Source of the DNA: an uncultured bacterium
GTDB taxonomy: Bacteria > Patescibacteriota > Microgenomatia > UBA1400 > UBA12108
Assembly (NCBI GenBank): GCA_903945195.1
Contig: CAJAUT010000023.1
Span: forward strand, 1-59,204
DNA: 59,204 bases
Reading direction: 5' to 3'
Part shown: positions 1 to 59,204 of the stretch, one piece after another
Position numbering within the stretch: position 1 is the stretch's first letter
Layout: every line of letters starts with the position of its first letter
Program-made: the position numbers and the translations under genes
Notes under the pieces: generated by a model
The model's database searches: none
The model's input: the letters and a program-made list of their open reading frames with translations, nothing else
Told to the model about the DNA's origin: nothing

Positions 1-95
1 AATTCAGCGACAGTCTTTTCCTCTTTCACCGCTTCTAGTGCAACTTTGGCTTTAAAAGCCGGCGGATGTTGCCTCCGCAAGTGTTGTTGATCCAT
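1..95 (-). CDS. IS3-family transposase OrfA, N-terminal fragment (runs off the window)
   Basis: An ATG at 95 opens a frame to the window edge giving about 31 residues, including PPAFKAKVALEAVKEEKTVAE. This matches the N-terminal helix-turn-helix of IS3-family OrfA proteins (typical form: PEFKAKVALEALKGEKTVAEL). OrfA binds the element ends and is joined to OrfB by frameshifting in the family. The element end probably lies near 122, because the reverse strand starts TGCACAATGG there (IS3 ends begin with TG) and HD-GYP coding sequence resumes straight after. The rest of the element is outside the window. Confidence 0.75.
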   Translation of the reverse strand, partial: MDQQHLRRQHPPAFKAKVALEAVKEEKTVAE

Positions 96-117
96 ATAAA
101 TTGGATCTTAACCCATT

Positions 118-447
118 GTGCAGATTCTGGGGTTCACTATAAGGCATCCAAATTTAGGACTAATAATGATAAGAGATATACGAGATCTAGATTGTGTAAA
201 ACCAGTAATAAATGGTCACCATGAGAATTGGGATGGATCAGGGTACCCCAATGGCTTGTGGGATCATGATATACCATTACCTGCACGAATCATGAGAGTC
301 GTAGATGTATATGATGCGCTTACAACACGACGCTCTTACGCTCCGATTTGGCCAAGAAACAAAGCTTTGGATTATATAGACGATAATAGAGGGAAATTAT
401 TTGATCCAGCAATTGCTCAGACTTTTATAGAGATGATGAGGATTTAG
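118..447 (+). pseudogene. HD-GYP domain protein, 5'-truncated remnant
   Basis: The translation carries the C-terminal half of an HD-GYP phosphodiesterase domain: an HPNLG segment, then HHENWDGSGYP with the GYP signature, then IPLPARIMRVVDVYDALT and a closing FDP motif. HD-GYP enzymes hydrolyse cyclic di-GMP. The N-terminal HD metal site is missing because coding similarity starts at the IS3 junction (about 105-122). A stop (109-111) lies in frame just upstream and the only start is a GTG that may belong to the IS end. The fragment is unlikely to be an active enzyme. A start inside the element could still produce a truncated protein. Confidence 0.75.
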
Positions 448-450
448 CTG

Positions 451-771
451 TTAGACTGTTTTTAGCTTAATTCCATTGGGACTAGTGTGCACCGTAAGAA
501 TACTCTCGTGCAAGTTTTCTACACTACTAGTGTCAAGTCGCGTTGGTTGCATACTAGCTACTACTCGTTCTCTAGCGGAAGAATGTGCAGCTACTTCTTT
601 TTCTGCTTCTGAAGTTGCTAGGCCTAATTGCCCTGGAATAATAGGTTCAGGCACATCTTCCTTATCAAAGGTAGGAGCTTCGTCGAGCCTATCAAGAACT
701 CCTAACTTGATTGCAGGAGCAGGTAACTCAGGGGATATATCTAAATCTTCAATAACATTGTTTTCTGTCAT
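451..771 (-). CDS. small acidic Pro/Glu-rich protein, unknown
   Basis: A 106-residue frame rich in Glu, Asp and Pro, with no membrane segment and no domain I recognise. It ends 4 nt from the end of the HD-GYP remnant (convergent) and starts 24 nt downstream of the sortase stop, so it could be the last gene of the sortase unit. No clear ribosome-binding site precedes the ATG. A plus-strand frame overlaps it almost completely but looks like the antisense shadow. Coding status is uncertain. Confidence 0.4.
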   Translation of the reverse strand: MTENNVIEDLDISPELPAPAIKLGVLDRLDEAPTFDKEDVPEPIIPGQLGLATSEAEKEVAAHSSARERVVASMQPTRLDTSSVENLHESILTVHTSPNGIKLKTV

Positions 772-794
772 GAAAGTATGTTATCACCATACAA

Positions 795-1427
795 CTAGTT
801 TTGTATAGCGGTGGCGGTGACGATGAGGCGGGAGAGCGTGGTGCCTGGTGGCCAGCAAGTCATGAGAGTGAGAGTCTCGCTAGGCATGATCCTGGTAAGT
901 GGTGCTGTGCTACCTGGTGAGACAAACTCCTTACTTTTGACCTCGTATTTGTACTGCTGACCCTGATACCAGATATCTACTGTGTCACCTGCATCTAGGT
1001 GATGAATCAGATAAAAAACAGAGTTGTAGCGCTCGGCGGTAAGTAAATCGGTAGAACTATGGGCAAAAAGGAAGATATTGCCACCCTCTCCAGGAAGCTT
1101 GGTGCCTTTGGCGTGAGCGATCCCCTTGGACAAGGCCAGCTGATATTTCTTACTATCAAAGGCGTCTACATTTGCGATGACCTGTGAGGTAATACCTAGC
1201 TTCTCGATGAGGATAGAAAAATCTTTGTTTACAGGCTGCAAATTGTCTGCACGAGCTTTGGTATGCATAGCATACTTGATCTCATTTTTTAGTGGATCGT
1301 TAAAAATCCGCACGAGTAAGTACGATGAGAAAATGATCAGCACTAAACCAGTGAGACCCAAGACTTTGCCAAGTAGATCACCTGGCCATATTTTTGTTGC
1401 GCGAGATGGCATAGATGATTGCGACAA
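795..1427 (-). CDS. sortase
   Basis: A 210-residue sortase: an N-terminal membrane anchor at about residues 20-41, then a sortase barrel with the catalytic triad visible as H123 (in LFAHSS), C191 (in TCWPPGTTLSR) and R200. Sortases cleave LPxTG-type signals and transfer the protein to a cell-envelope nucleophile. The probable substrate is the preceding gene, which carries LPATG. The start is a TTG at 1427 with GGAG six bases upstream, and it overlaps the end of the surface-protein gene by 50 nt, which suggests translational coupling. An ATG five codons later is an alternative start. Confidence 0.9.
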   Translation of the reverse strand: MSQSSMPSRATKIWPGDLLGKVLGLTGLVLIIFSSYLLVRIFNDPLKNEIKYAMHTKARADNLQPVNKDFSILIEKLGITSQVIANVDAFDSKKYQLALSKGIAHAKGTKLPGEGGNIFLFAHSSTDLLTAERYNSVFYLIHHLDAGDTVDIWYQGQQYKYEVKSKEFVSPGSTAPLTRIMPSETLTLMTCWPPGTTLSRLIVTATAIQN

Positions 1428-2355
1428 TCCCTACTCCTAGTAGGATCCATAAATATTTTGTATTCTTGTTGCCTAGATCTTGCTCTTCACCTAGTACTTC
1501 TCCAGCACTAGCCTCTGGAGTCTCAAGAGCTGGTTCTGTATCTGCTGGCTGCTCTTCTTCACCCTCTTCTGTCTTGTTGCCTAAGATACTGCCAGCTGCT
1601 CTTGTAAGGACAATAGCTGGAGTGGTAGAAGAGGTAGTGGTATTTGATGAAGTAGAAGAAATGATAACCTCGTCGCCGCGATGACTCGACTGATTGCCAG
1701 AAGCATCGAAGGCGCGGATCACGTAGTACCATTCTCTATCGCAGTTGTCGGCTCTATCATGGGTGAATGTTCCATCCTGATTTGAGCCGATATTTACAGT
1801 GCCTACTCTATGGTCACTATTTGTATCAAAAGTCTTGGAGTCGGAACTGTAGATCTCTACTTTTGAAGTAGCTCCGCCGTCATCGGCTGTGTGGAATTTG
1901 ATGACGTATTTGCAGCTTGAAGGATGTTCTTTAGAGTAATAGTTTGGTTCACCTGGACCACTAGTGTCGTATTTAACAGTGACAGTCTGACTGCTTTCAG
2001 AATTTGAGCCTGAGGTGGCAGTCACATAAAACTGATACTCACCTTCTTGTGACATGACAGAGCTATCTACCTTGCAACTAGCATTGTCACCTGATGCTTT
2101 GATAGAAGTGTGTGCCACATCGAAACTAGTAAATAGTGAAGCTCCTGGCTTCTTTACGTAACAATTTACGACCGGAGTGAGAGTTGCACGATCAAGTACG
2201 GAGTATGACAACTTCCAGTCAGCTATCCTCATGGGACTGGCTGGCTGCTCGATACGGACAGAGAGATTGTTGTCTGGGTCTGCAGCGAGAGTACGAGGGG
2301 CAAAACTAAGTAGTGAGGCAAGTACAACTATAGCCATGAATGATTTTTTGAACAT
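1378..2355 (-). other. internal start and second secreted protein within the surface-protein gene
   Basis: At 2355 an in-frame ATG (MFKKSF) is preceded by GGAGG four bases upstream, although the upstream frame is still open. The sequence from here is a complete secreted protein of 325 residues: positively charged start, hydrophobic core, a signal-peptidase-like site ending TLA before ADP, two Ig-like regions, an acidic linker and a C-terminal membrane helix followed by basic residues. I read this as a second gene, or an alternative initiation site, whose upstream neighbour lacks a stop codon. That both products are made is inference. Confidence 0.5.
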
Positions 2356-5300
2356 TTTGCCTCCAAAGATAAATAGTAGACCTGTCAGTAGTGAGCCTAA
2401 GGCTAGGTAGAGCCAACCTGTATCTACACCTGTAGCTGGGAGGATCTCGGTAGAGACACCTAGTACGTCGCCTGTTTGTCTCTCTATTGCTACGCTTCCA
2501 GTCTGTTGATAATTTTTGTTTACTGCGACTGTGGTACCTACAAAGGTTCCATCATTGAGTGGAGATTCTATGCCTAGAGCTAGAATCTTATTACCAAAGG
2601 ATGCACTATCCCCACTGGCCCAAGCAGTGTCTTCATAGTTTCCAGCATCGATTCCATCTTGGATTTTGGCATAGTAGGAAAGTTCCATGGTGTCGCCTGC
2701 TTCTAGACTATCTATGTTCCAGGTACCTGGTGAGCCGTAATCTGGAGCGTCTACGGAGTATGGCATGCCGTTTAAAGTAGCCGACCATGACCCTGCGACA
2801 TATTCAAACCCTTCTGGAGTGACATCTGTCACGTTGATGTTTGTCATATCACTGTTTTCTAAATGCAGTGTCAACTTGTAACCAACCAAGTCTCCACCAT
2901 TTTTGCTCCCTGTGGCATCGTTGGATTTTTTAATGGTGAGATTTGGCTCTTCTTGATTGCCAAAGTTATATTCTGGAGCATAAATACCATTTTGAGTTTT
3001 TTCGTCATCATTTGGAAGAGAGATATCGTGACAGTAAGTAGTGCGCATCTCATCTTCTTCATCATCAAATGATTGATTCTTTGGATATGTCTGATTCCAA
3101 CCATCTTTTGCTACTTCGCAAATTGAATAGGTACCAGGGAATAGATCTTCAAATTTGTACCATCCAAAATCTTCACTCTCCTTATCATTGATGGTATTTA
3201 CTGATAGCTCATCTCCATCGAGCTCCTCATTGCGATTTGTGTCTAGGAATATAGTCCAGTCACCTAAGAGACTTTCTTCTTTCCCTTCTCCTTTTCGACC
3301 GTCGCCATTTATGTCATTCCACTTGTAGCCATGGATGTCGATAAGTGGAGCATTACCAAAGTCATATGAGCGATATTCGCCATAACCTGTACCTGAGTTG
3401 ATCTCAATACTGTACGAACCAAACTCTGGCTCAGTTCTTTTGTAGTTTGCATCTGATTCATCTTCGGTCACTATATAATCACCATGCTCTAGGCCTGTAA
3501 ATTCGTAGTAACCGTCAGAGCTTGTGTGTACACAATTTTTTTTATCTAAAAGAATACGACTTTCTGAGTTATCTGTTGCTAGACAGATCTCCCAGTTACT
3601 TATCCCATATTCTCCTTGATCCCAATTTCCATCGCCGTTTATGTCTTTGTATTTAAATCCACTAATACTACCAAGCTCAAAGTTGCCAAAATTGTTTTTA
3701 GTAGAATCTAGTCCTGCTGACAATATGACTGCGGAAGGAGCGGAAGTCTGCAACCAACCTGGCAATAGTGTTTCTAATAGTGAATATGTTCCTGGCAATA
3801 GACCAGTAAAACTATATGCACCAAAGATATCTGTTGTCGTACTATGAATTTCTTTGTCGCTCTGCAATAAGGAAATTACCCAACCGGCAGCAACATCTTC
3901 ATCCTTATCCCAGAAACCATCACCATCTAGATCTTCCCATTTGAAACCTGAAATTGACCCTAGCTTGGTATTGGTAAATACGCAAGTCACTGTTTCTCCT
4001 GGCTGTAGACTAATTGCACTGTAAAGGCTACCGTCAGAACAGGTTGTGTCAGTGAGAGTCCAGCCTGATTGCGCATTCTCGGATACTGAGTAAGTGCCTG
4101 GCATGAGATATCCACTATCATTTGTCTCACCGTCACTTAATGAAAATACATCTTCGTGATAACTTGCTGCAAAACCAAAACTAGCTTTTTCTTCTGCGTC
4201 TGGTAAAGTTTGCTTTTCAATAATAATTTTGCCCATCTGGATGTTGCCAAAATTTACGCTTGCTGACTGTCCTTCAGAAGTGAGAGATACTGCTATGCAA
4301 GCATTATCTGCTGGACTTGTTTGAACCCAGCCAGTTTGAGGTTGTTCACAGATTGTGTAGATACCAAATGGGACATCGCTAAATGTGAAGCCATTAATAG
4401 TACTGGTAGCTTCTTTTATTTTTGCTCCTAATGAATTTTTAAGGTCAAATTTCCACCCAGATAATAAGGCCTCGCCGTCATCTCTGACGCCATTCCCGTC
4501 TAGGTCATTGAATTTAATCCCATCAATTTTGCCATTTGCTGGATTAATAATGACTTCGTCTTTACAGGTATTATTATCTTCTCTACTTTCACGAATCTTA
4601 GTGTCTGGATCTACCTTACAGATACCATTTGATCTAGGATTTTCATATGTACCAGCAACTGAGAAGGTCGCTGTGAAAGAGATTTCTAGGTAACCACCTG
4701 CTTTTATGGTAAATGTTTTATCGTCATCATCTTCCACTTTACACTTAAGGTTCTTCGCAGAATCTATCGAACAACTTAAATTATCATACTTGTTGATATT
4801 TGCATAACTATATTTTAATGAGCCATACGCAACATTTGAATCAGGTAAGTTGTCAGTGAATATTTTTTCATCTTCCTCAAATATCACATCTTTAGTACCA
4901 ATATTTTCGATCCTTATTTTCCAGGTGAAAGATGACCCTAAGTTAATTGAGCTTAATGGAGTGTGAGTTTTTGTGACGATGAGATCTGGTTCAGAAGATA
5001 TATTACAGTCATTATAATAAATCGCTTTCCCCGCATCATCCCAATTTTGACCTGCGTAAGATCCTCCATTATATGAAAAAGGTGGAATAATATCACCCCA
5101 ACTATGATCTGGAATACCAAAATACCATACTGGACCATCATGATCATCGTGACCATGAACGTCTGCGGACTTAGCTGGACTTTCAACATTGTATGGATTA
5201 GTTTGACTATCATGAGCATGACAAATTTTTATTTTGTTATCCGTATCCGTAAAAGTAATTGTAGCTATGAGGGTAGTAGATAAAAATGCCTCAACCTTGT

Positions 5301-6039
5301 AGTTGGGGCGGTAGATACCGTCTAGTTGGTAGGCATAAAAAAGCTTGCCAGTCTCGTCGGATTGCACATCAACTGTAGTCGAAGTTGCTGGCAAGTCGGT
5401 TGAGGAGATGGTGAGTGAGTAAAGAGTATTTGGGATAAAGCCAGCACCAGTGATGAGAGCGGTGTCGGTGGGTGCGTAATCTAGCTTGTCGGTCGAGAGC
5501 ACGGCAGAACCAGTCTCTGTGACAGTCAAATCTATCTCGCTAATTGAAGTGGCTATGGTATTGCCTACAACTGTAATCTGGAGCTGTTCGTTTTGGTCGG
5601 TCACGACTGGTGAAGATACGGGTGAAGGAGGTGCGGGTGAAGAATCGGCTGATGGGGCTACGGAAGAGAGTGGAGTATCTAATGGGGCGGGAGAAGAGGT
5701 AGGAGACGAAGAAGGATCCACGGAAGGCAAGACCGATGCTACTGGCGTAGGTGTGGCAATAACTTCTGGTGTGGCTGATGGTAAGACAGAAGGCTCAACT
5801 GAAGAAGCATCAGATGGCGTAGCTGTAGTCTCTACAGTAGCAACTGGTGTTGGAGCTGGGGTGGACTCTACTACTGGAGGCTGATCTACAGTTGGTACTT
5901 CTTGAGCTACAGCGTAAGAGGGAGACAAAACTGGAGCCATAGCCATGGCAATAAAAGCGGGCTGTAGGATGTTTAAGAAAAGTGAGAAGAGTGAAGAGAC
6001 AGCAAAAACTTTCTTTTGTAACTTGAATGTGTTTGACAT
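1378..6039 (-). CDS. LPxTG surface protein with SdrD-B-like repeats, fused in frame to a second secreted protein
   Basis: A 1553-residue secreted protein with a strong start (AGGAG six bases before ATG). It has a signal peptide at about 1-46, then a Ser/Pro/Thr-rich stalk to about 150. Next come a CARDB/DUF11-like domain and four SdrD-B-like modules (each with DxNGDGxxD-type calcium loops, for example DLDGNGVRDDGE and DINGDGNWDQGE), then a DUF11-like domain. LPATG lies at about 1200-1204, followed by a hydrophobic helix and GGK. The frame does not stop there. A second signal peptide starts at M1229, followed by Ig-like domains, an acidic tail and a C-terminal membrane helix. The topology is self-consistent as one chain (out, in, out, in). 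It is probably attached by the downstream sortase. Confidence 0.88.
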   Translation of the reverse strand: MSNTFKLQKKVFAVSSLFSLFLNILQPAFIAMAMAPVLSPSYAVAQEVPTVDQPPVVESTPAPTPVATVETTATPSDASSVEPSVLPSATPEVIATPTPVASVLPSVDPSSSPTSSPAPLDTPLSSVAPSADSSPAPPSPVSSPVVTDQNEQLQITVVGNTIATSISEIDLTVTETGSAVLSTDKLDYAPTDTALITGAGFIPNTLYSLTISSTDLPATSTTVDVQSDETGKLFYAYQLDGIYRPNYKVEAFLSTTLIATITFTDTDNKIKICHAHDSQTNPYNVESPAKSADVHGHDDHDGPVWYFGIPDHSWGDIIPPFSYNGGSYAGQNWDDAGKAIYYNDCNISSEPDLIVTKTHTPLSSINLGSSFTWKIRIENIGTKDVIFEEDEKIFTDNLPDSNVAYGSLKYSYANINKYDNLSCSIDSAKNLKCKVEDDDDKTFTIKAGGYLEISFTATFSVAGTYENPRSNGICKVDPDTKIRESREDNNTCKDEVIINPANGKIDGIKFNDLDGNGVRDDGEALLSGWKFDLKNSLGAKIKEATSTINGFTFSDVPFGIYTICEQPQTGWVQTSPADNACIAVSLTSEGQSASVNFGNIQMGKIIIEKQTLPDAEEKASFGFAASYHEDVFSLSDGETNDSGYLMPGTYSVSENAQSGWTLTDTTCSDGSLYSAISLQPGETVTCVFTNTKLGSISGFKWEDLDGDGFWDKDEDVAAGWVISLLQSDKEIHSTTTDIFGAYSFTGLLPGTYSLLETLLPGWLQTSAPSAVILSAGLDSTKNNFGNFELGSISGFKYKDINGDGNWDQGEYGISNWEICLATDNSESRILLDKKNCVHTSSDGYYEFTGLEHGDYIVTEDESDANYKRTEPEFGSYSIEINSGTGYGEYRSYDFGNAPLIDIHGYKWNDINGDGRKGEGKEESLLGDWTIFLDTNRNEELDGDELSVNTINDKESEDFGWYKFEDLFPGTYSICEVAKDGWNQTYPKNQSFDDEEDEMRTTYCHDISLPNDDEKTQNGIYAPEYNFGNQEEPNLTIKKSNDATGSKNGGDLVGYKLTLHLENSDMTNINVTDVTPEGFEYVAGSWSATLNGMPYSVDAPDYGSPGTWNIDSLEAGDTMELSYYAKIQDGIDAGNYEDTAWASGDSASFGNKILALGIESPLNDGTFVGTTVAVNKNYQQTGSVAIERQTGDVLGVSTEILPATGVDTGWLYLALGSLLTGLLFIFGGKMFKKSFMAIVVLASLLSFAPRTLAADPDNNLSVRIEQPASPMRIADWKLSYSVLDRATLTPVVNCYVKKPGASLFTSFDVAHTSIKASGDNASCKVDSSVMSQEGEYQFYVTATSGSNSESSQTVTVKYDTSGPGEPNYYSKEHPSSCKYVIKFHTADDGGATSKVEIYSSDSKTFDTNSDHRVGTVNIGSNQDGTFTHDRADNCDREWYYVIRAFDASGNQSSHRGDEVIISSTSSNTTTSSTTPAIVLTRAAGSILGNKTEEGEEEQPADTEPALETPEASAGEVLGEEQDLGNKNTKYLWILLGVGIVAIIYAISRNKNMAR

Positions 6040-6263
6040 TAAGAACTCCTAATAACTGTATTTTATTATCACTATAAGTTTACACTGCCATGCAATATGA
6101 CTTCAATATATCTAAGTATGTCAAAGTACTAGAAAATACCCGCTTCATATAGACGAAGTAGGTAAAAAATGTTTACTCTGTATATTTAAATATAGATCGA
6201 AAAATAGTACTTGATGAGATTTTTGACAGATTGTTGTCAATTATTGTTATGGGTCAATAGATA

Positions 6264-6300
6264 CAAAAAATCCCGACCCTTTTAAAAGGAATTCGGGATA
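6264..6300 (-). terminator. Rho-independent terminator of the 23S-5S unit
   Basis: On the minus strand the arms ATCCCGA (6293-6299) and TCGGGAT (6270-6276) enclose an inner CCTTTTAAAAGG hairpin and are followed by six T. It lies just after 5S and faces the correct way to end rRNA transcription. Confidence 0.8.
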
Positions 6301-6321
6301 TCACATATATTGGCGACACAA

Positions 6322-6445
6322 TTGCCCCGGCAATGACTTATTTTCGCGGTAAGTTGCCCTACAACTATCGTCGGCGCTAAGGTGTTTCACGACTCTGTTC
6401 GGAATGGGAAGAGGTGGTGCCACCCCGCTCTAATCACCGGAACAA
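6322..6445 (-). rRNA. rrf: 5S ribosomal RNA
   Basis: The reverse complement shows a 5S layout with the conserved core CCCATTCCGAACAGAGTCGTGAA and a 9-bp closing helix between TTGTTCCGG at the 5' end and CCGGGGCAA at the 3' end. An outer complementary pair, TGGCGACA (6311-6318) with TGTCGCCA (6449-6456), probably forms the precursor processing stem. It follows 23S by about 65 nt in the same direction. The exact mature ends are estimated. Confidence 0.9.
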
Positions 6446-6695
6446 TTTTGTCGCCAATATTTATTTGTTAATTCTAAGATTATACCTTAGAAAGTGAAGA
6501 GTAAGATTACAGTATCAAGCTATTCGTTTGATCATGCGGTCGCCTGAGGCGACCCGCCAGTCACCATAGATTATGATGTTGGCGGACAGGTTAGCTAAAC
6601 ACATTGCTGTGCGTACACTTCCTGCCGATAACCTGGTGGTCTTCCAGGGATCTAACGTCATCTTACGATGACAAGGAATTCTCATCTTGGGGCGT

Positions 6696-6726
<31 letters not shown>

Positions 6727-6845
6727 ACTAACCATCGTAGCTACTCTGCTATGCGCCTGACGGCTACAACAGAAACACTAGCGGATGGCTCACTCCGGTC
6801 CTCTCGTACTAAGAGCAACTCCCCTCAAAATTCCAACGCTGACAA

Positions 6846-6888
<43 letters not shown>

Positions 6889-6959
6889 ACGTAGCGCTTT
6901 AATGGGCGAACAGACCAACCCTTAGGACCTTCTCCAGCCCTAGGATGCGCTGAGCCGAC

Positions 6960-7250
6960 CAAAATACATAGATGTTAGATAAGGTGTATATGGATCTCAA
7001 TTATTACTAATTGTTTGGACTATATCTTTAATACTTTCATTCATAAAACCACGGAATGATTTAGTATATGTTGGCGTATTATAGCGATATCTAGTCGCTA
7101 TCTCTCGCCTGAGGCGAGAAGTCTCTACGGGGGGTGTATACAGCTATGCTGTTATACGCCCTTCCCACGGTGTTAGCCTAAAGTGTTCAATCTTAGGTAT
7201 TCTCCGTTATAAGCCAAATTTATTTCCTCGACATGTTTTGGGTATTTTCT
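6960..7250 (-). ncRNA. group I intron in 23S rRNA after U2504 (E. coli numbering), no ORF
   Basis: 23S sequence breaks between CCTCGAT (exon 1, ends 7251) and GTCGGCTC (exon 2, begins 6959). The intron begins at 7250 and ends with G at 6960. The exon end CCTCGAT pairs over 7 bp with GTCGAGG, found 19 nt into the intron, with a U.G pair at the cleavage site, which is the standard group I P1 helix. An S-type element (AAGATATAGTCC, 7017-7028) and an R-type element (GTAGAGACTT, about 7119-7128) are present. The intron is 291 nt and has no reading frame, so it should be a self-splicing ribozyme that depends on other sources for mobility. It lies in the peptidyl-transferase centre by my alignment. 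Confidence 0.88.
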
Positions 7251-7650
7251 ATCGAGGTAGCGAACTGCACCGTCGCTGTGGACGCTCAGGTGCAACTACT
7301 CTGTTATCCCCGGGGTAGCTTTTATCCGATAAGCCCGGTACCTCCCACGAAGTACACGAGGATCACTAGGTCCGACTTTCGTCTCTGCTTGACTTGTATG
7401 TCTCACAGTCAGGCATCCTTATGCCCTTGCACTATCATTCCGATTTCCATCCGGAATTAGGATACCATTGCGCGCTTGCGGTACTCTTTAGCAAGCAACC
7501 TCCCCAGTTAAACTGCCTCCCAGACAGTGTCCTCTTTCTCGATCCAGAGAAATAAGTAAGAATCTCACGTTTCAAAGAGTGGTATTACAGTTGTCGCCTT
7601 GCGGCTCCCACCTATGCTACACAGTCAAAACATAAAATTCAGTGTCAAGG

Positions 7651-7683
<33 letters not shown>

Positions 7684-7815
7684 TTGTCAGTAGGCCGCAT
7701 CTTCACAGCCATTTCAATTTCGCCGAGTCCCTCCTCAAGACAGTTTCAAAGTTGTTACGCCATTCGTGCAGGTCGGAACTTGCCCGACAAGGAATTTCGC
7801 TACCATAGAACAGTT

Positions 7816-8551
7816 CACTTATGTTGATATATCAATCTAAATTGATACTCTTTATTATTTCTAATAAAGTCTTCACGTCGCCATGAAGGTCGGACTATAT
7901 CATGTCCTAATTAAATAGGACGTCGACATATAGTCTCTGAGGATTCTTAAATCACTTGATGATGTCACTGATGTTATATTTTCGTTTACGACTAGCTCCT
8001 GGGTTAAGAGTTTCTCTCAGCCTAACAATTTCGTGTAAACCCGCAATTTTTCTGTGACCCCCATCTTCCATTATTTTGGCTATTAGACAAAAAATATGAA
8101 AATTACTTTTCTTAGTCTTTGAAACTAGCGGATATTTTTGGAAAAAAGGAATTACTTTAAATATTACGTCCGTCGGATTGGTTACATCGAATGAAAAGAG
8201 TTGATCTCGCTTGCGTACTTTGATAATTCCACAGTTTAGGGTGGTTTGAAGTAATTTGAGTAATGCTGGGTCTTTTTGAGACACATTAAAACTCATTACG
8301 ACTTGCCACTTAACTGCGTAATCATCTTTTTTACGAAGCGAAACATTAAAACTCCCTTCACCCTCTGTAAATCCGGCGAGGAAATATCCCATTGCATCAT
8401 CTTGATAACCTAAGTCTTTCCTGCTGATTTTCCGCACTGTACGCATTTTCACTATGATATTAATTTACCATAGTAGCGACAGATACTACAACCGCTTGTG
8501 CGGTACGGGGATTCCAGCAAATAGTCGACTTTTATAACTACAATTTTGTTC
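7816..8551 (-). ncRNA. group I intron in 23S rRNA after U1917, with LAGLIDADG ORF
   Basis: Helix 69 sequence GTAACTAT (ends 8552) is separated from AACTGTTCTATGG (begins 7815) by 736 nt. The intron ends with G. Exon TAACTAT pairs with GTAGTTA ten nucleotides into the intron, ending in the U.G pair expected of group I P1. An R-type element (CAGAGACTATA, about 7930-7940) and an S-type element (GATATAGTCC, about 7893-7902) lie together near the 3' end, downstream of the endonuclease gene. The insertion site corresponds to position 1917 of E. coli 23S by local alignment. Group I introns with LAGLIDADG genes are known near here in other bacteria. Confidence 0.88.
7952..8452 (-). CDS. LAGLIDADG homing endonuclease, single-motif, in the 23S intron
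   Basis: A 166-residue protein with one LAGLIDADG motif at residues 22-35 (FLAGFTEGEGSF, with the metal-binding acidic residue near its end). One-motif family members act as homodimers and cut intronless rRNA genes at the insertion site, which spreads the intron. The gene lies inside the intron at 7816-8551 on the same strand as the rRNA. The initiator is the first ATG of the frame, but M21 (MGYFLAGF) is an equally good start close to the domain edge. No stop or frameshift interrupts it, so it may be active. Confidence 0.92.
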   Translation of the reverse strand: MKMRTVRKISRKDLGYQDDAMGYFLAGFTEGEGSFNVSLRKKDDYAVKWQVVMSFNVSQKDPALLKLLQTTLNCGIIKVRKRDQLFSFDVTNPTDVIFKVIPFFQKYPLVSKTKKSNFHIFCLIAKIMEDGGHRKIAGLHEIVRLRETLNPGASRKRKYNISDIIK

Positions 8552-10584
8552 ATAGTTACTGCTGCCGTTCACCAGGGCTTCAATCAAAGACTATTCCGAA
8601 CAAGTCGGAGTTATCCTCTCAGTTAACCTTCTGGCACTGGGCAGGCCTCAGCCCGTATACGTTGGCTTACGCCTTCGCACAGACCTGTGTTTTTGTTAAA
8701 CAGTCACTTTGAATTCTTTATCTGCGTTCCATAATTTGATACAAGTACCAAAATACAGAATAGGCATCTCCCTAAGTTACGCCTAGCTAATTTGCCGAGT
8801 TCCTTAAGGAAGGTTCTCTCGTCCACCTTGGTATACTCTACCAGTTCACCTGTGTCGGTTTGCGGTACGGCTAATTAATATTCTCATTGCGAAGATTTTC
8901 TTGGACCCAGAAATACATAAAGTCACTCCAGCCGAAGCTGAAATTCCCCATCGCGCCTCAGGTAATAACGTATGATACGGATTTTCCTATATCTTACTGC
9001 TTTGACGCTTGGACCCAAATTCAATAATGGGCTCTACTTTTCCTAGACCGTCCCTCCCCAATTGATAACGAACACTAATTAGGACAGGAATATCAACCTG
9101 TTATCCATCGGCTACGCCGGCATTACACCAGCCTCACCTTAGGGCCGCCTAACCCCACGTCGACAAACGTTGCGTGGGAAACCTTGAACATTCGGTGTGG
9201 GGGATTCTCACCCCCATCTCGCTACTCATCCCGCCATTCTCACTTCTAACCGCTCCACCGTCCCTTACAGGGCGACTTCACTGCTGTTAGAACGCTCCCC
9301 TACCAGTTATTGAAAATAAATTTTCAACAATTCCGCAACTTCGGTACATAACTTGAGCCTCGATGAATCTTCGGCGCCACCTTCCATCGACTAGTGAGCT
9401 GTTACGCTTTCTTTCAAGGATGGCTGCTTCTGAGCCGACCTCCTAGCTGTTTATGGACAATGACTTCCTTGACCCACTTAGTTATGATTTTGAGACCTTA
9501 ATTGACGATCTGGGATGTTACCCTTTTGCCCCTGGAACTTAGCTCCCAGGGACTGACTCCCGAGCAGAACATGATGGTATTCGGAGTTTGATAAAGTGAA
9601 AGGCCTTGCGACCTCGCACCTTTTCAGTGCTCTACCCCCACACATGCATTCACTCGAGGCTATACCTAAATATATTTCGGGGAGAACCAGCTATCTCCGG
9701 GTTCGATTGGCATATTACCCCTAACCACAAGTCATCCGAGCGATTTGCAGCTCACAACGGTTCGGTCCTTCCCCCAATTTTACTTGGGGTTCAACCTGCT
9801 CATGGTTAGCTCACTCCGGTTTCGGGTCTTGGACGCACTGCTTAACGGACTATTCATCCTCGCTTTCACTACGCCTCCGTGACGATATCACTTAGACTAG
9901 CAGTACATGCAAACTCGACGGGTCATTCTTCAATAGGCACGACATCAGTCACCTTAGGCGACCTCTGTCTGTTTGTTAGCATACGGTTTCAGGTACTATT
10001 TCACTGAGTGTCTCACTCATCTTTTCACCTTTCCCTCACGGTACTCGTTCACTATCGGTAATAATGTGTATTTAGCCTTGCCCCGTGGTCGGGGCGGATT
10101 CCGCGCGGAGTTTGCCGTCTCCGGGCGTACTTAGGTGCCAAACTGATATTTTCAAGTTTTCGCTTACACGACTTTCACGTCCTATGGTCAACTATTCCAC
10201 GTTGTTCTGCTAACTTGAAAATACGTTATGTCTGGTCCTGCAACACCGAGATAAATCTCGGTTTAGGCTCTTCCCTTTTCGCTCACCGCTTACTAAGGGA
10301 ATCTCATTCGATTTCTTTTCCTCCGGGTACTTAGATGTTTCAGTTCTCCGGGTTACCTACCTTATATAAATACAAGGTACAGTCGCATTACTGCGACCGG
10401 GGTTACCCCATTCAGACACCGCCGGGTCAAAGGATTATGGCTCCTCACCGACGACTTTCGCGGCCTTATACGTCTTTCTTCGGCACATTATTCCAAGGCA
10501 TCCACCGTATGCTTTATTTGAGTAGCTTGATACTAATTAATAAACAATATTTCTAATGCTATTTGATGCTTTCCTACTCTTCAC

Positions 10585-10596
10585 TTGTTAAAGTAC
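10585..10596 (-). promoter_or_regulatory. boxA-like antitermination site in the 23S leader
   Basis: The minus strand reads GTACTTTAACAA, close to the rRNA boxA core (CTCTTTAACAA in E. coli). The same 12 bases occur in the 16S leader (14839-14850). It lies at the base of the 23S processing stem. Confidence 0.6.
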
Positions 10597-10599
10597 AAA

Positions 10600-10656
10600 A
10601 TCTAGCAATAAGATGCTAGATTGTAGAAACCAGCTTAGGGACTAATTTCTACAATC
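10600..10656. repeat. two tandem hairpins in the tRNA-Ala/23S leader
   Basis: The first inverted repeat is ATCTAGCA/TGCTAGAT around 10601-10620. The second is GATTGTAGAAA (10619-10629) with TTTCTACAATC (10646-10656), 11 of 11. They lie between tRNA-Ala and 23S and may help separate the precursors. Neither has a T run. Confidence 0.55.
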
Positions 10657-10673
10657 AAGAATCCTAGTGTGTT

Positions 10674-10742
10674 TAGCTTGCGGCTAACGGCGTACGGCTT
10701 ACAGTAGCTACTGTATGCTGCGAGCTGCATGCTGTAGGCTAA
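10674..10742. repeat. imperfect palindromic element next to tRNA-Ala
   Basis: About 69 bp of near-palindrome centred on a perfect 16-bp palindrome, TACAGTAGCTACTGTA (10700-10715). The arms contain TACGGCTTACAG, which is also present inside truB (39988-39999). I interpret it as a copy of a small dispersed palindromic repeat. Confidence 0.5.
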
Positions 10743-10745
10743 CTG

Positions 10746-10818
10746 TGGACCCGTGGGGGATCGAACCCCAGACCTCGTCATTGCAAATGACGCGCTCTAC
10801 CAACTGAGCTACGAGCCC
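10746..10818 (-). tRNA. tRNA-Ala(TGC)
   Basis: A 73-nt cloverleaf on the minus strand: acceptor GGGCTCG/CGGGTCC, D arm GCTCAGTTGGTAGAGC, anticodon stem CGTCA/TGACG with loop TTTGCAA (anticodon TGC), and T arm with the normal TTCGATC loop. CCA is not encoded. It lies upstream of 23S, as in many rRNA operons. Confidence 0.95.
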
Positions 10819-10833
10819 AATATGGCAAATGAA

Positions 10834-10880
10834 GTGCCCCGCCTGCATCGCTTATGCGAAGCATTGCGGGCAGGTCTACC
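10834..10880. repeat. dispersed hairpin repeat, copy 1
   Basis: GCCTGCATCGC followed by GCGAAGCATTGCGGGCAGG forms an imperfect hairpin. A similar element lies at 11209-11256, sharing CCTGCATC and CACTGCGGGCAGG-like arms. Both are in the rRNA spacer. Confidence 0.5.
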
Positions 10881-10937
10881 AGATGCCCACTTTAGATTTA
10901 TGTTAAAGGTGCGGATATACGTCATCACGACGAGAAT

Positions 10938-10960
10938 AAAAAAATCTCCCTTGCGGGAGA
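10938..10960 (-). terminator. Rho-independent terminator in the 16S-23S spacer
   Basis: On the minus strand TCTCCC-GCAA-GGGAGA is followed by seven T. A strong canonical terminator facing the same way as the rRNA genes, upstream of tRNA-Ala and 23S. Confidence 0.85.
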
Positions 10961-11066
10961 ACTCCTAAACCAGATGTGAAACAAAATATTTACAGGCGAG
11001 AGTATCGAAGTATTTGGCCTGTTATTTTGATTTGCAGCATACTTGGGTTAAATGCTCTCCTGAGCG
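10938..11066 (-). ncRNA. possible small RNA between a spacer promoter and terminator
   Basis: The promoter at 11073-11102 and the terminator at 10938-10960 would define a transcript of about 130 nt. It contains a GCAT/ATGC hairpin, an AACAGGC/GCCTGT helix and the terminator hairpin. I see no match to SRP RNA, 6S RNA or tmRNA. It also contains a 16-codon frame starting ATGCTGCAAATC, without a well-placed ribosome-binding site. This is a prediction from position only. Confidence 0.3.
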
Positions 11067-11072
11067 AACGCA

Positions 11073-11102
11073 ATTGTAACTCACAAAGGGGTGGTCGGTC
11101 AA
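11073..11102 (-). promoter_or_regulatory. promoter in the rRNA spacer
   Basis: Minus strand: TTGACC (11097-11102), an 18-nt spacer, then TACAAT (11073-11078). It reads towards the terminator at 10938-10960, so it would make a short RNA unless the terminator is bypassed into tRNA-Ala and 23S. Confidence 0.5.
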
Positions 11103-11208
11103 GGGTTAAAGCTGAGTAATTATGTAATTAGACCCTCCAGGTAGAGATTTTAGACTAAAACGGTTACAATATCATTCGACAAGTTAATATTTGGGCAAGT
11201 GAGGCTAG

Positions 11209-11256
11209 TGGCCCTCCTGCATCAGCTGTGCTGAAAGCACTGCGGGCAGGTAGAAC
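11209..11256. repeat. dispersed hairpin repeat, copy 2
   Basis: CCTGCATCAGC and GCTGAAAGCACTGCGGGCAG form an imperfect hairpin related to copy 1 at 10834-10880. It lies about 55 bp upstream of tRNA-Ile. Confidence 0.5.
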
Positions 11257-11310
11257 GCAATCCTGATAAAATACTTGCGTGCTCGAGAGTTAGTTAACAA
11301 TTAAATAGTT

Positions 11311-11382
11311 GGGCGCGTAGTTCAGTGGTAGAACGCTTTCCTGATAAGAAAGAGGTCCATAGTTCGATTCTATGTGCGCCCA
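11311..11382 (+). tRNA. tRNA-Ile(GAT), on the strand opposite to the rRNA
   Basis: A 72-nt cloverleaf: acceptor GGGCGCG/TGCGCCC, D arm GTTCAGTGGTAGAAC, anticodon stem CTTTC/GAAAG with loop CTGATAA (anticodon GAT), and T loop TTCGATT. CCA is not encoded. It lies in the 16S-23S spacer, where tRNA-Ile is common, but reads against the rRNA genes, so it must have its own promoter. Confidence 0.95.
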
Positions 11383-11394
11383 CTCCAGATCATC

Positions 11395-11658
11395 CTAATT
11401 AAAATTAATATCTTCAAAAGATGGTGAGGGTGAGACAGTCGAGGCTGTTCCCGTACTAGAGATTGAGAATGAAGCGAAATCGGTTGGAATTCTGTAATCA
11501 GAACCTGCTCTGAAACTCTTTTCTGGAGTACCTTCTAAGAATACGTTCACTTGAGTGCACATAATATTTGGACTCATAAGTGAAGAACAGTCCAAGCTTA
11601 TCCCGAGATAGCTTATGGCTAACAGTACAACAATTAAGTTATTCAATCTTTTTTCCAT
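11395..11658 (-). CDS. small secreted or membrane-anchored protein, unknown
   Basis: An 87-residue protein with a hydrophobic N-terminal segment (LIVVLLAISYLGISL, about residues 8-22), two following Cys residues and a Ser/Thr-rich C-terminal half. A signal peptide or single anchor is likely. No family recognised. AGGA precedes the ATG by about nine bases. It starts about 140 nt downstream of the hydrolase-like gene and ends 12 nt from the oppositely oriented tRNA-Ile. It lies inside the 16S-23S spacer. Confidence 0.5.
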   Translation of the reverse strand: MEKRLNNLIVVLLAISYLGISLDCSSLMSPNIMCTQVNVFLEGTPEKSFRAGSDYRIPTDFASFSISSTGTASTVSPSPSFEDINFN

Positions 11659-11714
11659 GCTTCATATCCTACATAAACAAGTCATTTTAATGCAATGCAT
11701 CAAACTGATTCAGA

Positions 11715-11767
11715 CAATGTTCCGTTGAATCGATTCATCGGAATATTGTTATGATGTTTCGAAACAT
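11715..11767. promoter_or_regulatory. two palindromes upstream of the small spacer gene
   Basis: CAATGTTCCGTTGAATC and GATTCATCGGAATATTG (11715-11748) are inverted copies with 15 of 17 matches. ATGTTTCGAAACAT (11754-11767) is a perfect 14-bp palindrome. They could be protein-binding sites. No regulator is identified. Confidence 0.4.
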
Positions 11768-11801
11768 AGTGACATTGCCTACAAGGTTACACCTTGAAGG
11801 T

Positions 11802-12281
11802 CTAGACCAGGGCCAGGGCGACGACATAGTTTTTGCCATACACCTTTAGACACTTGGGACAGGTGGTGTAGTAGAGGTAGACCTTGTTCGTCGTATTCAT
11901 GGACTTGATCCACTTGGGTGCATCCTGAAAGGGACCCTCAAAAACTTTGGTTTTGAACTTGCCAGTTAGTTTGATGTTCTCTTGGCCTTTAACCTCTTTG
12001 GTGACTGAGAGTAAATGCTCGCATTTCCAGGGCGAGAGATCGTAGCTCATCAAGATAAATTCATCTTTGGAGTCGGCCTTGGCTTTGGTAATTTCTGCCC
12101 AAGTATTGGTCATCATTTTGTTCATATCTAGAGGCATATAGAAAAAGCTGTGAGTGTAGGCGCGGACAAAGGGTTTGTTTTTGAACTCAAAGGTCTTGCC
12201 GTCCCAGTCTTTAGAATTGAAGCGTGGACAGCAACCTGTTTCATTGTCTTTGCTTAGTTTTGGAACATGATTTAGGGTCAT
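11802..12281 (-). CDS. conserved protein of the family often annotated as bacterial hydrolase
   Basis: A 159-residue soluble protein. It resembles a family I know mainly from clostridia and CPR genomes, recognisable by a CCPRF start region, an FVRAYTHSFFYMPLDM block, SPWKCEHLLSVTKEV, FKTKVFEGPF and a C-terminal YYTTCPKCLKVYGKNYVVALA. Database entries often call it hydrolase, but I know of no established activity. The CxxC pair and upstream Cys residues could bind metal. I start it at the ATG at 12281 because GGAGG lies five bases before it. The frame stays open further upstream, but that extension has no such signal. It is unusual to find a protein gene between 16S and 23S. Confidence 0.8.
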   Translation of the reverse strand: MTLNHVPKLSKDNETGCCPRFNSKDWDGKTFEFKNKPFVRAYTHSFFYMPLDMNKMMTNTWAEITKAKADSKDEFILMSYDLSPWKCEHLLSVTKEVKGQENIKLTGKFKTKVFEGPFQDAPKWIKSMNTTNKVYLYYTTCPKCLKVYGKNYVVALALV

Positions 12282-12345
12282 GTGACCTCCATCAAATATG
12301 TTTGTTTGGTAATAGTTTAAGTATATACCTGAAGTAAATCCCACG

Positions 12346-12380
12346 AAAAATACCCCGGGCAACTTTGGTTGCTTTAGGGG
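12346..12380 (-). terminator. probable terminator downstream of 16S
   Basis: On the minus strand CCCC-TAAA-GCAAC-CAAA-GTTGC-CC-GGGG forms an interrupted hairpin followed by TATTTTT. It lies just past the 16S processing stem and before the hydrolase-like gene. Confidence 0.55.
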
Positions 12381-12406
12381 TTAGGTAAAAGTATCTAGAT
12401 ACTTTG

Positions 12407-12420
12407 CAAAGAGATGGTAG
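12407..12420 (-). other. 3' arm of the 16S precursor processing stem
   Basis: CAAAGAGATGGTAG (plus strand) is the exact reverse complement of CTACCATCTCTTTG at 14797-14810 on the other side of 16S (14 of 14). Such flanking stems are cut by RNase III. Confidence 0.8.
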
Positions 12421-12579
12421 CACTCGTTTAGAAAATTGAGAGCTAATTATTTTATACAGTCAATTAGTTAAAAACTGCGACGTAACTTTTTTCCCCATAC
12501 AGGGCGGGGTCGTGATTCCCCTTTATTACTCCTAGAAAGGAGGTGATCCATCCGCTCCTTCCAGAACGGATACCTTGTT

Positions 12580-13285
12580 CATGTTTATTCCCCGACTTTC
12601 GTGGGGCATGGACTATATCTTCATCCTTGATATAAACGAAAGTATTTCTTTTTGTCTGGATGTGATGATCCGATAGTTGTAATAAAACTTTTATAACTAT
12701 CAGCTTTGACAAAGAATCTCCAATATTTTGGATCAATGTTCCTACTTGGATTATGAATAATCCCAGTGTGAATACTAAATTCCTCAAGTATTGTTTTGAT
12801 CTGATTTAGATCATCAAAATTCTTTTGTGCAAAGTATATATAGAACCGAACTTTCGAAGATTTGGCTATGCCTCCTTCTGCATCGAAATAACCTCGGACA
12901 TAATCAAGTTTATCTTGATCTGTTTTTATAGTTGTTTCGAGTAGAAGGGATTGAGAAAACTCTGTGATGTAAACATCACGTAGTTTTCCTTCTTGGTATA
13001 TCCAAGCTCTTCCACTTAGTCGTTTGATCCCTAGTGACAACATTTTTGCAAATGCCATCCCTTTTTGGGCAATACGATATGTGGTTTTGCGTTTGGTCCC
13101 ATCATGTAACATTCCAAGCAAATATGCTTTCGTAATATAAGGCGCTTGCGTATAGTCTCTACGGAGTCCTTGATTTTTATTTCGAGGTTCCCTCGGTATT
13201 CCCATGGTCCTATTATAGAACTTTAGGCTTCACCGATACAGCAAGATTTATCAAAAAAATTACTTTTTTTGGTCGCAACATATAT
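12580..13285 (-). ncRNA. group I intron in 16S rRNA after U1498 (decoding site), with LAGLIDADG ORF
   Basis: 16S sequence AAGTCGT (ending 13286) and AACAAGGTA (starting 12579) are contiguous in other bacteria but lie 706 nt apart here. The intron ends with G. Exon GTCGT pairs with GCGAC ten nucleotides into the intron, ending in a U.G pair, as expected for group I P1. An R-type element (GTAGAGACTATACGC, about 13149-13163) and an S-type element (AAGATATAGTCC, about 12609-12620) flank most of the endonuclease gene. The site corresponds to 1498/1499, six bases from A1492-A1493, and it splits the site of the widely used 1492R primer. Confidence 0.88.
12621..13205 (-). CDS. LAGLIDADG homing endonuclease, two-motif, in the 16S intron
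   Basis: A 194-residue protein with two LAGLIDADG-type motifs, YLLGMLHDG at about 28-36 and DYVRGYFDAEGG at about 101-112. Two-motif members act as monomers and cut an asymmetric site. The first motif is degenerate (LHDG in place of FDAEG), but an acidic residue is kept. The first 20 codons overlap the R element of the ribozyme and the stop overlaps the S element, so RNA structure and coding sequence share bases. The start codon is an ATG without an obvious ribosome-binding site. It is expected to home the intron into intronless 16S genes, and a splicing (maturase) role is possible. Confidence 0.9.
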   Translation of the reverse strand: MGIPREPRNKNQGLRRDYTQAPYITKAYLLGMLHDGTKRKTTYRIAQKGMAFAKMLSLGIKRLSGRAWIYQEGKLRDVYITEFSQSLLLETTIKTDQDKLDYVRGYFDAEGGIAKSSKVRFYIYFAQKNFDDLNQIKTILEEFSIHTGIIHNPSRNIDPKYWRFFVKADSYKSFITTIGSSHPDKKKYFRLYQG

Positions 13286-13843
13286 ACGACTTAGCGCTCA
13301 TCGCTGACCTTACCTTAGGTGGGCTCATCTCTTGCGAGTTTGAGACACCAACTTCAGGTACTGCCAACTTTGCTCACTTGACGGGCGGTGTGTACAAGGA
13401 GCGAGAACGTATTCACCGCAGCCTGCTGATCTGCGATTACTACCGATTCCGACTTCATGAGGGCGAGTTGCAGCCCTCAATCTGAACTGAGGGAAGTTTT
13501 AAAGGATTGGCTCCCCATTACTGGTTGGCTACCCATTGTACTTCCCATTGTAGGATGTGTGTGGCCCCAGGTGTAAGCGTCATGCTGACTTGACGTCGTC
13601 CCCTCCTTCCTCCCTTGATACTATCAAGAGCAGTCTCGCGTGAAAATTCAACACACGATAGGGGTTGCGTTCGTTATTCTACTTAAAGAAACGTCTCACG
13701 ACACGAACTGACGACAGCCATGCAACAGCTGTATATCACTCTCGAAGAAGTCCAGCTTTCGCTGGATTTGCAGATATATTAAACCTGGGTGAGGTCTTTC
13801 GCTTTGTATCGAATTAAACCACATGCTCCACCGGTTGTGCGCT

Positions 13844-13884
<41 letters not shown>

Positions 13885-14680
13885 TCCCAGGCGGGACACT
13901 TAACGCGTTAGCTTACGCCGACCAGAAAAATCCGATCAGCTAGTGTCCATCGTTTACGGCTAGGACTACAGGGGTCTCTAATCCCTTTCGCTCCCCTAGC
14001 TGTCGTCTATCAGCGTCATGAATTACCTAAGTATCTGCCTTCGCCTTTGGTGTTCCTCTTGATATCAACGGATTTCACCCCTCCACCAAGAATTCCGATA
14101 CTCCCGATAACCATCTAGTCTTGCAGTATACACAGCATGTCTTCCGTTGAGCGGAAGCCTTTAACCATATACTTACAAAACCGCCTACAGAACGCTTTAC
14201 GCCCAATAAATCCGGATAACGCTTGCACCCTACGTATTACCGAGGCTTCTGGCACGTAGTTAGCAGGTGCTTTCTAGAAAGGTACCTTCATTTTTTTATT
14301 CCCTTTCCACAGTGGTTTACGACCCGAAGGCCTTCTTCCCACACGCGGCGTCGCTGCGTCAGACTTTCGTCCATTGCGCAAGATTCCCAGTTGCTGCCAC
14401 CCGTAGGTGTAGGACCCGTGTCTCAGTGTCCTTGTGGGGGGTCGTGCTCTCACACCCCCTACCCGTCGTAGCCTTGGTGAGCCATTACCTCACCAACTAG
14501 CTGATAGGATACAGGCTCCTCTCTTCGCGTCCGGTAAAGGACTTTGACCCGTAGGCCATATGCGGTATTACCCCGCCTTTCGGCGAGCTATCCCCCACGT
14601 AGAGGTAGATTCCTATATATTACTCACCCGTCTGCCACTAAAACAATATTGCTACTGAAATCGTTCGACTTGCATGCTTA

Positions 14681-14723
<43 letters not shown>

Positions 14724-14796
14724 AAAAAGAGTTAAATCCAAAAGATTTATCGTGAAGATTATTAGTCTTCACTGTTACTCAAAGTTAAAAACGGTA

Positions 14797-14810
14797 CTAC
14801 CATCTCTTTG
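14797..14810 (-). other. 5' arm of the 16S precursor processing stem
   Basis: CTACCATCTCTTTG pairs perfectly with 12407-12420. It marks the leader side of the 16S precursor. Confidence 0.8.
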
Positions 14811-14838
14811 AATTGTATTTAGATGTGTAGTTATTCTA

Positions 14839-14850
14839 TTGTTAAAGTAC
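14839..14850 (-). promoter_or_regulatory. boxA-like antitermination site in the 16S leader
   Basis: Minus strand GTACTTTAACAA, identical to the 23S-leader copy at 10585-10596 and close to the known rRNA boxA core. It lies about 100 nt downstream of the proposed promoter. Confidence 0.6.
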
Positions 14851-14946
14851 TGATTTTAGAGATCCGTGGGACACGCAAAAACTCGCCGAGGGAGAAATTA
14901 ATCTTTACCCTAGACAAGCAAGAGTGTATTCACAGATGTAAAAGGT

Positions 14947-14974
14947 ATTGTAGCAGAAGATGGCGCGGACGCAA
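14947..14974 (-). promoter_or_regulatory. probable 16S rRNA promoter
   Basis: Minus strand: TTGCGT (14969-14974), a 16-nt spacer, TACAAT (14947-14952). The start would be near 14940, giving a 200-nt leader with boxA and the processing stem. Confidence 0.5.
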
Positions 14975-14978
14975 GTAG

Positions 14979-15218
14979 TTAGGTGGTGGCAAAATTGGAT
15001 TCGAGATCGGCGATGCGGACTTCGTGATCGTCGACTTTGGACTCTATCACTGGAATTTCTTTGCGGTCATCAGAAACAATTTTTAAAACTTTGTCTATAT
15101 CGACACGCAAAGGTGCAATTTGCTCAGAGATTTCTTCGTCAATAATTTGCCTAACTTTCATGTCGATAGCTGACTCTACTATTGCCTGGATTCGTTTGTA
15201 ATCAATTTTGTCTGACAT
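14979..15218 (-). CDS. small coiled-coil protein, unknown
   Basis: A 79-residue charged protein, almost entirely helical by composition, with heptad-like spacing of Ile, Val and Leu from about residue 25 to the end (for example LRVDIDKVLKIV and IPVIESKVDDHEVRIADLE). No membrane segment. Coiled-coil proteins of this size are common in CPR genomes, without known function. It starts 12 nt downstream of the galE stop and so is probably the last gene of that operon. The predicted rRNA promoter lies right after it. Confidence 0.7.
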   Translation of the reverse strand: MSDKIDYKRIQAIVESAIDMKVRQIIDEEISEQIAPLRVDIDKVLKIVSDDRKEIPVIESKVDDHEVRIADLESNFATT

Positions 15219-15230
15219 AATTACGATATA

Positions 15231-16193
15231 TCACTTTTTGCTGTGCCAGTTGTAGGCACTTTTGATGATTGATTCGAGATCGGAGTGGGTGGGTGACCAA
15301 GATAGTTCTGATTGGAGGCGAGAGGAGTCGGCGACGAGCTCATTGGCGTCTCCAGGGCGGCGAGTCTCAAATTTTACCGATACTGGTTTGCCGGAAATCG
15401 ACTCCACCATTTTGATGATCTCTAGATTGCTGTAGCCATGGCCAGTGCCAGCATTGTAGGCAGTTGTCACAGCCTCAGGTGTCATGAGTTTTTCGGCTGA
15501 TAGGCGGAAGGCTTCGGCTAGATCTAGGACATGGATATAGTCGCGGACACAGGTACCATCAGGTGTGGGATAGTCGTTGCCAAAGAGAGTGAATTCTTTG
15601 CCTGCGAGTTGAGCACTTATGATATTTGGGATGATGTGAGATTCATCGTGATGATCTTCTCCAAGGCTATCTGTGGCTCCGGCGGCATTGAAGAAGCGGA
15701 TGGAGATAGATTTAAAGCCGTAAGCCTTGTCGTACCATTTAAGCATCCGCTCGGCTGAGAGCTTGGTTTCACCGTAGGGATTTTCGGGTTCTTTTTTATG
15801 ATCTTCAGGGATTGGGACCTGCACAGGATTGCCATATACGCCCGCAGTACTAGCAAAAACTAGTTTGTGACAGCCAGCCTTGATCATGGACTCAACTAGC
15901 GAAAGTGTGCCGATAAAATTGTTGTCGTAGTATTTGCGAGGATTGACTACACTCTCCCCCATCTGGATATAGGCTGCAAAGTGCATGACTACATCGGGGT
16001 GGAAACTAGAAAGAGTTTGGCCTAGGGTGCGAGCGTCTAGGATACCGCCTTTGACATAGGAGATGTCGCCAAGCTTGGCAGGCGTGTGGGAAGCGAAGTG
16101 ATCGTACACCAGGACTTCGTAGCCTTGATCTTTGAGGGTACGCGCGGTGATCGCACCTATATAGCCTGCACCACCTGTGATAAGTACTTTCAT
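15231..16193 (-). CDS. galE: UDP-glucose 4-epimerase
   Basis: A 320-residue short-chain dehydrogenase/reductase-type epimerase that interconverts UDP-glucose and UDP-galactose with bound NAD. It shows the NAD-binding TGGAGYIG at 6-13, the active-site serine region FASTAGVYG at 113-121, and the YxxxK pair Y140/K144 in NPYGETK. A GalE-type GDDYPTPDGTCVRDYIHV-like block follows near residue 210. The length is normal. Its ATG overlaps the stop of the VanZ-like gene (ATGA), so the two are co-translated. It presumably supplies sugars for surface glycans, in keeping with the envelope genes upstream. Confidence 0.95.
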   Translation of the reverse strand: MKVLITGGAGYIGAITARTLKDQGYEVLVYDHFASHTPAKLGDISYVKGGILDARTLGQTLSSFHPDVVMHFAAYIQMGESVVNPRKYYDNNFIGTLSLVESMIKAGCHKLVFASTAGVYGNPVQVPIPEDHKKEPENPYGETKLSAERMLKWYDKAYGFKSISIRFFNAAGATDSLGEDHHDESHIIPNIISAQLAGKEFTLFGNDYPTPDGTCVRDYIHVLDLAEAFRLSAEKLMTPEAVTTAYNAGTGHGYSNLEIIKMVESISGKPVSVKFETRRPGDANELVADSSRLQSELSWSPTHSDLESIIKSAYNWHSKK

Positions 16194-16531
16194 GATTTTG
16201 ATTGTAGCTTTTTTAGGATCAATAAGAAAGCTATGGCTCCGAGAGTATCGAGGGACCAGTCCATGAGATCAAAGCTGCGACCGGGGATGCCTAGCTGAAT
16301 ATACTCGATGACTAGGCCATAGATACTAGTTAAAAGGATAGAGTTGATGGTAGAGATCTTGTCTAGTTTAAACAGGATGGCGAGAACTCCAAAAAAGAAA
16401 AAGTGACCACCATTGCTCAAGATCCAACTAAATAATGTGTCTGCTGAGGGGGCAAAGTTGGGGATGGTTGTGAGATAGAGGGTGAGTCCTGCCCAAGACA
16501 ATGTGAGAAACCACGCAAGATATTTATTCAT
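16190..16531 (-). CDS. VanZ-like membrane protein
   Basis: About 113 residues with four predicted membrane segments. The features I use are a conserved WAGLTLYLTTIP start, a central GHFFFFGVLAILF segment, and IEYIQLGIPGRSFDLMDWSLDTLGA, the acidic block typical of the VanZ family. VanZ-like proteins are linked to glycopeptide resistance and cell-surface biology, but the biochemical role is unknown. I choose the ATG at 16531 (MNKYLAW), because nine further upstream codons add only a poorly conserved leader. No clear ribosome-binding site. The stop overlaps the start of galE. Confidence 0.8.
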   Translation of the reverse strand: MNKYLAWFLTLSWAGLTLYLTTIPNFAPSADTLFSWILSNGGHFFFFGVLAILFKLDKISTINSILLTSIYGLVIEYIQLGIPGRSFDLMDWSLDTLGAIAFLLILKKLQSKS

Positions 16532-16576
16532 GTATATATTATCGCATATAGTACCCATGAGGACAGTCCTCTAGTC

Positions 16577-17365
16577 TCACAGGTCAGACCCTTTTAGTCG
16601 CAGGTAGCGGTGGTATCCAAAGAAACTGGCGACAGAGAGGATGATCAGCCCTACTCCTATATAGATCACGGTTTTTAGTCTAGAACGATTGAGACTAGGA
16701 GCCTTCCGGGAGACTCCCGGAAGGCTGGGAGTAGGAGAACTGCCATAACTCGAGAGATCTATCTCTGTGGAGACGCCCGCGACGGTGGCATCTGAAATAG
16801 GCGAGAGCTCTGGACTAGGTGATGGTTTGGGACTAGGAATGGGTGAAGGAGATGGTGATGGAGTGGGCGTGGGGGTGGATGTAGGGCTAGGACTAGGCGA
16901 GGGTGAAGGAGATGGCGTGGGTACTACAGCTGCAAGACTCACTGTGAGGATATTTGAGTCTCCGGCACTACTAGTTGAACCACCTGTAAATCTACGTAGT
17001 TTGAGATCATAAAGTCCAGGACCTAGGTAATTTGGATCGTCTAGTTTAAATCTGAGTTTCACAGTGCCTGACCAAGTGGCATTTTTTACATCTGTAAAAA
17101 AGAAATTGCTGGAGATATATTCTTTTTCTGGACTACTAATATAATCAATGTAGTCCCCTTTGTTGTTTTGGGTCTCTCCGAAATATTTACTACTAGACTG
17201 TGAACGAATAGTTCCCTGAAGATAGTAATTTGAAGTAGCGGATAGGCTGGCGTTTACTGAAATCTCTAGATTTGAGACTACTGGATCTTTGATAGAGAGA
17301 TCTATTGCATGCGCTGTGCGACAAAATGTCATGACTAGGACTAACCCAAGACAAAGTTTTCTCAT
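16577..17365 (-). CDS. surface protein with Pro/Ser stalk and C-terminal membrane anchor
   Basis: A 262-residue secreted protein. It has a signal peptide at about 1-20 (ending AHA), a beta-rich domain to about 145, a PSPSPSP-type stalk at about 148-186 that would span the cell wall, a linker, and a membrane helix at about 231-250 with a short cytoplasmic tail. No LPxTG motif is visible, so anchoring is probably by the helix. The domain is not recognised. Two palindromic repeats lie in the coding sequence: a 25-bp perfect one at 16701-16725 (encoding LPGVSRKA) and a half element at 16580-16592 that provides the last codons (GSDL). Confidence 0.8.
   Translation of the reverse strand: MRKLCLGLVLVMTFCRTAHAIDLSIKDPVVSNLEISVNASLSATSNYYLQGTIRSQSSSKYFGETQNNKGDYIDYISSPEKEYISSNFFFTDVKNATWSGTVKLRFKLDDPNYLGPGLYDLKLRRFTGGSTSSAGDSNILTVSLAAVVPTPSPSPSPSPSPTSTPTPTPSPSPSPIPSPKPSPSPELSPISDATVAGVSTEIDLSSYGSSPTPSLPGVSRKAPSLNRSRLKTVIYIGVGLIILSVASFFGYHRYLRLKGSDL
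16701..16725. repeat. 25-bp perfect palindrome inside a coding sequence
   Basis: Arms GCCTTCCGGGAG and CTCCCGGAAGGC around a single central A. The same palindrome, with central T, lies inside nfo at 23778-23798. Confidence 0.8.
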
Positions 17366-17387
17366 CAGAAACTAGTTTAGCAAAATA

Positions 17388-18677
17388 TTAATTGATTGTG
17401 ACACGATCTACTGCAGAAATAGCGGAGAGTGGATATTTGCTACTAAACTTTATGCTCCCACCATTTTCTGGAAAAGGATCGTTCATGATGTAGTCACTCC
17501 CCTCCTTGGCTTTGATCACCAAGAAATGGTCTGGTCCACCATAGATACCTACGACAACTGGTCGCCCTGCTGCGAGCTCTTCGTCTATTTTGGCTGTTGA
17601 GGAACCGATCCTAGTACGAGTGATGGTGACTCCATTTACATTCCAGCTACCTTGATTCATATAGGCTGTACTACCCCAAAAAGGATTGCTGCTACTGGCG
17701 ATGTCACCTGGAGTAAGAGATTTGCCGTAGTGGTTTGCGACCATGGCGACACTAGTCACAAGACATCCATACTCTGCCATAGAACTACTAGATAAGCCTA
17801 TCCCCTTGTTGCCCCACTGACTATCTCTTTGATTAAAGTAGCAACCCCAAGAGTCGCATTTAGTTTGATTATTTAAAATACTTGCCCCACCTTGACCAGA
17901 AACGAATTTGCTAAAAGCGCGCAACTGACGCTGGGCTGCTGAAAGAAGTAGTTGATACTTGGTCTCATCGTTTTTAGTATCTGCCAGTAGTTTGTTTTTG
18001 GAAGCGATCTGACCATTTAGCGCTGCTTTGTCTGAGTCGAGCTTGGCTTTGAGAGCTGCGATCTCTTTCATCTTTATTTCTTTTTGTTCTTTTTGCTGAC
18101 TGGCATCTAGGCGAGATTTTTCCAACTGAAGTAACAATGCCTGATCATGATCGCGCATTTTTTTGTTGTACTCCATACCGCGCAAGAGATCGCTTACGCG
18201 TGAAGTTTGTGCAATCAAATCGGTGTTGTAGGTTGTTTTGTGCATGTAAGTTTCTCTAACGCGAGAAATAAAGATTTTTGTAAGATCGTCGAGTGAGAGA
18301 TCGAGGCTATTTATAGTGCCTGACAAATCAGAGATTTCTATATTTAATCTATTTAGCTGCACGGTAGTACTTGTGACCTTGGCTTGCGTGATTTTGATCT
18401 GCGTATTTAGATAATCAAGAGCTGAGGAAAGTGTTTGTTTTTGACCAGAAAGATCGCTCAATTTAGAGTTGCAATCGGAGATGTAAGTATTTAAAGCTGC
18501 TTCATCTTTGGGCACTTCTTCACCACAGGTAGCGGCGTGGGCGGGGGCAGATAGAATACTTAAACTCAACACAATTACCAATAGGGTCTGACCTGGTCTC
18601 CAAATTGTATTTTGAAGTCGACTAAGCAACCCGCTATAGCGGGTTTTACTTAGCAGGTCAGACCCTGGGGTAATCAT
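17388..18677 (-). CDS. coiled-coil / C39-type cysteine endopeptidase, FtsEX partner
   Basis: A 429-residue secreted protein. It has a signal peptide ending AHA at about 48, then a long coiled coil at about 60-255, then a papain-like C39-family domain with C305 (YGCLVTSVAM), H384 (GPDHFLVI) and D400. The layout matches PcsB/EnvC/CwlO-type cell-wall hydrolases or activators that FtsEX controls through the coiled coil. PcsB uses a CHAP domain where this protein uses C39. The ATG at 18677 overlaps the ftsX stop (ATGA). An 84-bp palindromic element (18583-18666) lies between the start and the signal peptide and encodes about 28 extra residues. It likely cleaves peptide bonds in peptidoglycan during division. 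Confidence 0.85.
   Translation of the reverse strand: MITPGSDLLSKTRYSGLLSRLQNTIWRPGQTLLVIVLSLSILSAPAHAATCGEEVPKDEAALNTYISDCNSKLSDLSGQKQTLSSALDYLNTQIKITQAKVTSTTVQLNRLNIEISDLSGTINSLDLSLDDLTKIFISRVRETYMHKTTYNTDLIAQTSRVSDLLRGMEYNKKMRDHDQALLLQLEKSRLDASQQKEQKEIKMKEIAALKAKLDSDKAALNGQIASKNKLLADTKNDETKYQLLLSAAQRQLRAFSKFVSGQGGASILNNQTKCDSWGCYFNQRDSQWGNKGIGLSSSSMAEYGCLVTSVAMVANHYGKSLTPGDIASSSNPFWGSTAYMNQGSWNVNGVTITRTRIGSSTAKIDEELAAGRPVVVGIYGGPDHFLVIKAKEGSDYIMNDPFPENGGSIKFSSKYPLSAISAVDRVTIN
18583..18666. repeat. 84-bp nested palindromic element inside the endopeptidase gene
   Basis: Outer arms AGGGTCTGACCTG (18583-18595) and CAGGTCAGACCCT (18654-18666) match over 13 of 13. The inner arms CTAAG/CTTAG and AACCCGCT/AGCGGGTT add more pairing. 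The length is a multiple of three, so the frame is kept. A single outer arm recurs at 16580-16592. Confidence 0.8.
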
Positions 18678-19540
18678 CGACCATAACGCCGGGTCGCTAT
18701 CAGACTGGCGAGCGCCCCTATCAAACTGGCTAGTAGCACCTGAGCCCCTAGCAAAGACATAATGACCCAAATAGGTACTGGAAGCAGAGTGATGTCGCCT
18801 AGAAAACTCACGATATTTGGGGTCAGGTACAGCAAAGTGAGATAGGAAAATCCCCAACCCAAGATTGCGCCTGTGATGCCATAAATCATACCTTCACTGA
18901 CAAAAGGTGAGCGAATGTACCAAGATGTTGCGCCAAGCAAAGAAAGTGTGTTGATCTCGGTTTTTCTGGCTGTAAATTTAAGTCCCAAGATAATAACGAT
19001 AGTGGCAAGTGAAGCCAAGATGAGTAGTGATGACAAAGCAATACCTGTGGTCCTGATACCTGTGACCCATTTGCGAAGTGTATCGATGACGTCTTTTTGA
19101 AAGACCACTTCCTCTACAAAATTTTGTTTTTGCATAACGGCTGCAATTGTCTCTAAATCAGAAGCATTTTTAGCAGATACTTCTAGACTAGCTGGCAAAA
19201 TATCGGCTGTGACCATCTCTAGGAGCAAAGGATTGTCTGAGTTTTGAGATTTGTAGATCTCTAGAGCATCGTCTTTGGAGATATATTTTGTATTGTCTAG
19301 TTGGACTGTGGAAGCAAGTGTGGACTTTAAAGTTTCTACTTCTGAGGACAAGGTATCGTCTTTAAAAAAGGCTGTGACCTGTGGGCGGGACTCAAAAAAA
19401 GCAAGCATAGAATGAGCGCCTAGTACTACAAGAGCAAAGACACTGACGATAAAGAAAGTAATAGTGGTCATAAAAATAGCCGCTAGGGACTGATAGGGAG
19501 AGCGACGCATGTGTTTGAGGACAGTGTTTTTTTGGGTCAT
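18674..19540 (-). CDS. ftsX: cell division ABC transporter permease FtsX
   Basis: A 288-residue membrane protein with four membrane segments: one at about 22-45, then an extracellular loop to about 165, then three between about 170 and 280. This is the FtsX layout. The loop contains FFKDDTLSSEVETLKSTL and a KDDALEIYKSQN block like known FtsX extracellular domains, which bind the partner hydrolase. It carries no enzyme activity itself and relays ATP use by FtsE across the membrane. It overlaps ftsE and the endopeptidase gene by 4 nt each, so the three are one translationally coupled unit. Confidence 0.93.
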   Translation of the reverse strand: MTQKNTVLKHMRRSPYQSLAAIFMTTITFFIVSVFALVVLGAHSMLAFFESRPQVTAFFKDDTLSSEVETLKSTLASTVQLDNTKYISKDDALEIYKSQNSDNPLLLEMVTADILPASLEVSAKNASDLETIAAVMQKQNFVEEVVFQKDVIDTLRKWVTGIRTTGIALSSLLILASLATIVIILGLKFTARKTEINTLSLLGATSWYIRSPFVSEGMIYGITGAILGWGFSYLTLLYLTPNIVSFLGDITLLPVPIWVIMSLLGAQVLLASLIGALASLIATRRYGR

Positions 19541-20298
19541 GTTTCCTCTCCTTCGGCAAGTTCAGTGGTTCGACTAGACTCACCATCTTTGAGATCTGTC
19601 TGAGCTGAGTCAGACGCGACTTTCTTATGGTGATGTGCACCAGAATCATGAGCTAACTCGCCGTGATCTAAGCGGATGCGACGGAGCTTTAAATCTTTGA
19701 CTAGCTCTAGGTCATGGGTAGCCATGACTACGGTAGTGCCTGCTTCGTTGATATCTTGCAAAAGCTTGATGATAGACATGCCAGTTTTGGCGTCTAGATT
19801 GCCTGTTGGTTCGTCGGCAAAAAGCACTTTGGGTTGAGGGGCAAGTGCGCGAGCGATAGCTACGCGCTGAACCTCGCCACCTGAGAGTTGGACTGGGAAA
19901 TAATCTTCTTTACCTGCAAGTCCGGTGAGTTCTAGTAGTTCTTTGCGACGCTTTTCTACTACATCTCCCTCTAGCCCAATGATATCTAGTGCTAGATCAA
20001 TATTTTCGGCGATAGTGCGATCTAGGAGAAGTTTAAAATCTTGAAAGATGACGCTGATTTTGCGACGAAGAAGAGGGAGATTTTTTGCTGAAATTTTGGA
20101 GATGTCGTCACCTTCTATCACGATCTTGCCTTTTGATAGCGGCAAATCTTTGATAACTGCGCGCATCATAGAAGTCTTGCCAGCTCCAGAGTGTCCCTCG
20201 ACTATGACAAACTCACCTTCACCTACTGCAAAAGAAATGTCTGACAAAGCTTTTGTGCCATTGCCAAAGCTGATTGTGACGTCGTCAAATACTATCAT
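19537..20298 (-). CDS. ftsE: cell division ATP-binding protein FtsE
   Basis: A 253-residue ABC ATPase. Walker A is GHSGAGKT (35-42), the signature is LSGGEVQR (138-145), Walker B is VLFADEPTG (158-166), and the H-loop is MATHD. FtsE ends normally near residue 225; here a charged tail of about 30 residues follows, rich in His, Ser and Glu. It works with FtsX at the division site to activate peptidoglycan hydrolysis. The order prfB, small gene, ftsE, ftsX, hydrolase follows the common prfB-ftsEX linkage, with the 180-residue membrane gene inserted. Confidence 0.95.
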   Translation of the reverse strand: MIVFDDVTISFGNGTKALSDISFAVGEGEFVIVEGHSGAGKTSMMRAVIKDLPLSKGKIVIEGDDISKISAKNLPLLRRKISVIFQDFKLLLDRTIAENIDLALDIIGLEGDVVEKRRKELLELTGLAGKEDYFPVQLSGGEVQRVAIARALAPQPKVLFADEPTGNLDAKTGMSIIKLLQDINEAGTTVVMATHDLELVKDLKLRRIRLDHGELAHDSGAHHHKKVASDSAQTDLKDGESSRTTELAEGEET

Positions 20299-20353
20299 AA
20301 TTTGTTAAATGTTCTTAAAGTCTATCAAGTTTATCAAGCTTCAGACTTTGTTA

Positions 20354-20896
20354 TTAATCTTGGTTTGCAGCCTCATCCGTAGCTGGTGCTGCATTTACTT
20401 CTAATACTTTGAGTTTGCCTACGTCCATAAGCCACCCGGCCTTTTTGCCCTGGTTGGTCTCTCCCCAGACCGTGACTCTATCTCCAACTAGTAGATCTAG
20501 GTCGACTACTGATGAAGTCACATATACCCACTGAGTTTTGTTGGCTCCGCGCTCGATATGATGACTACCTTCGCCGTCTATACCACCAGACATAAGAATA
20601 CCTTCGGCTTGGTCTCTAAATGTTTTTTCATCGGCACTGCCAAATGTGTCTCCAACTTTGACAGTTGTAGAGCTAGTTAATTCTTGAGTGGCTGGAGTTA
20701 ATAGACCAGTGCCGCCTGATTTTAGTCTTTGCTGGGCCACATAAAAACCAGTGCCTAGACCTAGGAAGATCCCAACCATGATGAGAATAGGGGTAAGTTT
20801 TGATTTTTGTACCGGCTCCATAACAACATCCTCCAATATTTTTTTATCTTCTTTGACTTCTGCACCTGCTAAATTGATTTGTTTGAGATCGTCCAT
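20354..20896 (-). CDS. membrane-anchored protein, unknown
   Basis: A 180-residue protein with a cytoplasmic N-terminus of about 32 residues and one membrane helix at about 36-52 (TPILIMVGIFLGLGTGFYVA). An extracellular region follows, ending in a beta-rich segment (about 115-165) with VYVTSSVVDLDLLVGDRVTVWGET-like strands that could be an OB-type fold. A strong ribosome-binding site, GGAGG five bases before the ATG, fixes the start. It lies between prfB and ftsE on the same strand. A role in division or envelope assembly is inferred only from position. Confidence 0.75.
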   Translation of the reverse strand: MDDLKQINLAGAEVKEDKKILEDVVMEPVQKSKLTPILIMVGIFLGLGTGFYVAQQRLKSGGTGLLTPATQELTSSTTVKVGDTFGSADEKTFRDQAEGILMSGGIDGEGSHHIERGANKTQWVYVTSSVVDLDLLVGDRVTVWGETNQGKKAGWLMDVGKLKVLEVNAAPATDEAANQD

Positions 20897-20973
20897 AAAA
20901 TCCTCCGTATAAGATATGCGACTTTTTCACTATACCATCCCCCTTCGCTGAAAGCTACGGAGGGACAGGTATC

Positions 20974-22017
20974 TTAGGGTAGCATTTTCAATTCGGCTTG
21001 GATGAAACCATCTAGATCGCCGTCTAGGACATTTTCTGCCTGACTAGTTTCATACTGAGTCCGGACATCTTTGACTAGTTTGTAGGGATGTAGGACATAG
21101 GAGCGGATCTGGTTGCCAAAGCTAGCTACACGATACTCACCTTTAGCTTTGTCTATCTCGGCGAGACGTTTGGATTCTTCGATCTCCCAGAGTTTAGCTT
21201 TGAGTTGGCGCATACAGATATCTCTATTTGACTGCTGATAGCGCTCCTGGGTCGAGACGATCACGATACCTGATGGCTTGTGGATCAGACGCACAGCAGT
21301 AGAGACTTTGTTGACGTTTTGGCCCCCGTGTCCACCAGCGCGGAAAAACTGCCACTCAATATCTTCGTCACGCACCACTACGTCAGGCGTATCCTCTTCG
21401 ACTGCTGGCAAGACTTCGACCAAGCTAAAACTGGTTTGGCGTAGGTTGTCGGCGTTGAAGGGGCTTTGGCGCACGAGGCGGTGAGTACCCTGCTCGCGTT
21501 TGAGGAGACCGTAGGCACTTTTACCTTTAAATTTGATGGTTACAGATTTGATCCCGGCTTCATCCCCTCTTGTTTCATCCATGATTTCGTAACCCCAGCC
21601 TGTGCGCTCGGCGTAGCGTAGATACATGCGTTCAAGCATGCCGGACCAGTCCATGGCTTCGGTGCCACCAGCGCCTGCATGGATAGAAAGGATGGCATCT
21701 AGTCCATCGTAGCGACCAGAGAGATAGGTTTTCATTTCTAGTTTGGCTAGAGCAGACTCTGCGATGCGCTCATATTTTTCTACCTCGTCACCTAACTCTA
21801 TGGCGGTTTCGGCGTCGGCGATAGAAGTCTCGACAGCCTGATGTGTGTCTAGGATGTCATCTATCTCCGAAAGCCTTTGCGATTTTTTTTGTGCGTCTTC
21901 TTTGCCCCAAAAGTCGCCTGCCTCCATTTCCGTGAGGAGACTAGTTTTTTCAAGCTGGATTTCATCTAGCTTGAGTTTGGTTTTGAGATCGCCTAGGCGA
22001 GTGCGTAGATCTGACAT
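20974..22017 (-). CDS. prfB: peptide chain release factor 2
   Basis: A 347-residue class I release factor. The stop-recognition tripeptide is SPF at 185-187, the RF2 form that reads UGA and UAA. The catalytic GGQ is at 231-233 in [10 protein letters not shown]. The N-terminal helical domain begins at residue 1. Many bacteria make RF2 through a programmed +1 frameshift near codon 25; here the frame is continuous and no in-frame UGA is seen. The presence of RF2 agrees with UGA being a stop codon. It heads the ftsEX block. Confidence 0.95.
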
Positions 22018-22147
22018 GAGTATATTGTACCAGGGAAAAAGATCTCTTGGCTACGCTAGAAATGACAAGCTATGTCTGATTTGGTTGTTTAGCTGGCGGG
22101 GGAGGGGGGTCATTTTCGGCAACTATTACTAACGATTCCAAATATGC

Positions 22148-23278
22148 GGTTTAATTTAGGTTAAGTGTTGGTAATTTAGCCGTTTGGTGGGTAAAAGCGG
22201 GTTAGGTAGAAGTACCAGGAAATGAGATTTTCTTTGCTCGTTTGGGTCATTCCACGATGTATCAATATTTTGTTGTCGAGCTGGGAATATGACCCCTCAG
22301 AACTGTTGTTGTCTTTGGGGAGACCTGGGTAGCGGAGATAGGTAAACATGTTGGGGAGAGCTTGGTAAAGATGTTGGTAGGCTTGACGAAGATAGGGATG
22401 GGTATACCACCACTTGGGAGTCTTTCTTTCAGGATCAGCATTGAGTGTCTTTTGAGTGAAGAATTGATAGTGCTTCTGATAGAGTCGTAGAAACCAGCGG
22501 ATGAGGATTTTGGCTTCGTAGGGAGTGTTTATTTTGTTGATATGTTGGGCTAGTAATAGAAGATCTTTTCCCGCCTCAGTTTGTGGGTTTTGAGTGAGCA
22601 AAGTTTGAATCCTGGTTTGGATATGGACAAGGCATCGCTGAATTGGGATAGTAAGTCCCCTGCAGGCAGAATCCATCGATTTCTTGCCATCAAAGACAGC
22701 AGCTTTGAAGGGATAGTTTTCACTCTGCAACCACTCAAGGTCGCACTTGATAACTGCGAGGTATTCTCCATCCGCTAGTGACCAATAAATGCGTCCTAGT
22801 GCTGAGTCTCTATAGGTAATCACACAACGCTCTCCAAACCAGTCAGCATCGATTAAAAGATAGCCCGTACAACTACTCCACTCGTCAGTGTTTTTGAGCT
22901 GTGACAAATATTCTTTTGAGGTGGGAGGATTTGCTAAATATTGCTGGAACCTAATACTCAAGGTGGGGACAGAGTAACCAGAAAGTTCACTCAAATAGGC
23001 GAGGGTCAGGGTGTGTCTCACCCACTGAGAAAACAGTCGAAATATCTTGCGACTGGAGACTCTACTTTTGTGGCCTAAACTAAAACAGAAGCGACAGGAT
23101 TGGCAATAATACCGACCCTTTCCTTTACCAGTCTTTCCCCATTTAATGGCAGGGTTTTGACACTTTGGGCAGTGGTGAACACACTTGTTTTTTTCATAGG
23201 TAGATATTCTATGTGCAAATTAGTGCGAAGACAAGGGAAAAAGAATCGTTTTTACCAACATTTAACCTAAATTAAGCC
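22148..23278 (-). mobile_element. complete insertion sequence with inverted repeats and 8-bp target duplication
   Basis: A 1131-bp element. The terminal inverted repeats are 27 bp (22148-22174 and 23252-23278), nearly identical: GGTTTAATTTAGGTTAAGTG at the left end, and a right end that differs at two bases over the 27. The flanks carry AAATATGC on both sides (22140-22147 and 23279-23286). It holds one transposase gene reading on the minus strand. The clean duplication suggests recent insertion. The transposase has an N-terminal zinc ribbon as in IS1249/IS256-type elements. Confidence 0.9.
22176..23219 (-). CDS. transposase with N-terminal zinc ribbon (IS1249/IS256-like), start unclear
   Basis: The frame opens after a stop at about 23220 and runs to 22176, about 347 codons. 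The N-terminal part carries CPKCQNPAIKWG and YYCQSCRFCF, a Cys4 zinc ribbon. A DDE-type core follows, with IDADWFGERC, VFDGKKSMDSACRG and a C-terminal SEGSYSQLDNK block (candidate third acidic residue). No ATG, GTG or TTG precedes the zinc ribbon in this frame; the first is a GTG at 23021, which would delete it. An ATG at about 23194-23196 in the neighbouring frame is followed by seven A, a possible slippage site. The element is otherwise intact. Confidence 0.75.
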   Translation of the reverse strand, partial: FAHRISTYEKNKCVHHCPKCQNPAIKWGKTGKGKGRYYCQSCRFCFSLGHKSRVSSRKIFRLFSQWVRHTLTLAYLSELSGYSVPTLSIRFQQYLANPPTSKEYLSQLKNTDEWSSCTGYLLIDADWFGERCVITYRDSALGRIYWSLADGEYLAVIKCDLEWLQSENYPFKAAVFDGKKSMDSACRGLTIPIQRCLVHIQTRIQTLLTQNPQTEAGKDLLLLAQHINKINTPYEAKILIRWFLRLYQKHYQFFTQKTLNADPERKTPKWWYTHPYLRQAYQHLYQALPNMFTYLRYPGLPKDNNSSEGSYSQLDNKILIHRGMTQTSKENLISWYFYLTRFYPPNG

Positions 23279-23350
23279 AAATATGCTAAAAGCTCTATTT
23301 CTGATATTACCACTTCTTTCGGCATTTCATCTGGATCCTCTGGCATAGTA

Positions 23351-24190
23351 TTATTTTAGCAGATTTTTGACGCGATCGATGTTGGCGCGGTCGGGGCCGG
23401 TGCCGTCACCTGGCACTTCGAGGATGAGTGGGAGATGAGCAAGCTTGGGATGATTGATGAGCATAGATAAACCTGCGTCCCCGATATAGCCATCTCCGAT
23501 GTTTTGGTGATTGTCACGACCGCTCCCAAGAGGAGTCTTACTGTCGTTTAAGTGTAAGAGCTCCACCTTGTCTACCCCAATAGTACTTTCGATTTCTTTG
23601 ATCCACATCTCTAGACCATCAGCAGTCGTAAAATTGTACCCTGCTTCAAAGGCGTGAGCCGTATCTAGGCAGACTTTGAGCCTGTCTGATGGTATAGCAT
23701 CTAAAATATCTTTTAGTTCTTTGAGTGAGCCTATCTTGCCGTTTTGGCCGGCCGAGTTTTCGAGCAACAAAATTGAACTTCCGGGAGTCTCCCGGAAGGC
23801 TTGCTCGATGGCAGAGATGACCTGGGCGCGATCGTGAGCCCAGCCTCTACCCTGATGAGAGCCTATGTGTAAAACTACCCCAGCGCTCCCGATCAATGCA
23901 GAGTTTTTCATATCCATGATAATGGCTGTTTTAGATTTTTCTAAAAGTTCTGGATTGTCGGAGGCCAAATTGGTGAGATAAAGCGCGTGGATATAAACAG
24001 GGTTTAGATCGTGTTGGGTTGTTAATCGGCGAAATCCTTCGGTAAGCTCAGGGCTATAGAGTGAGCGCGCCCACATGCGAGGGCTCCCGGCAAAAATCTG
24101 CATAGCATTGCCACCAATGTTTAGGGTGTTTGTGACGGCATTTGTTAACCCTCCAGAACAAGAAACATGTCCGCCTATGCGACGTGTCAT
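23351..24190 (-). CDS. nfo: endonuclease IV (apurinic/apyrimidinic endonuclease)
   Basis: A 279-residue TIM-barrel AP endonuclease of the Nfo family. Family motifs are GGHVSCSGGLTNA at the start, MQIFAGSPRMW, LHIGSHQGRG, LLENSAGQ, CLDTAHAFEAGY and LLHLNDSKTPLGSGRDNHQNIGDG. They provide the ligands for the three zinc ions. It cleaves the DNA backbone 5' of abasic sites in base-excision repair and works with uracil-DNA glycosylase (present at 54417). A 21-bp palindrome (23778-23798) sits inside the gene, encoding part of AFRETPGSS in a surface loop region. AAAGGAA lies about 9 bases before the ATG. Confidence 0.95.
   Translation of the reverse strand: MTRRIGGHVSCSGGLTNAVTNTLNIGGNAMQIFAGSPRMWARSLYSPELTEGFRRLTTQHDLNPVYIHALYLTNLASDNPELLEKSKTAIIMDMKNSALIGSAGVVLHIGSHQGRGWAHDRAQVISAIEQAFRETPGSSILLLENSAGQNGKIGSLKELKDILDAIPSDRLKVCLDTAHAFEAGYNFTTADGLEMWIKEIESTIGVDKVELLHLNDSKTPLGSGRDNHQNIGDGYIGDAGLSMLINHPKLAHLPLILEVPGDGTGPDRANIDRVKNLLK
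23778..23798. repeat. 21-bp perfect palindrome inside nfo
   Basis: CTTCCGGGAG-T-CTCCCGGAAG. It shares its arms with the 16701-16725 palindrome inside the surface-protein gene. Confidence 0.8.
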
Positions 24191-24205
24191 AAATGATATT
24201 CCTTT

Positions 24206-24275
24206 GGGGAGACACCTCCCGCCTTCGGCGTCCCGACTCTGCCTTCGGCAGGGTCTCCTGTCGAGGAGTCTCCCC
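24206..24275. repeat. cloverleaf-forming palindromic element upstream of nfo
   Basis: A closing 7-bp stem GGGGAGA/TCTCCCC encloses three hairpins: CGCC-TTC-GGCG (24220-24230), CTGCC-TTC-GGCAG (24239-24251) and CTCCT-GTCG-AGGAG (24255-24268). A four-way junction results. The element lies in the nfo 5' leader. It is not a tRNA, because no anticodon loop or T loop is present. Confidence 0.7.
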
Positions 24276-24296
24276 GAACTTGGACAGACTTTGGAC

Positions 24297-24689
24297 TCAT
24301 GGCGCCTCCGTTTTTATAGTTGATTTATTTTCATATTCGGTGACGACACCTTTACAAAATTCGTATTTAATTTTTTCGGCTTCACGGCGCGGCAAGTCTT
24401 TTAATGTTTCTGTAGTTTTGCTGACTAGCTCATTGATGATAGGTTCTGATTTTCCTTTTGTCACGTCAGACAAATAGGCTTGCCCATTTTGCAATGCATC
24501 ACCCACACTAGCTCCTAGTACATTTGCAACTCTATCGATTTGATCAGTGGCAGTAGAAATAGTTAATTTTTTGTTTGTAGTACTTTCAGACATGACAATC
24601 GGGGTATTTTTGTGACTAGATTTGGTGTAAAAAATATAGCCACCATAGATGAGACCTATTAGTAAAATGATTCCGATCAAACGCTTCAT
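24297..24689 (-). CDS. small membrane-anchored protein, unknown
   Basis: About 130 residues from the ATG at 24689: MKRLIGIILLIGLIYGGYIFY is an N-terminal membrane anchor or uncleaved signal, followed by a polar domain with a helical C-terminal half (residues about 75-125) ending in a Lys/Glu-rich tail. The family is not recognised. A longer frame upstream overlaps the permease gene and is not supported. It is the last gene of the minus-strand ABC block and ends 106 nt before nfo. Confidence 0.65.
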   Translation of the reverse strand: MKRLIGIILLIGLIYGGYIFYTKSSHKNTPIVMSESTTNKKLTISTATDQIDRVANVLGASVGDALQNGQAYLSDVTKGKSEPIINELVSKTTETLKDLPRREAEKIKYEFCKGVVTEYENKSTIKTEAP

Positions 24690-24703
24690 AGCACTAGTAT
24701 AGC

Positions 24704-25972
24704 TTACTCGTAGCGAAGCGCGTCTATTGGGTTGAGGGACGCTGCTCTCTTGGCTGGGAAGATACCAGTAATTAATCCAATAGCTAGGGAAAATACTAAT
24801 ACAAGAATGTAAAACCATGGTGGAGTATAAAAGATATTTACTGCTTGACCACCCATAGCCAAGGCAAATATCTTTACGATAATGCTTAAAATATTTGTCA
24901 CGACAAATCCAAGTAATAGTCCACCAATGCCACCACCCAAACCCATGATGATTGATTCTGTTAAAAACATATACTGAATATCTTTTGATGTAGCTCCAAT
25001 GGTGCGCATGATTCCGATCTCTCTAGTGCGCTCCAACAAAGAAACTGTCATTGTATTGATCATCCCAATTGAAGCGATAATGAGGGCTATAACACCGATC
25101 ACAGTAAAAGTGATTTGGGTGACCCGAAAAATATTATTGATTTGAGTGAGCGTGTCCGTCATGGCTGATACCATAAAACCACGAGACGAAACATTGTCCC
25201 TGATTTCATTTAATTTTGCTTGGTTTTCGGCTTTTACTTTTGCGGCGCGATATTCGTTTTGATCTAATCCATCAAAATATTTGAGAGGTAAATAGATGTA
25301 GTTACTATCGTCGGAAATTATACCTACGATTGTCAGCTGTTCAGGAATCTCTACAACGGATGATTCAAGTAAGGCAGCTGAAGCGGTAGAATTAGCGCTA
25401 CCTGAAAGTGAGTCACCAAAAAATATATTTGGTTTAATAAATGAAAGTCGAAGCTTGGCGCCAAGTGCTGTTTGTTCTTCTATACCAAAAAGTGACAAAA
25501 TAGCAGATGAAACGACGATCTGACTCTCGCCATCTTTGTATAGTTCACCTTTGTCGGCTTTGATATTTGAAAGACTAAAAAACCTAGGATCAGCTCCGTA
25601 TGTGAGAGTTTGAGTTTTGATGTCGTTGTAGACTATTTCTGCTGGCAAAGACTTTGAGGCGCTAATTTCAGATACTCCATCCATACTCTTTATTTCAGCT
25701 AATACAGTATCTGTAAGCTTGATTACGTCTCTAATTTCTGTATTTGGCAACACATCCAAACTGAGCAGAGATTCACTACTGGTAATATTTCCTATCACGA
25801 GTTTTTGTAAACCGAAAGTCAAAGATACCAGTATATATACGACTGCAATACCTATACCGACGCCCAGTATTGTAAGAAAAGTTCGATATTTTTTTGCTTT
25901 CAATCTCTCTAAAGTTAGATCTACTACGTCGCTAAAATACATATCTGCTTGAAAAATTTTTATTTGTTTCAT
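24704..25972 (-). CDS. MacB-like ABC transporter permease (second system)
   Basis: A 422-residue FtsX/MacB-type permease. An N-terminal membrane segment at about 30-52 is followed by a large extracellular MacB-like domain (about 55-270), then three membrane helices towards the C-terminus with the EIGIMRTIGAT coupling motif and the closing AASLNPIDALRYE. Such permeases drive export or mechanical work outside the membrane by ATP hydrolysis and do not move substrates through a channel in the usual way. It overlaps its ATPase gene (25969) by 4 nt. It follows the giant surface protein and may act on it. Confidence 0.88.
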   Translation of the reverse strand: MKQIKIFQADMYFSDVVDLTLERLKAKKYRTFLTILGVGIGIAVVYILVSLTFGLQKLVIGNITSSESLLSLDVLPNTEIRDVIKLTDTVLAEIKSMDGVSEISASKSLPAEIVYNDIKTQTLTYGADPRFFSLSNIKADKGELYKDGESQIVVSSAILSLFGIEEQTALGAKLRLSFIKPNIFFGDSLSGSANSTASAALLESSVVEIPEQLTIVGIISDDSNYIYLPLKYFDGLDQNEYRAAKVKAENQAKLNEIRDNVSSRGFMVSAMTDTLTQINNIFRVTQITFTVIGVIALIIASIGMINTMTVSLLERTREIGIMRTIGATSKDIQYMFLTESIIMGLGGGIGGLLLGFVVTNILSIIVKIFALAMGGQAVNIFYTPPWFYILVLVFSLAIGLITGIFPAKRAASLNPIDALRYE

Positions 25973-26979
25973 GATAGAAGCTCCATCATACTTTCAAAAT
26001 TGTCTGCTATGTGGTGCGCTGTAGACCTATACATTCCTGCACCGCCTTCTGTAAGGGGTTTATCTAGATTTTCAAATAGTTCATGCTGATCTATATCTCC
26101 AGCTTTCCTTGCTGCCAAAAAATTCATTGTTCTAGTCAATTCTTCTTGCTCAAACGAATCTAGTTGTGAAGAAGATAGTAGTAGATGTAAGACCCGAAGT
26201 AGTTTTCTGTCTAAAGGCTTTTTAGTATTTTTTAGGGTCATTTCAAATATTGATTCTTTGTTACTTTTTACGTGAGATACTGTAGTGGATTTTTTCACTG
26301 TTTCTTTTATCACTGATCCATCTACGATATGAATAATGCGATCAGCGTATTTTGAGAGAGATAAATCATGGGTGACGATGAGCGTAGTATTGTGATATTT
26401 GCGGTTTAGCCCAAGTAGTAAATTCATGACATTGTGAGTAGCTACGGAGTCTAAATTGCCTGTAGGTTCATCAGCTATCACGATGGGAGGATTGCTGATC
26501 AAGGCTCTCATGATACCAATTCTTTGTTGTTGGCCACCTGATATTTCACTTGGCAAACGATGGGCTAGTTGTGATAACTCAAAATCTGCCAAGATTTTTT
26601 TTGCTTTTGCGTCTCTTTCTATTTTTGGGACTTTTGCAAATATGAGAGGTAGGGTGATATTTTGCATTACAGAAAATGAAGGTATTAAATTGTAAGCTTG
26701 AAAAACCATACCAATCTTTTGTTGATGAAAGATAGCTCTTTCAGATTCCGAGATGTGATTGATATTGTTGCCATCAATAATAATATTGCCTGAAGTGGGA
26801 GTTTCTAGACCATTGAGAATATTTAGTAATGTAGATTTTCCAGAACCTGATGGACCAAAAATTATTACAAATTCTCCAGCATATATTTGGATATCCATGC
26901 CACGCAAAACTTTAGTGAGACTATCCCCTGCTCCGAAATTTTTGACTAAATTTTGTGTTTGTATTGCTATGTCTGTCAT
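25969..26979 (-). CDS. LolD/MacB-type ABC ATPase with C-terminal extension (second system)
   Basis: A 336-residue ATP-binding protein. Walker A is GPSGSGKS, the Q-loop region is VFQAYNLIPS, the signature is SGGQQQR, Walker B is IVIADEPTG, and the H-loop is VTHD. A family member normally ends near residue 225. Here about 105 further residues of predicted helices follow (LHLLLSSSQLDSFEQEELTR and RSTAHHIADNFESMMELL). I start at the ATG at 26979, which overlaps the giant-protein stop (ATGA). The frame also opens at an ATG five codons earlier. It energises the permease 25972-24704. Confidence 0.9.
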   Translation of the reverse strand: MTDIAIQTQNLVKNFGAGDSLTKVLRGMDIQIYAGEFVIIFGPSGSGKSTLLNILNGLETPTSGNIIIDGNNINHISESERAIFHQQKIGMVFQAYNLIPSFSVMQNITLPLIFAKVPKIERDAKAKKILADFELSQLAHRLPSEISGGQQQRIGIMRALISNPPIVIADEPTGNLDSVATHNVMNLLLGLNRKYHNTTLIVTHDLSLSKYADRIIHIVDGSVIKETVKKSTTVSHVKSNKESIFEMTLKNTKKPLDRKLLRVLHLLLSSSQLDSFEQEELTRTMNFLAARKAGDIDQHELFENLDKPLTEGGAGMYRSTAHHIADNFESMMELLS

Positions 26980-29900
26980 GGCTTGTTCATCCATCCAAAT
27001 GAGCTTTGGAGATTTTGAATAATTAAATCGAGTGCCGACACTTCTTTTTGCGGAGTAAGTAGCACGTAAGCTTCTGACTCACTTTGGTTGCTGGCGTAAT
27101 CTTTGGAAACTACGCGATATCTATAAACACTACCTGGCTTAAGTCCAGATATAACTACAATATGATTTTGGACAAAATCATCGTTTTCAACAGATGATTG
27201 CTCGTAATTGCCACTACCTGCACCGAGAGAATATTGCACTAGACTAGAAGTGGGCTCGTTTGTAGTCCAAGTAATCACAGTCTGGACTTTATTTTGTCCA
27301 GAGATAATAGTACTACGATTGTTCACTCCAGTGATCACAGGTCCTTCCGTATCATCCCCTGTACTGAATGAGTATTGGTCTGATCTAGCTAGATTGCCTG
27401 CCTCGTCAGAAATTAGGACATTAAACGAATACATCGTGCCTGGATAGAGATTTTCTAGATCGGCAGAATGTACAGAGACAAGACTAGAATTTGAGTATTT
27501 TCTAGTTTCTCTTGTACTTGTATTTATATATTCGATAACTGTAGTGGTGGGGATAGCCGTAATCCAGGAGATACTGGCGATATTTGCATTTTTGTTTGTG
27601 ATTTTGATACCGGTAATACCTGGAAGACTAGTCGTAAATTCGGCTTTAGCTGATATCACATAATTACCATTAACGTCGACTGATTTAACCTGATATTCAT
27701 ATGATGTGGCTGCAGTCAAATTAGAGAGGATGACTGAATGTGAAGAGAGGAAGGAGGTTGATCCGGAATTTGAAGGAGAATCTAAGCTATTTTTGACTTT
27801 ATAAAATACTTCACTGGTTGATTTTTTGGTAGTATCCCATCCTACTACTACTGAAGTCGCGGTGATGTCTGTGATAGTGGCTCCACTTGAAGTGATAGCT
27901 GGTGCGTTTGAACCTGATGAACTACCGGTAACCCCCAGCAAGTCAACGCTACTTTGGACAGTAGTTGAGAAGGTGGCGTCACCTGAGCTATTTGTATTAC
28001 CAGCTTTATCTACTACGGTAACTCTGTAATGATAGGTAGTTTCTGGTGATAAACCAATGACAGTGACACTCTTGCTTGTTTTATAATCATGATTACCTTC
28101 TGCAATACCTCTCTCGTAGCTAGATGATTCACCGTACTCAACTTTTCCATCTGCATCTTCATTTGTACTCCAGGATATTTTTGCTGAACTAGGTGTAACA
28201 CTACTGACCGATATATCACTAATTGAAGGAGCTGTAGTATCTGTTGAAATCAAGGTTATTGCTGAGGTGGTAAATGAGTAGTTTGGGGAAGTGCTAGAAT
28301 TATTATTTGAATCAACAGAAATGACATGATAATTGTAAGTAGTATCTACAGTTAAATCTGAGATCGTCAATGCATGGCCAAATACGAAAGATGCCGAAGT
28401 GGTAGCGCTGCCATAAGAGCTATCTAGCGAATATTCGACGCGCGAGTTACTTTCCTCCGTAGTTGACCATGAGATCCCAGCCTGAGTCTCCCCTACCACT
28501 GCCTTGATATCGGAAATCACGGGACCCGATGTATCTGCGAGCGTAGAGAATGATTGGGTAGATGAATCTTCGATAATTGATTTATTGTTTAAGGCGTCCG
28601 CTGAGATCACCCTGTAATAATAAGAAGTATTGGGAACCAAATTTGATAACACAATAGAGTGAGAAGTCCCCATCGAGATCGAGCCCACTTCATTTGAATA
28701 ACTAGTGTTTGTGGAATAACCAATTGTAGAGTCTGAAAGCTCATCCGTGGTCCAGGTAAATGTAGCGGTAGTTGTAGTAATATTACTTACCACAATGTTT
28801 GTAACATTTGGAGCGGTAAAGTCTCCGCCACCTGAACCATCTGGAGTTAAGCCAACACCAGACCTAGACGAAGAACCGGAGTTTTGAATAGGCGAGTTTA
28901 CATCTGACTCATTGCCATGACTATCTACAATGGTGATTTTGTAGTAATACGTGATTGCACTATCTAATCCCTGATCGAGATAATAGTTTTGGGCTCTAGT
29001 ACCTATCTGAGTGAGAGGCGTGTAGGTTGCACCGTCTGTAGATCTATACAGTTGATAATAACTAAATCCATTTACTGGAACCGTGGCAACTACCCAGGAA
29101 GTAAAGAGGCGCCACTCATGAGTATCTGGATTACTACCATCTTGAATTAATAAACTAGATAGTCGTGTTGGGCTCTGTGTAGAAATGGTACTAGACTCGT
29201 TGCCATATGCATCTTTGTAACGTACATATACAGTCGATGGATCTCCGCTAAATGTCCAGGTAATAGGTGTAGAGTAGGCAGTCCAATTACCTGAATCTAC
29301 ATTTACTCCATCCGAAGAGAGATCAATATTGTTACTAGCTTTGTAATATAGGGCATTCCCATCTGTAGATGATAGAGTAATTTGGCCCAATCTTTTGTTT
29401 ATATAAATATCATTGTTTATAGGTGCTTTTGTGTCTAACGTAATAGAACTTTTAGAATCTGACCCAATTTGGTTGGCTATATTGCCATCATTGACTAATA
29501 TTTTGATTTTTGCGGTTGTGGTTTCTAGGATTGATATATCACTACTTGGCGTCCAAGTAACACTCTTGGTCCCAATTTTTGAGATACTGCCAAAATCTCC
29601 AGATAATGATGGAGATGGAGCTACAAACCAAACTACACTGCCAGCAACATGAGCCGTGGCTGTTGTACCATTTGCAGCTCTAGTAATACCTGTTAATGAA
29701 TTTCCTGATTTGCCAGAATATGAAATCATCTCATTGTCTAAAAGAATAGTACCTAAAGAAGGCAAGCTTGTCGCACTAGAGACCCCAAGATTTGCTACTG
29801 AGTCAATAACATAATCTGAATTTGTAGTTTGACCAATATCAGCTGCTAAATAACTGGTAACTATTGCCTCTTCTGGGTCTGAAATAGTATATGTCACGTT

Positions 29901-32165
29901 TATAGTACCAATAGCAGATAATGTAGGTGTATTTGTGATTGCAACAGTTGGTGGAGTGTTAACCACGTAAGTGATAGTGACATCAGATACTGTGGGGATA
30001 TTTGCATCGTTTGTTGCAGCTGAAAAAATAATTTTGTATTTATACCATTGATCATTTGAGCCATCTCTTTGTGTAGAATGAATATCTTCTCCACCTGTTG
30101 GATCGGTAAAATAAGTACCTGCCCCACTAGGTCCTAGCCAATCTGACCATGTGCCTGGGCTACCCGAACCATTGTCTGGGGCAGTGGCGAGTTGAAGTTT
30201 GACATCGGTGCCAGCAGGCAAATTTTCGGTCCAATGAAGATCATAAACAAGTGTTGCAGGATCACTAGTGTTGAATGGTGTAGAGACAAGCTCCCCGCCA
30301 CTAGCCTTTATTACTTTGGTACCCTGGGATCCTGCATTGTAACCTGTACCTCCGGCCAGATTGACAGTACCACTATAACTATAGTCGCCACTATAGTAGA
30401 TGGCGACTCGACCACCACCACCACCACCTGTATAACTTGGGTGGCCGTTACCACCAACTACACTGAGTTGTCCACTGCCAGTAATAGAGTGAGCTATGAG
30501 ATAAATGCTTCCCCCGGCTCCACCTGCTTTATTTTCCCAAGATCCATTGTCTCCGTTTGCATTAATTGATCCTGAGACAGTAAGATTACCAAAAATATTA
30601 AATTTTATTGCTCCACCACCACTACCGCCATTCCACGCCCATGCACCGCCAGAACCAATTCTTGTCGGTTCATATATAGAGCCATATACTGCGCCACCAC
30701 TGCCATTTGGTCCGTCCCCACCTCGTCCACCATAACCTCCACCACCCGCACGATCAATCCGACCAATGCCGGTACCGACACCATCCCCGTAACCACCAGC
30801 AAAACCTTTGTAATTGACATTGATAGAGCCACTACTACTAAGAGTTGTGTCACCGAGGACTGTGAGATCGATCGCGTATTGCTGAGTAGCAGTATTGTTG
30901 GAATGTGTCAGGATACCACCGATTGTGAGACCACTATAAGTACGTGGTATATTGGCATACAGCTTGGACCCAAGTGGGATATTGACAGTCCCGCCACCGC
31001 TAAAGGGAACCATAATACCTGAGACGCTATCGTCTACAATTACACCATTTGTGCTCCAATCTAGACTTGAGTAGCTGACATTTGTAGTACTCACAATTTC
31101 GGCTTGCGCATTATTTTTTATTGTTAAATTGTTGAGTACTAAAACACCCAGTGGTGTATAGCCAGAAAGAGGGAAATCACTCATTGGTAAATTATTATTA
31201 TTAATAATTAGGTCTCCATTTGCTTGACCGCTTGGTTTTTTGTAGATAGTACCAGCTCCACCTGAGCGGTAGCCGCTGGCCCCGTAACTAGTGAGAGATC
31301 CAGAGTGAGTAAGACTTGTGTAGTAGAGTGCAATCCTCCCACCAGAGCCACCACCAACATACGACACATCCCCCGTACCCCCATTTGCAGAGATCGATCC
31401 AGATCCTGCAATGGTTCCAGCCGTGAGATAGATACTTCCCCCGGCTCCACCTGCTTTATTTTCCCAAGATCCATTGTCTCCGTTTGCATTAATTGATCCT
31501 GAGACAGTAAGATTACCAAAAATATTAAATTTTATTGCTCCACCACCACTACCCCCTTGTCCTGCCCAAGCCCCACCTGATCCCAAAGTGACTGGAGCAG
31601 TAGTAGAGCCATAGGAACCACCTCCAGCACCTACTGGCCCAGCACCTCCGACACCACCATGACCACCCCCACCGCCACGATCGGTACCTGTCCCGGTACC
31701 TGCACCATATCCAGCAATGTATCCTTGTCCTGCAGCATCTATTGATCCCACAATCGTCCCATTTCCAGATATTACATTTATAAAAATTGTCGCGATGATG
31801 CTACTACTACTATTTACATGGGTAATACTAGCTCCTGTGTATACATTTAAATCACCTGCATCCAATATAAGTGCACCATTTGCAATGGCGTCGTAATTGA
31901 AATTTAATATTGGGGTAGTGCCGCCCCCATTTTGACCAACAGTCAAAGAATTGATCGTAGTGGTTGCGGCGATATTTACAGTAACATTTTGATTTATCGT
32001 GACATCATCATCGGCCGTAGGAAGAGCATTGGCGCTCCAATTATTGGCGTCTGACCAATTGGCTGTAGCGGCACCCCCATCCCAAGAAACTGCGGCAGCA
32101 CTAGCACGACTAGGATTTAATATGATGATAAATAATGCGATGAAAAATAGTAAGAGTTTTTTCAT
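26976..32165 (-). CDS. giant secreted protein: Gly-rich beta repeats and fibronectin type III domains
   Basis: A 1729-residue secreted protein with a signal peptide at about 1-24 (ending ASA). The N-terminal part (about 25-700) is Gly/Ser-rich and contains GGSGGG-type stretches, probably a beta-helix. The 119-bp DNA repeats (30508-30626, 31435-31553) give the same sequence twice, including GGGAIKFNIFGNLTVSG. A middle beta-sandwich region carries Ig/cadherin-like segments. From about 1150 to 1690 there are at least five fibronectin III-like domains (motif: T-S-A-x-I-S-W-x-T-x-E and YxYRV). No LPxTG or C-terminal helix is visible. Its ATG overlaps the upstream gene and its stop overlaps the ABC ATPase, so all are coupled. 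It is likely an adhesin or matrix protein. Confidence 0.88.
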   Translation of the reverse strand: MKKLLLFFIALFIIILNPSRASAAAVSWDGGAATANWSDANNWSANALPTADDDVTINQNVTVNIAATTTINSLTVGQNGGGTTPILNFNYDAIANGALILDAGDLNVYTGASITHVNSSSSIIATIFINVISGNGTIVGSIDAAGQGYIAGYGAGTGTGTDRGGGGGHGGVGGAGPVGAGGGSYGSTTAPVTLGSGGAWAGQGGSGGGAIKFNIFGNLTVSGSINANGDNGSWENKAGGAGGSIYLTAGTIAGSGSISANGGTGDVSYVGGGSGGRIALYYTSLTHSGSLTSYGASGYRSGGAGTIYKKPSGQANGDLIINNNNLPMSDFPLSGYTPLGVLVLNNLTIKNNAQAEIVSTTNVSYSSLDWSTNGVIVDDSVSGIMVPFSGGGTVNIPLGSKLYANIPRTYSGLTIGGILTHSNNTATQQYAIDLTVLGDTTLSSSGSINVNYKGFAGGYGDGVGTGIGRIDRAGGGGYGGRGGDGPNGSGGAVYGSIYEPTRIGSGGAWAWNGGSGGGAIKFNIFGNLTVSGSINANGDNGSWENKAGGAGGSIYLIAHSITGSGQLSVVGGNGHPSYTGGGGGGRVAIYYSGDYSYSGTVNLAGGTGYNAGSQGTKVIKASGGELVSTPFNTSDPATLVYDLHWTENLPAGTDVKLQLATAPDNGSGSPGTWSDWLGPSGAGTYFTDPTGGEDIHSTQRDGSNDQWYKYKIIFSAATNDANIPTVSDVTITYVVNTPPTVAITNTPTLSAIGTINVTYTISDPEEAIVTSYLAADIGQTTNSDYVIDSVANLGVSSATSLPSLGTILLDNEMISYSGKSGNSLTGITRAANGTTATAHVAGSVVWFVAPSPSLSGDFGSISKIGTKSVTWTPSSDISILETTTAKIKILVNDGNIANQIGSDSKSSITLDTKAPINNDIYINKRLGQITLSSTDGNALYYKASNNIDLSSDGVNVDSGNWTAYSTPITWTFSGDPSTVYVRYKDAYGNESSTISTQSPTRLSSLLIQDGSNPDTHEWRLFTSWVVATVPVNGFSYYQLYRSTDGATYTPLTQIGTRAQNYYLDQGLDSAITYYYKITIVDSHGNESDVNSPIQNSGSSSRSGVGLTPDGSGGGDFTAPNVTNIVVSNITTTTATFTWTTDELSDSTIGYSTNTSYSNEVGSISMGTSHSIVLSNLVPNTSYYYRVISADALNNKSIIEDSSTQSFSTLADTSGPVISDIKAVVGETQAGISWSTTEESNSRVEYSLDSSYGSATTSASFVFGHALTISDLTVDTTYNYHVISVDSNNNSSTSPNYSFTTSAITLISTDTTAPSISDISVSSVTPSSAKISWSTNEDADGKVEYGESSSYERGIAEGNHDYKTSKSVTVIGLSPETTYHYRVTVVDKAGNTNSSGDATFSTTVQSSVDLLGVTGSSSGSNAPAITSSGATITDITATSVVVGWDTTKKSTSEVFYKVKNSLDSPSNSGSTSFLSSHSVILSNLTAATSYEYQVKSVDVNGNYVISAKAEFTTSLPGITGIKITNKNANIASISWITAIPTTTVIEYINTSTRETRKYSNSSLVSVHSADLENLYPGTMYSFNVLISDEAGNLARSDQYSFSTGDDTEGPVITGVNNRSTIISGQNKVQTVITWTTNEPTSSLVQYSLGAGSGNYEQSSVENDDFVQNHIVVISGLKPGSVYRYRVVSKDYASNQSESEAYVLLTPQKEVSALDLIIQNLQSSFGWMNKP
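30508..30626. repeat. 119-bp direct repeat, copy 1, inside the giant gene
   Basis: Identical to 31435-31553. The copies lie 927 bp apart (309 codons), so recombination would delete or add exactly that length in frame. Confidence 0.9.
31435..31553. repeat. 119-bp direct repeat, copy 2, inside the giant gene
   Basis: Identical to 30508-30626, including silent positions. It encodes a segment ending in NIFGNLTVSGSINANGDNG-like residues. Confidence 0.9.
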
Positions 32166-32482
32166 GGTTGAGTGATTGTGATATTTAGTTTTACTTCCCC
32201 AGCCGTGCCCGTGTTTACACCATCTGTTTTAGAATAATATTTTGTCCAGCCAGATAGATTGGTATCATTGATAGTAGTGATAGTATCTGCCCCACCAGAC
32301 CAATCTGTTTGTACGAAATCTTTACTCAGCGCACTTACTATAGACTTGGTTACGATAATCGATACTAGTACCAAGAATAGAGCTGTAGTTACAGAAATAA
32401 TTGGACGGTATTTAAATCGTACAGTTACGCCTTTTGATCTAGTCTTGACCCAATAATTGAAACTCCTGATAAAACTGGCCAT
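32162..32482 (-). CDS. small membrane-anchored protein ahead of the giant surface protein
   Basis: A 106-residue protein with a basic N-terminus (about 1-28), a membrane helix at about 30-50 (VTTALFLVLVSIIVTKSIV) and an extracellular tail. The tail (FVQTDWSGGADTIT...GWTKYYSKTDGV...GEVKLNI) has the motif style I associate with the start of large CPR surface proteins. It may act as an anchor or chaperone for the next protein. Its stop overlaps the giant-gene start (ATGA), which implies coupled translation. It starts 23 nt after the first permease gene. Confidence 0.7.
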   Translation of the reverse strand: MASFIRSFNYWVKTRSKGVTVRFKYRPIISVTTALFLVLVSIIVTKSIVSALSKDFVQTDWSGGADTITTINDTNLSGWTKYYSKTDGVNTGTAGEVKLNITITQP

Positions 32483-32505
32483 AACTAAACTATATCAGAA
32501 AAAGA

Positions 32506-33720
32506 CTACTCGTAGCGTAGGGCTTCAATTGGAGATAACTTGGCGGCTTTTTGTGCTGGATACACTCCAAAAATAATACCCGTAGCTAAAGAGACGGCAA
32601 ATGCCAAAAGAATCGAACTCATGGCAGGAGTAGCGGGGAAAAATGGCCTGATTGCTAGGGAGCCTAAAACACCCAAGAGAATACCTATCAAACCTCCAAC
32701 TGTCGAGATCACGGCTGACTCTATGAGGAACTGGATCATGATATTGTTTGGGGTAGCCCCAAGTGCTTTGCGCAGACCGATTTCTTTTGTACGCTCAGAT
32801 ACGGCCACAAGCATAATGTTCATGATACCGATACCACCTACGACTAGTGAGATGGCGGCAATGCCCGCAAGGCCAGTGGTTAAAACTCCTAAAATTGTTT
32901 GGATAGTTTTCAAGATTTCGCTTTGGTCGGTGACAGAAAAATCTTTAGAGTCTAGATGTTTGATGAGAGTTGATTCTATCAATGCCCTGGTCCTAGGTAG
33001 AGATTCTTTAGTAGCTGACTGCACCATGATCTGCATTACTTTCTCAGCCCCAAAGGCGATTTTGGCTGTGGTGATTGGGACGTACATAAAACTATCGATG
33101 TCTGGACCACCAAAAGAACCAGCTGCCTTGGCTTCGGCTACACCTACGACTTCGAAACGTAATTTATTTATAGTCATGAGTTTGCCTACTGGATTTACAC
33201 CAGGGAAAAGTTTGTCGGCAATTTTACTGCCGATTACCGCCACTTTACGGTTACCAGCTAAATCTCCTTCTGTTAGAAATCTGCCTTTGGCAGCTTTGGT
33301 ATTGCGAACTTCTGAGTACCCTGGAGTAGTGCCTACGACCATGCCAGACCTTTTACCCTCACTAGTACGAGCTTCACCATTGTTACCAGTAAGTGGTACT
33401 GCCAAAGTGATGGGGTAACCTGCACGACCAAGAGCCTTACTATCATCTTCACTCAGCTTGGAAGTGGCAAAACTAAGAGCTGCTCCTTGCTGATCAAAAC
33501 CTCCATCACTATTTACGATTTCTCCTGGAGTAACAATAAGTAGATTGCTACCTAGTTCTTTAAATTGCTGTTCGACAAAGACAGTCAAACCATTACCTAT
33601 TGCAGTAAGTAGGATGACTGATAGCACGCCGATGACGACGCCAAGCATCGTCAAAAATGAACGTGTTTTGTTGCGCGAAATTGAGATAAAAGATGATTTG
33701 GCGAGGATAGATATTTTCAT
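32506..33720 (-). CDS. MacB-like ABC transporter permease (first system)
   Basis: A 404-residue permease. Membrane segment at about 18-42, MacB-type periplasmic domain to about 270, then three membrane helices. The coupling sequence TKEIGLRKALGATP and terminal KLSPIEALRYE are the usual MacB/FtsX signatures. The start overlaps the ATPase stop (ATGA). With the membrane fusion protein and ATPase upstream it forms a complete MacA-MacB-type unit, but a Gram-positive-like envelope would have no outer-membrane channel for it. Confidence 0.92.
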   Translation of the reverse strand: MKISILAKSSFISISRNKTRSFLTMLGVVIGVLSVILLTAIGNGLTVFVEQQFKELGSNLLIVTPGEIVNSDGGFDQQGAALSFATSKLSEDDSKALGRAGYPITLAVPLTGNNGEARTSEGKRSGMVVGTTPGYSEVRNTKAAKGRFLTEGDLAGNRKVAVIGSKIADKLFPGVNPVGKLMTINKLRFEVVGVAEAKAAGSFGGPDIDSFMYVPITTAKIAFGAEKVMQIMVQSATKESLPRTRALIESTLIKHLDSKDFSVTDQSEILKTIQTILGVLTTGLAGIAAISLVVGGIGIMNIMLVAVSERTKEIGLRKALGATPNNIMIQFLIESAVISTVGGLIGILLGVLGSLAIRPFFPATPAMSSILLAFAVSLATGIIFGVYPAQKAAKLSPIEALRYE

Positions 33721-34427
33721 ATTTTTTTCTGGGTGTCGGAAACTATATTTCCATCAAATATTTTAATGGTACGATTTGCCATTTTAGCTAGTTCTAAGTC
33801 GTGGGTCACGATGACAATGGTCCGGCCTTCGGCGTTTAATTTTTTCAAAATTTCTACAACTTCGTGACCACTTTTACTATCTAAATTGCCTGTTGGTTCA
33901 TCGGCAAAAATGACGGCTGGATCATTTATGAGCGCACGGGCAATAGCTACTCTTTGCTGCTGACCACCCGAGAGTTGGTTGGGATAATTTTTGAGTCTTT
34001 CACCTAGCCCAAGATCGGTTAAAAGTTTTTTGGCATAAACAGATTTGTCACCACCATCTTCGTTGTAAAGAGTAGGCAGTAAGACATTTTCAAGCGCTGA
34101 AGTACGAGATAATAAATTGAACTGCTGAAAAATAAAACCAATATATTTATTGCGGAGTTTTGAAGCCTCTACTTCGGTAAGTGAAGAAGCATCATGTCCA
34201 GCTAGAGTGACTGTGCCACTAGTTTGTTGATCTAGGAGTCCCATGATATGCATGAGCGTGGACTTGCCGGACCCTGATGGTCCTACGATGGCCACTAGTT
34301 CTCCACTAGTGATTGTGACAGAGATATCTCCAAGTACGATCAGATCTTCCTCACCCAAATTGTAGACTTTGGAAACATGGCTAAGAGACAAGACTGCCTG
34401 CGATTTTTTACTTTTTGGAGTAGACAT
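33717..34427 (-). CDS. MacB/LolD-type ABC ATPase (first system)
   Basis: A 236-residue ABC ATPase. Walker A is GPSGSGKS, the Q-loop region is FIFQQFNLLS, the signature is LSGGQQQR, Walker B is VIFADEPTG, the H-loop is VTHD. This matches the LolD/MacB class. I start at the ATG at 34427 (MSTPKSKK) because GAGG lies six bases upstream; a GTG two codons earlier is also in frame. It overlaps the end of the membrane-fusion gene by 20 nt. It drives the permease at 33720-32506. Confidence 0.93.
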   Translation of the reverse strand: MSTPKSKKSQAVLSLSHVSKVYNLGEEDLIVLGDISVTITSGELVAIVGPSGSGKSTLMHIMGLLDQQTSGTVTLAGHDASSLTEVEASKLRNKYIGFIFQQFNLLSRTSALENVLLPTLYNEDGGDKSVYAKKLLTDLGLGERLKNYPNQLSGGQQQRVAIARALINDPAVIFADEPTGNLDSKSGHEVVEILKKLNAEGRTIVIVTHDLELAKMANRTIKIFDGNIVSDTQKKI

Positions 34428-35418
34428 GTTCACCCTCGTTTATACCCCCTAGGATTTCGACGGTTCCACCATATTCGATGCCAGTTTGGATAGATTTTTC
34501 TGTGTACTTGCTGCCATTTTTGACGAGTACAGTGGGCTTGCCTGCCACATTTGTGATGGCACTAGAAGGGAGCGTGAGCACATTGTCTTTTTCTGTCATC
34601 ACTACACCTGCGGTGCCATTTAGTCCCATGCGCAAAGGCGTTTGTTCTTGAGACAAGCTAATTTTTACTTCATAGGTAGTACCAGTTGTGGTCTCTTTGG
34701 GGCTATAGGCGATATAGGTGATATTGGAGACGATTTTTAGATCTGGATAGGCATCTAAAGTAATGTTTACCTTTTGACCTACACTGACTTTTTTGAGGTC
34801 GGTTTCATCTAGATCGGCAGAGAGATAAAGTGAGGTGGGATCTACTACTATCCATGCGTCAGCTGCTGAAACTTGGACATTGGCGGTTGTGATAGGAGAC
34901 TGCACGAGGACACCGTCTAGGGGACTAACAAGCTTTGATAATTTGAGATAAAGATCCTGATACTCTACATCTTTGACCGTATTGTCTAGTTGATATTGAT
35001 TTTTTTCAAGTAGTCTCTTTAAAGTATTGGCTAGATCACCTGCGGGGACTGAGTTGTTGTTGTCGTCAGCTGTTTGTTCGAAGGTGCCACGCTGGATACT
35101 ATAAAGATTGAGTTTTTGCTCCATACTTTTTTGGAGCTGGCGAGTATCTACGCTAGCCAAGATCTGCCATTTTTTGACTGTGTCGCCAGTTTTTGGACCT
35201 AGATAAGTGACTAAACCACCTGCGAGAAATTTGAGAGAGGCGGAACGTTCGGCTCTTACTTTGCCAGATAGCTCTAGAGTGTCGCTGATACTGCTTCGGG
35301 TAGGGACATATTCGTCATATACTACCGTGGGTTTGCGGCCAAAGAAATACCAACCAGCCACAAAAGCTAGAACTACTAAAATAGCCATAGTTTTATGACC
35401 GGCGATCCATTTAAACAT
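34408..35418 (-). CDS. membrane fusion protein (HlyD/MacA family)
   Basis: A 336-residue protein with an N-terminal membrane segment (about 10-28), then a lipoyl/biotinyl-like half, a coiled-coil hairpin at about 110-160, the second lipoyl half (LVSPLDGVLVQSPI) and a beta-barrel region. This is the periplasmic adaptor fold of MacA/HlyD. In Gram-negative bacteria it bridges the inner-membrane ABC transporter and an outer-membrane channel. In a CPR cell without a classical outer membrane it more likely acts as an extracytoplasmic adaptor. It is the first gene of the ABC/surface-protein cluster. Confidence 0.88.
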   Translation of the reverse strand: MFKWIAGHKTMAILVVLAFVAGWYFFGRKPTVVYDEYVPTRSSISDTLELSGKVRAERSASLKFLAGGLVTYLGPKTGDTVKKWQILASVDTRQLQKSMEQKLNLYSIQRGTFEQTADDNNNSVPAGDLANTLKRLLEKNQYQLDNTVKDVEYQDLYLKLSKLVSPLDGVLVQSPITTANVQVSAADAWIVVDPTSLYLSADLDETDLKKVSVGQKVNITLDAYPDLKIVSNITYIAYSPKETTTGTTYEVKISLSQEQTPLRMGLNGTAGVVMTEKDNVLTLPSSAITNVAGKPTVLVKNGSKYTEKSIQTGIEYGGTVEILGGINEGEHVYSKK

Positions 35419-35462
35419 ATGATTAATTGTACAAGAAGTATGCTTTTTTACCTAATGATTTG

Positions 35463-35533
35463 TCGGGGTGCTCGGTGCTGCCCCGAGGCCCTACGACCCC
35501 CAGCCGCAGATACTACTGTTATACGACACCCCG
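35463..35533 (-). tRNA. tRNA-Pro(GGG)-like gene with abnormal T loop
   Basis: A 71-nt cloverleaf on the minus strand. Acceptor CGGGGTG/CACCCCG with discriminator A. T8; D arm GTAT-AACAGTA-GTAT; anticodon stem TGCGG/TCGTA with loop CTGGGGG, so T33, anticodon GGG and G37. The T stem CTCGG/CCGAG closes a seven-base loop GGCAGCA. C1-G72, A73 and G35-G36 are the bacterial tRNA-Pro identity set. The T loop lacks the usual TTC start (only C56 fits) and D-loop position 18 is A, so the normal elbow contacts are lost apart from a possible G19-C56 pair. CCA is not encoded, as in the other two tRNA genes. It is either a divergent functional tRNA or a degenerate one. Confidence 0.6.
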
Positions 35534-35536
35534 CTG

Positions 35537-35563
35537 TTCAATTTGTTGAACTTTTTTATTTTA
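35537..35563 (+). terminator. hairpin with T run, plus strand
   Basis: GTTCAA-TTTG-TTGAAC followed by TTTTTTATTTT on the plus strand. It lies just upstream of the tRNA-Pro-like gene and after the sod stop. No plus-strand gene is seen upstream, so it may stop antisense or unknown transcripts. Confidence 0.5.
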
Positions 35564-35575
35564 ACACGAAAAAGA

Positions 35576-36169
35576 TTATACTAATCTAGCAGCTACATCG
35601 TCCCAGTTGATGATGGACCAGAAAGCGTCCACATATTTGCCACGATCGTTTTGATAGTCTAGGTAGTAGGCATGTTCCCAGACATCTAGGAGTAGCAATA
35701 CTTTGGTTTCAACGATAGTCATCAAGTTTTGATTTTGGATTTGGATGACATGAAGATCTTCACCGTCAGCAACTAGTGCAGCCCAACCTGAACCTTCGAC
35801 AGTCTTGGCGGCACCGGCAAACTCTGCTTGGAATTTTTCGAATGATCCAAACTGCTCTTCGATTTTTTCAAGTAGAGCACCACTTGGAGCATTGTCTTTT
35901 TTGGTTTTGCGCATGTTTTGCCAGAAGATACTGTGGAGTTTGTGACCATTTGTGAAGAATGAGAGATCTCTCATGGTCGCTTTGTAATCTATGTCTAGGC
36001 CTTCGCCGGCACGAGCTTTTTCCAATCGGTCCATAGCAGCATTCATACCTGTGACGTAAGCCAGGTGATGACGTGTGTGATGGAGCTCCATGATCTTTTT
36101 GGAAATAACAGGTTCTAGGGCGTCATAGGCATAGGGTAAGTTTGGTAACTCTAAGCGTTTGTGTTTCAT
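35576..36169 (-). CDS. sodA: superoxide dismutase, Fe/Mn family
   Basis: A 197-residue Fe/Mn superoxide dismutase. The four metal ligands are H30, H79, D162 and H166 (in DVWEHAYYL). Around H79 the segment NGHKLHSIFW resembles archaeal Fe/cambialistic enzymes (NGHKLHALYW-type) more than E. coli SodB (AQVWNHTFYW) or SodA (GGHANHSLFW). It converts superoxide to O2 and H2O2, which suggests exposure to oxygen. I start at the ATG at 36169; the frame is open upstream but overlaps the end of murF. Metal preference cannot be set from sequence alone. Confidence 0.93.
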   Translation of the reverse strand: MKHKRLELPNLPYAYDALEPVISKKIMELHHTRHHLAYVTGMNAAMDRLEKARAGEGLDIDYKATMRDLSFFTNGHKLHSIFWQNMRKTKKDNAPSGALLEKIEEQFGSFEKFQAEFAGAAKTVEGSGWAALVADGEDLHVIQIQNQNLMTIVETKVLLLLDVWEHAYYLDYQNDRGKYVDAFWSIINWDDVAARLV

Positions 36170-36188
36170 ACTCTGGATTATATCACAA

Positions 36189-37496
36189 TCAAGGATTTTG
36201 TGTGCGAATCTTATCCCAAAATGGTCCACGTCTACACAACAATGGAATGTCGTTTTTGTTTGCCAACATAGCCTCGATGGCTCGTTCTAAAAAGATGGTA
36301 TTTTGAGAACCTTTAAATAATATATGAGCATGTGGCTTTGCTACGAATCTAAGATATTTTATCAACTCCGCCATCTTTGCAAAATGATGTACGTTGAACC
36401 TACTAGATTCTAAAAGAGGCAATGTATATTCTTTGACGTAGGAACCAAACAAAACAACTTCGTCAGCATTTTGCATGATCCAGTGCGCGAGCTCTTTGTG
36501 AATGGATTTGGTCGCTGACCCTAATTCTCGCATATCACCAAGTACGGCTATTTTTTTCTTTGACCCTGCAATTTTTTTTAAAAATATTAGATTTTCCTTC
36601 ATACTGCTTGGACTAGCATTGTAACTACTATCTATGAGTGTGGTTTGATTTAACCCGGTAAATATTCTTAGTCTACCTGGCGCGGCTCTATATGTAGATA
36701 AAATTGGGATACTGATGCTTGGAGGTATTGCAAGCGCTGCACATACCGAGATGACTGCAGCAAAAGTATATTCATATGATTCTGGATACACGTCTAGTGG
36801 CGACATTTGATATTTAGTTCCTTGATACAAGTATTTATAGTGTCCTAGAATTTGTAGATCAGCTTTCTTTGATTTGCCATATGTGATGAGTCTAGCTTTG
36901 ATATCATGCTTTTCGTTTGCCAATTCTTTTTGATCTACATTTATTATTGCTACACCATGTTTTGAAATATTTTTGACGAGTTGCATTTTTTCTTTGGCAA
37001 TAAGTTTGACCAGTTTTTCTGGCCTTCTTTTGGGACTGTTGTCTTTGACTAAATGATCAAATGCAAAAGCATGGGACAAACCTGCATTTAGAACTACACC
37101 TACGTTTGGTTTAAAAATACTTAGAAGATATGACATGTTGTTTGGGATACTTGGACCATCGATTCCCATCTCGCATACGTAAAAATCGAAGTGTTCATTG
37201 AAAGTAAAATATTGATATGGAGCTAAAATGATAAGTCTAAACCAATCAATAATAGAATAATTTTTGGGTGTAAGTCCTAAAATATTTAAAGATATGCCAG
37301 ACTGTGAATTGGCGTGAATAGAACTTTTGACTAACCCCCTGGTCTTTAAGACATGTACCACCCCAAGACGAGTTGAAGTCTTGCCACTACTACCTGTAAT
37401 GCCTATGAGGGTAGCTTTAGGATTCTTTTTTAACTGTAACTTTGCAAAGTATCTAAGATAATTAAGAATCCCTATTGAGAATATTTTTTTAAACAT
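36189..37496 (-). CDS. murF: UDP-N-acetylmuramoyl-tripeptide--D-alanyl-D-alanine ligase (MurF-like)
   Basis: A 435-residue Mur ligase. The ATP-binding loop is GITGSSGKTS (32-41), followed by the central domain (EMGIDGPSIP, Mg and ATP region) and the C-terminal domain with DSSYNASPSSM and GDMRELG, the block that typifies MurF. It adds D-Ala-D-Ala to UDP-MurNAc-tripeptide in the cytoplasm, the last soluble step of the peptidoglycan precursor. The N-terminus is short. One base separates it from the upstream signal-peptidase gene. Confidence 0.85.
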   Translation of the reverse strand: MFKKIFSIGILNYLRYFAKLQLKKNPKATLIGITGSSGKTSTRLGVVHVLKTRGLVKSSIHANSQSGISLNILGLTPKNYSIIDWFRLIILAPYQYFTFNEHFDFYVCEMGIDGPSIPNNMSYLLSIFKPNVGVVLNAGLSHAFAFDHLVKDNSPKRRPEKLVKLIAKEKMQLVKNISKHGVAIINVDQKELANEKHDIKARLITYGKSKKADLQILGHYKYLYQGTKYQMSPLDVYPESYEYTFAAVISVCAALAIPPSISIPILSTYRAAPGRLRIFTGLNQTTLIDSSYNASPSSMKENLIFLKKIAGSKKKIAVLGDMRELGSATKSIHKELAHWIMQNADEVVLFGSYVKEYTLPLLESSRFNVHHFAKMAELIKYLRFVAKPHAHILFKGSQNTIFLERAIEAMLANKNDIPLLCRRGPFWDKIRTQNP

Positions 37497-37497
37497 A

Positions 37498-38874
37498 TTA
37501 TTCTTTGTTTAGCTCTTTTGCTAGTGATTCTGCTTTATTTGCCTCTAATTTGTCTTGTTCAATTCTCTCCTGCTGGTTTTTAGTAAACCACTCTTTTTTG
37601 TTCATAACATCTACTATCTCAGTGGCTAGTGATTGTCTAGTTCGCAAAATTGATAATAACGTAGACAATTTTTGCTGATCTAGGTTATTATACCCAATTG
37701 CTTTTTCCCAGGTAGGAATGATCTCAGTTAGATTTGATTTTAGCTCTACCCAACTATTTATCGTAGAACGATCGTATGTGGCTGGGATATACCCACCTAG
37801 ATGGCCTACAATAATTTGAGTTGGACAACCTGCAATTTCCCTTGTAACTGCTGATACACCAAGATCTGAATATTCATTGTTTAAAATTTGCTTAGTTGAT
37901 CCTGGTTGATAAAGTAAATTGTCCAACAATTCTTTAGCCGTGAACCTGCCGCGGCTGACAAATTCGCCAAGAACTATATTTGAATATCCGACTTTTTCTA
38001 GTGCTTGTTGCATAGAATAGTTTGTATTTTCATCTAGTAGCAGCTTGTCGCCACGCAATGCACTAGATTTGTTTAAGCCTGTTGATTCTTTTAACTTTGG
38101 GAGATTTAATGAGATTCTTTTTGCGTTGACCAAGTTTACAAACTCGGTGGCTGACAAGGTTGGTTGACCCAACAACGCATCATCTTTGGATGTATCGCGA
38201 TAGAGCGAATGATAAATCTTTTGCTCGTTGTATGGCAATACAAACTCGACATCAGCATCATTGATCACACCCAATTCAAAACGCGAATCTGATGAAACTT
38301 TGCGATTGTCTCCCAACACAAATAGACTACCTGTGGGAACTATCAATTTTTCACAATCTTTGAGAGTTGTCCCACCGTAAGTAGACCTAGGAGAATATAC
38401 GTATGGCTCTTGAATTAAGATATTGTTGATATACACAAATCCATCTCGAAGTTCTACCGTATCACCTGCCAAAGCGATTACTCTTTTGATAAAGCCATTT
38501 TCTTGATCTTTGTTGTCTGTGGTCAAAATCTCGCGAGTTTTGCTATTTTTGAAAGCAACCATATCACCATGTGCTAATTTTCTACTAAAAAAATTGTTGC
38601 CTGCAAAATTTAAACCACGAAAATATTTATATAGATGTGGTGTGGTGCGATATTCCTGGACAACTGATTTGGACTCGTCTTCGGGACCACCTTCTACAGT
38701 AGACCAAAAGAGGGATGGGTACATGGATCCAGTTCCTACTACTTCTACTGGGATAGTTTTATAACCTGATATTTTTAAGCCTTCATTAAATGTCATGCCC
38801 GCGATTGGTACTCCAACTAGCGTCAAGACAATATAGGGGATCAACTTTAATATATATGAGCGCTTAGATTTCAT
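37498..38874 (-). CDS. signal peptidase I fused to a CAP/SCP-like domain
   Basis: A 458-residue protein from the ATG at 38874. N-terminal membrane segment at about 9-30, then a signal peptidase I domain: catalytic S50 (GTGSMYPSL), K130 (FIKRVIALAGDTVEL) and the C-terminal box GDNRKVSSDSR at 188-198. A second domain at about 241-360 (ATEFVNLVNAKRISLNLPKL...NTNYSMQQALEKVGY...GSTKQILNNEYSDLGV) has the CAP/SCP layout. A helical, charged tail follows. It removes signal peptides at the outer face of the membrane. The CAP part has no known role here. The GTG start at 38889 is an alternative. I know of no common protein with this pairing. Confidence 0.82.
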   Translation of the reverse strand: MKSKRSYILKLIPYIVLTLVGVPIAGMTFNEGLKISGYKTIPVEVVGTGSMYPSLFWSTVEGGPEDESKSVVQEYRTTPHLYKYFRGLNFAGNNFFSRKLAHGDMVAFKNSKTREILTTDNKDQENGFIKRVIALAGDTVELRDGFVYINNILIQEPYVYSPRSTYGGTTLKDCEKLIVPTGSLFVLGDNRKVSSDSRFELGVINDADVEFVLPYNEQKIYHSLYRDTSKDDALLGQPTLSATEFVNLVNAKRISLNLPKLKESTGLNKSSALRGDKLLLDENTNYSMQQALEKVGYSNIVLGEFVSRGRFTAKELLDNLLYQPGSTKQILNNEYSDLGVSAVTREIAGCPTQIIVGHLGGYIPATYDRSTINSWVELKSNLTEIIPTWEKAIGYNNLDQQKLSTLLSILRTRQSLATEIVDVMNKKEWFTKNQQERIEQDKLEANKAESLAKELNKE

Positions 38875-39688
38875 TGATAGAACTCGCACAGATTTTGTCT
38901 AAATCCGGTAGAACTTTTTCCAAAAAATCTCTAGAGACTAGACTGTGATTTTTGGGATCTTTGAGTTGTCGACAAGTGACAACCCCTGCTGTGAGCAAGC
39001 GCAATTTATCTCCAGAGTTCAACCCTTCTAGCATGGTGATAGGATGCAGTCCCGTGTGTTCGATGAGATCCATGATCCCCTCGCCTTTTGGATATCCCCA
39101 ACTTGTTAATTTTATATTTTGACACTCTCCGTATTTGATGGCATCTGTAGAAAACCTAGTATTGGTCACGATCCACGGCCTAATGTTGCCCATTTTCCAG
39201 GTGGTTTTGAGATCGTCGTAGCGAGCTTTTATATATAGTGTGATGCGAACATCCGTGCGTTGGCTCGCATTTTTGTGAAACTTGGCTTCAATAAAATAGG
39301 TAATATTGTCTTTGCTTGCCAATACATCTATCTCGTGTGGGACACAGCCGCCCATGATGGTTTGATTGATTTGAGTATGATAACCGATATCTGTCAAAAG
39401 TAAGGCTACATATTTTTCAAAAGGATAGCCAGATGGACCTAATTCGGAGAGCGCGGTTTTTAGATTGTATTTGGTGGCTAGATAAGGTAATTCTGAATGA
39501 CGTAAATATTCTTTGATCATGCCAAATATTTCGTTTGTCTTGATACCGTCGTATAGTCTATCGCGGATACTAACAAGCATTTGGTCTTGAAGTGATGCCG
39601 GGACTCCTACGCGAGTGGCTGAAGCTCTGATTTTTTCCTCGTCATATTGTTCGGTGGTCCCATCTATCTTTGTCACTTGTGTACTCAT
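38864..39688 (-). CDS. ATP-cone domain fused to a PD-(D/E)xK nuclease-like domain
   Basis: A 274-residue soluble protein. Residues 3-85 form an ATP-cone (start VTKIDGTTEQYDEEKIRASATRVG), the regulatory nucleotide-binding module of ribonucleotide reductases and NrdR. Residues about 88-210 look like a restriction-endonuclease fold: E92, D121 in HEIDVLAS, then E134-A-K136 (FIEAKF), which fits PD-(D/E)xK. A helical C-terminus follows. DNA cleavage gated by nucleotide level is a plausible but untested idea. It is divergent from truB with a 30-bp gap and overlaps the signal-peptidase gene by 11 nt. Confidence 0.78.
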   Translation of the reverse strand: MSTQVTKIDGTTEQYDEEKIRASATRVGVPASLQDQMLVSIRDRLYDGIKTNEIFGMIKEYLRHSELPYLATKYNLKTALSELGPSGYPFEKYVALLLTDIGYHTQINQTIMGGCVPHEIDVLASKDNITYFIEAKFHKNASQRTDVRITLYIKARYDDLKTTWKMGNIRPWIVTNTRFSTDAIKYGECQNIKLTSWGYPKGEGIMDLIEHTGLHPITMLEGLNSGDKLRLLTAGVVTCRQLKDPKNHSLVSRDFLEKVLPDLDKICASSINEI

Positions 39689-39718
39689 ATCTCAACTATA
39701 TCATGTAGAATCTGCTAT

Positions 39719-40375
39719 ATGGACATGATACTTCCAGTATATAAGCCAGTCGGGATGACGAGTTTTGACGTGATACGTGATTTTAAACGAGCTGTACATC
39801 CAGATTTTAAAATAGGACACGGAGGAACTCTGGATCCATTTGCTGATGGTGTACTACTGCTACTACTTGGCAAAGCAACAAAGAAAATGAATGAACTGCA
39901 AGCACTACCTAAAACCTATAAAGCTACTGCAAAACTTGGTGCAAGTAGCGATACGCTAGATAGGACGGGAAGTGTAGGCAAACAGCTTACGGCTTACAGC
40001 TTACGGAGAGAGCAAATTGAAGCGGCGGCTAAAAATTTTGTCGGTGAGATAGAGCAAGAAATACCTGACTATTCTGCGACCAAGATAAATGGAGTACCTA
40101 GATACAAGCTAGCTAGAGCAGGTAAAGAGATGGAGAAAAAGAGCAAGCTAGTCACGATCTATAAACTAGAGATTGAAAAGATCGAAGGAGAGCTTGTCAC
40201 ATTTGTGACTACTGTGAGTAGTGGTACATATATCCGCCAGTTGTCATACGACATATTTAAATCAATGGGGATAGATAGTTATTTAGAAAGTTTAACTCGT
40301 ACGAAAATTGGGGACTATACATTATCAAAAAGCCATCAAATTAGTGAATTCTCAAGCGATAAATGGAAATATTGA
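39719..40375 (+). CDS. truB: tRNA pseudouridine(55) synthase
   Basis: A 218-residue TruB-family protein, which turns U55 of the tRNA T loop into pseudouridine. KPVGMTSFDVIRDFKR at the start and GHGGTLDPFADGVLLL with the catalytic Asp are diagnostic, followed by KTYKATAKLG and a C-terminal SSGTYIRQLSYDI block. It lacks a PUA-type C-terminal extension. Start: ATG at 39719; a second ATG two codons later is as likely. There is no ribosome-binding site. A repeat-derived insert (TACGGCTTACAG at 39988-39999) encodes part of GKQLTAYSLRREQ. Confidence 0.93.
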   Translation: MDMILPVYKPVGMTSFDVIRDFKRAVHPDFKIGHGGTLDPFADGVLLLLLGKATKKMNELQALPKTYKATAKLGASSDTLDRTGSVGKQLTAYSLRREQIEAAAKNFVGEIEQEIPDYSATKINGVPRYKLARAGKEMEKKSKLVTIYKLEIEKIEGELVTFVTTVSSGTYIRQLSYDIFKSMGIDSYLESLTRTKIGDYTLSKSHQISEFSSDKWKY

Positions 40376-40406
40376 ATGATACAATGATTTAAATCATTGT
40401 ATCATT
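40375..40406. terminator. 32-bp perfect palindrome between convergent truB and rdgB
   Basis: AATGATACAATGATTT and its exact reverse complement meet at 40390/40391. It covers the end of truB and the stop of the RdgB-like gene. No T run follows on either strand, so termination is likely but weak by simple rules. Confidence 0.5.
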
Positions 40407-41011
40407 GAGACAAGATATGGTAGGGATTTTAAAACTGCTAATTCTCGGTGTGTAGGATGTAGAAGCTGAAACTCCATAGGCATGTGATGGAGTTCACCTA
40501 AAGTTATGTTTAGCTCGGGGATAAAAAAGATCGGCCAAAATGGCATACCCACTTCCCTTTCTTTTTTTGGTTCCTGCAAAATTTGACCTTTAAATACTCC
40601 GTCAAAATAGACTATCTTTTTGCCTGGCCCTGCTACTGCAAGCACCGTGTGAAACTGGGCCCCACGACTACCCTCTTTGATACCTGTCATACGCAAGAGA
40701 CAGTGCTCTATGATCTCTTCATCTTCCATCTTGTAGCCTTTCCAGCGGCGGACTTTGATGCCTGGCTCTCCACCTAGAGCGTCTACCTCTACACCAGTAT
40801 CGTCGGCGATGATGATGTCATTTGGAAATATATCTATATATGCTTTTGCTTTAAGAAGTGCGTTTTCTTCTAAAGTACTGCCAGTTTCTTCTACCTCGAT
40901 ACTTTTACCAAAATCCATCGGACTATAAATAGTTATGTTGTGATGGGTAAAGATTTTTTTGACTTCGTTAAATTTCCCGGGGTTTGTGGTGGCGTAGATT
41001 ATCTTGGTCAT
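40394..41011 (-). CDS. rdgB: non-canonical purine NTP pyrophosphatase (RdgB/HAM1 family)
   Basis: A 205-residue house-cleaning pyrophosphatase. The N-terminal YATTNPGKFNEVKKIF, followed by TGSTLEENALLKAKAY and IADDTGVEVDALGGEPGI, are family signatures. It hydrolyses dITP, XTP and similar purine nucleotides to monophosphates and keeps them out of DNA. The C-terminal half is less typical, with MPFWPIFFIPE where other members have DGFGYDPIFxxP. The start overlaps the methyltransferase stop (ATGA). Confidence 0.88.
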   Translation of the reverse strand: MTKIIYATTNPGKFNEVKKIFTHHNITIYSPMDFGKSIEVEETGSTLEENALLKAKAYIDIFPNDIIIADDTGVEVDALGGEPGIKVRRWKGYKMEDEEIIEHCLLRMTGIKEGSRGAQFHTVLAVAGPGKKIVYFDGVFKGQILQEPKKEREVGMPFWPIFFIPELNITLGELHHMPMEFQLLHPTHRELAVLKSLPYLVSMIQ

Positions 41012-41781
41012 GATAGCGAAAGTTTTACTGCTTTAATTGCCAGAAACATGGGGAATTCGGAACGGGCGCGATTTTCACTTTTGGCAGCTTTGCCTGTGCT
41101 TACTTTATCCGATGTCCACTCTTCTAGATCTGTGATCACCATACCAGCCTCCTTTAGTGCTTTGACGTAGTACTGCAGCGGCTCATGGTAAGTCCAAGTA
41201 AGTGGTGAGTCGGCGAGTCCAGGGTGTGCATTGATCGGGATTTCTAGCGGCGAGAGATATCTATTTACCCTGCGATATTCTAATTTTTGGGTTTCATCTT
41301 TGCCCCAGCTGCTTTGGCGGGGGATGCGGAAACTAGGATGATTTAGGACTAGCACTAAGTCCCCCTTTTCTTTGAGAGACTGACCCACATTTGAAATAGT
41401 GCTGGCACCATCTTTCATGTTTTGAATAGCTAGGATACAAACAGCGTGATCAAACGAACTGGCTGGCACGGGAATGCCTTTGGTTGCATCGGCTACAAAA
41501 TAAATTTGATTTGCGTTTTTAGTGAGTTTTTTGGCTTCCTGAATCAACTCTTTGGAAACATCGATGCCTATGTAATCTACATTGTGAGGGAGGGTGCGTG
41601 CATATACTCCCTGGCCACAACCGATGTCTAGGACTGAGTCCCCACCTTTTGGATCAAGAAGTAGTTTGAGATTTGGGAGAATTATATGCTCGTGGAAGTA
41701 ATGGCCGCCTTCACCTACTATCCCGCTATACCACTTGGCAACAGGCGACCAGGACGTATTTTTTGGGTTTTTTGTAAACAT
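41008..41781 (-). CDS. class I SAM-dependent methyltransferase
   Basis: A 257-residue methyltransferase of the type 11 style. Motif I is VLDIGCGQGVYAR, motif II region YIGIDVSKELI, and motif IV region FDHAVCILAIQNM. A GLADSPLTWTYHEPLQYYVKALKEAG block near the C-terminus resembles small-molecule or lipid methyltransferases. The substrate cannot be told from sequence. It is co-translated with the RdgB-like gene. Confidence 0.82.
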   Translation of the reverse strand: MFTKNPKNTSWSPVAKWYSGIVGEGGHYFHEHIILPNLKLLLDPKGGDSVLDIGCGQGVYARTLPHNVDYIGIDVSKELIQEAKKLTKNANQIYFVADATKGIPVPASSFDHAVCILAIQNMKDGASTISNVGQSLKEKGDLVLVLNHPSFRIPRQSSWGKDETQKLEYRRVNRYLSPLEIPINAHPGLADSPLTWTYHEPLQYYVKALKEAGMVITDLEEWTSDKVSTGKAAKSENRARSEFPMFLAIKAVKLSLS

Positions 41782-41790
41782 GGGGCTATT

Positions 41791-42009
41791 TTACTCTATT
41801 TCCTCTTTATCTTTTGTTTTGTCTTTAAGCGAGATTATTTCACGCCAGGGTTTTTTGCGATCGATGATCAGTCGCCAACCAAGTAGCTCTAAACCTATTG
41901 GTATGACCCAGACACCTGGGAGAATAGGCAATATGAGCCCCAAAATACCAAATATCACTAAAAATATACCAAGAGCTTTCTTTAATTTCTTTTTAACTTC
42001 AAGTTCCAT
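41791..42009 (-). CDS. small membrane protein, PGPGW/DUF454-like
   Basis: About 72 residues from the ATG at 42009, with a membrane hairpin: ALGIFLVIFGILGLILPILPGVWVIPIGLELLGW. The LPGVW stretch matches the turn of small two-helix membrane proteins annotated PGPGW or transmembrane protein. The C-terminus is charged (KDKTKDKEEIE). No function is known for the family. A frame upstream extends by eight codons. Confidence 0.65.
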   Translation of the reverse strand: MELEVKKKLKKALGIFLVIFGILGLILPILPGVWVIPIGLELLGWRLIIDRKKPWREIISLKDKTKDKEEIE

Positions 42010-42034
42010 AAATACAAGTTTAACACGAAACAAT

Positions 42035-43183
42035 TTACTCTACCGCCTCTTTGATAAATAGAGAGCTGAGCGGGAAGAAGGACACTACGATAAATGCAAC
42101 AGGAAGAGAATAGACTGCCACAGCGCCAATCATGGGGTTGAGTGGGACTAGTGCTAATCTGCGTATCATTCCGACAGAAGATAGTACTGTTGCACGATGT
42201 AAGGATTTGATGTGTTTGTTGGCGATACTACTGATATATGTGGCCCTGGTATATCCTATGCCACCACCTATGGTGATTAAAATAATCAAACTAAGATAAC
42301 TTGGATAGATTGCAGCCAGGATAAATGCTAGAGTAACTAGAATGGCGCTGTTTTTAAGATATGCTTTTCCCTCTCCTAGAAACCTCTCAAAAAATTTAAA
42401 GTTCGAAGAAACGGTAATTTCTGAAAGTAATAAAAGAGCGTGAGCAAGTCCAAAATAGATGATGGGGATACCCAGGTCCTTCATAAAGGGCTGGTAAAAC
42501 CACACGACAAAATAGGCTGCAGAAGAGACTACGACAGAGTCAAAAGCTAGCGTGCGGATAACTGCGTTGTGCCTCATCTCATAGAAACCTTGCTTGATGA
42601 TATCTAGATAATGAGTAGTCTGTGAGTCTGAGTGGATTTTGGGCTCAGGTATGGACCAAGCAAGAGCACTAGCAATGAGCATGGGGATAGCGGTCATGTA
42701 CTGGGGAGCATTGAGTCCCAGGTAAGAAGAAATCACACTACCAATAGGCGCAGCTATCATCATGCCTGAGAGCATGATTGCATCTGCCCTACCCATGATT
42801 TTTTTACTCTCTGCCTCACGACCTTGGCTTTTGATGGTGTCGTAGAGCAGGGCTTGGTCTGCCCCAGAATTTAGCGCATAACCAAGTGCAAAAAGCAGCT
42901 CTGCAATCAAAAAGATGGTAAATGAAGGGAAGCTCCCATAAATGAGGGTCGCAAGGGCGATAGTGGCAGAACCAAGCATGAGACTATGCTTACGACCTAT
43001 CTTGTCTGCAACAGCGCCTGTTGGAACTTCTAGAATAAATACCCAAATACTAAACCATGACTGTAAGATTTGGACTTGAAAAAGTGAGATGCCGCCCCAA
43101 TCTGTAAAAAACGGGACAAGTACCGCAGAAAAGAACGCAAAGTTTTTGAAAAATGCGTATAAGTAATTTTTATTGATTGGGTT
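42035..43183 (-). CDS. major facilitator superfamily transporter, N-terminus disturbed
   Basis: An MFS permease of about 380 residues. Coding similarity starts well before the ATG at 42979: NYLYAFFKNFAFFSAVLVPFF is the first helix, and GAVADKIGRKHSLMLGS is the conserved loop motif A between helices 2 and 3. No ATG, GTG or TTG occurs at the start of this stretch. An in-frame TAG at 43187-43189 separates it from an ATG at 43205-43207 (MKLQKW). Either the gene is damaged by this stop, or it starts at an unusual codon. The C-terminal part is normal, with 10-11 helices. The substrate is unknown. Confidence 0.7.
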   Translation of the reverse strand, partial: NPINKNYLYAFFKNFAFFSAVLVPFFTDWGGISLFQVQILQSWFSIWVFILEVPTGAVADKIGRKHSLMLGSATIALATLIYGSFPSFTIFLIAELLFALGYALNSGADQALLYDTIKSQGREAESKKIMGRADAIMLSGMMIAAPIGSVISSYLGLNAPQYMTAIPMLIASALAWSIPEPKIHSDSQTTHYLDIIKQGFYEMRHNAVIRTLAFDSVVVSSAAYFVVWFYQPFMKDLGIPIIYFGLAHALLLLSEITVSSNFKFFERFLGEGKAYLKNSAILVTLAFILAAIYPSYLSLIILITIGGGIGYTRATYISSIANKHIKSLHRATVLSSVGMIRRLALVPLNPMIGAVAVYSLPVAFIVVSFFPLSSLFIKEAVE

Positions 43184-43213
43184 TGCCTACCATTTTTGCA
43201 GTTTCATCAGATG

Positions 43214-43219
43214 ATTATA
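43214..43219 (-). promoter_or_regulatory. -10 element of the MFS gene
   Basis: TATAAT on the minus strand, seven bases before the ATG at 43205-43207. This implies a leaderless transcript. No clear -35 is seen. Confidence 0.4.
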
Positions 43220-43227
43220 CCTATATT

Positions 43228-43256
43228 TTGCGTACAATTATTTTTTATGATATTAT
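43228..43256 (+). promoter_or_regulatory. promoter of the PAS-protein gene
   Basis: TTGCGT (43228-43233), a 17-nt spacer, TATTAT (43251-43256). The start would fall at or next to the ATG at 43263, so the mRNA is probably leaderless. Confidence 0.55.
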
Positions 43257-43262
43257 TTTTGT

Positions 43263-43799
43263 ATGGATACCAAGAATACAAAAGACACGAATGAACTATA
43301 TAATCTAGTAATTGATGCGCTGGAAGATGGTGTCTGGGATTGGGACGTACCTACGGGACAAGCATACTTTACTCCTAGATACTTTGAAATGCTCGGGTTT
43401 GAAGACAATGAATTCCCCGCAACCTATAATCAATGGATCACAATGGTTTTTCCAGATGACAAAGACCGTATAGAAGCTGAACTACAGGCAGGAGTAGCAT
43501 CTGGAAAGAAATTTGTGGTGGATGTACGACTAAAGAGAAAAGATGGGACCTACGGATGGTATTCTACGCACGGCAAGACGATAACTAAAAACATAGATGG
43601 ATCTGCCAAGCGAATGGTAGGTACACTAACAGATATTTCTGACATCAAAAATGCTGAGGCAGAACTTGAGAAATCTAGATTATTAATAGAAGAAAAATTC
43701 CAGGAAACTAATAAACTAAATGGGCTGACGGTGGACCGTGAATTAAAGATGGTCAAGATGAAAGAGCAGATCAAAGAGTTGGAGAGCAAGATCAAGTAG
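43263..43799 (+). CDS. PAS domain protein with C-terminal coiled coil
   Basis: A 178-residue soluble protein. A PAS3-like domain at about 10-130 (GVWDWDVPTGQAYFTPRYFEMLGF, then VDVRLKRKDGTYGWYSTHGK and the VGTLTDISDI end) is followed by a coiled coil of about 45 residues. No kinase, cyclase or DNA-binding output domain is present, so it may signal by dimerisation with a partner. It has a promoter of its own and lies divergent from the MFS gene and convergent with secA. Confidence 0.85.
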   Translation: MDTKNTKDTNELYNLVIDALEDGVWDWDVPTGQAYFTPRYFEMLGFEDNEFPATYNQWITMVFPDDKDRIEAELQAGVASGKKFVVDVRLKRKDGTYGWYSTHGKTITKNIDGSAKRMVGTLTDISDIKNAEAELEKSRLLIEEKFQETNKLNGLTVDRELKMVKMKEQIKELESKIK

Positions 43800-43826
43800 A
43801 TATAGCTATTTTTTGAAGTGATGGCC

Positions 43827-46520
43827 TCAACCGCGATGAGAAGGATCATTGATCATGCCACATTTTTTCCATTTCTTACCACTGCCGCAGGGACAGAGGT
43901 CGTTGCGACCGATGCGGACTTTGGAGTCTTCTACTTTCCCCTCTGATTTGATCACATCATTCCTTCGACTGCGCTCAGGACCTACGCCTTCGGCTTCGGC
44001 TTTGCGAAGTACTACTTTAGGCTGTGGTGCGGGTTGTGCCACTGGGTTTAAGCGATAAATCTTTTTGACTACTTCGCTTTCGACTGAGCCTATGAGTCTC
44101 TCAAACATGGCATAGGATTCTTTTTGGTACTCTACCAGTGGGTCGCGCTGGGCGTAGCCACGAAGACCTATACCGTCTCGCAGACTCTCCATATTGTCTA
44201 GGTGATCCATCCATTTTTCATCTAGCGTAGTGAGGTAGACATATTTTTCGATCTCGCGAGTCGTGGGTTCTCCGATGGATTTTTCTCTAGCATCATAGGT
44301 ATCACGAGCGATATCTTTTAATGACTTGATAATTGTTTCTGGGCTCTTGGTTTTACCTAGTTCTTTGACTAGGTGTGCACCTGAGGCATCGTCAAATGGG
44401 ATGATGGTGATAAATTCTTTGACTATTGCGTCGATTTCTTTAACACTTAAACCTTCAGTGATACGTGAGTTTACAAGTAACTCTATCTCTTCATTTATTA
44501 AATCCATCATGCGAGTACGCAGACTAGAGGAATCATTTTCTGCATCGGATAGCAACTTGTTTCTAAGCTGATAAATGACCTGCCTGTGCTTGTTCATGAC
44601 GTCGTCGTAGTCCACGACACGTTTGCGCATATCAAAGTAAAAACCTTCGACTTTGACCTGGGCAGACTCTAGAGCTTTAGAAACCATTGAGTGCTCTATG
44701 GCTTCGTCTTCGGGGATCTTGAGCATAGTCATGATGCCAGCGATTTTGTCACCGCCAAAGATGCGCATGAGATCGTCTTCTAGTGAGACATAAAACCTAG
44801 ATGATCCTGGGTCACCTTGGCGACCAGAACGACCACGTAGCTGATTGTCGATGCGGCGACTATCATGACGCTCGGTACCGATGACGTGGAGCCCACCAGC
44901 TTCTAAAACCTTTTTGTGAGCTATTTCCCAGTTTTTTTTATCCATGGTATTTTTGTCACCACCTAGGACGATGTCGACACCGCGACCGGCGATATTGGTA
45001 GCTACCGTGATACCACCGTATTTACCAGCGTTGGCGATGATAGAAGCCTCTTCTGTATGGTTTTTGGCGTTGAGGACGTTGTGGGGCAAGTTTTTACGTT
45101 TTAAATATTTAGAAATAATTTGGTTGTTGTCGATGGATTTGGTACCGATTAGCACTGGCTGCCCTTTAGCGTGGAGCGTCTCTACCTCTTTGACGATAGC
45201 AGCATACTTAGCACGAGTGGTCTTGTAGATAAAATCAGTATGATCCTTGCGCGCCACATCGCGGTGGGTAGGGATTACGGCGACATCGAGATTATAGATC
45301 TTTTTAAATTCCTCACCTTCCGTGCTAGCGGTACCTGTCATGCCTGAGAGATGTTCGTACATGCGGAAATAGTTTTGCAAAGAGATAGTGGCTAGCGTGC
45401 GAGATTCTTGTTGGACGTTTACACCTTCCTTGGCTTCGATAGCTTGATGGAGTCCGTCAGAGAACCTGCGGCCATACATCATACGACCAGTATGTTCGTC
45501 TACGATGATGACCTCGCCGTCTTTGACGACATAGTCACGATCGCGTTCAAAAAGGGTCGCAGCCTTTAGAGCTTGCTCGACGTGGTGGACAGATTCGTAA
45601 CTTTCCTCGTATAGATTTTTCACTCCGAGTCTCTGCTCTAGGCGGCGGATGCCGTAGTCTGTAAGCGTGGCAGTTTTTAGCTTTTCGTCGACGTCGTAGT
45701 CGGTATCTTTGGCTAAAGTGGTGACCATCTTGGCATACTCTGGATATTTGTCGGTGGAACCTGAGTCTGGGGCGGAGATGATTAGGGGGGTGCGAGCCTC
45801 GTCGATCAAAATAGAGTCGACTTCGTCGACTATGGCATAGTAGTGGCCGCGCTGGACCTTGTCACTGAGTCTGTGCACCATGTTGTCGCGTAGATAATCG
45901 AAGCCAAATTCGTTGTTGGTACCGTACGTTACGTCAGCTAAATAGCTTTCCTGGCGAGGGACGCGGCGAAAATGTTTGAGCCGCTCATCATCTTCCCCTG
46001 GTTCTTCGTGCTTGAGATCTAGGAGGCCACCTGGCTGGTCGCCCATACCAGAATAGATCACTCCGACATTTAAACCAAGTAGTAGATGAGCACGACCATA
46101 CCAGCCGGCGTCGCGCCTGGCTAGATAATCATTGACAGTCACGATGTGGACTCCTTTACCGGAGAGGGCGCGGATATAACTAGCTAGAGTCGCGGACAAA
46201 GTCTTACCTTCACCTGTCTTTTGCTCAGCGATGCGACCATTGTAGAGAGATAGGGCGGCAAGGAGCTGTACATCGTAGGCACGCTCCCCTGTGACGCGGC
46301 GGATGGACTCGCGGATAGTGGCCAGGGCTTCTGGCAAGATATCATCCAGTGTTTCACCACCGGCGAGTCTTTTTTTGAACTCGGCGGTCTTGCCTGGAAG
46401 TTCTTTGTCTTTGAGTTTTTTGATAGATTCTTCAAAGGCATTTACCTTGGCTACGACCGGAGTAAATTTGTCTAGTTGCCTGGAGTTGCCATCAAATAGT
46501 TTGGACAAGAAATTTAGCAT
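43827..46520 (-). CDS. secA: preprotein translocase ATPase SecA
   Basis: An 897-residue SecA. It has the DEAD-type motor with QKTGEGKTLSATL (Walker A) and DEVDSILIDEARTPL, the preprotein crosslinking domain, the second motor domain (TNIAGRGVDIVLGG, RGRSGRQGDPGSSRFYVSLED), helical wing and scaffold regions, and a C-terminal zinc site CPCGSGKKWKKCG. It drives secretion through SecYEG, which the many secreted proteins of this window need. The linker before the zinc site contains a repeat-derived insert, GPERSRRND (43962-43979). Confidence 0.97.
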   Translation of the reverse strand: MLNFLSKLFDGNSRQLDKFTPVVAKVNAFEESIKKLKDKELPGKTAEFKKRLAGGETLDDILPEALATIRESIRRVTGERAYDVQLLAALSLYNGRIAEQKTGEGKTLSATLASYIRALSGKGVHIVTVNDYLARRDAGWYGRAHLLLGLNVGVIYSGMGDQPGGLLDLKHEEPGEDDERLKHFRRVPRQESYLADVTYGTNNEFGFDYLRDNMVHRLSDKVQRGHYYAIVDEVDSILIDEARTPLIISAPDSGSTDKYPEYAKMVTTLAKDTDYDVDEKLKTATLTDYGIRRLEQRLGVKNLYEESYESVHHVEQALKAATLFERDRDYVVKDGEVIIVDEHTGRMMYGRRFSDGLHQAIEAKEGVNVQQESRTLATISLQNYFRMYEHLSGMTGTASTEGEEFKKIYNLDVAVIPTHRDVARKDHTDFIYKTTRAKYAAIVKEVETLHAKGQPVLIGTKSIDNNQIISKYLKRKNLPHNVLNAKNHTEEASIIANAGKYGGITVATNIAGRGVDIVLGGDKNTMDKKNWEIAHKKVLEAGGLHVIGTERHDSRRIDNQLRGRSGRQGDPGSSRFYVSLEDDLMRIFGGDKIAGIMTMLKIPEDEAIEHSMVSKALESAQVKVEGFYFDMRKRVVDYDDVMNKHRQVIYQLRNKLLSDAENDSSSLRTRMMDLINEEIELLVNSRITEGLSVKEIDAIVKEFITIIPFDDASGAHLVKELGKTKSPETIIKSLKDIARDTYDAREKSIGEPTTREIEKYVYLTTLDEKWMDHLDNMESLRDGIGLRGYAQRDPLVEYQKESYAMFERLIGSVESEVVKKIYRLNPVAQPAPQPKVVLRKAEAEGVGPERSRRNDVIKSEGKVEDSKVRIGRNDLCPCGSGKKWKKCGMINDPSHRG
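43962..43979. repeat. repeat-like insert in the secA linker
   Basis: CCTTCGACTGCGCTCAGG, a motif I know as part of dispersed repeats in other bacterial genomes, where it often codes PERSRR. It lies in the flexible SecA C-terminal linker. Confidence 0.5.
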
Positions 46521-46556
46521 GGCAATAATTGTAGCACGGCTAGAGAGAAGATGGCT

Positions 46557-47402
46557 TTAATAACAGCTACTATAGAGCTCAACTGGCACCTGATATTTTT
46601 GCATTTGAGCACATGAGGGGAGATCTTGACCAGCATACAACTCTTGCCAATGACCATCCTTCAACATGGCTATGATGTATCCTCCGCCTCTTCTACCTCT
46701 TGATTCTATGTTTGCAAAGTTACCAATTTGACCATTTATATTGATGATTGAATTTTGATATCTTAGATCTTTTAGAATTGGTTCTTGAATAGACTTTGTT
46801 GCTAAATATTTATCACTACAGGCGAGTGTGATAGTTTGAAACATTGTTGACTTGTCTTCCCCAGAACAATCTGAGTTGATCGTGAGCGTGCATTTATCGT
46901 CACCTTTTTCATACCCCAACACGTAGTCGTAAAATTGTTCGTCTGTGAGAGAGGAAGAAGAATTTGTTTTATTTAATTTATATCCATTTCCTGACATGAT
47001 CATCGTGGTCTTGGGACCAAAAATCTGCTTGGCTTTTTGAAACTCTTCTGACGAGGTCCCCTTACATAAATAATTGGCTGTGAGAGAGTATGCTTCTTGA
47101 ATAGAAATATCCAATTTTTCTTCAGATATCCACCAGATTTTTCCTGACTGTGTAAGCCAAGTATTAAATGGTTTGGTTTCTGATTTCATAAATTTTTCTA
47201 TGGAAGTAAAAATGTTTTTAAATTTGGGATCAATCTCGTCAAAGTTTATATAAAAATTTAGATCTTCGGTAGGATAATCTATTGCTAGTGGAGTAGGAGC
47301 AATGGAACTAGTGGGTTTACTCTGAAGTATTGGTGTGGTAAGTGAACCAATAATGACTGCACATATGAAAACTATGGTAGTTATAATGGCTGTTTTCTTC
47401 AC
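46557..47402 (-). CDS. membrane-anchored protein, unknown
   Basis: A 281-residue protein with an N-terminal membrane segment (AIITTIVFICAVIIGSL, about 4-21) and an extracellular domain of about 250 residues with six or more Cys (for example NYLCKGTSSEE, DDKCTLTINSDCSGED, CAQMQKYQVP), so disulphides may form. No family recognised. A Pro/Thr-rich spacer follows the anchor. It lies between the HAD gene and secA on the same strand. Confidence 0.7.
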   Translation of the reverse strand: MKKTAIITTIVFICAVIIGSLTTPILQSKPTSSIAPTPLAIDYPTEDLNFYINFDEIDPKFKNIFTSIEKFMKSETKPFNTWLTQSGKIWWISEEKLDISIQEAYSLTANYLCKGTSSEEFQKAKQIFGPKTTMIMSGNGYKLNKTNSSSSLTDEQFYDYVLGYEKGDDKCTLTINSDCSGEDKSTMFQTITLACSDKYLATKSIQEPILKDLRYQNSIININGQIGNFANIESRGRRGGGYIIAMLKDGHWQELYAGQDLPSCAQMQKYQVPVELYSSCY

Positions 47403-47418
47403 TTACTTAGTTTAACAG

Positions 47419-48045
47419 TTAAGTATTTTTTATGTAAGCTAATAATTGCTGGCTAACACTAGAAGGATCGGTATGGTCGAAAAGGAAAGTTTGCCAACCG
47501 CGAGACTTGGCGGCAGCCACATGCTTTGCACCATTTTCTACAAACAAAATTTCAGATGGTGGACAACTAACTTTTGACTCGGCAATCTCAAAGATCTTTT
47601 GCTCTGGTTTTTGAGAACCTACCACACTACTATCTACTATAGTCTCCCATCCCCAATCGATATGCAGATCCTTGCGAGCATAGGTTGCAGCTAAAAGCTT
47701 GGGATACATATTTGTAAGTAACCCAGTTTGATAGTTTTTTCTGGCATATTCTATTGTGGGCCAAATGGAAGGATTAGGTTCATAACGTGAGACAAAATCA
47801 TCAATCATGGAATAGTCGGCTGGGATTTTGAGACCTAATTCTTGGCGAAAAATCGGGACTAAAGTTTCAATGTCGCGGTCTATGCAAATCTCATCTTCAT
47901 ACTTGTCCCAAATTTCATTAAATTTTGGCTCTAATTCTTTTGTGACTCCAAGTCCCCTTTTCATCTCTTCCCATTTGTTACTACCGGAATAATCCTGGAT
48001 CACGACTCCGCCGACGTCGAAATAGATAAATGATATTTTGGACAT
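47419..48045 (-). CDS. HAD-family hydrolase
   Basis: A 208-residue HAD-like phosphohydrolase. The first motif is IYFDVGGVVIQ (nucleophile Asp; the second Asp of DxD is replaced by Gly as in many HAD hydrolases of the FMN or epoxide-hydrolase N-terminal type), the second motif region is TGLLTNM, then K in VGSQKPEQKIFEIA, and an LFVENGAKHVAAAKSRGWQTFLF closing block. The substrate cannot be told. It is divergent from the HTH gene. Confidence 0.83.
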   Translation of the reverse strand: MSKISFIYFDVGGVVIQDYSGSNKWEEMKRGLGVTKELEPKFNEIWDKYEDEICIDRDIETLVPIFRQELGLKIPADYSMIDDFVSRYEPNPSIWPTIEYARKNYQTGLLTNMYPKLLAATYARKDLHIDWGWETIVDSSVVGSQKPEQKIFEIAESKVSCPPSEILFVENGAKHVAAAKSRGWQTFLFDHTDPSSVSQQLLAYIKNT

Positions 48046-48068
48046 GAGGGAATTGTAACATTTTGGAA

Positions 48069-48093
48069 TTTGATATAGGTAAGATATATCAAA
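48069..48093. promoter_or_regulatory. inverted repeat (possible operator) upstream of the HTH gene
   Basis: TTTGATATA (48069-48077), a 7-nt spacer, TATATCAAA (48085-48093): 9 of 9 matching arms, about 30 bp before the ATG. Spacing suits an XRE-type dimer, perhaps the gene's own product. Confidence 0.5.
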
Positions 48094-48122
48094 CGTGATA
48101 CTATATATGATATCATCATCCT

Positions 48123-48410
48123 ATGAAGAAAAATAATCTCGGCACCACCCTCGAAGAGTACCTAGAGGAACAACTTAGGGATCCTGAATTTAAAAAGATT
48201 TGGGAGGCGGGCGAGGCTGATTACCAGATAGCGAGACAAATGATAAAGGCAAGAATCGAAAAGAAAATGAGTCAACGAGAACTGGCAAAAAGGGCAAAAA
48301 CTAGCCAAGCAAACATCTCAAACTTAGAGGGAATGAACTACAATCCGAGCTTGGCATTTTTAAAACGCATCAGTGGAGCACTAGGAATTAAGTTTCAATT
48401 ATCTATTTAA
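48123..48410 (+). CDS. XRE-family regulator, HigA-like antitoxin without an adjacent toxin
   Basis: A 95-residue protein. An N-terminal EYLEEQLRDPEFKKIWEAGEADYQIARQMIKARI segment is typical of HigA-type antitoxins, followed by an XRE helix-turn-helix (MSQRELAKRAKTSQANISNLEGMNYNPSLAFLKRISGAL). Such genes usually pair with a RelE-like toxin. Here the neighbours are a HAD hydrolase and serS, with an 8-bp overlap to serS at the 3' end, so no toxin is visible. It could be an orphan repressor. Confidence 0.85.
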   Translation: MKKNNLGTTLEEYLEEQLRDPEFKKIWEAGEADYQIARQMIKARIEKKMSQRELAKRAKTSQANISNLEGMNYNPSLAFLKRISGALGIKFQLSI

Positions 48411-49635
48411 CTGGAATAACTTCTTTTTCCATCCATTTTTGCAGGACCTGGGGAATCGTAATACTACCATCTTCGTTTTGATAGTTTTCGTATATCGCTA
48501 TCATGGCGCGACCTAGTGCAAGAGCCGTACCATTTAGAGTATGTAGACAATGGTTTTCGTTTTTGATTTTGACTTTGATGCCGAGCCGGCGAGCTTGGAA
48601 ATCTGTAGTGTTGCTGGTACTTGTGACTTCGCGATATTTAGCTTGGGAAGGCATCCAAGCTTCGATGTCGTACTTGCGACTAGCTGCATTGCCTAGATCC
48701 CCCGTGGCTTGTTTGATGAGCTGATATGGAATCTCTAGCTCCTGCCAAATTTCTTCTTCTATCTCGCGTAGTTCTTCGTGGATTTTGTCACTTTCTGAGG
48801 GTAGTGCAAAGACTACCATCTCGATCTTGCGGAACTCGTGGACACGTAGGATGCCGCGGACATCTTTGCCGTAGCTACCTTTTTCGTAGCGGTAGCAGTA
48901 TGAATAGCCGGCGTACTTGAGAGGTAGATCAAATTCATTAAAAGTGGTGTCGGCATGTTGACCTACTAGCGTAATCTCGGCCGTACCAATTAAATCTAGA
49001 TCTTCACCTTCGATATGATAAATTTGTCTTTCTTTGTCGGAACGAGCTTGGAAGCCGCAACCTATGACACTTTTTTCATTTGCTACATTTGGGGTGATGA
49101 CTGGGGTGAACCCCTTTTTTGCTAGTTTCATCATGGCGTACTGCATGAGTGCAAATTCTAGGAGTGCCCCGTCGCCTTTGATGTAGTAAAAACCGGACTG
49201 GGCGACCTTGGTGCCATTTGGCATATCTATGGTGCCGGTAAGGAGACCTAGATCTAGATGGTCGCGAACGGGAAAACTGAACTCTTTGGGTTTACCTACC
49301 TGCTTGATCACCTCATTGTCTTCTTCTTTGCCTACTTTGACATCGGGGGCGGAAGGGTTTGGGACTTTTAGCATCAAGTCGTTAAAAGTATTTGTGACAA
49401 TATTTAGATTTTCTTCGATGGTTTTGAGTTCTATTTTTAGAGCGCGACCTTCTTCGATTTGATCACGACCTAGCTTGTTTTTCTTGGCTCTAATTGCTTC
49501 TACTTCACCAATTAGTTTGCGACGCTCTATATCTACCTCGATGATTTTGTCTACCACACTGCCATCAAAACCTTTGTCAAAGGTGGCCTTTGTGACAGAT
49601 TCTTTATTATCGCGAATGAACTGGATATCTAACAT
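48403..49635 (-). CDS. serS: seryl-tRNA synthetase
   Basis: A 410-residue class II synthetase. An N-terminal coiled-coil tRNA-binding arm (about 25-110) is followed by the catalytic core with TGTIDM, the motif 2 region YAGYSYCYRYEKGSYGKDVRGILRVHEFRK, and motif 3 NGTALALGRAMIAIYENYQ. It charges tRNA-Ser. The ATG is four nucleotides downstream of the nudix stop, so it belongs to the greA operon. Confidence 0.96.
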   Translation of the reverse strand: MLDIQFIRDNKESVTKATFDKGFDGSVVDKIIEVDIERRKLIGEVEAIRAKKNKLGRDQIEEGRALKIELKTIEENLNIVTNTFNDLMLKVPNPSAPDVKVGKEEDNEVIKQVGKPKEFSFPVRDHLDLGLLTGTIDMPNGTKVAQSGFYYIKGDGALLEFALMQYAMMKLAKKGFTPVITPNVANEKSVIGCGFQARSDKERQIYHIEGEDLDLIGTAEITLVGQHADTTFNEFDLPLKYAGYSYCYRYEKGSYGKDVRGILRVHEFRKIEMVVFALPSESDKIHEELREIEEEIWQELEIPYQLIKQATGDLGNAASRKYDIEAWMPSQAKYREVTSTSNTTDFQARRLGIKVKIKNENHCLHTLNGTALALGRAMIAIYENYQNEDGSITIPQVLQKWMEKEVIPVK

Positions 49636-49639
49636 ATTT

Positions 49640-50110
49640 TTATATTATCTCATGTTTGGCAAGAAGCTCAAAGGCTTCTTGTACTGCAGGCAGCGTAAGT
49701 GGGAGACAGTCTAGGATCCTAGCTTCCTCTAGGGTGTACCAGCCGTATGCTGAGGTCTCCCAGTCTGGGTCGTGAGACAGGTCTGGGACTTGGTCACCGA
49801 TAGTGACTAAGTATGAGATGAGGATGACTTGGGTATCCATTTTTTCATCGCTTTCGCTTGAGTACCAGATACTGGTTTTGACGATTGGGTAGGGATGAAT
49901 GATGGTGGCTTTGACGTGGAGTTCCTCGTACATTTCCCGTACCACTGCTTGTTCCATGGTCTCGCCAAAGTCGACTCCACCACCGGCGATCTGCCATTTG
50001 TGGTGCCAGGCAGACACTCCAGGTGCGTGACGCTGTGTGAGTAAGACCTTTTTGCCATCACTTGAGACTGGGATGCCTAGGGCAGCTACGATAATCTTTT
50101 GCTTGGTCAT
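49640..50110 (-). CDS. NUDIX hydrolase
   Basis: A 156-residue Nudix protein with the catalytic box GGGVDFGETMEQAVVREMYEEL (GX5EX7REUXEEXGU form). A LTQRHAPGVSAWHHKWQIAG lead-in resembles nucleotide-pool or ADP-sugar hydrolases, but substrate is not predictable. The ATG overlaps the Nif3-like stop (ATGA). Confidence 0.85.
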   Translation of the reverse strand: MTKQKIIVAALGIPVSSDGKKVLLTQRHAPGVSAWHHKWQIAGGGVDFGETMEQAVVREMYEELHVKATIIHPYPIVKTSIWYSSESDEKMDTQVILISYLVTIGDQVPDLSHDPDWETSAYGWYTLEEARILDCLPLTLPAVQEAFELLAKHEII

Positions 50111-50895
50111 AAACTATTTGGGATGTCGATAAATTCTACTTCGAGCTTGTCACCAAAGTGAGATTTGATAACCTTACCTAGTTCTTGGACGCCATAGACT
50201 TCTGTGGCGTAGTGACCACAAGCAAAGTAGTTGTACCCTACCCCTTTAGCTTGGGCGATGTTGGGCTCTATGATCTCACCTGTGATATGCGCATCAATTT
50301 TTTTATCTATGATTTCAAAGAGCTCCCTGTCATAAGGCTTAGCACCACCTGTACACACGCCGATTCTAATTACCAACTCTGGACCACCATAAACTGAGAA
50401 AACGTCGTGCGAAGTAAGATCTGCTAGCTTTATAGCTAGTTCAGTTGCTAGAATTGGTTTTTTAAATTCTGCGACATATCCTAATTCATCGTAGTAAGTT
50501 TCCCCCGTCATTACAGCGCCTAGTTCTTTGATCATGACTGCGTTGTTGCCAATGATCTTGTGAGCATCTAGGGCATAGTGATACCCAGCAACTGTTAAAT
50601 TGTTGTCAAAAATATATTTGAGATCTTGTTGTAGACCTTTGTGTATACGAGACGAAACAAGATTGTGATTTGTGAGATCTAAGCCGTGATGTGTGAGGCA
50701 AAAATCAGCACTTGAGGCTACACTTTCTACAAGAAAATCGTGGGTCAGAGAGACGCCAAGAGCAATTTTATTTACTTCATTTTTGCCGTGGATTTGGACA
50801 CCATTACTATATATATCTTTGAGCCGAGCTTTAGAAATTAGATCTTCGCCGATTGTTTTTTCAATGAATGTTATTAGATCATCTCTTTTGATCAT
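50107..50895 (-). CDS. Nif3-like dinuclear metal-centre protein (GTP cyclohydrolase 1 type 2 / YbgI family)
   Basis: A 262-residue Nif3/DUF34-family protein. The metal ligands are visible: LTHHGLD with the HH pair, a later YHYALD and a C-terminal YFACGHYATEVYGVQELG with GH and the Glu. The family binds two metal ions. The biochemical role is not established and the name GTP cyclohydrolase is doubtful. It is translationally coupled to lysS (ATGA overlap). Confidence 0.9.
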   Translation of the reverse strand: MIKRDDLITFIEKTIGEDLISKARLKDIYSNGVQIHGKNEVNKIALGVSLTHDFLVESVASSADFCLTHHGLDLTNHNLVSSRIHKGLQQDLKYIFDNNLTVAGYHYALDAHKIIGNNAVMIKELGAVMTGETYYDELGYVAEFKKPILATELAIKLADLTSHDVFSVYGGPELVIRIGVCTGGAKPYDRELFEIIDKKIDAHITGEIIEPNIAQAKGVGYNYFACGHYATEVYGVQELGKVIKSHFGDKLEVEFIDIPNSL

Positions 50896-53009
50896 ACGCC
50901 TAACTCTCCGGCAATTTCTTGCATAGCTTTTAGAACTAGTGGGACGTGCTCAGTCCACAGGTCAACTCCGAGTTCGGTGGCACCTAGCTCTACTTCGGCT
51001 CGATTTACGCCGGCGGCAAAGCCTTTGTCTTTCCATTTCTTTTTGATGGAAGATACTTCGACATCTGCTATTTTTTTACTTGGTCTGACTAGAGCAGTAG
51101 TCATGATTAAACCTGTGATCTCATCAGATGCAAAAAGAGCTTTTTCTAGATTACTTTCTCTTGTTACACCAGTGTGTATGGCATGGCTCATGATGGCTCG
51201 GATGATTTCTTCACTCACTCCCTTCTCTCTTAGTATCTCACTACCTTTTTGAGGATGTCCTTCGAGTGTGGGGTGGATCTCCCAGTCAAAATCATGCAGT
51301 AGTCCAGTGACTCTATATAGTTCTTCGTCTTCGCCAAACTTTTTGGCGTAAGAGGCCATGACTGCTTCGACCGCGAGCATGTGGCGGATGAGACCTTCGT
51401 TTTTAACATATTCTTTAACAATAGAAAGTGCTTCGTCGCGACTAATATTACTTTTGAGTTGTGATTTTGCAACATTTTTTGTCGAAGATTTATTTGATTG
51501 TTCGCTCTCTATCCCATAGATACTCTTTGTGAGCTGTGAGACGTGCCGTTTCATCTGAGGGAAGAGTGTGCCTTCGCGGGCGGTCACGTTTTCGAGGAAC
51601 CAGAAAAGGCGTTCGGATACTCCTAGTCCACTAGCTGGTGGCATGCCATATTCAAGCATTTCTACGTAGTCGATATCTAGCATTTGAGCTTCGTCGTCTC
51701 CTGCGTCACGCTGTGATTGCTGGTCCATGAATCTAGCTAGTTGATCCACGGGATCATTTAGCTCACTGTAACCATTGCAGAGTTCGCTTCCAGCCAAAAT
51801 GATTTGGAAACGCTCAGTAATTGCTTCGTTGTCTGCGTATGACTTGGCAAGAGGAGAGATAAATTTGGGTACATTGATAAGAAATGCTGGGCCAGCCACA
51901 TCCGCGCGGATGATTTTCCAGAGATTGTCTACCAGTCTAGCTTTGCCTACTTTGCCGTCAAGGCGCACCCCGTGCTTCATGAGTACAGCCGCCATCTTTG
52001 ACTCATCGTCATTAAAGATATCGATACCGAGTTTGTTTAAAATCACGGTCGCATAATCTAGCTCTTCCCAATCACCGCTTAAATCAAAAGTATGTACTCC
52101 CCTCGTGAATTTGGTAGTGCCGTAGACATCTTGCGCGAGGCGGCGGAAAAGATCACGAGTAAGTGTCATATTGTCACGGAAATCTGCGTAGGCCCAGTAC
52201 CATTCGAGCTGATAATATTCCTGTAAATGTTCATCGTCTATTCCTTCGTTGCGAAAATTGGGGGCGAGGGTATAGATCTTTTCAAAGCCACCTCCAAGCA
52301 GTCTTTTTTGATACAGCTCGGTGGAGATGCGCATATAAAAAGTCTCATCTAGTGCATTGTGGTGAGTCTCAAAAGGTTTAGCATCGGCTCCGCCTGTGAC
52401 ATGTTCTAACACTGGTGTCTCTACTTCTAGAAATCCGTTTTCTGCCATATACATACGAGCCACAGCCCAGAATTTACTCTTGCGAATAAATAGATCGCGT
52501 CGATCTTTGTTTATAGCTAGATCTAGGTAGCGGCGACGAAAGATTGTGTCTGCGTCTTTTAGTCCTTCCCAGCTATCTGGAAGTGGGCGGATGGATTTGG
52601 TCAGCAAGCGAAACTCCTGCACATCTAGAGAGATAGCACCGGTTTTGCTTTTACATACTAGTCCCTTGGCTTCGACAAAATCACCTACATCAATGAGCGA
52701 TAATTCTTCAAATCCAAGCGTGCCTTTTTTCTTGTCTAGAGCTACTAAATTGCTAGCACGTAGGAGTAGCTGGATCTTGCCGGACTGATCCTCTAGATCG
52801 CCAAAGGCGAGCTTGCCGTGCTCACGTAGCGCGCGCAGGCGACCAGTCAAAGAGACAGTCTTACCATCATATTTTTCAAACTCTGAGACCACTGTGCCAT
52901 TTGCCACTTCCTTGTGAGACTGTGCAGGATATGGAGAGATCCCAAGAGCGATAAGCTTTTTTAGCTTGGCAATGCGTTCGTTACGGATTTCTTCTAGACG
53001 AGAACTCAT
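50892..53009 (-). CDS. lysS: lysyl-tRNA synthetase (class II) with C-terminal HD domain
   Basis: A 705-residue fusion. Residues 1-489 are a class II LysRS: OB-fold anticodon-binding domain at about 55-150, motif 2 (APNFRNEGIDDEHLQEYYQLEWY) and motif 3 (PPASGLGVSERLFWFLENVTAREGTLFPQM). Motif 3 reads GLGVSERL where E. coli has GIGIDRL. After a Ser/Lys-rich linker (490-520), residues about 525-705 form an HD-type phosphohydrolase domain with H543, the H572-D573 pair, and a later SHAIHTG segment. The fusion is one frame with no stop. The HD part may act on a nucleotide (for example Ap4A-like or cyclic), but that is inference. Confidence 0.93.
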   Translation of the reverse strand: MSSRLEEIRNERIAKLKKLIALGISPYPAQSHKEVANGTVVSEFEKYDGKTVSLTGRLRALREHGKLAFGDLEDQSGKIQLLLRASNLVALDKKKGTLGFEELSLIDVGDFVEAKGLVCKSKTGAISLDVQEFRLLTKSIRPLPDSWEGLKDADTIFRRRYLDLAINKDRRDLFIRKSKFWAVARMYMAENGFLEVETPVLEHVTGGADAKPFETHHNALDETFYMRISTELYQKRLLGGGFEKIYTLAPNFRNEGIDDEHLQEYYQLEWYWAYADFRDNMTLTRDLFRRLAQDVYGTTKFTRGVHTFDLSGDWEELDYATVILNKLGIDIFNDDESKMAAVLMKHGVRLDGKVGKARLVDNLWKIIRADVAGPAFLINVPKFISPLAKSYADNEAITERFQIILAGSELCNGYSELNDPVDQLARFMDQQSQRDAGDDEAQMLDIDYVEMLEYGMPPASGLGVSERLFWFLENVTAREGTLFPQMKRHVSQLTKSIYGIESEQSNKSSTKNVAKSQLKSNISRDEALSIVKEYVKNEGLIRHMLAVEAVMASYAKKFGEDEELYRVTGLLHDFDWEIHPTLEGHPQKGSEILREKGVSEEIIRAIMSHAIHTGVTRESNLEKALFASDEITGLIMTTALVRPSKKIADVEVSSIKKKWKDKGFAAGVNRAEVELGATELGVDLWTEHVPLVLKAMQEIAGELGV

Positions 53010-53027
53010 GGGTTGATTATACCCGAT

Positions 53028-53495
53028 TTAGTGAATTTTTTTGATTTTGTAGATGACTTTGCCGGCGGGAGCCTGGAACTCTACAGCCTCGCCCATTTTT
53101 TTGCCATATAGTGCTTGGCCAAGTGGAGAGGTATGTGAAATCTTTTTCTTCATGGGATCGGCTTCCCACTCACCTACTATCTCATAGGTATGTTCTTTGC
53201 CTGCTACTGTGACTGTGACCTTGCAGCCGATATCTACTGAGCCTTTTTTGGCTTTACCAACTACTTCGGCTTTGGCGATGATATTTTCTAGCTCTTCTAC
53301 ACGACCTTCGATAAATGAGAGCTCTTCTTTGGCTGCATGATACTCTGCGTTTTCGGAAAGATCACCAAAATCACGAGCACGAGCTACGCGTTCTATCGCA
53401 TCTGTGAGTTTTTTACCTTTAAGTTCGTTTAGCTCGGCTTGTATTTCTACAAGTCCTTCTTTGGTAAATTGGATTTTGTCGTTTAGTTTTGTCAT
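53028..53495 (-). CDS. greA: transcription elongation factor GreA
   Basis: A 155-residue GreA. The N-terminal coiled coil (about 10-72) carries the acidic tip sequence ARDFGDLSENAEYHAAKEELSFIEGR, which enters the RNA polymerase secondary channel to activate transcript cleavage. The C-terminal FKBP-like domain ends with SPLGQALYGKKMGEAVEF. It heads an operon greA-lysS-nif3-nudix-serS. A promoter is predicted six bases upstream of the ATG. Confidence 0.96.
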   Translation of the reverse strand: MTKLNDKIQFTKEGLVEIQAELNELKGKKLTDAIERVARARDFGDLSENAEYHAAKEELSFIEGRVEELENIIAKAEVVGKAKKGSVDIGCKVTVTVAGKEHTYEIVGEWEADPMKKKISHTSPLGQALYGKKMGEAVEFQAPAGKVIYKIKKIH

Positions 53496-53507
53496 AGTGC
53501 TCTACGA

Positions 53508-53535
53508 ATGATAGCAAACCCTAGGCAAGAGTCAA
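53508..53535 (-). promoter_or_regulatory. promoter of the greA-lysS-serS operon
   Basis: Minus strand: TTGACT (53530-53535), a 16-nt spacer, TATCAT (53508-53513). The start would be about 53501, only six bases before the greA ATG, so the mRNA would be nearly leaderless. Confidence 0.6.
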
Positions 53536-53615
53536 TATACCTATAGTGCGTAGGAGTGGTATAGTGGAGTTATGAAGGCGCCGCCGTTAAAACTATGGCG
53601 CCCGAAGGAGGGAAT

Positions 53616-53984
53616 ATGACCGGATACACAGCAAACATAGAAGAGATCACACAGCAAAATACAAATTTTAGACAAGTGCTATATACAGGTACTTATGCCC
53701 AGCTGGTGGCTATGAGCTTGCTCAAAGACGAAGAAATTGGGATGGAGGTACACAAAACAGTAGACCAGTTTTTCCGGATAGAATCAGGTACTGCCAAGAT
53801 CATAATGAACGGGGAAGAAACGACACTCACTGACGGGATGGTCGCAGTTGTACCCGCAGGAGTAGAACATAATCTCATCAATGTAGGGCCAGGAAGCCTA
53901 AAACTTTACACTCTATACTCACCACCAAATCACCCAGTAGGCACTATTCACAAAACCAAAGCCGAGGCGATGGCGGCAGAATAA
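53616..53984 (+). CDS. cupin-domain protein
   Basis: A 122-residue cupin from the ATG at 53616, with GGAGG four bases upstream. The cupin motif 1 region is EIGMEVHKTVDQFFRIESG with two His/Glu-type ligands; motif 2 is VVPAGVEHNLINVGPGSLKLY. This arrangement is seen in small sugar- or mannose-6-phosphate-isomerase-like metal-binding cupins. The substrate is unknown. A GGCGCC hairpin lies just before the start (about 53575-53606). Confidence 0.82.
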   Translation: MTGYTANIEEITQQNTNFRQVLYTGTYAQLVAMSLLKDEEIGMEVHKTVDQFFRIESGTAKIIMNGEETTLTDGMVAVVPAGVEHNLINVGPGSLKLYTLYSPPNHPVGTIHKTKAEAMAAE

Positions 53985-53992
53985 TAAAAGTA

Positions 53993-54022
53993 TAGACAAA
54001 CCACTACTCATACTGATATAGT
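53993..54022 (+). promoter_or_regulatory. promoter of the cytochrome b5-like gene
   Basis: TAGACA (53993-53998), an 18-nt spacer, TATAGT (54017-54022), with the ATG ten bases further. A very short leader is implied. Confidence 0.5.
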
Positions 54023-54031
54023 GATTAGTAT

Positions 54032-54415
54032 ATGAAAAAAATACTAATGATTGCTGTCCCCTTGTTACTAGTAGCTGGTTTGTACTATGGATACCAAATG
54101 ATGTATCCTAAACCTATGCCAAAACCTGTTTCAAATACTACTGGCGATACTATGATTACAAAGAAAATCTCCTTGGATGAGATAGCAGAGCATGCAACAG
54201 CAGATAGCTGCTGGATGGCGATACAAGGCAAAGTATATGATGTCACTCCTTTTGTAAAATCTGGTTTCCATCCTGGCAAAGATGCGATCCTTTTGGGATG
54301 TGGCAAAGATGCAACAGAGATGTTTACCAATCGCCCAAATGGCAGTGGATCACATTCTGAAAAAGCATTTTCTGGTCTACCAAAATACGAGATTGGACTA
54401 CTAGCTACAAACTAA
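54032..54415 (+). CDS. membrane-anchored cytochrome b5-like heme-binding protein
   Basis: A 127-residue protein: an N-terminal membrane segment (about 3-22), a Pro-rich linker (24-38) and a cytochrome b5-like domain from about 42. The two candidate heme-iron ligands are H80 (GFHPGKDAI) and H108 (SGSHSEKA), in the expected b5 order. It should face outside the cell. This is notable for a group usually thought to lack respiratory chains. Only six bases separate the end from ung, which reads in the opposite direction. Confidence 0.82.
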   Translation: MKKILMIAVPLLLVAGLYYGYQMMYPKPMPKPVSNTTGDTMITKKISLDEIAEHATADSCWMAIQGKVYDVTPFVKSGFHPGKDAILLGCGKDATEMFTNRPNGSGSHSEKAFSGLPKYEIGLLATN

Positions 54416-54416
54416 G

Positions 54417-55082
54417 CTACCAGTTGATTCCTTTAAGTTTGAGACTCTCTAAATAAGTGTTGCACTTGGAAAATGGCTTGGAGCCAAAGAAGCCGTTGTA
54501 CGCAGAAAAAGGTGATGGGTGAGGAGACTTGATGACGAAGTGTTTTTTTTCATCGATCACAATACCTTTTTTCTGCGCATAAGCACCCCAAAGGATAAAT
54601 ACTAGATTTTCTTTTTGACCTGACAACTGCTTGATCACAGAGTCGGTGAAATCTTCCCAGCCCTTTTTTTGATGAGAGCCAGGCGAACTTTCTTTAACAG
54701 TGAGCGTGGCATTTAATAGCAGTACTCCCTGCTTGGCCCAACCCTCTAGGTCTCCTTGTGGATAGCTAGGCTTGTGCCCTAGATCGCTTTCGATTTCTTT
54801 GTAGATATTTTTGACTGATGGCGGCAGACGTACACCTTGGTTTACAGCAAAGCAAAGCCCATTGGCTTGCCCCTGACCGTGATAGGGATCTTGGCCTAAG
54901 ATGACTACCTTCACTTGATCAAAGGGTGTGAGCTCGAAGGCTCGAAAGATAAACTTGGGTGGAGGATAGACTCCACCTGAGAGATACTCTGATTTTACAA
55001 AACTCGTCAAATCTTTAAAGTATGGCTTATCAAATTGATCAAATAAAACTTGTTTCCAACTCGCTTCAATTTTTACTTCCAT
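54417..55082 (-). CDS. ung: uracil-DNA glycosylase, family 1
   Basis: A 221-residue family 1 UDG. The water-activating loop is GQDPYHGQGQANGLCFAV and the Leu-intercalation loop is HPSPFSAYNGFFG. It removes uracil from DNA, giving the abasic site that endonuclease IV can cleave. The start overlaps the ATPase stop by 17 nt. Full family length. Confidence 0.95.
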   Translation of the reverse strand: MEVKIEASWKQVLFDQFDKPYFKDLTSFVKSEYLSGGVYPPPKFIFRAFELTPFDQVKVVILGQDPYHGQGQANGLCFAVNQGVRLPPSVKNIYKEIESDLGHKPSYPQGDLEGWAKQGVLLLNATLTVKESSPGSHQKKGWEDFTDSVIKQLSGQKENLVFILWGAYAQKKGIVIDEKKHFVIKSPHPSPFSAYNGFFGSKPFSKCNTYLESLKLKGINW

Positions 55083-57534
55083 GGATAGCCCCTATTTTAA
55101 ATAACTTGATAAACTCCATAAGCAAATAACAGAAAACTACGATGATGGCTATATATAGTAGGTCGATGAGCGGGATCATGTCAAAGTGAAAAAGCTCTGC
55201 TGCAGGACCAAAAGAAAAGATGACAAAGAGTGAGACCGTAGTGATGATAGAGATAAGCCAAAAAGAATTATTTCTGGCAGTATGTACACCTTTGAAAATA
55301 GATGTGTTTGAAAGTTTCACTTTTATAAGCGATAAATTGCAGATGACCAAAGTGATAAAGGCGATAAATCTAGCACTACCTTCTGGCACCTGGTTTGAGA
55401 GTGCAAACATGTAGGAAGCGAGAGTAAAGCCAAGTATGATGAGTCCATCAATAGCAGCTTGGAAGATACGGGTCTTGTCAAAGAGAGGAGTTTCTAGCTT
55501 TCGTGGCGGACGATCCATGATCCCTTCTTCTTCTTTTTCTACCTCAAAGATGATGGAGCTAGCTGGGTCTACGATGAGCTCTAGGAAAGCTATATGGAGC
55601 GGATACAGCACGGCTGGTAACCCTAGGAAAAGTGGGAGAATGGCGATACCTGCAATCGGGATATGGATAGAAAAAATGTAGCCGATCGCTTTTTGAAGAT
55701 TGTCATAGATACGACGACCTAACTTGATAGCATCTACGATAGAGGAAAAATTATCGTCCAGCAGGATTAGGTCAGCAGATTCTCTGGCTACATCGGTCCC
55801 CTTTTCGCCCATAGCGATCCCGATACTGGCTGCTTTTAAAGCTGGAGCATCATTGATGCCGTCCCCTGTCATAGCCACAATTTCTCCATGTAGTTTGAGA
55901 GCTTCGACGATCTTTAGTTTTTGATCAGGTAGTACGCGGGCAAAGATATTTACACCTTTGATTTGCTGACTGATCTCTTCTACGGACAAAGTTTCGAGCT
56001 CTGCACCTGTGATATAGGCGGTAGGATTTTTGATACCTGCCTGCGTGGCGATAGACATGGCAGTGCCAGGATAGTCGCCCGTGATCATAATCACCCTGAT
56101 CCCCGCCTTGTGACAGAGTGACATCGACCCAGGGACACTTGCACGAATAGGATCGACAAAGCCGATGAGTCCTAAAAATTCAAATTCCAATTCTTTTTGA
56201 GATGATGGGTATTTAGTTCCTTTAAATACGCCCCTTGCTACACCCAAGACTCTTTGGCCTTTTTCTGCAAGATTGTGCATTTCTTCCATCCATTTCTTGG
56301 TGTCTGAGGCGCTTAGTTTGCACATAGACATGATAGTTTCTGGTGCACCTTTGGCACTGATAATTTGATCTTGTGAAGCCGGAGACTGCCAGATCCTGGT
56401 GACTGCCATCACATCTTTTGATAAATTGTATGTATGCTTGAGATGCCAATTTTCTAGTTCGTCATCACCTATTAATTTGGCCAAATATTTGCTATTAATT
56501 TCTTTTTCGAGCGGGTCAAAGGCGGATCTTTTACTAGCTAGCTTGGCGAAAGTAAGGAGCTCAAATTCTTTAATTTTATTTGGCAGGAAACTTACTAGTT
56601 CCATGTTGTTTGAGGTGAGCGTACCAGTCTTGTCTACGCAGAGGACTGTCGTGGCACCTAGTGTCTCGATAGACTGATTGTTGCGGGTCAAGACATTGCT
56701 TTTGGAGATGCGCCAGGCACCAAGGGCTAAAAATATGGTCAAAACTACCGGGAATTCCTCGGGCAACATAGACATGGCGAGAGTGAGTCCGGTAAGTAGG
56801 CTATCTAACAGGTCGCTGGTGAGGTAGAAATATACGCCAAATAGTAGGATACAAGCTGCAAGTCCCACGAGTCCAAATACTTTAACAATCTGCCCTATCT
56901 CGGTTTTTAGCAGCGGATCAGTATCTATCACAGTCTCTAGGGACTTACCTATCTTGCCGATCTCTGTGTCATAGGCCACGGCGGTCACTTTTGCGATACC
57001 AGATCCCTGGACCATAAGTGCCCCGGAGTGGACTTTGCTTGATATTGAATCGTCAAGCGACTTGGCGATGGGGAGTGACTCTCCGGTCAAGAGCGACTCA
57101 TCACACATGATATTTTGGCTAACTACTAGCTCGCCGTCTGCCACGATGCGAGATCCCTCTTCTACCACTAGCATGTCTCCTACTACGACCTCGCGACTAC
57201 TGATGCGCACGTGCTTACCATCTCTGACGACTATGGCCATGGGAGCCCCGAGCTCTCGCAAAGCCTCTAGTGCCCTTTCGGTTTTGCGCTCTTGGTATAG
57301 CGTGATACCTACGACAAAGACAACTGATAGGCCTAGGGCGATAGAATCCTTTGGCTCTCCTATCAGGACATAGATCAATGCGATGAGGAAGAGGATGAGG
57401 ATCATGGGCTCTTTGAAAACTTTGAAGATCAGGGAGAAGATACTACTACGCTTGGTCGTCTTGATCTCGTTGAAACCGTTCTCTTTGAGGCGTGATAAAG
57501 CAACGGAAGATGTAAGTCCGATTATTCTGTCCAT
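55066..57534 (-). CDS. cation-transporting P-type ATPase (P2-like)
   Basis: An 822-residue P-type ATPase. The A domain has TGES at 150-153, the phosphorylation site is D301 in DKTGTLTSNN, the ATP domain has KGAPE and a GDGINDAPALKAA hinge motif. The M4 motif is MLPEEFPVVLT, and ten membrane helices can be drawn. It is related to bacterial Ca2+/Mn2+-type pumps, but ion choice is uncertain. It is an active ion-export or -import system for a small cell. Confidence 0.92.
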   Translation of the reverse strand: MDRIIGLTSSVALSRLKENGFNEIKTTKRSSIFSLIFKVFKEPMILILFLIALIYVLIGEPKDSIALGLSVVFVVGITLYQERKTERALEALRELGAPMAIVVRDGKHVRISSREVVVGDMLVVEEGSRIVADGELVVSQNIMCDESLLTGESLPIAKSLDDSISSKVHSGALMVQGSGIAKVTAVAYDTEIGKIGKSLETVIDTDPLLKTEIGQIVKVFGLVGLAACILLFGVYFYLTSDLLDSLLTGLTLAMSMLPEEFPVVLTIFLALGAWRISKSNVLTRNNQSIETLGATTVLCVDKTGTLTSNNMELVSFLPNKIKEFELLTFAKLASKRSAFDPLEKEINSKYLAKLIGDDELENWHLKHTYNLSKDVMAVTRIWQSPASQDQIISAKGAPETIMSMCKLSASDTKKWMEEMHNLAEKGQRVLGVARGVFKGTKYPSSQKELEFEFLGLIGFVDPIRASVPGSMSLCHKAGIRVIMITGDYPGTAMSIATQAGIKNPTAYITGAELETLSVEEISQQIKGVNIFARVLPDQKLKIVEALKLHGEIVAMTGDGINDAPALKAASIGIAMGEKGTDVARESADLILLDDNFSSIVDAIKLGRRIYDNLQKAIGYIFSIHIPIAGIAILPLFLGLPAVLYPLHIAFLELIVDPASSIIFEVEKEEEGIMDRPPRKLETPLFDKTRIFQAAIDGLIILGFTLASYMFALSNQVPEGSARFIAFITLVICNLSLIKVKLSNTSIFKGVHTARNNSFWLISIITTVSLFVIFSFGPAAELFHFDMIPLIDLLYIAIIVVFCYLLMEFIKLFKIGAIHGSKN

Positions 57535-57581
57535 AATATGCGTTACCTATATGATAACGTATATCTGAATGGAGAGGTAGA

Positions 57582-59009
57582 TTACTTGTCTTTATTTGTG
57601 CGGACGCGTTTCCAGCGGATAATGAGCCGATTTTCATGGATCATCATCACCATACCAAGTTTCTCATGTTTTGATAGAGCGGTAGTGCAGATACCACCAA
57701 CCTCTAGTGTCATACCTCCTATCGTTATGCTTACGGGGATGGTGGATATATGCATGCCGGGAATGAGCGCCTCCAATATACCGAGCATTTCAGAGAGCTC
57801 CCAAACCTTGCCGTACTCAGAAGGCGGTAAGGCTTTTAGTAGTTTGCCTACGATATCTTGAGTGACGTCTTTTTGACGTGCAAAGCCAAACAGATATTTA
57901 CCTTGCTGTTCCTTATTTGGATGAAGTAGGTCTTGATCCTTTAACCAATTAGTGTCATTATTCTCCAACTTTTCAAAAATCTCTTCAATATTTTCGATAT
58001 TGTACAAATTTAGCTGCTCTCTGATTAAGTGATTGAATCGTAGATTGGAAGCTGTAAGACTTTTACCATCAACGCCGAGTATTTTTAGGATGCGTAGCCA
58101 GATATAAACAGATTTTGGAATTTCGATATTTTTTTTCTCTAATTTCTCTTTGAATTTATCAAAATCTTCAGATAGATTTATAAATTCATCATCTGTTATC
58201 ATCATCGACTCAGAGATAGTATTGCCGTCTGTTTCTATTTCATCTGATAATTTTAGCTGAGCTTCTATATCTGCATCGCTTACACTTTTTACGTCGACAG
58301 CATTATCTTTGCCATAGAGCTTTTTAGTAAAGTTTTGAAGCAATGAACCTGCCACGACTCCGTCCTGAGGGAAGTGACTAGATAGAATGTAAGAGCGAGA
58401 ATTTCCTCCTTCTGCTCCTTCTAAAAGTATGATGATATATGGAGCTTGCTTAAAAAGTTCTTTTATCTTTGAAATATTATCTGTATTATTAATACTATCT
58501 GATTCTGCATGATTTAGCTTTAAGATAATTGGAGACTTTTTGTATGCTTGCTTTGCTAAGTCTACGTCCGTGAGGCCACTTAAACCATGAATTATTCGAG
58601 GATATTTTGCGACAGACATGGAATAAGCGGGATCTATCACAATTTTATTATCCTTATTTGAAAATATTTGTGGATTAACAAACGCTTGTTTGTAAGCATG
58701 TCTGATACCTTCGTCGCTTACTTCTTTTGACTTGAAATATACTGCATGACCAAAAGCTCTATCCAAAGAATGCTTTAAGATTTTATCTACCAGCCAGCGC
58801 CAGGGAGATGAATCTCCTTCCTTTACCAATTTGTCCAAGAAAGATACGGCTTTGTCTGGCACTATTAAATCTAACTTAGCAAGATTATTAACAATGGGAA
58901 CAGCCAAGATCCCAATAAGTTGAAGAAAAGATGATTTTCTATCGATACTTTGTCCCAACTCCGACATCCGTACTAGAAAGCCTGGTGTAGTTTCTTGAGC
59001 TTCAATCAT
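57582..59009 (-). CDS. large protein of unknown function
   Basis: A 475-residue protein from the ATG at 59009 (MIEAQETTPGF). A TTG start six codons upstream is also in frame. Composition is mixed: an N-terminal helical region, a central block with KSPIILKLNHAESDS and PYIIILLEGAEGGNSRSYILSSHFPQDG that reads like a buried beta-alpha core, then an acidic helical stretch and a C-terminal beta-rich part (ISTIPVSITIGGMTLEVGGICTTALSKHEK). No membrane segment or known motif. I do not recognise it. It sits next to an IS30 element. Confidence 0.7.
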   Translation of the reverse strand: MIEAQETTPGFLVRMSELGQSIDRKSSFLQLIGILAVPIVNNLAKLDLIVPDKAVSFLDKLVKEGDSSPWRWLVDKILKHSLDRAFGHAVYFKSKEVSDEGIRHAYKQAFVNPQIFSNKDNKIVIDPAYSMSVAKYPRIIHGLSGLTDVDLAKQAYKKSPIILKLNHAESDSINNTDNISKIKELFKQAPYIIILLEGAEGGNSRSYILSSHFPQDGVVAGSLLQNFTKKLYGKDNAVDVKSVSDADIEAQLKLSDEIETDGNTISESMMITDDEFINLSEDFDKFKEKLEKKNIEIPKSVYIWLRILKILGVDGKSLTASNLRFNHLIREQLNLYNIENIEEIFEKLENNDTNWLKDQDLLHPNKEQQGKYLFGFARQKDVTQDIVGKLLKALPPSEYGKVWELSEMLGILEALIPGMHISTIPVSITIGGMTLEVGGICTTALSKHEKLGMVMMIHENRLIIRWKRVRTNKDK

Positions 59010-59064
59010 AAGGTGAAGATTATACAATATACTATGAGATATTTCCTAATAGTTGAAGTATATC

Positions 59065-59204
59065 CTACATTCGCACTTGAAACGCACCACCTTGTTGTTT
59101 AAGTAATCCCAGTTCCTTAGTTATTATCTCATACGGAGTCATATACCCGAGACACTTCTTGGGAGTATGGTTGAGCCAGTCTTCAACGAGCTGAACTTTG
59201 TGAA
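59065..59204 (-). CDS. IS30-family transposase, C-terminal fragment (runs off the window)
   Basis: The minus strand ends with about 45 residues of an IS30-type transposase: VEDWLNHTPKKCLGYMTPYEI, equivalent to the typical NxxPRKCLGFKTPYEVF end of the DDE core. A TAG at 59065-59067 ends it. The rest of the element is outside the window. Confidence 0.85.
   Translation of the reverse strand, partial: HKVQLVEDWLNHTPKKCLGYMTPYEIITKELGLLKQQGGAFQVRM

Follow-up and report, generated by a model that had tools for sequence, protein, structure and literature searches.

A predicted group IA intron without an endonuclease gene at position 2504 of the 23S rRNA in a Patescibacteria genome

A 2024 survey of rRNA introns in Patescibacteria (Tsurumaki et al. 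2024, PMC11270868) reports in its main text that 82% of 23S genes carry inserts and that 222 ORF-less group I introns in these genes are clustered around the peptidyl-transferase center. The introns designated there as 23IS6-14 are, like the intron described here, group I introns around this center, and a given site may hold them with or without an ORF, as we also find at L2504. The L2504 intron could correspond to one of 23IS9-11, whose positions are not stated in the main text. At the same insertion site, the Cryptococcus mitochondrial introns Cne.mL2504 and Cga.mL2504 (PMC5808193) also coexist in forms with LAGLIDADG_2 (1,032 bp) and without it (344-417 bp); their hosts differ, being fungal mitochondria, and the likeness is one of site and gene content. 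With respect to structure, the group IA2 introns of IStrons (PMC4227781) and of phage Pf-WMP3 (PMC3428280) carry a pair of additional hairpins, P7.1 and P7.2, after the 5' strand of P7 and before P3', as does the intron described here; this pair typifies subgroup IA2 (PMC4227781, PMC3428280). The Pf-WMP3 intron also lacks P2. However, the IStron and Pf-WMP3 introns sit in IS elements or protein genes, whereas the L2504 intron sits in 23S and, unlike them, is short in its 3' domain, where a single P9 hairpin is clear.

The stretch of DNA that was analyzed, referred to herein as the window, is the 59,204-nt contig CAJAUT010000023.1 of an uncultured bacterium (assembly GCA_903945195.1). The Rfam LSU match places its 23S gene at 10532-6560 on the minus strand, and no second 23S copy is present in the window. 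BLAST alignment with E. coli rrlB revealed exon blocks that correspond to E. coli positions 1918-2504 (window 7815-7251) and 2505-2878 (window 6959-6586). The blocks abut exactly after U2504, which confirms the placement of a 291-nt insert between U2504 and G2505 in the initial annotation with exact coordinates. A DNA search found the insert once in the 1.05-Mb genome. The longest stop-free run in any frame of the intron strand is 48 codons, and the annotated absence of an ORF, and with it of an endonuclease gene, therefore holds. The insert matches Rfam Intron_gpI with 32.4 bits (E 1e-6), below the gathering score of 50, which is a detection threshold and not a defining feature of group I introns; the other group I matches in the same rRNA operon likewise fall below 50 bits. 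The predicted fold is more stable than 100 of 100 shuffled sequences (z -4.55).

Several further features surround the insert. A second 23S intron (7816-8551, minus strand) follows E. coli position 1917 and encodes a 166-aa LAGLIDADG_1 endonuclease, and a 16S intron (about 12580-13290, minus strand) near E. coli position 1498 (exon ...AAGTCGTA / AACAAGG...) encodes a 194-aa LAGLIDADG_3 endonuclease. A tRNA-Ile(GAT) gene (11311-11383, plus strand) separates 16S from 23S but is oriented against the rRNA operon, and it adjoins a gene predicted to encode a hydrolase (11802-12362, minus strand). Directly downstream of the operon is an ORF of 1553 aa (1378-6039, minus strand), which by eye resembles a long repetitive surface protein.

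The group I core of the L2504 intron is complete and includes P1, the P3, P4, P6 and P7 helices by which group I introns are recognized, P5, P8, a P9 capped by GUAA, and a terminal omega-G (Table 1). P1 pairs CCUCGAU with GUCGAGG over 7 bp, to which one A-U pair can be added. The annotated length of P1 was correct, and its description as perfect needs the qualification that six of the pairs are Watson-Crick and the seventh is the U·G at the splice site. In the latter, U2504 faces the G at 7232, which is invariant across the aligned alleles. P2 was not detectable in the intron, and a search for P10, or for any pairing of L1 with the 3' splice region, yielded nothing above shuffled sequences. 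The P9 domain contains one clear hairpin with an A+U-rich, variable remainder, compared with the extended P9.0, P9.1 and P9.2 of IA2 introns. On the basis of the P7.1 and P7.2 hairpins, which are predicted in all eight alleles described below, the intron is assigned to subgroup IA and is IA2-like.

Table 1. Coordinates of the L2504 intron, its predicted structural elements and the second palindrome copy (window numbering)
Feature	Position	Strand	Basis or remark
Group I intron L2504, 291 nt, ORF-less, IA-like	6960..7250	-	Exon blocks abutting E. coli 2504/2505; Rfam Intron_gpI; allelic homologues
P1 5' exon strand CCUCGAU, ending at U2504	7251..7257	-	
P1 internal guide strand GUCGAGG	7226..7232	-	Invariant across aligned alleles
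P3 5' strand UUGGC	7213..7217	-	Partner 7071-7075; compensatory GUGGC/GCCAC in G015
P4 5' strand ACGG	7204..7207	-	Partner 7167-7170; compensatory ACGA/UCGU in G031 group
P6 and loop, site of endonuclease gene in allele G015	7129..7166	-	
P7 5' strand G[A]GACU, guanosine-binding helix	7120..7125	-	Partner 7017-7021; compensatory change in G015
P7.1 hairpin, holds palindrome TCGCCTGAGGCGA	7103..7119	-	Hairpin kept with different sequence in relatives
P7.2 hairpin	7081..7101	-	
P3 3' strand GCCAA	7071..7075	-	
P8	7029..7070	-	
AAGAUAUAGUCC, includes P7 3' strand	7017..7028	-	Rfam alignment
P9 with GUAA tetraloop	6998..7013	-	Compensatory changes
Terminal guanosine (omega-G) at 3' splice site	6960	-	Conserved in 8/8 alleles
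Second TCGCCTGAGGCGA copy, in hairpin of 23S-5S spacer	6540..6552		

The palindrome TCGCCTGAGGCGA forms part of P7.1, a peripheral hairpin. The initial annotation located its other copy in the 23S gene; this is incorrect, as that copy falls past the 3' end of 23S, where the Rfam match ends at 6560. The 11-mer core of the palindrome occurs only twice in the genome. In a genome of the same family (G003), hairpins are present at both places with unrelated sequences, and the palindrome is thus not a conserved element; these observations rule out a repeat family. Because GACU occurs twice, at 7120-7123 and inside P7.2, we also considered that a mobile palindrome had inserted itself into the core; relatives that have P7.1 and P7.2 as normal hairpins at this location rule this out. 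A simple estimate gives 0.08 identical hairpin pairs per window by chance and 0.004 within the operon. The shared palindrome may be coincidental or may stem from copying of a short piece.

Searching the DNA of 88 genomes from the same order and scanning 84,980 species genomes for a pattern yielded, with the window intron counted and duplicates removed, eight allelic L2504 introns, all of them from Patescibacteria and including Candidatus Collierbacteria and Chisholmbacteria. These are the window intron, that of G003, a group of three (G031, G027 and G032), that of G022, one in record CALDOH010000097.1, and that of G015. The sequences of the group of three are identical to those in records labeled as Ca. 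Collierbacteria and Patescibacteria, and the G015 allele matches the available part of a Ca. Chisholmbacteria record. P1, P3 to P9 with the GUAA loop, omega-G and the two P7-P3' hairpins are common to all eight, and the window intron is 71-80% identical over aligned bases to the other ORF-less alleles. Insertion after U2504 and homology over the core place it in a Patescibacteria L2504 intron family, which, in a partial sample of 281 genomes from the class, was found only in the order of the host. A model of the 5' half of the intron gives the L2504 alleles 92-115 bits. No other match exceeds 50 bits, and many of these lower-scoring matches are introns elsewhere in 16S and 23S. A scan of the phylum with the P1 pattern gave seven matches, of which those in the host genome (G000) and G027 are true and two others that were inspected are not 23S. 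Two matches from the pattern scan in Hymenobacter had no 23S context and were rejected as chance.

Comparison of the alleles supports the predicted helices. In six representatives, all 144 core cells of the anchored helices are paired, a count that is biased towards the proposed structure because the anchors used to choose the strands follow it. In four pairs, one each in P3, P4, P7 and P9, both partners have changed. The share of paired cells, the tally of such double changes and the covariation score were not attained in any of 500 shuffles, and when partners were shifted by 1-3 columns only 28-58% of cells paired.

One allele differs in gene content. The G015 intron is 922 nt long and contains in its P6 loop a 227-aa ORF that matches LAGLIDADG_2 (Pfam E 9e-43). 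Given this allele, the short form is most simply explained as a homing intron that has probably lost its endonuclease, in line with what is described for Cryptococcus mL2504. A homologue of the G015 endonuclease was sought in the window's genome and none was found at E <= 10, whereas the same query, serving as a positive control, recovered G015 itself and 16 other genomes of the order. The only LAGLIDADG_2 match above cut-off in the host genome (G000:C33:1542-2021, L107) lies on another contig inside a 1038-aa open frame, possibly an intein.

Taken together, these data make it very likely that the insert is a group IA self-splicing intron and the endonuclease-free form of a homing intron. In the proposed pathway, the 23S precursor would fold P1 from the 5' exon and the internal guide, guanosine bound in P7 would attack after U2504, and the freed U2504 would then attack after omega-G. 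The exons would thereby join as ...CCUCGAU/GUCGGCUC..., which is the normal sequence of the catalytic center. Weighing against this reading are the Rfam score under the gathering cut-off, the lack of a P10 pairing above chance and the fact that, to go by the title of a work in the reference list of PMC11270868, some bacterial 23S group I introns stay unspliced. It is also possible, though we regard it as unlikely, that this group I intron splices only with the help of a host or intron-encoded protein. The lack of a detectable P2 and of a significant P10 is consistent with such help, and LAGLIDADG proteins, one of which is encoded by the G015 allele, can be maturases according to the main text of PMC11270868. 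However, most of the alleles were found without any protein, and the host genome has no counterpart of the G015 protein at the threshold given above.

The exact ligated-exon sequence ACCTCGATGTCGGCTC is uninterrupted in 32 of the 88 genomes of the order and is absent from the genome of the window; absence of the pattern does not prove that a genome has the intron, as the 23S of a bin may be incomplete or may have another insert nearby. In G001 and G002, which belong to the same family as the host, the stretch 2501-2782 is unbroken and the 2504 site is therefore intron-free, which makes the presence of the L2504 intron patchy. The comparison with intronless relatives that the initial annotation called for is thus available, and along with the homologues and compensatory changes it bears out the reading of the insert as an ORF-less group I intron. 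Both of these genomes carry another group I intron (L049 and L056) at about L2500, four nucleotides upstream of 2504. A LAGLIDADG_2 endonuclease of G002 that adjoins the model match at this intron is 44% identical to the L2504 endonuclease of G015.

The lack of a G015-type homologue in the host suggests that the window intron is at present immobile or reliant on an endonuclease from outside. The earlier expectation that mobility would require an outside protein thus agrees with the host genome, and it is refined by the finding that an allele at the same site encodes LAGLIDADG_2. Persistence would probably depend on vertical inheritance and splicing, or on occasional mobilization by the endonuclease of another genome. 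We consider it improbable that the intron is still being mobilized by an endonuclease from another locus, for example one that cuts the almost identical L2500/L2504 target. The L2500 introns of the sister genomes and the similarity of the G002 endonuclease would fit such a source, but the genome itself lacks a homologue at E <= 10, its single LAGLIDADG_2 match above cut-off is in the large frame noted above, and the L1917 and 16S introns encode different LAGLIDADG families. Still more speculatively, L2504 might be an intron site as yet undescribed in bacteria, and the L2500 and L2504 introns, with their related LAGLIDADG_2 endonucleases, might compete for one target, in which case the endonuclease-free L2504 intron could persist by blocking L2500 homing; we give this little weight.

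Finally, an intervening sequence cut by RNase III without religation, giving a fragmented 23S, is highly improbable: such sequences are common elsewhere in bacterial 23S and many short unclassified inserts are noted for Patescibacteria in the main text of PMC11270868, but here the group I core is complete and shows compensatory changes, removal restores the exon sequence exactly, and a break in the catalytic center would be expected to disable it.

Since introns of this kind are common in Patescibacteria, the L2504 intron is a well-supported but ordinary further example of those already catalogued. The ribosome of the host should depend on its accurate removal beside catalytic nucleotides, and the genome holds a single copy of the intron. 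The Patescibacteria allelic set parallels the L2504 introns of fungal mitochondria, and the empty site, the ORF-less and ORF-bearing alleles and the L2500 neighbor together offer a small natural set in which the homing cycle of Patescibacteria introns can be studied.

Follow-up and report, generated by a model that had tools for sequence, protein, structure and literature searches.

The single-copy 16S rRNA gene of a Microgenomates-type CPR bacterium almost certainly carries a mobile group I intron with an endonuclease gene. Support at the sequence level comes from the boundaries of the insert, its fold, the covariation of its helices, an intact endonuclease under purifying selection, and the patchy occupancy of the insertion site. 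The window referred to below is the whole stretch of DNA that was analysed (59,204 nucleotides).

Host genome and insertion site

The host is an ultra-small Microgenomates-type CPR bacterium with a genome of 1.05 Mb (97.6% complete) and one 16S gene. The nearest relative of its endonuclease was found in the same family (genome G001) and matches record QEVC01000014.1, deposited as Candidatus Microgenomates. The 16S gene occupies positions 12542..14729 of the minus strand, with an approximate 3' end placed after the anti-Shine-Dalgarno CCUCC, and is interrupted between U1498 and A1499 (E. coli numbering) by the 706-nt intron (12580..13285, minus strand), whose last base is a G (12580). On the minus strand the junctions read ...GCTAAGTCGT(13286) / ATATATGTTGCGAC...ATAAACATG(12580) / AACAAGGTAT..., and the 3' boundary reads ...AATAAACATG / AACAAGGTATCCG.... 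Three same-family relatives have an uninterrupted AAGTCGTAACAAGGTA at 1498 (loci L034, L035, and L037 in genomes G002, G003, and G004), and because the empty site is seen in them, the intron boundaries are directly set; the coordinates given for the insert in the original prediction are exact.

The insertion site adjoins A1492/A1493 at the decoding site. Since this is the only 16S copy in a genome that is 97.6% complete, the insert must be either removed or tolerated. It also splits the site of primer 1492R, as had been predicted: the best match of this primer has 7 mismatches in the gene as it stands, versus 2 after in silico joining of the exons. The further expectation, that the organism would be missed in PCR surveys, is valid for 1492R-based assays and not beyond those: no mismatch was seen for 27F, 926R, and 1391R, a single one each for 341F and 806R, and 2 for 515F. 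The intron illustrates why such organisms are out of reach of 1492R-based PCR.

Several other features were observed in the rRNA region of the window. Two further group I introns are located in the 23S gene (6997-7125 and 7871-8452, minus strand; Intron_gpI E 1.2e-5 and 4.7e-5), the second of which overlaps a 166-aa LAGLIDADG_1 ORF (7952-8452, E 1.3e-21). The 16S-23S spacer (10532-12542) contains tRNA-Ala (TGC, minus strand), tRNA-Ile (GAT), which is encoded oppositely on the plus strand, and a 186-aa ORF in which a Bact_hydrolase domain (PF20603) was recognized. The rRNA genes are thus separated by about 2 kb that include a protein gene.

Structure and comparative support of the ribozyme

The insert had been proposed to be a group I ribozyme, and covariance searching (cmscan) of the region gave two matches to the Rfam family RF00028 (Intron_gpI), one in the 3' half (31.5 bits, E 4.4e-6) and one in the 5' half (25.8 bits, E 2.3e-4). 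The group I signal is thus present in both halves, though both scores fall below the curated gathering cut-off of 50 bits, which is a database threshold and not a biological defining feature. An Rfam search at that threshold missed the window intron, for which an E-value search of a small region was needed, and a whole-genome Intron_gpI search reported only two 23S introns, with the 16S intron absent. Several same-site homologues, ORF-bearing or ORF-less, exceed 50 bits in one piece (66.0 for L092, 61.1 for L096, and 60.2 for L099). A group II intron was rejected as a candidate, with no group II family among the matches up to E 10. The window intron probably belongs to subgroup IB4, given its homology to archaeal introns at 1498 that are classed as IB4 in PMC6125680.

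For comparative analysis, 374 genomes of the class were searched, 28 of which contain a homologous endonuclease; in 25 of the 28, the endonuclease or its remnant sits in a 1498 insert with resolvable ends, giving 25 same-site introns. Addition of other same-site introns extended this set to 39 with parsable stems. A further set of 12 cores, comprising six with the ORF cut from the P8 loop and six that are naturally ORF-less, was used for RNAalifold.

The expected P1, in which the last five bases of the 5' exon (GUCGU, 1494-1498; 13286..13290, minus strand) pair with GCGAC of the internal guide and end in a U.G at the 5' splice site, is present in the window; none of the 25 same-site introns has lost this U.G, any of the five pairs of P1, P7, or the terminal G, and all listed same-site introns have the terminal G followed by AACAAGG. 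The 8-nt guide GUUGCGAC (13272..13279, minus strand) is the complement of the joined-exon sequence GUCGUAAC: its upstream GUU part pairs with the AAC that opens the 3' exon (P10), and its GCGAC part with the 5' exon (P1). The same guide occurs in 20 of the 25 introns, and the guides pair with both exons; P10 is complete in the window and incomplete in three relatives (L003, L014, and L017). The R- and S-type elements that had been noted were both found, as GAGACUA (P7 5') and AAGAUAUAGUCC (J8/7-P7 3'). Within R, the P7 5' strand GACUA (13153..13157, minus strand) pairs with UAGUC (12615-12611), the 3' part of the S element AAGAUAUAGUC (J8/7 plus the P7 3' strand; 12611..12621, minus strand).

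The remaining helices, all on the minus strand, are as follows. P2 forms a hairpin (13252..13271) that is paired in 92% versus 54% in shuffles among the 39 introns, and P4 (CGGU 13235-13232 / ACCG 13197-13194) encloses P5 within 13194..13235. P3 is formed by CUUGC (13241..13245) and GCAAG (13145..13149); it is fully paired in 39/39 introns with 21 distinct stems (100% versus 74% in shuffles, maximum 82%), and 4 of its 5 pairs are compensated. P8 pairing reached 94% versus 72% when shuffled (39 introns), and a P9 hairpin (CCCCAC-GAAA-GUCGGGG, 12590..12606) was identified from both the covariance match and RNAalifold. Unaided, RNAalifold recovered P1, P2, P3, P4, P8, and P9 from the 12 cores, with 26 of 43 pairs compensated. 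When P1, P3, P7, and P10 were counted together, they were 97.7% paired, and the covariation score was 0.288 versus 0.126 when shuffled (0/500) and at most 0.092 when slid. The covarying helices are P2, P3, P4, P8, and P9, and P1 covaries with the exon, whereas P7 (GACUA/UAGUC) is invariant in 25/25 and has a single compensated pair (G-C) among the 12 cores. The proposed comparison of P1, P3, and P7 accordingly supports these helices, with P7 mostly invariant, and together with the covariance signal in both halves it upholds the group I assignment.

The guide also follows changes in the exon. In L022 and L029 the exon is GUUGU (C1496U) and the guide is GCAAC, whose A matches the changed exon, and in the archaeal L094 the exon GUCAU (G1497A) is compensated by the U of the guide GUGAC. 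The 16S genes of L022 and L029 also contain CCCATC, corresponding to G1405A. Base 1405 pairs with 1496 in helix 44. The decoding-site pair G1405-C1496 has thus become A1405-U1496 in L022 and L029, and the guide has changed accordingly, so that the compensation is three-way and links helix 44 with the intron.

According to the proposed mechanism, the ribozyme would fold once the precursor is transcribed, and the guide GUUGCGAC would hold both exons, the 5' one through P1 and the 3' one through P10. A guanosine would then bind P7, and two transesterifications would free the intron and ligate U1498 to A1499, so that GUCGUAACAAGG is restored. Alternatively, the insert might be an intervening sequence that is either retained or excised with no joining of the exons, leaving a 16S rRNA that is fragmented yet functional; processing of this type is known in bacterial 23S rRNA (PMC11270868), and some 1498 introns carry a 23S_rRNA_IVP protein in place of the endonuclease. 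However, such processing would leave the covarying core, the two-exon guide, the P1 compensation, and the invariant terminal G without purpose, and exons left unjoined at 1498, beside A1492/A1493, would detach the anti-Shine-Dalgarno tail, which makes this alternative very improbable. Archaeal bulge-helix-bulge (BHB) introns in rRNA genes also host LAGLIDADG genes, and removal of the insert by a tRNA splicing endonuclease might be imagined on that basis, but the group I fold and its covariation contradict it and the probability of such an origin is minute. No tRNA splicing endonuclease (PF01974) was detected in the genome, while four archaeal controls were positive, and the BHB candidate was rejected. 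A self-splicing group I intron is therefore the preferred reading of the insert.

The endonuclease and its overlap with the ribozyme

The intron contains an ORF of 194 aa (12621..13205, minus strand) that runs from an ATG at 13205 in P5 to a TGA at 12623-12621 beside J8/7 and matches the LAGLIDADG_3 homing endonuclease family (PF14528; E 7.6e-11, 42.6 bits versus a cut-off of 22.5). An AlphaFold2 model based on a 17-sequence alignment reached a pLDDT of 85.5, with residues 1-21 below 50. Because the best PDB matches in Foldseek were structures of I-DmoI (E 3.9e-9, TM 0.59-0.63), a double-motif single-chain enzyme encoded by a Desulfurococcus mobilis 23S intron, the protein is predicted to adopt a similar fold with two LAGLIDADG half-domains in one chain. 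At the sequence level no relationship to I-DmoI was detectable, as a PDB sequence search with the protein profile returned nothing up to E 1. The gene of I-DmoI sits in an archaeal BHB intron.

In the proposed homing cycle, the two-domain endonuclease would be made from either the unspliced precursor or the released intron and would cut uninterrupted 16S alleles at 1498, where the target would be AAGTCGTAACAAGG; repair would then copy the intron in. The protein might instead be a maturase or a decaying passenger of an intron that splices. LAGLIDADG proteins can act as maturases, four copies at 1498 have stops inside the matched stretch (L007, L011, L016, and L023), and ORF-less copies exist at this site. 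On the other hand, the occurrence of ORF-less introns means that a core can persist with no such protein, and the acidic positions of both LAGLIDADG motifs are kept in 17/17 aligned proteins (D35 invariant, position 110 E or D). The window ORF is also intact and under purifying selection, judging from its comparison with that of L003 (78% identical; dN 0.14, dS 0.66, dN/dS about 0.21). A maturase or passenger role is thus considered unlikely, and an active homing endonuclease is favored.

The ORF passes from the ATG at 13205 in P5 through P4', P6, R, P3', and P8 to its stop at 12621, the first base of S. The original prediction that the gene shares bases with R and S is fully correct for R, the whole of which lies inside the ORF, and barely so for S, where the overlap is a single base, the final A of the TGA stop. 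In many relatives the start codon is an ATG within P8 (MTKAYLLG...), a spot at which the window has ATT. Among the start regions of the 25 parsable introns, 13 have the local ATG and lack an in-frame ATG before R, 10 (the window included) show the reverse, one has both ATGs, and one has neither (Fisher p 3.5e-5, uncorrected for relatedness). Since the upstream ATG is nearly confined to introns that lack the local one, translation of the R element most likely results from relocation of the start codon, in agreement with the disordered residues 1-21.

Both ends of the ORF also contribute to P8, whose 5' strand (CCUUAUAU... in the window intron; 13127..13142, minus strand) and 3' strand (...AUAUCAAGG; 12625..12642, minus strand) consist of endonuclease codons, the latter being the final ones. 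In 32 introns, the two strands of the same intron paired at an average of -12.7 kcal/mol versus -6.4 kcal/mol when swapped between introns (best of 2000 swaps, -8.0); when the five basal positions were excluded, the values were -6.5 versus -3.5 kcal/mol (0/2000). Overlap between an endonuclease ORF and the core is known from group I introns in general (reviewed in PMC3984707), and the window intron resembles these in that its ORF overlaps P4', P6, R, P3', and P8. It differs in that ORFs of the window type supply both ends to P8, and in that the upstream start is found almost only in the absence of a local ATG.

Distribution, known systems and implications

The site is patchily occupied in the class: a pattern of S element plus 3' splice site at 1498 was found in 39 of 374 genomes and an uninterrupted site in 219, including the same-family relatives. 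The cargo of same-site cores may be a LAGLIDADG_3, a LAGLIDADG_2, or a 23S_rRNA_IVP protein, or none (208-257 nt). Three 1498 group I introns (L045, L046, and L055) contain a 23S_rRNA_IVP-type protein and no endonuclease, with Pfam applied to L045 only. Same-site relatives of the endonuclease were also seen in records that bear the labels Omnitrophota, Chloroflexi, Peregrinibacteria, and Berkelbacteria. In one genome (G375) an interrupted and an uninterrupted copy occur together; the intron is similar to the one in the Omnitrophota record L096, and contamination is a possible source of this copy.

A different arrangement was found in L092, L094, L099, and probably L107, in which an ORF-less 1498 intron is accompanied by a LAGLIDADG gene roughly 115-220 bases past the 3' end of the 16S gene. 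The 16S genes of L092, L094, and L099 are of archaeal type, and their external gene is a LAGLIDADG_3, located downstream of 16S in contrast to the window, where it lies inside the intron. L099 is labelled Elusimicrobia; its 16S end scores as archaeal and the last 40 bases are nearly identical to those of the Euryarchaeota record L092, and the contig is probably mis-binned. As a search of the phyla of L092, L094, and L099 revealed no further clear case of an external endonuclease gene, the arrangement appears to be sporadic. These data tentatively suggest, at slightly below even chances, that the 1498 element is modular, with one endonuclease lineage residing either inside the ribozyme, where its first and last codons also form P8 and where, in a subset, an upstream start brings R into translation, or outside it, downstream of 16S beside an ORF-less intron.

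The window intron is a well-supported further example of a system whose site, intron type, and endonuclease family have already been published for CPR bacteria (PMC11270868) and archaea (PMC6125680). In the available passages of the former study (Tsurumaki et al. 2024), CPR group I introns with LAGLIDADG_2/_3 are reported at 16IS10 and position 1498 is named; on our reading of its main text, 16IS10 equals 1498, and the window intron then agrees with these introns in site, ribozyme class, endonuclease family, and host group. The same passages place LAGLIDADG_3 only in 16S inserts and describe ORF-less and 23S_rRNA_IVP variants for CPR rRNA. They count CPR LAGLIDADG proteins as single-domain by Pfam, whereas the predicted fold of the window protein has two half-domains, and they contain no description of the ORF-P8 overlap or the exon-guide compensation. 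The archaeal IB4 introns at SSU/1498 (Nawrocki et al. 2018, PMC6125680), namely IB4.8 in Nanohaloarchaeota and IB4.19 and IB4.26 in Micrarchaeota, share the site and core with the window intron and differ in host domain. L094 (293 nt) is very probably IB4.8, given the equal length and organism group.

Taken together, the window intron offers a clean and complete case of a mobile ribozyme at the decoding site of a cell's sole 16S gene. The less familiar aspects of this system are the ORF ends within the P8 helix and the location of some archaeal endonuclease genes outside the intron. Testable details include the dual use of endonuclease codons as one of the ribozyme helices (P8), the guide sequence that follows exon changes at 1496 and 1497, and the external position of the gene in archaeal relatives. 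If the external-endonuclease loci are what they appear to be, they would represent collaborative homing at an rRNA gene, a process with described cases in phages.
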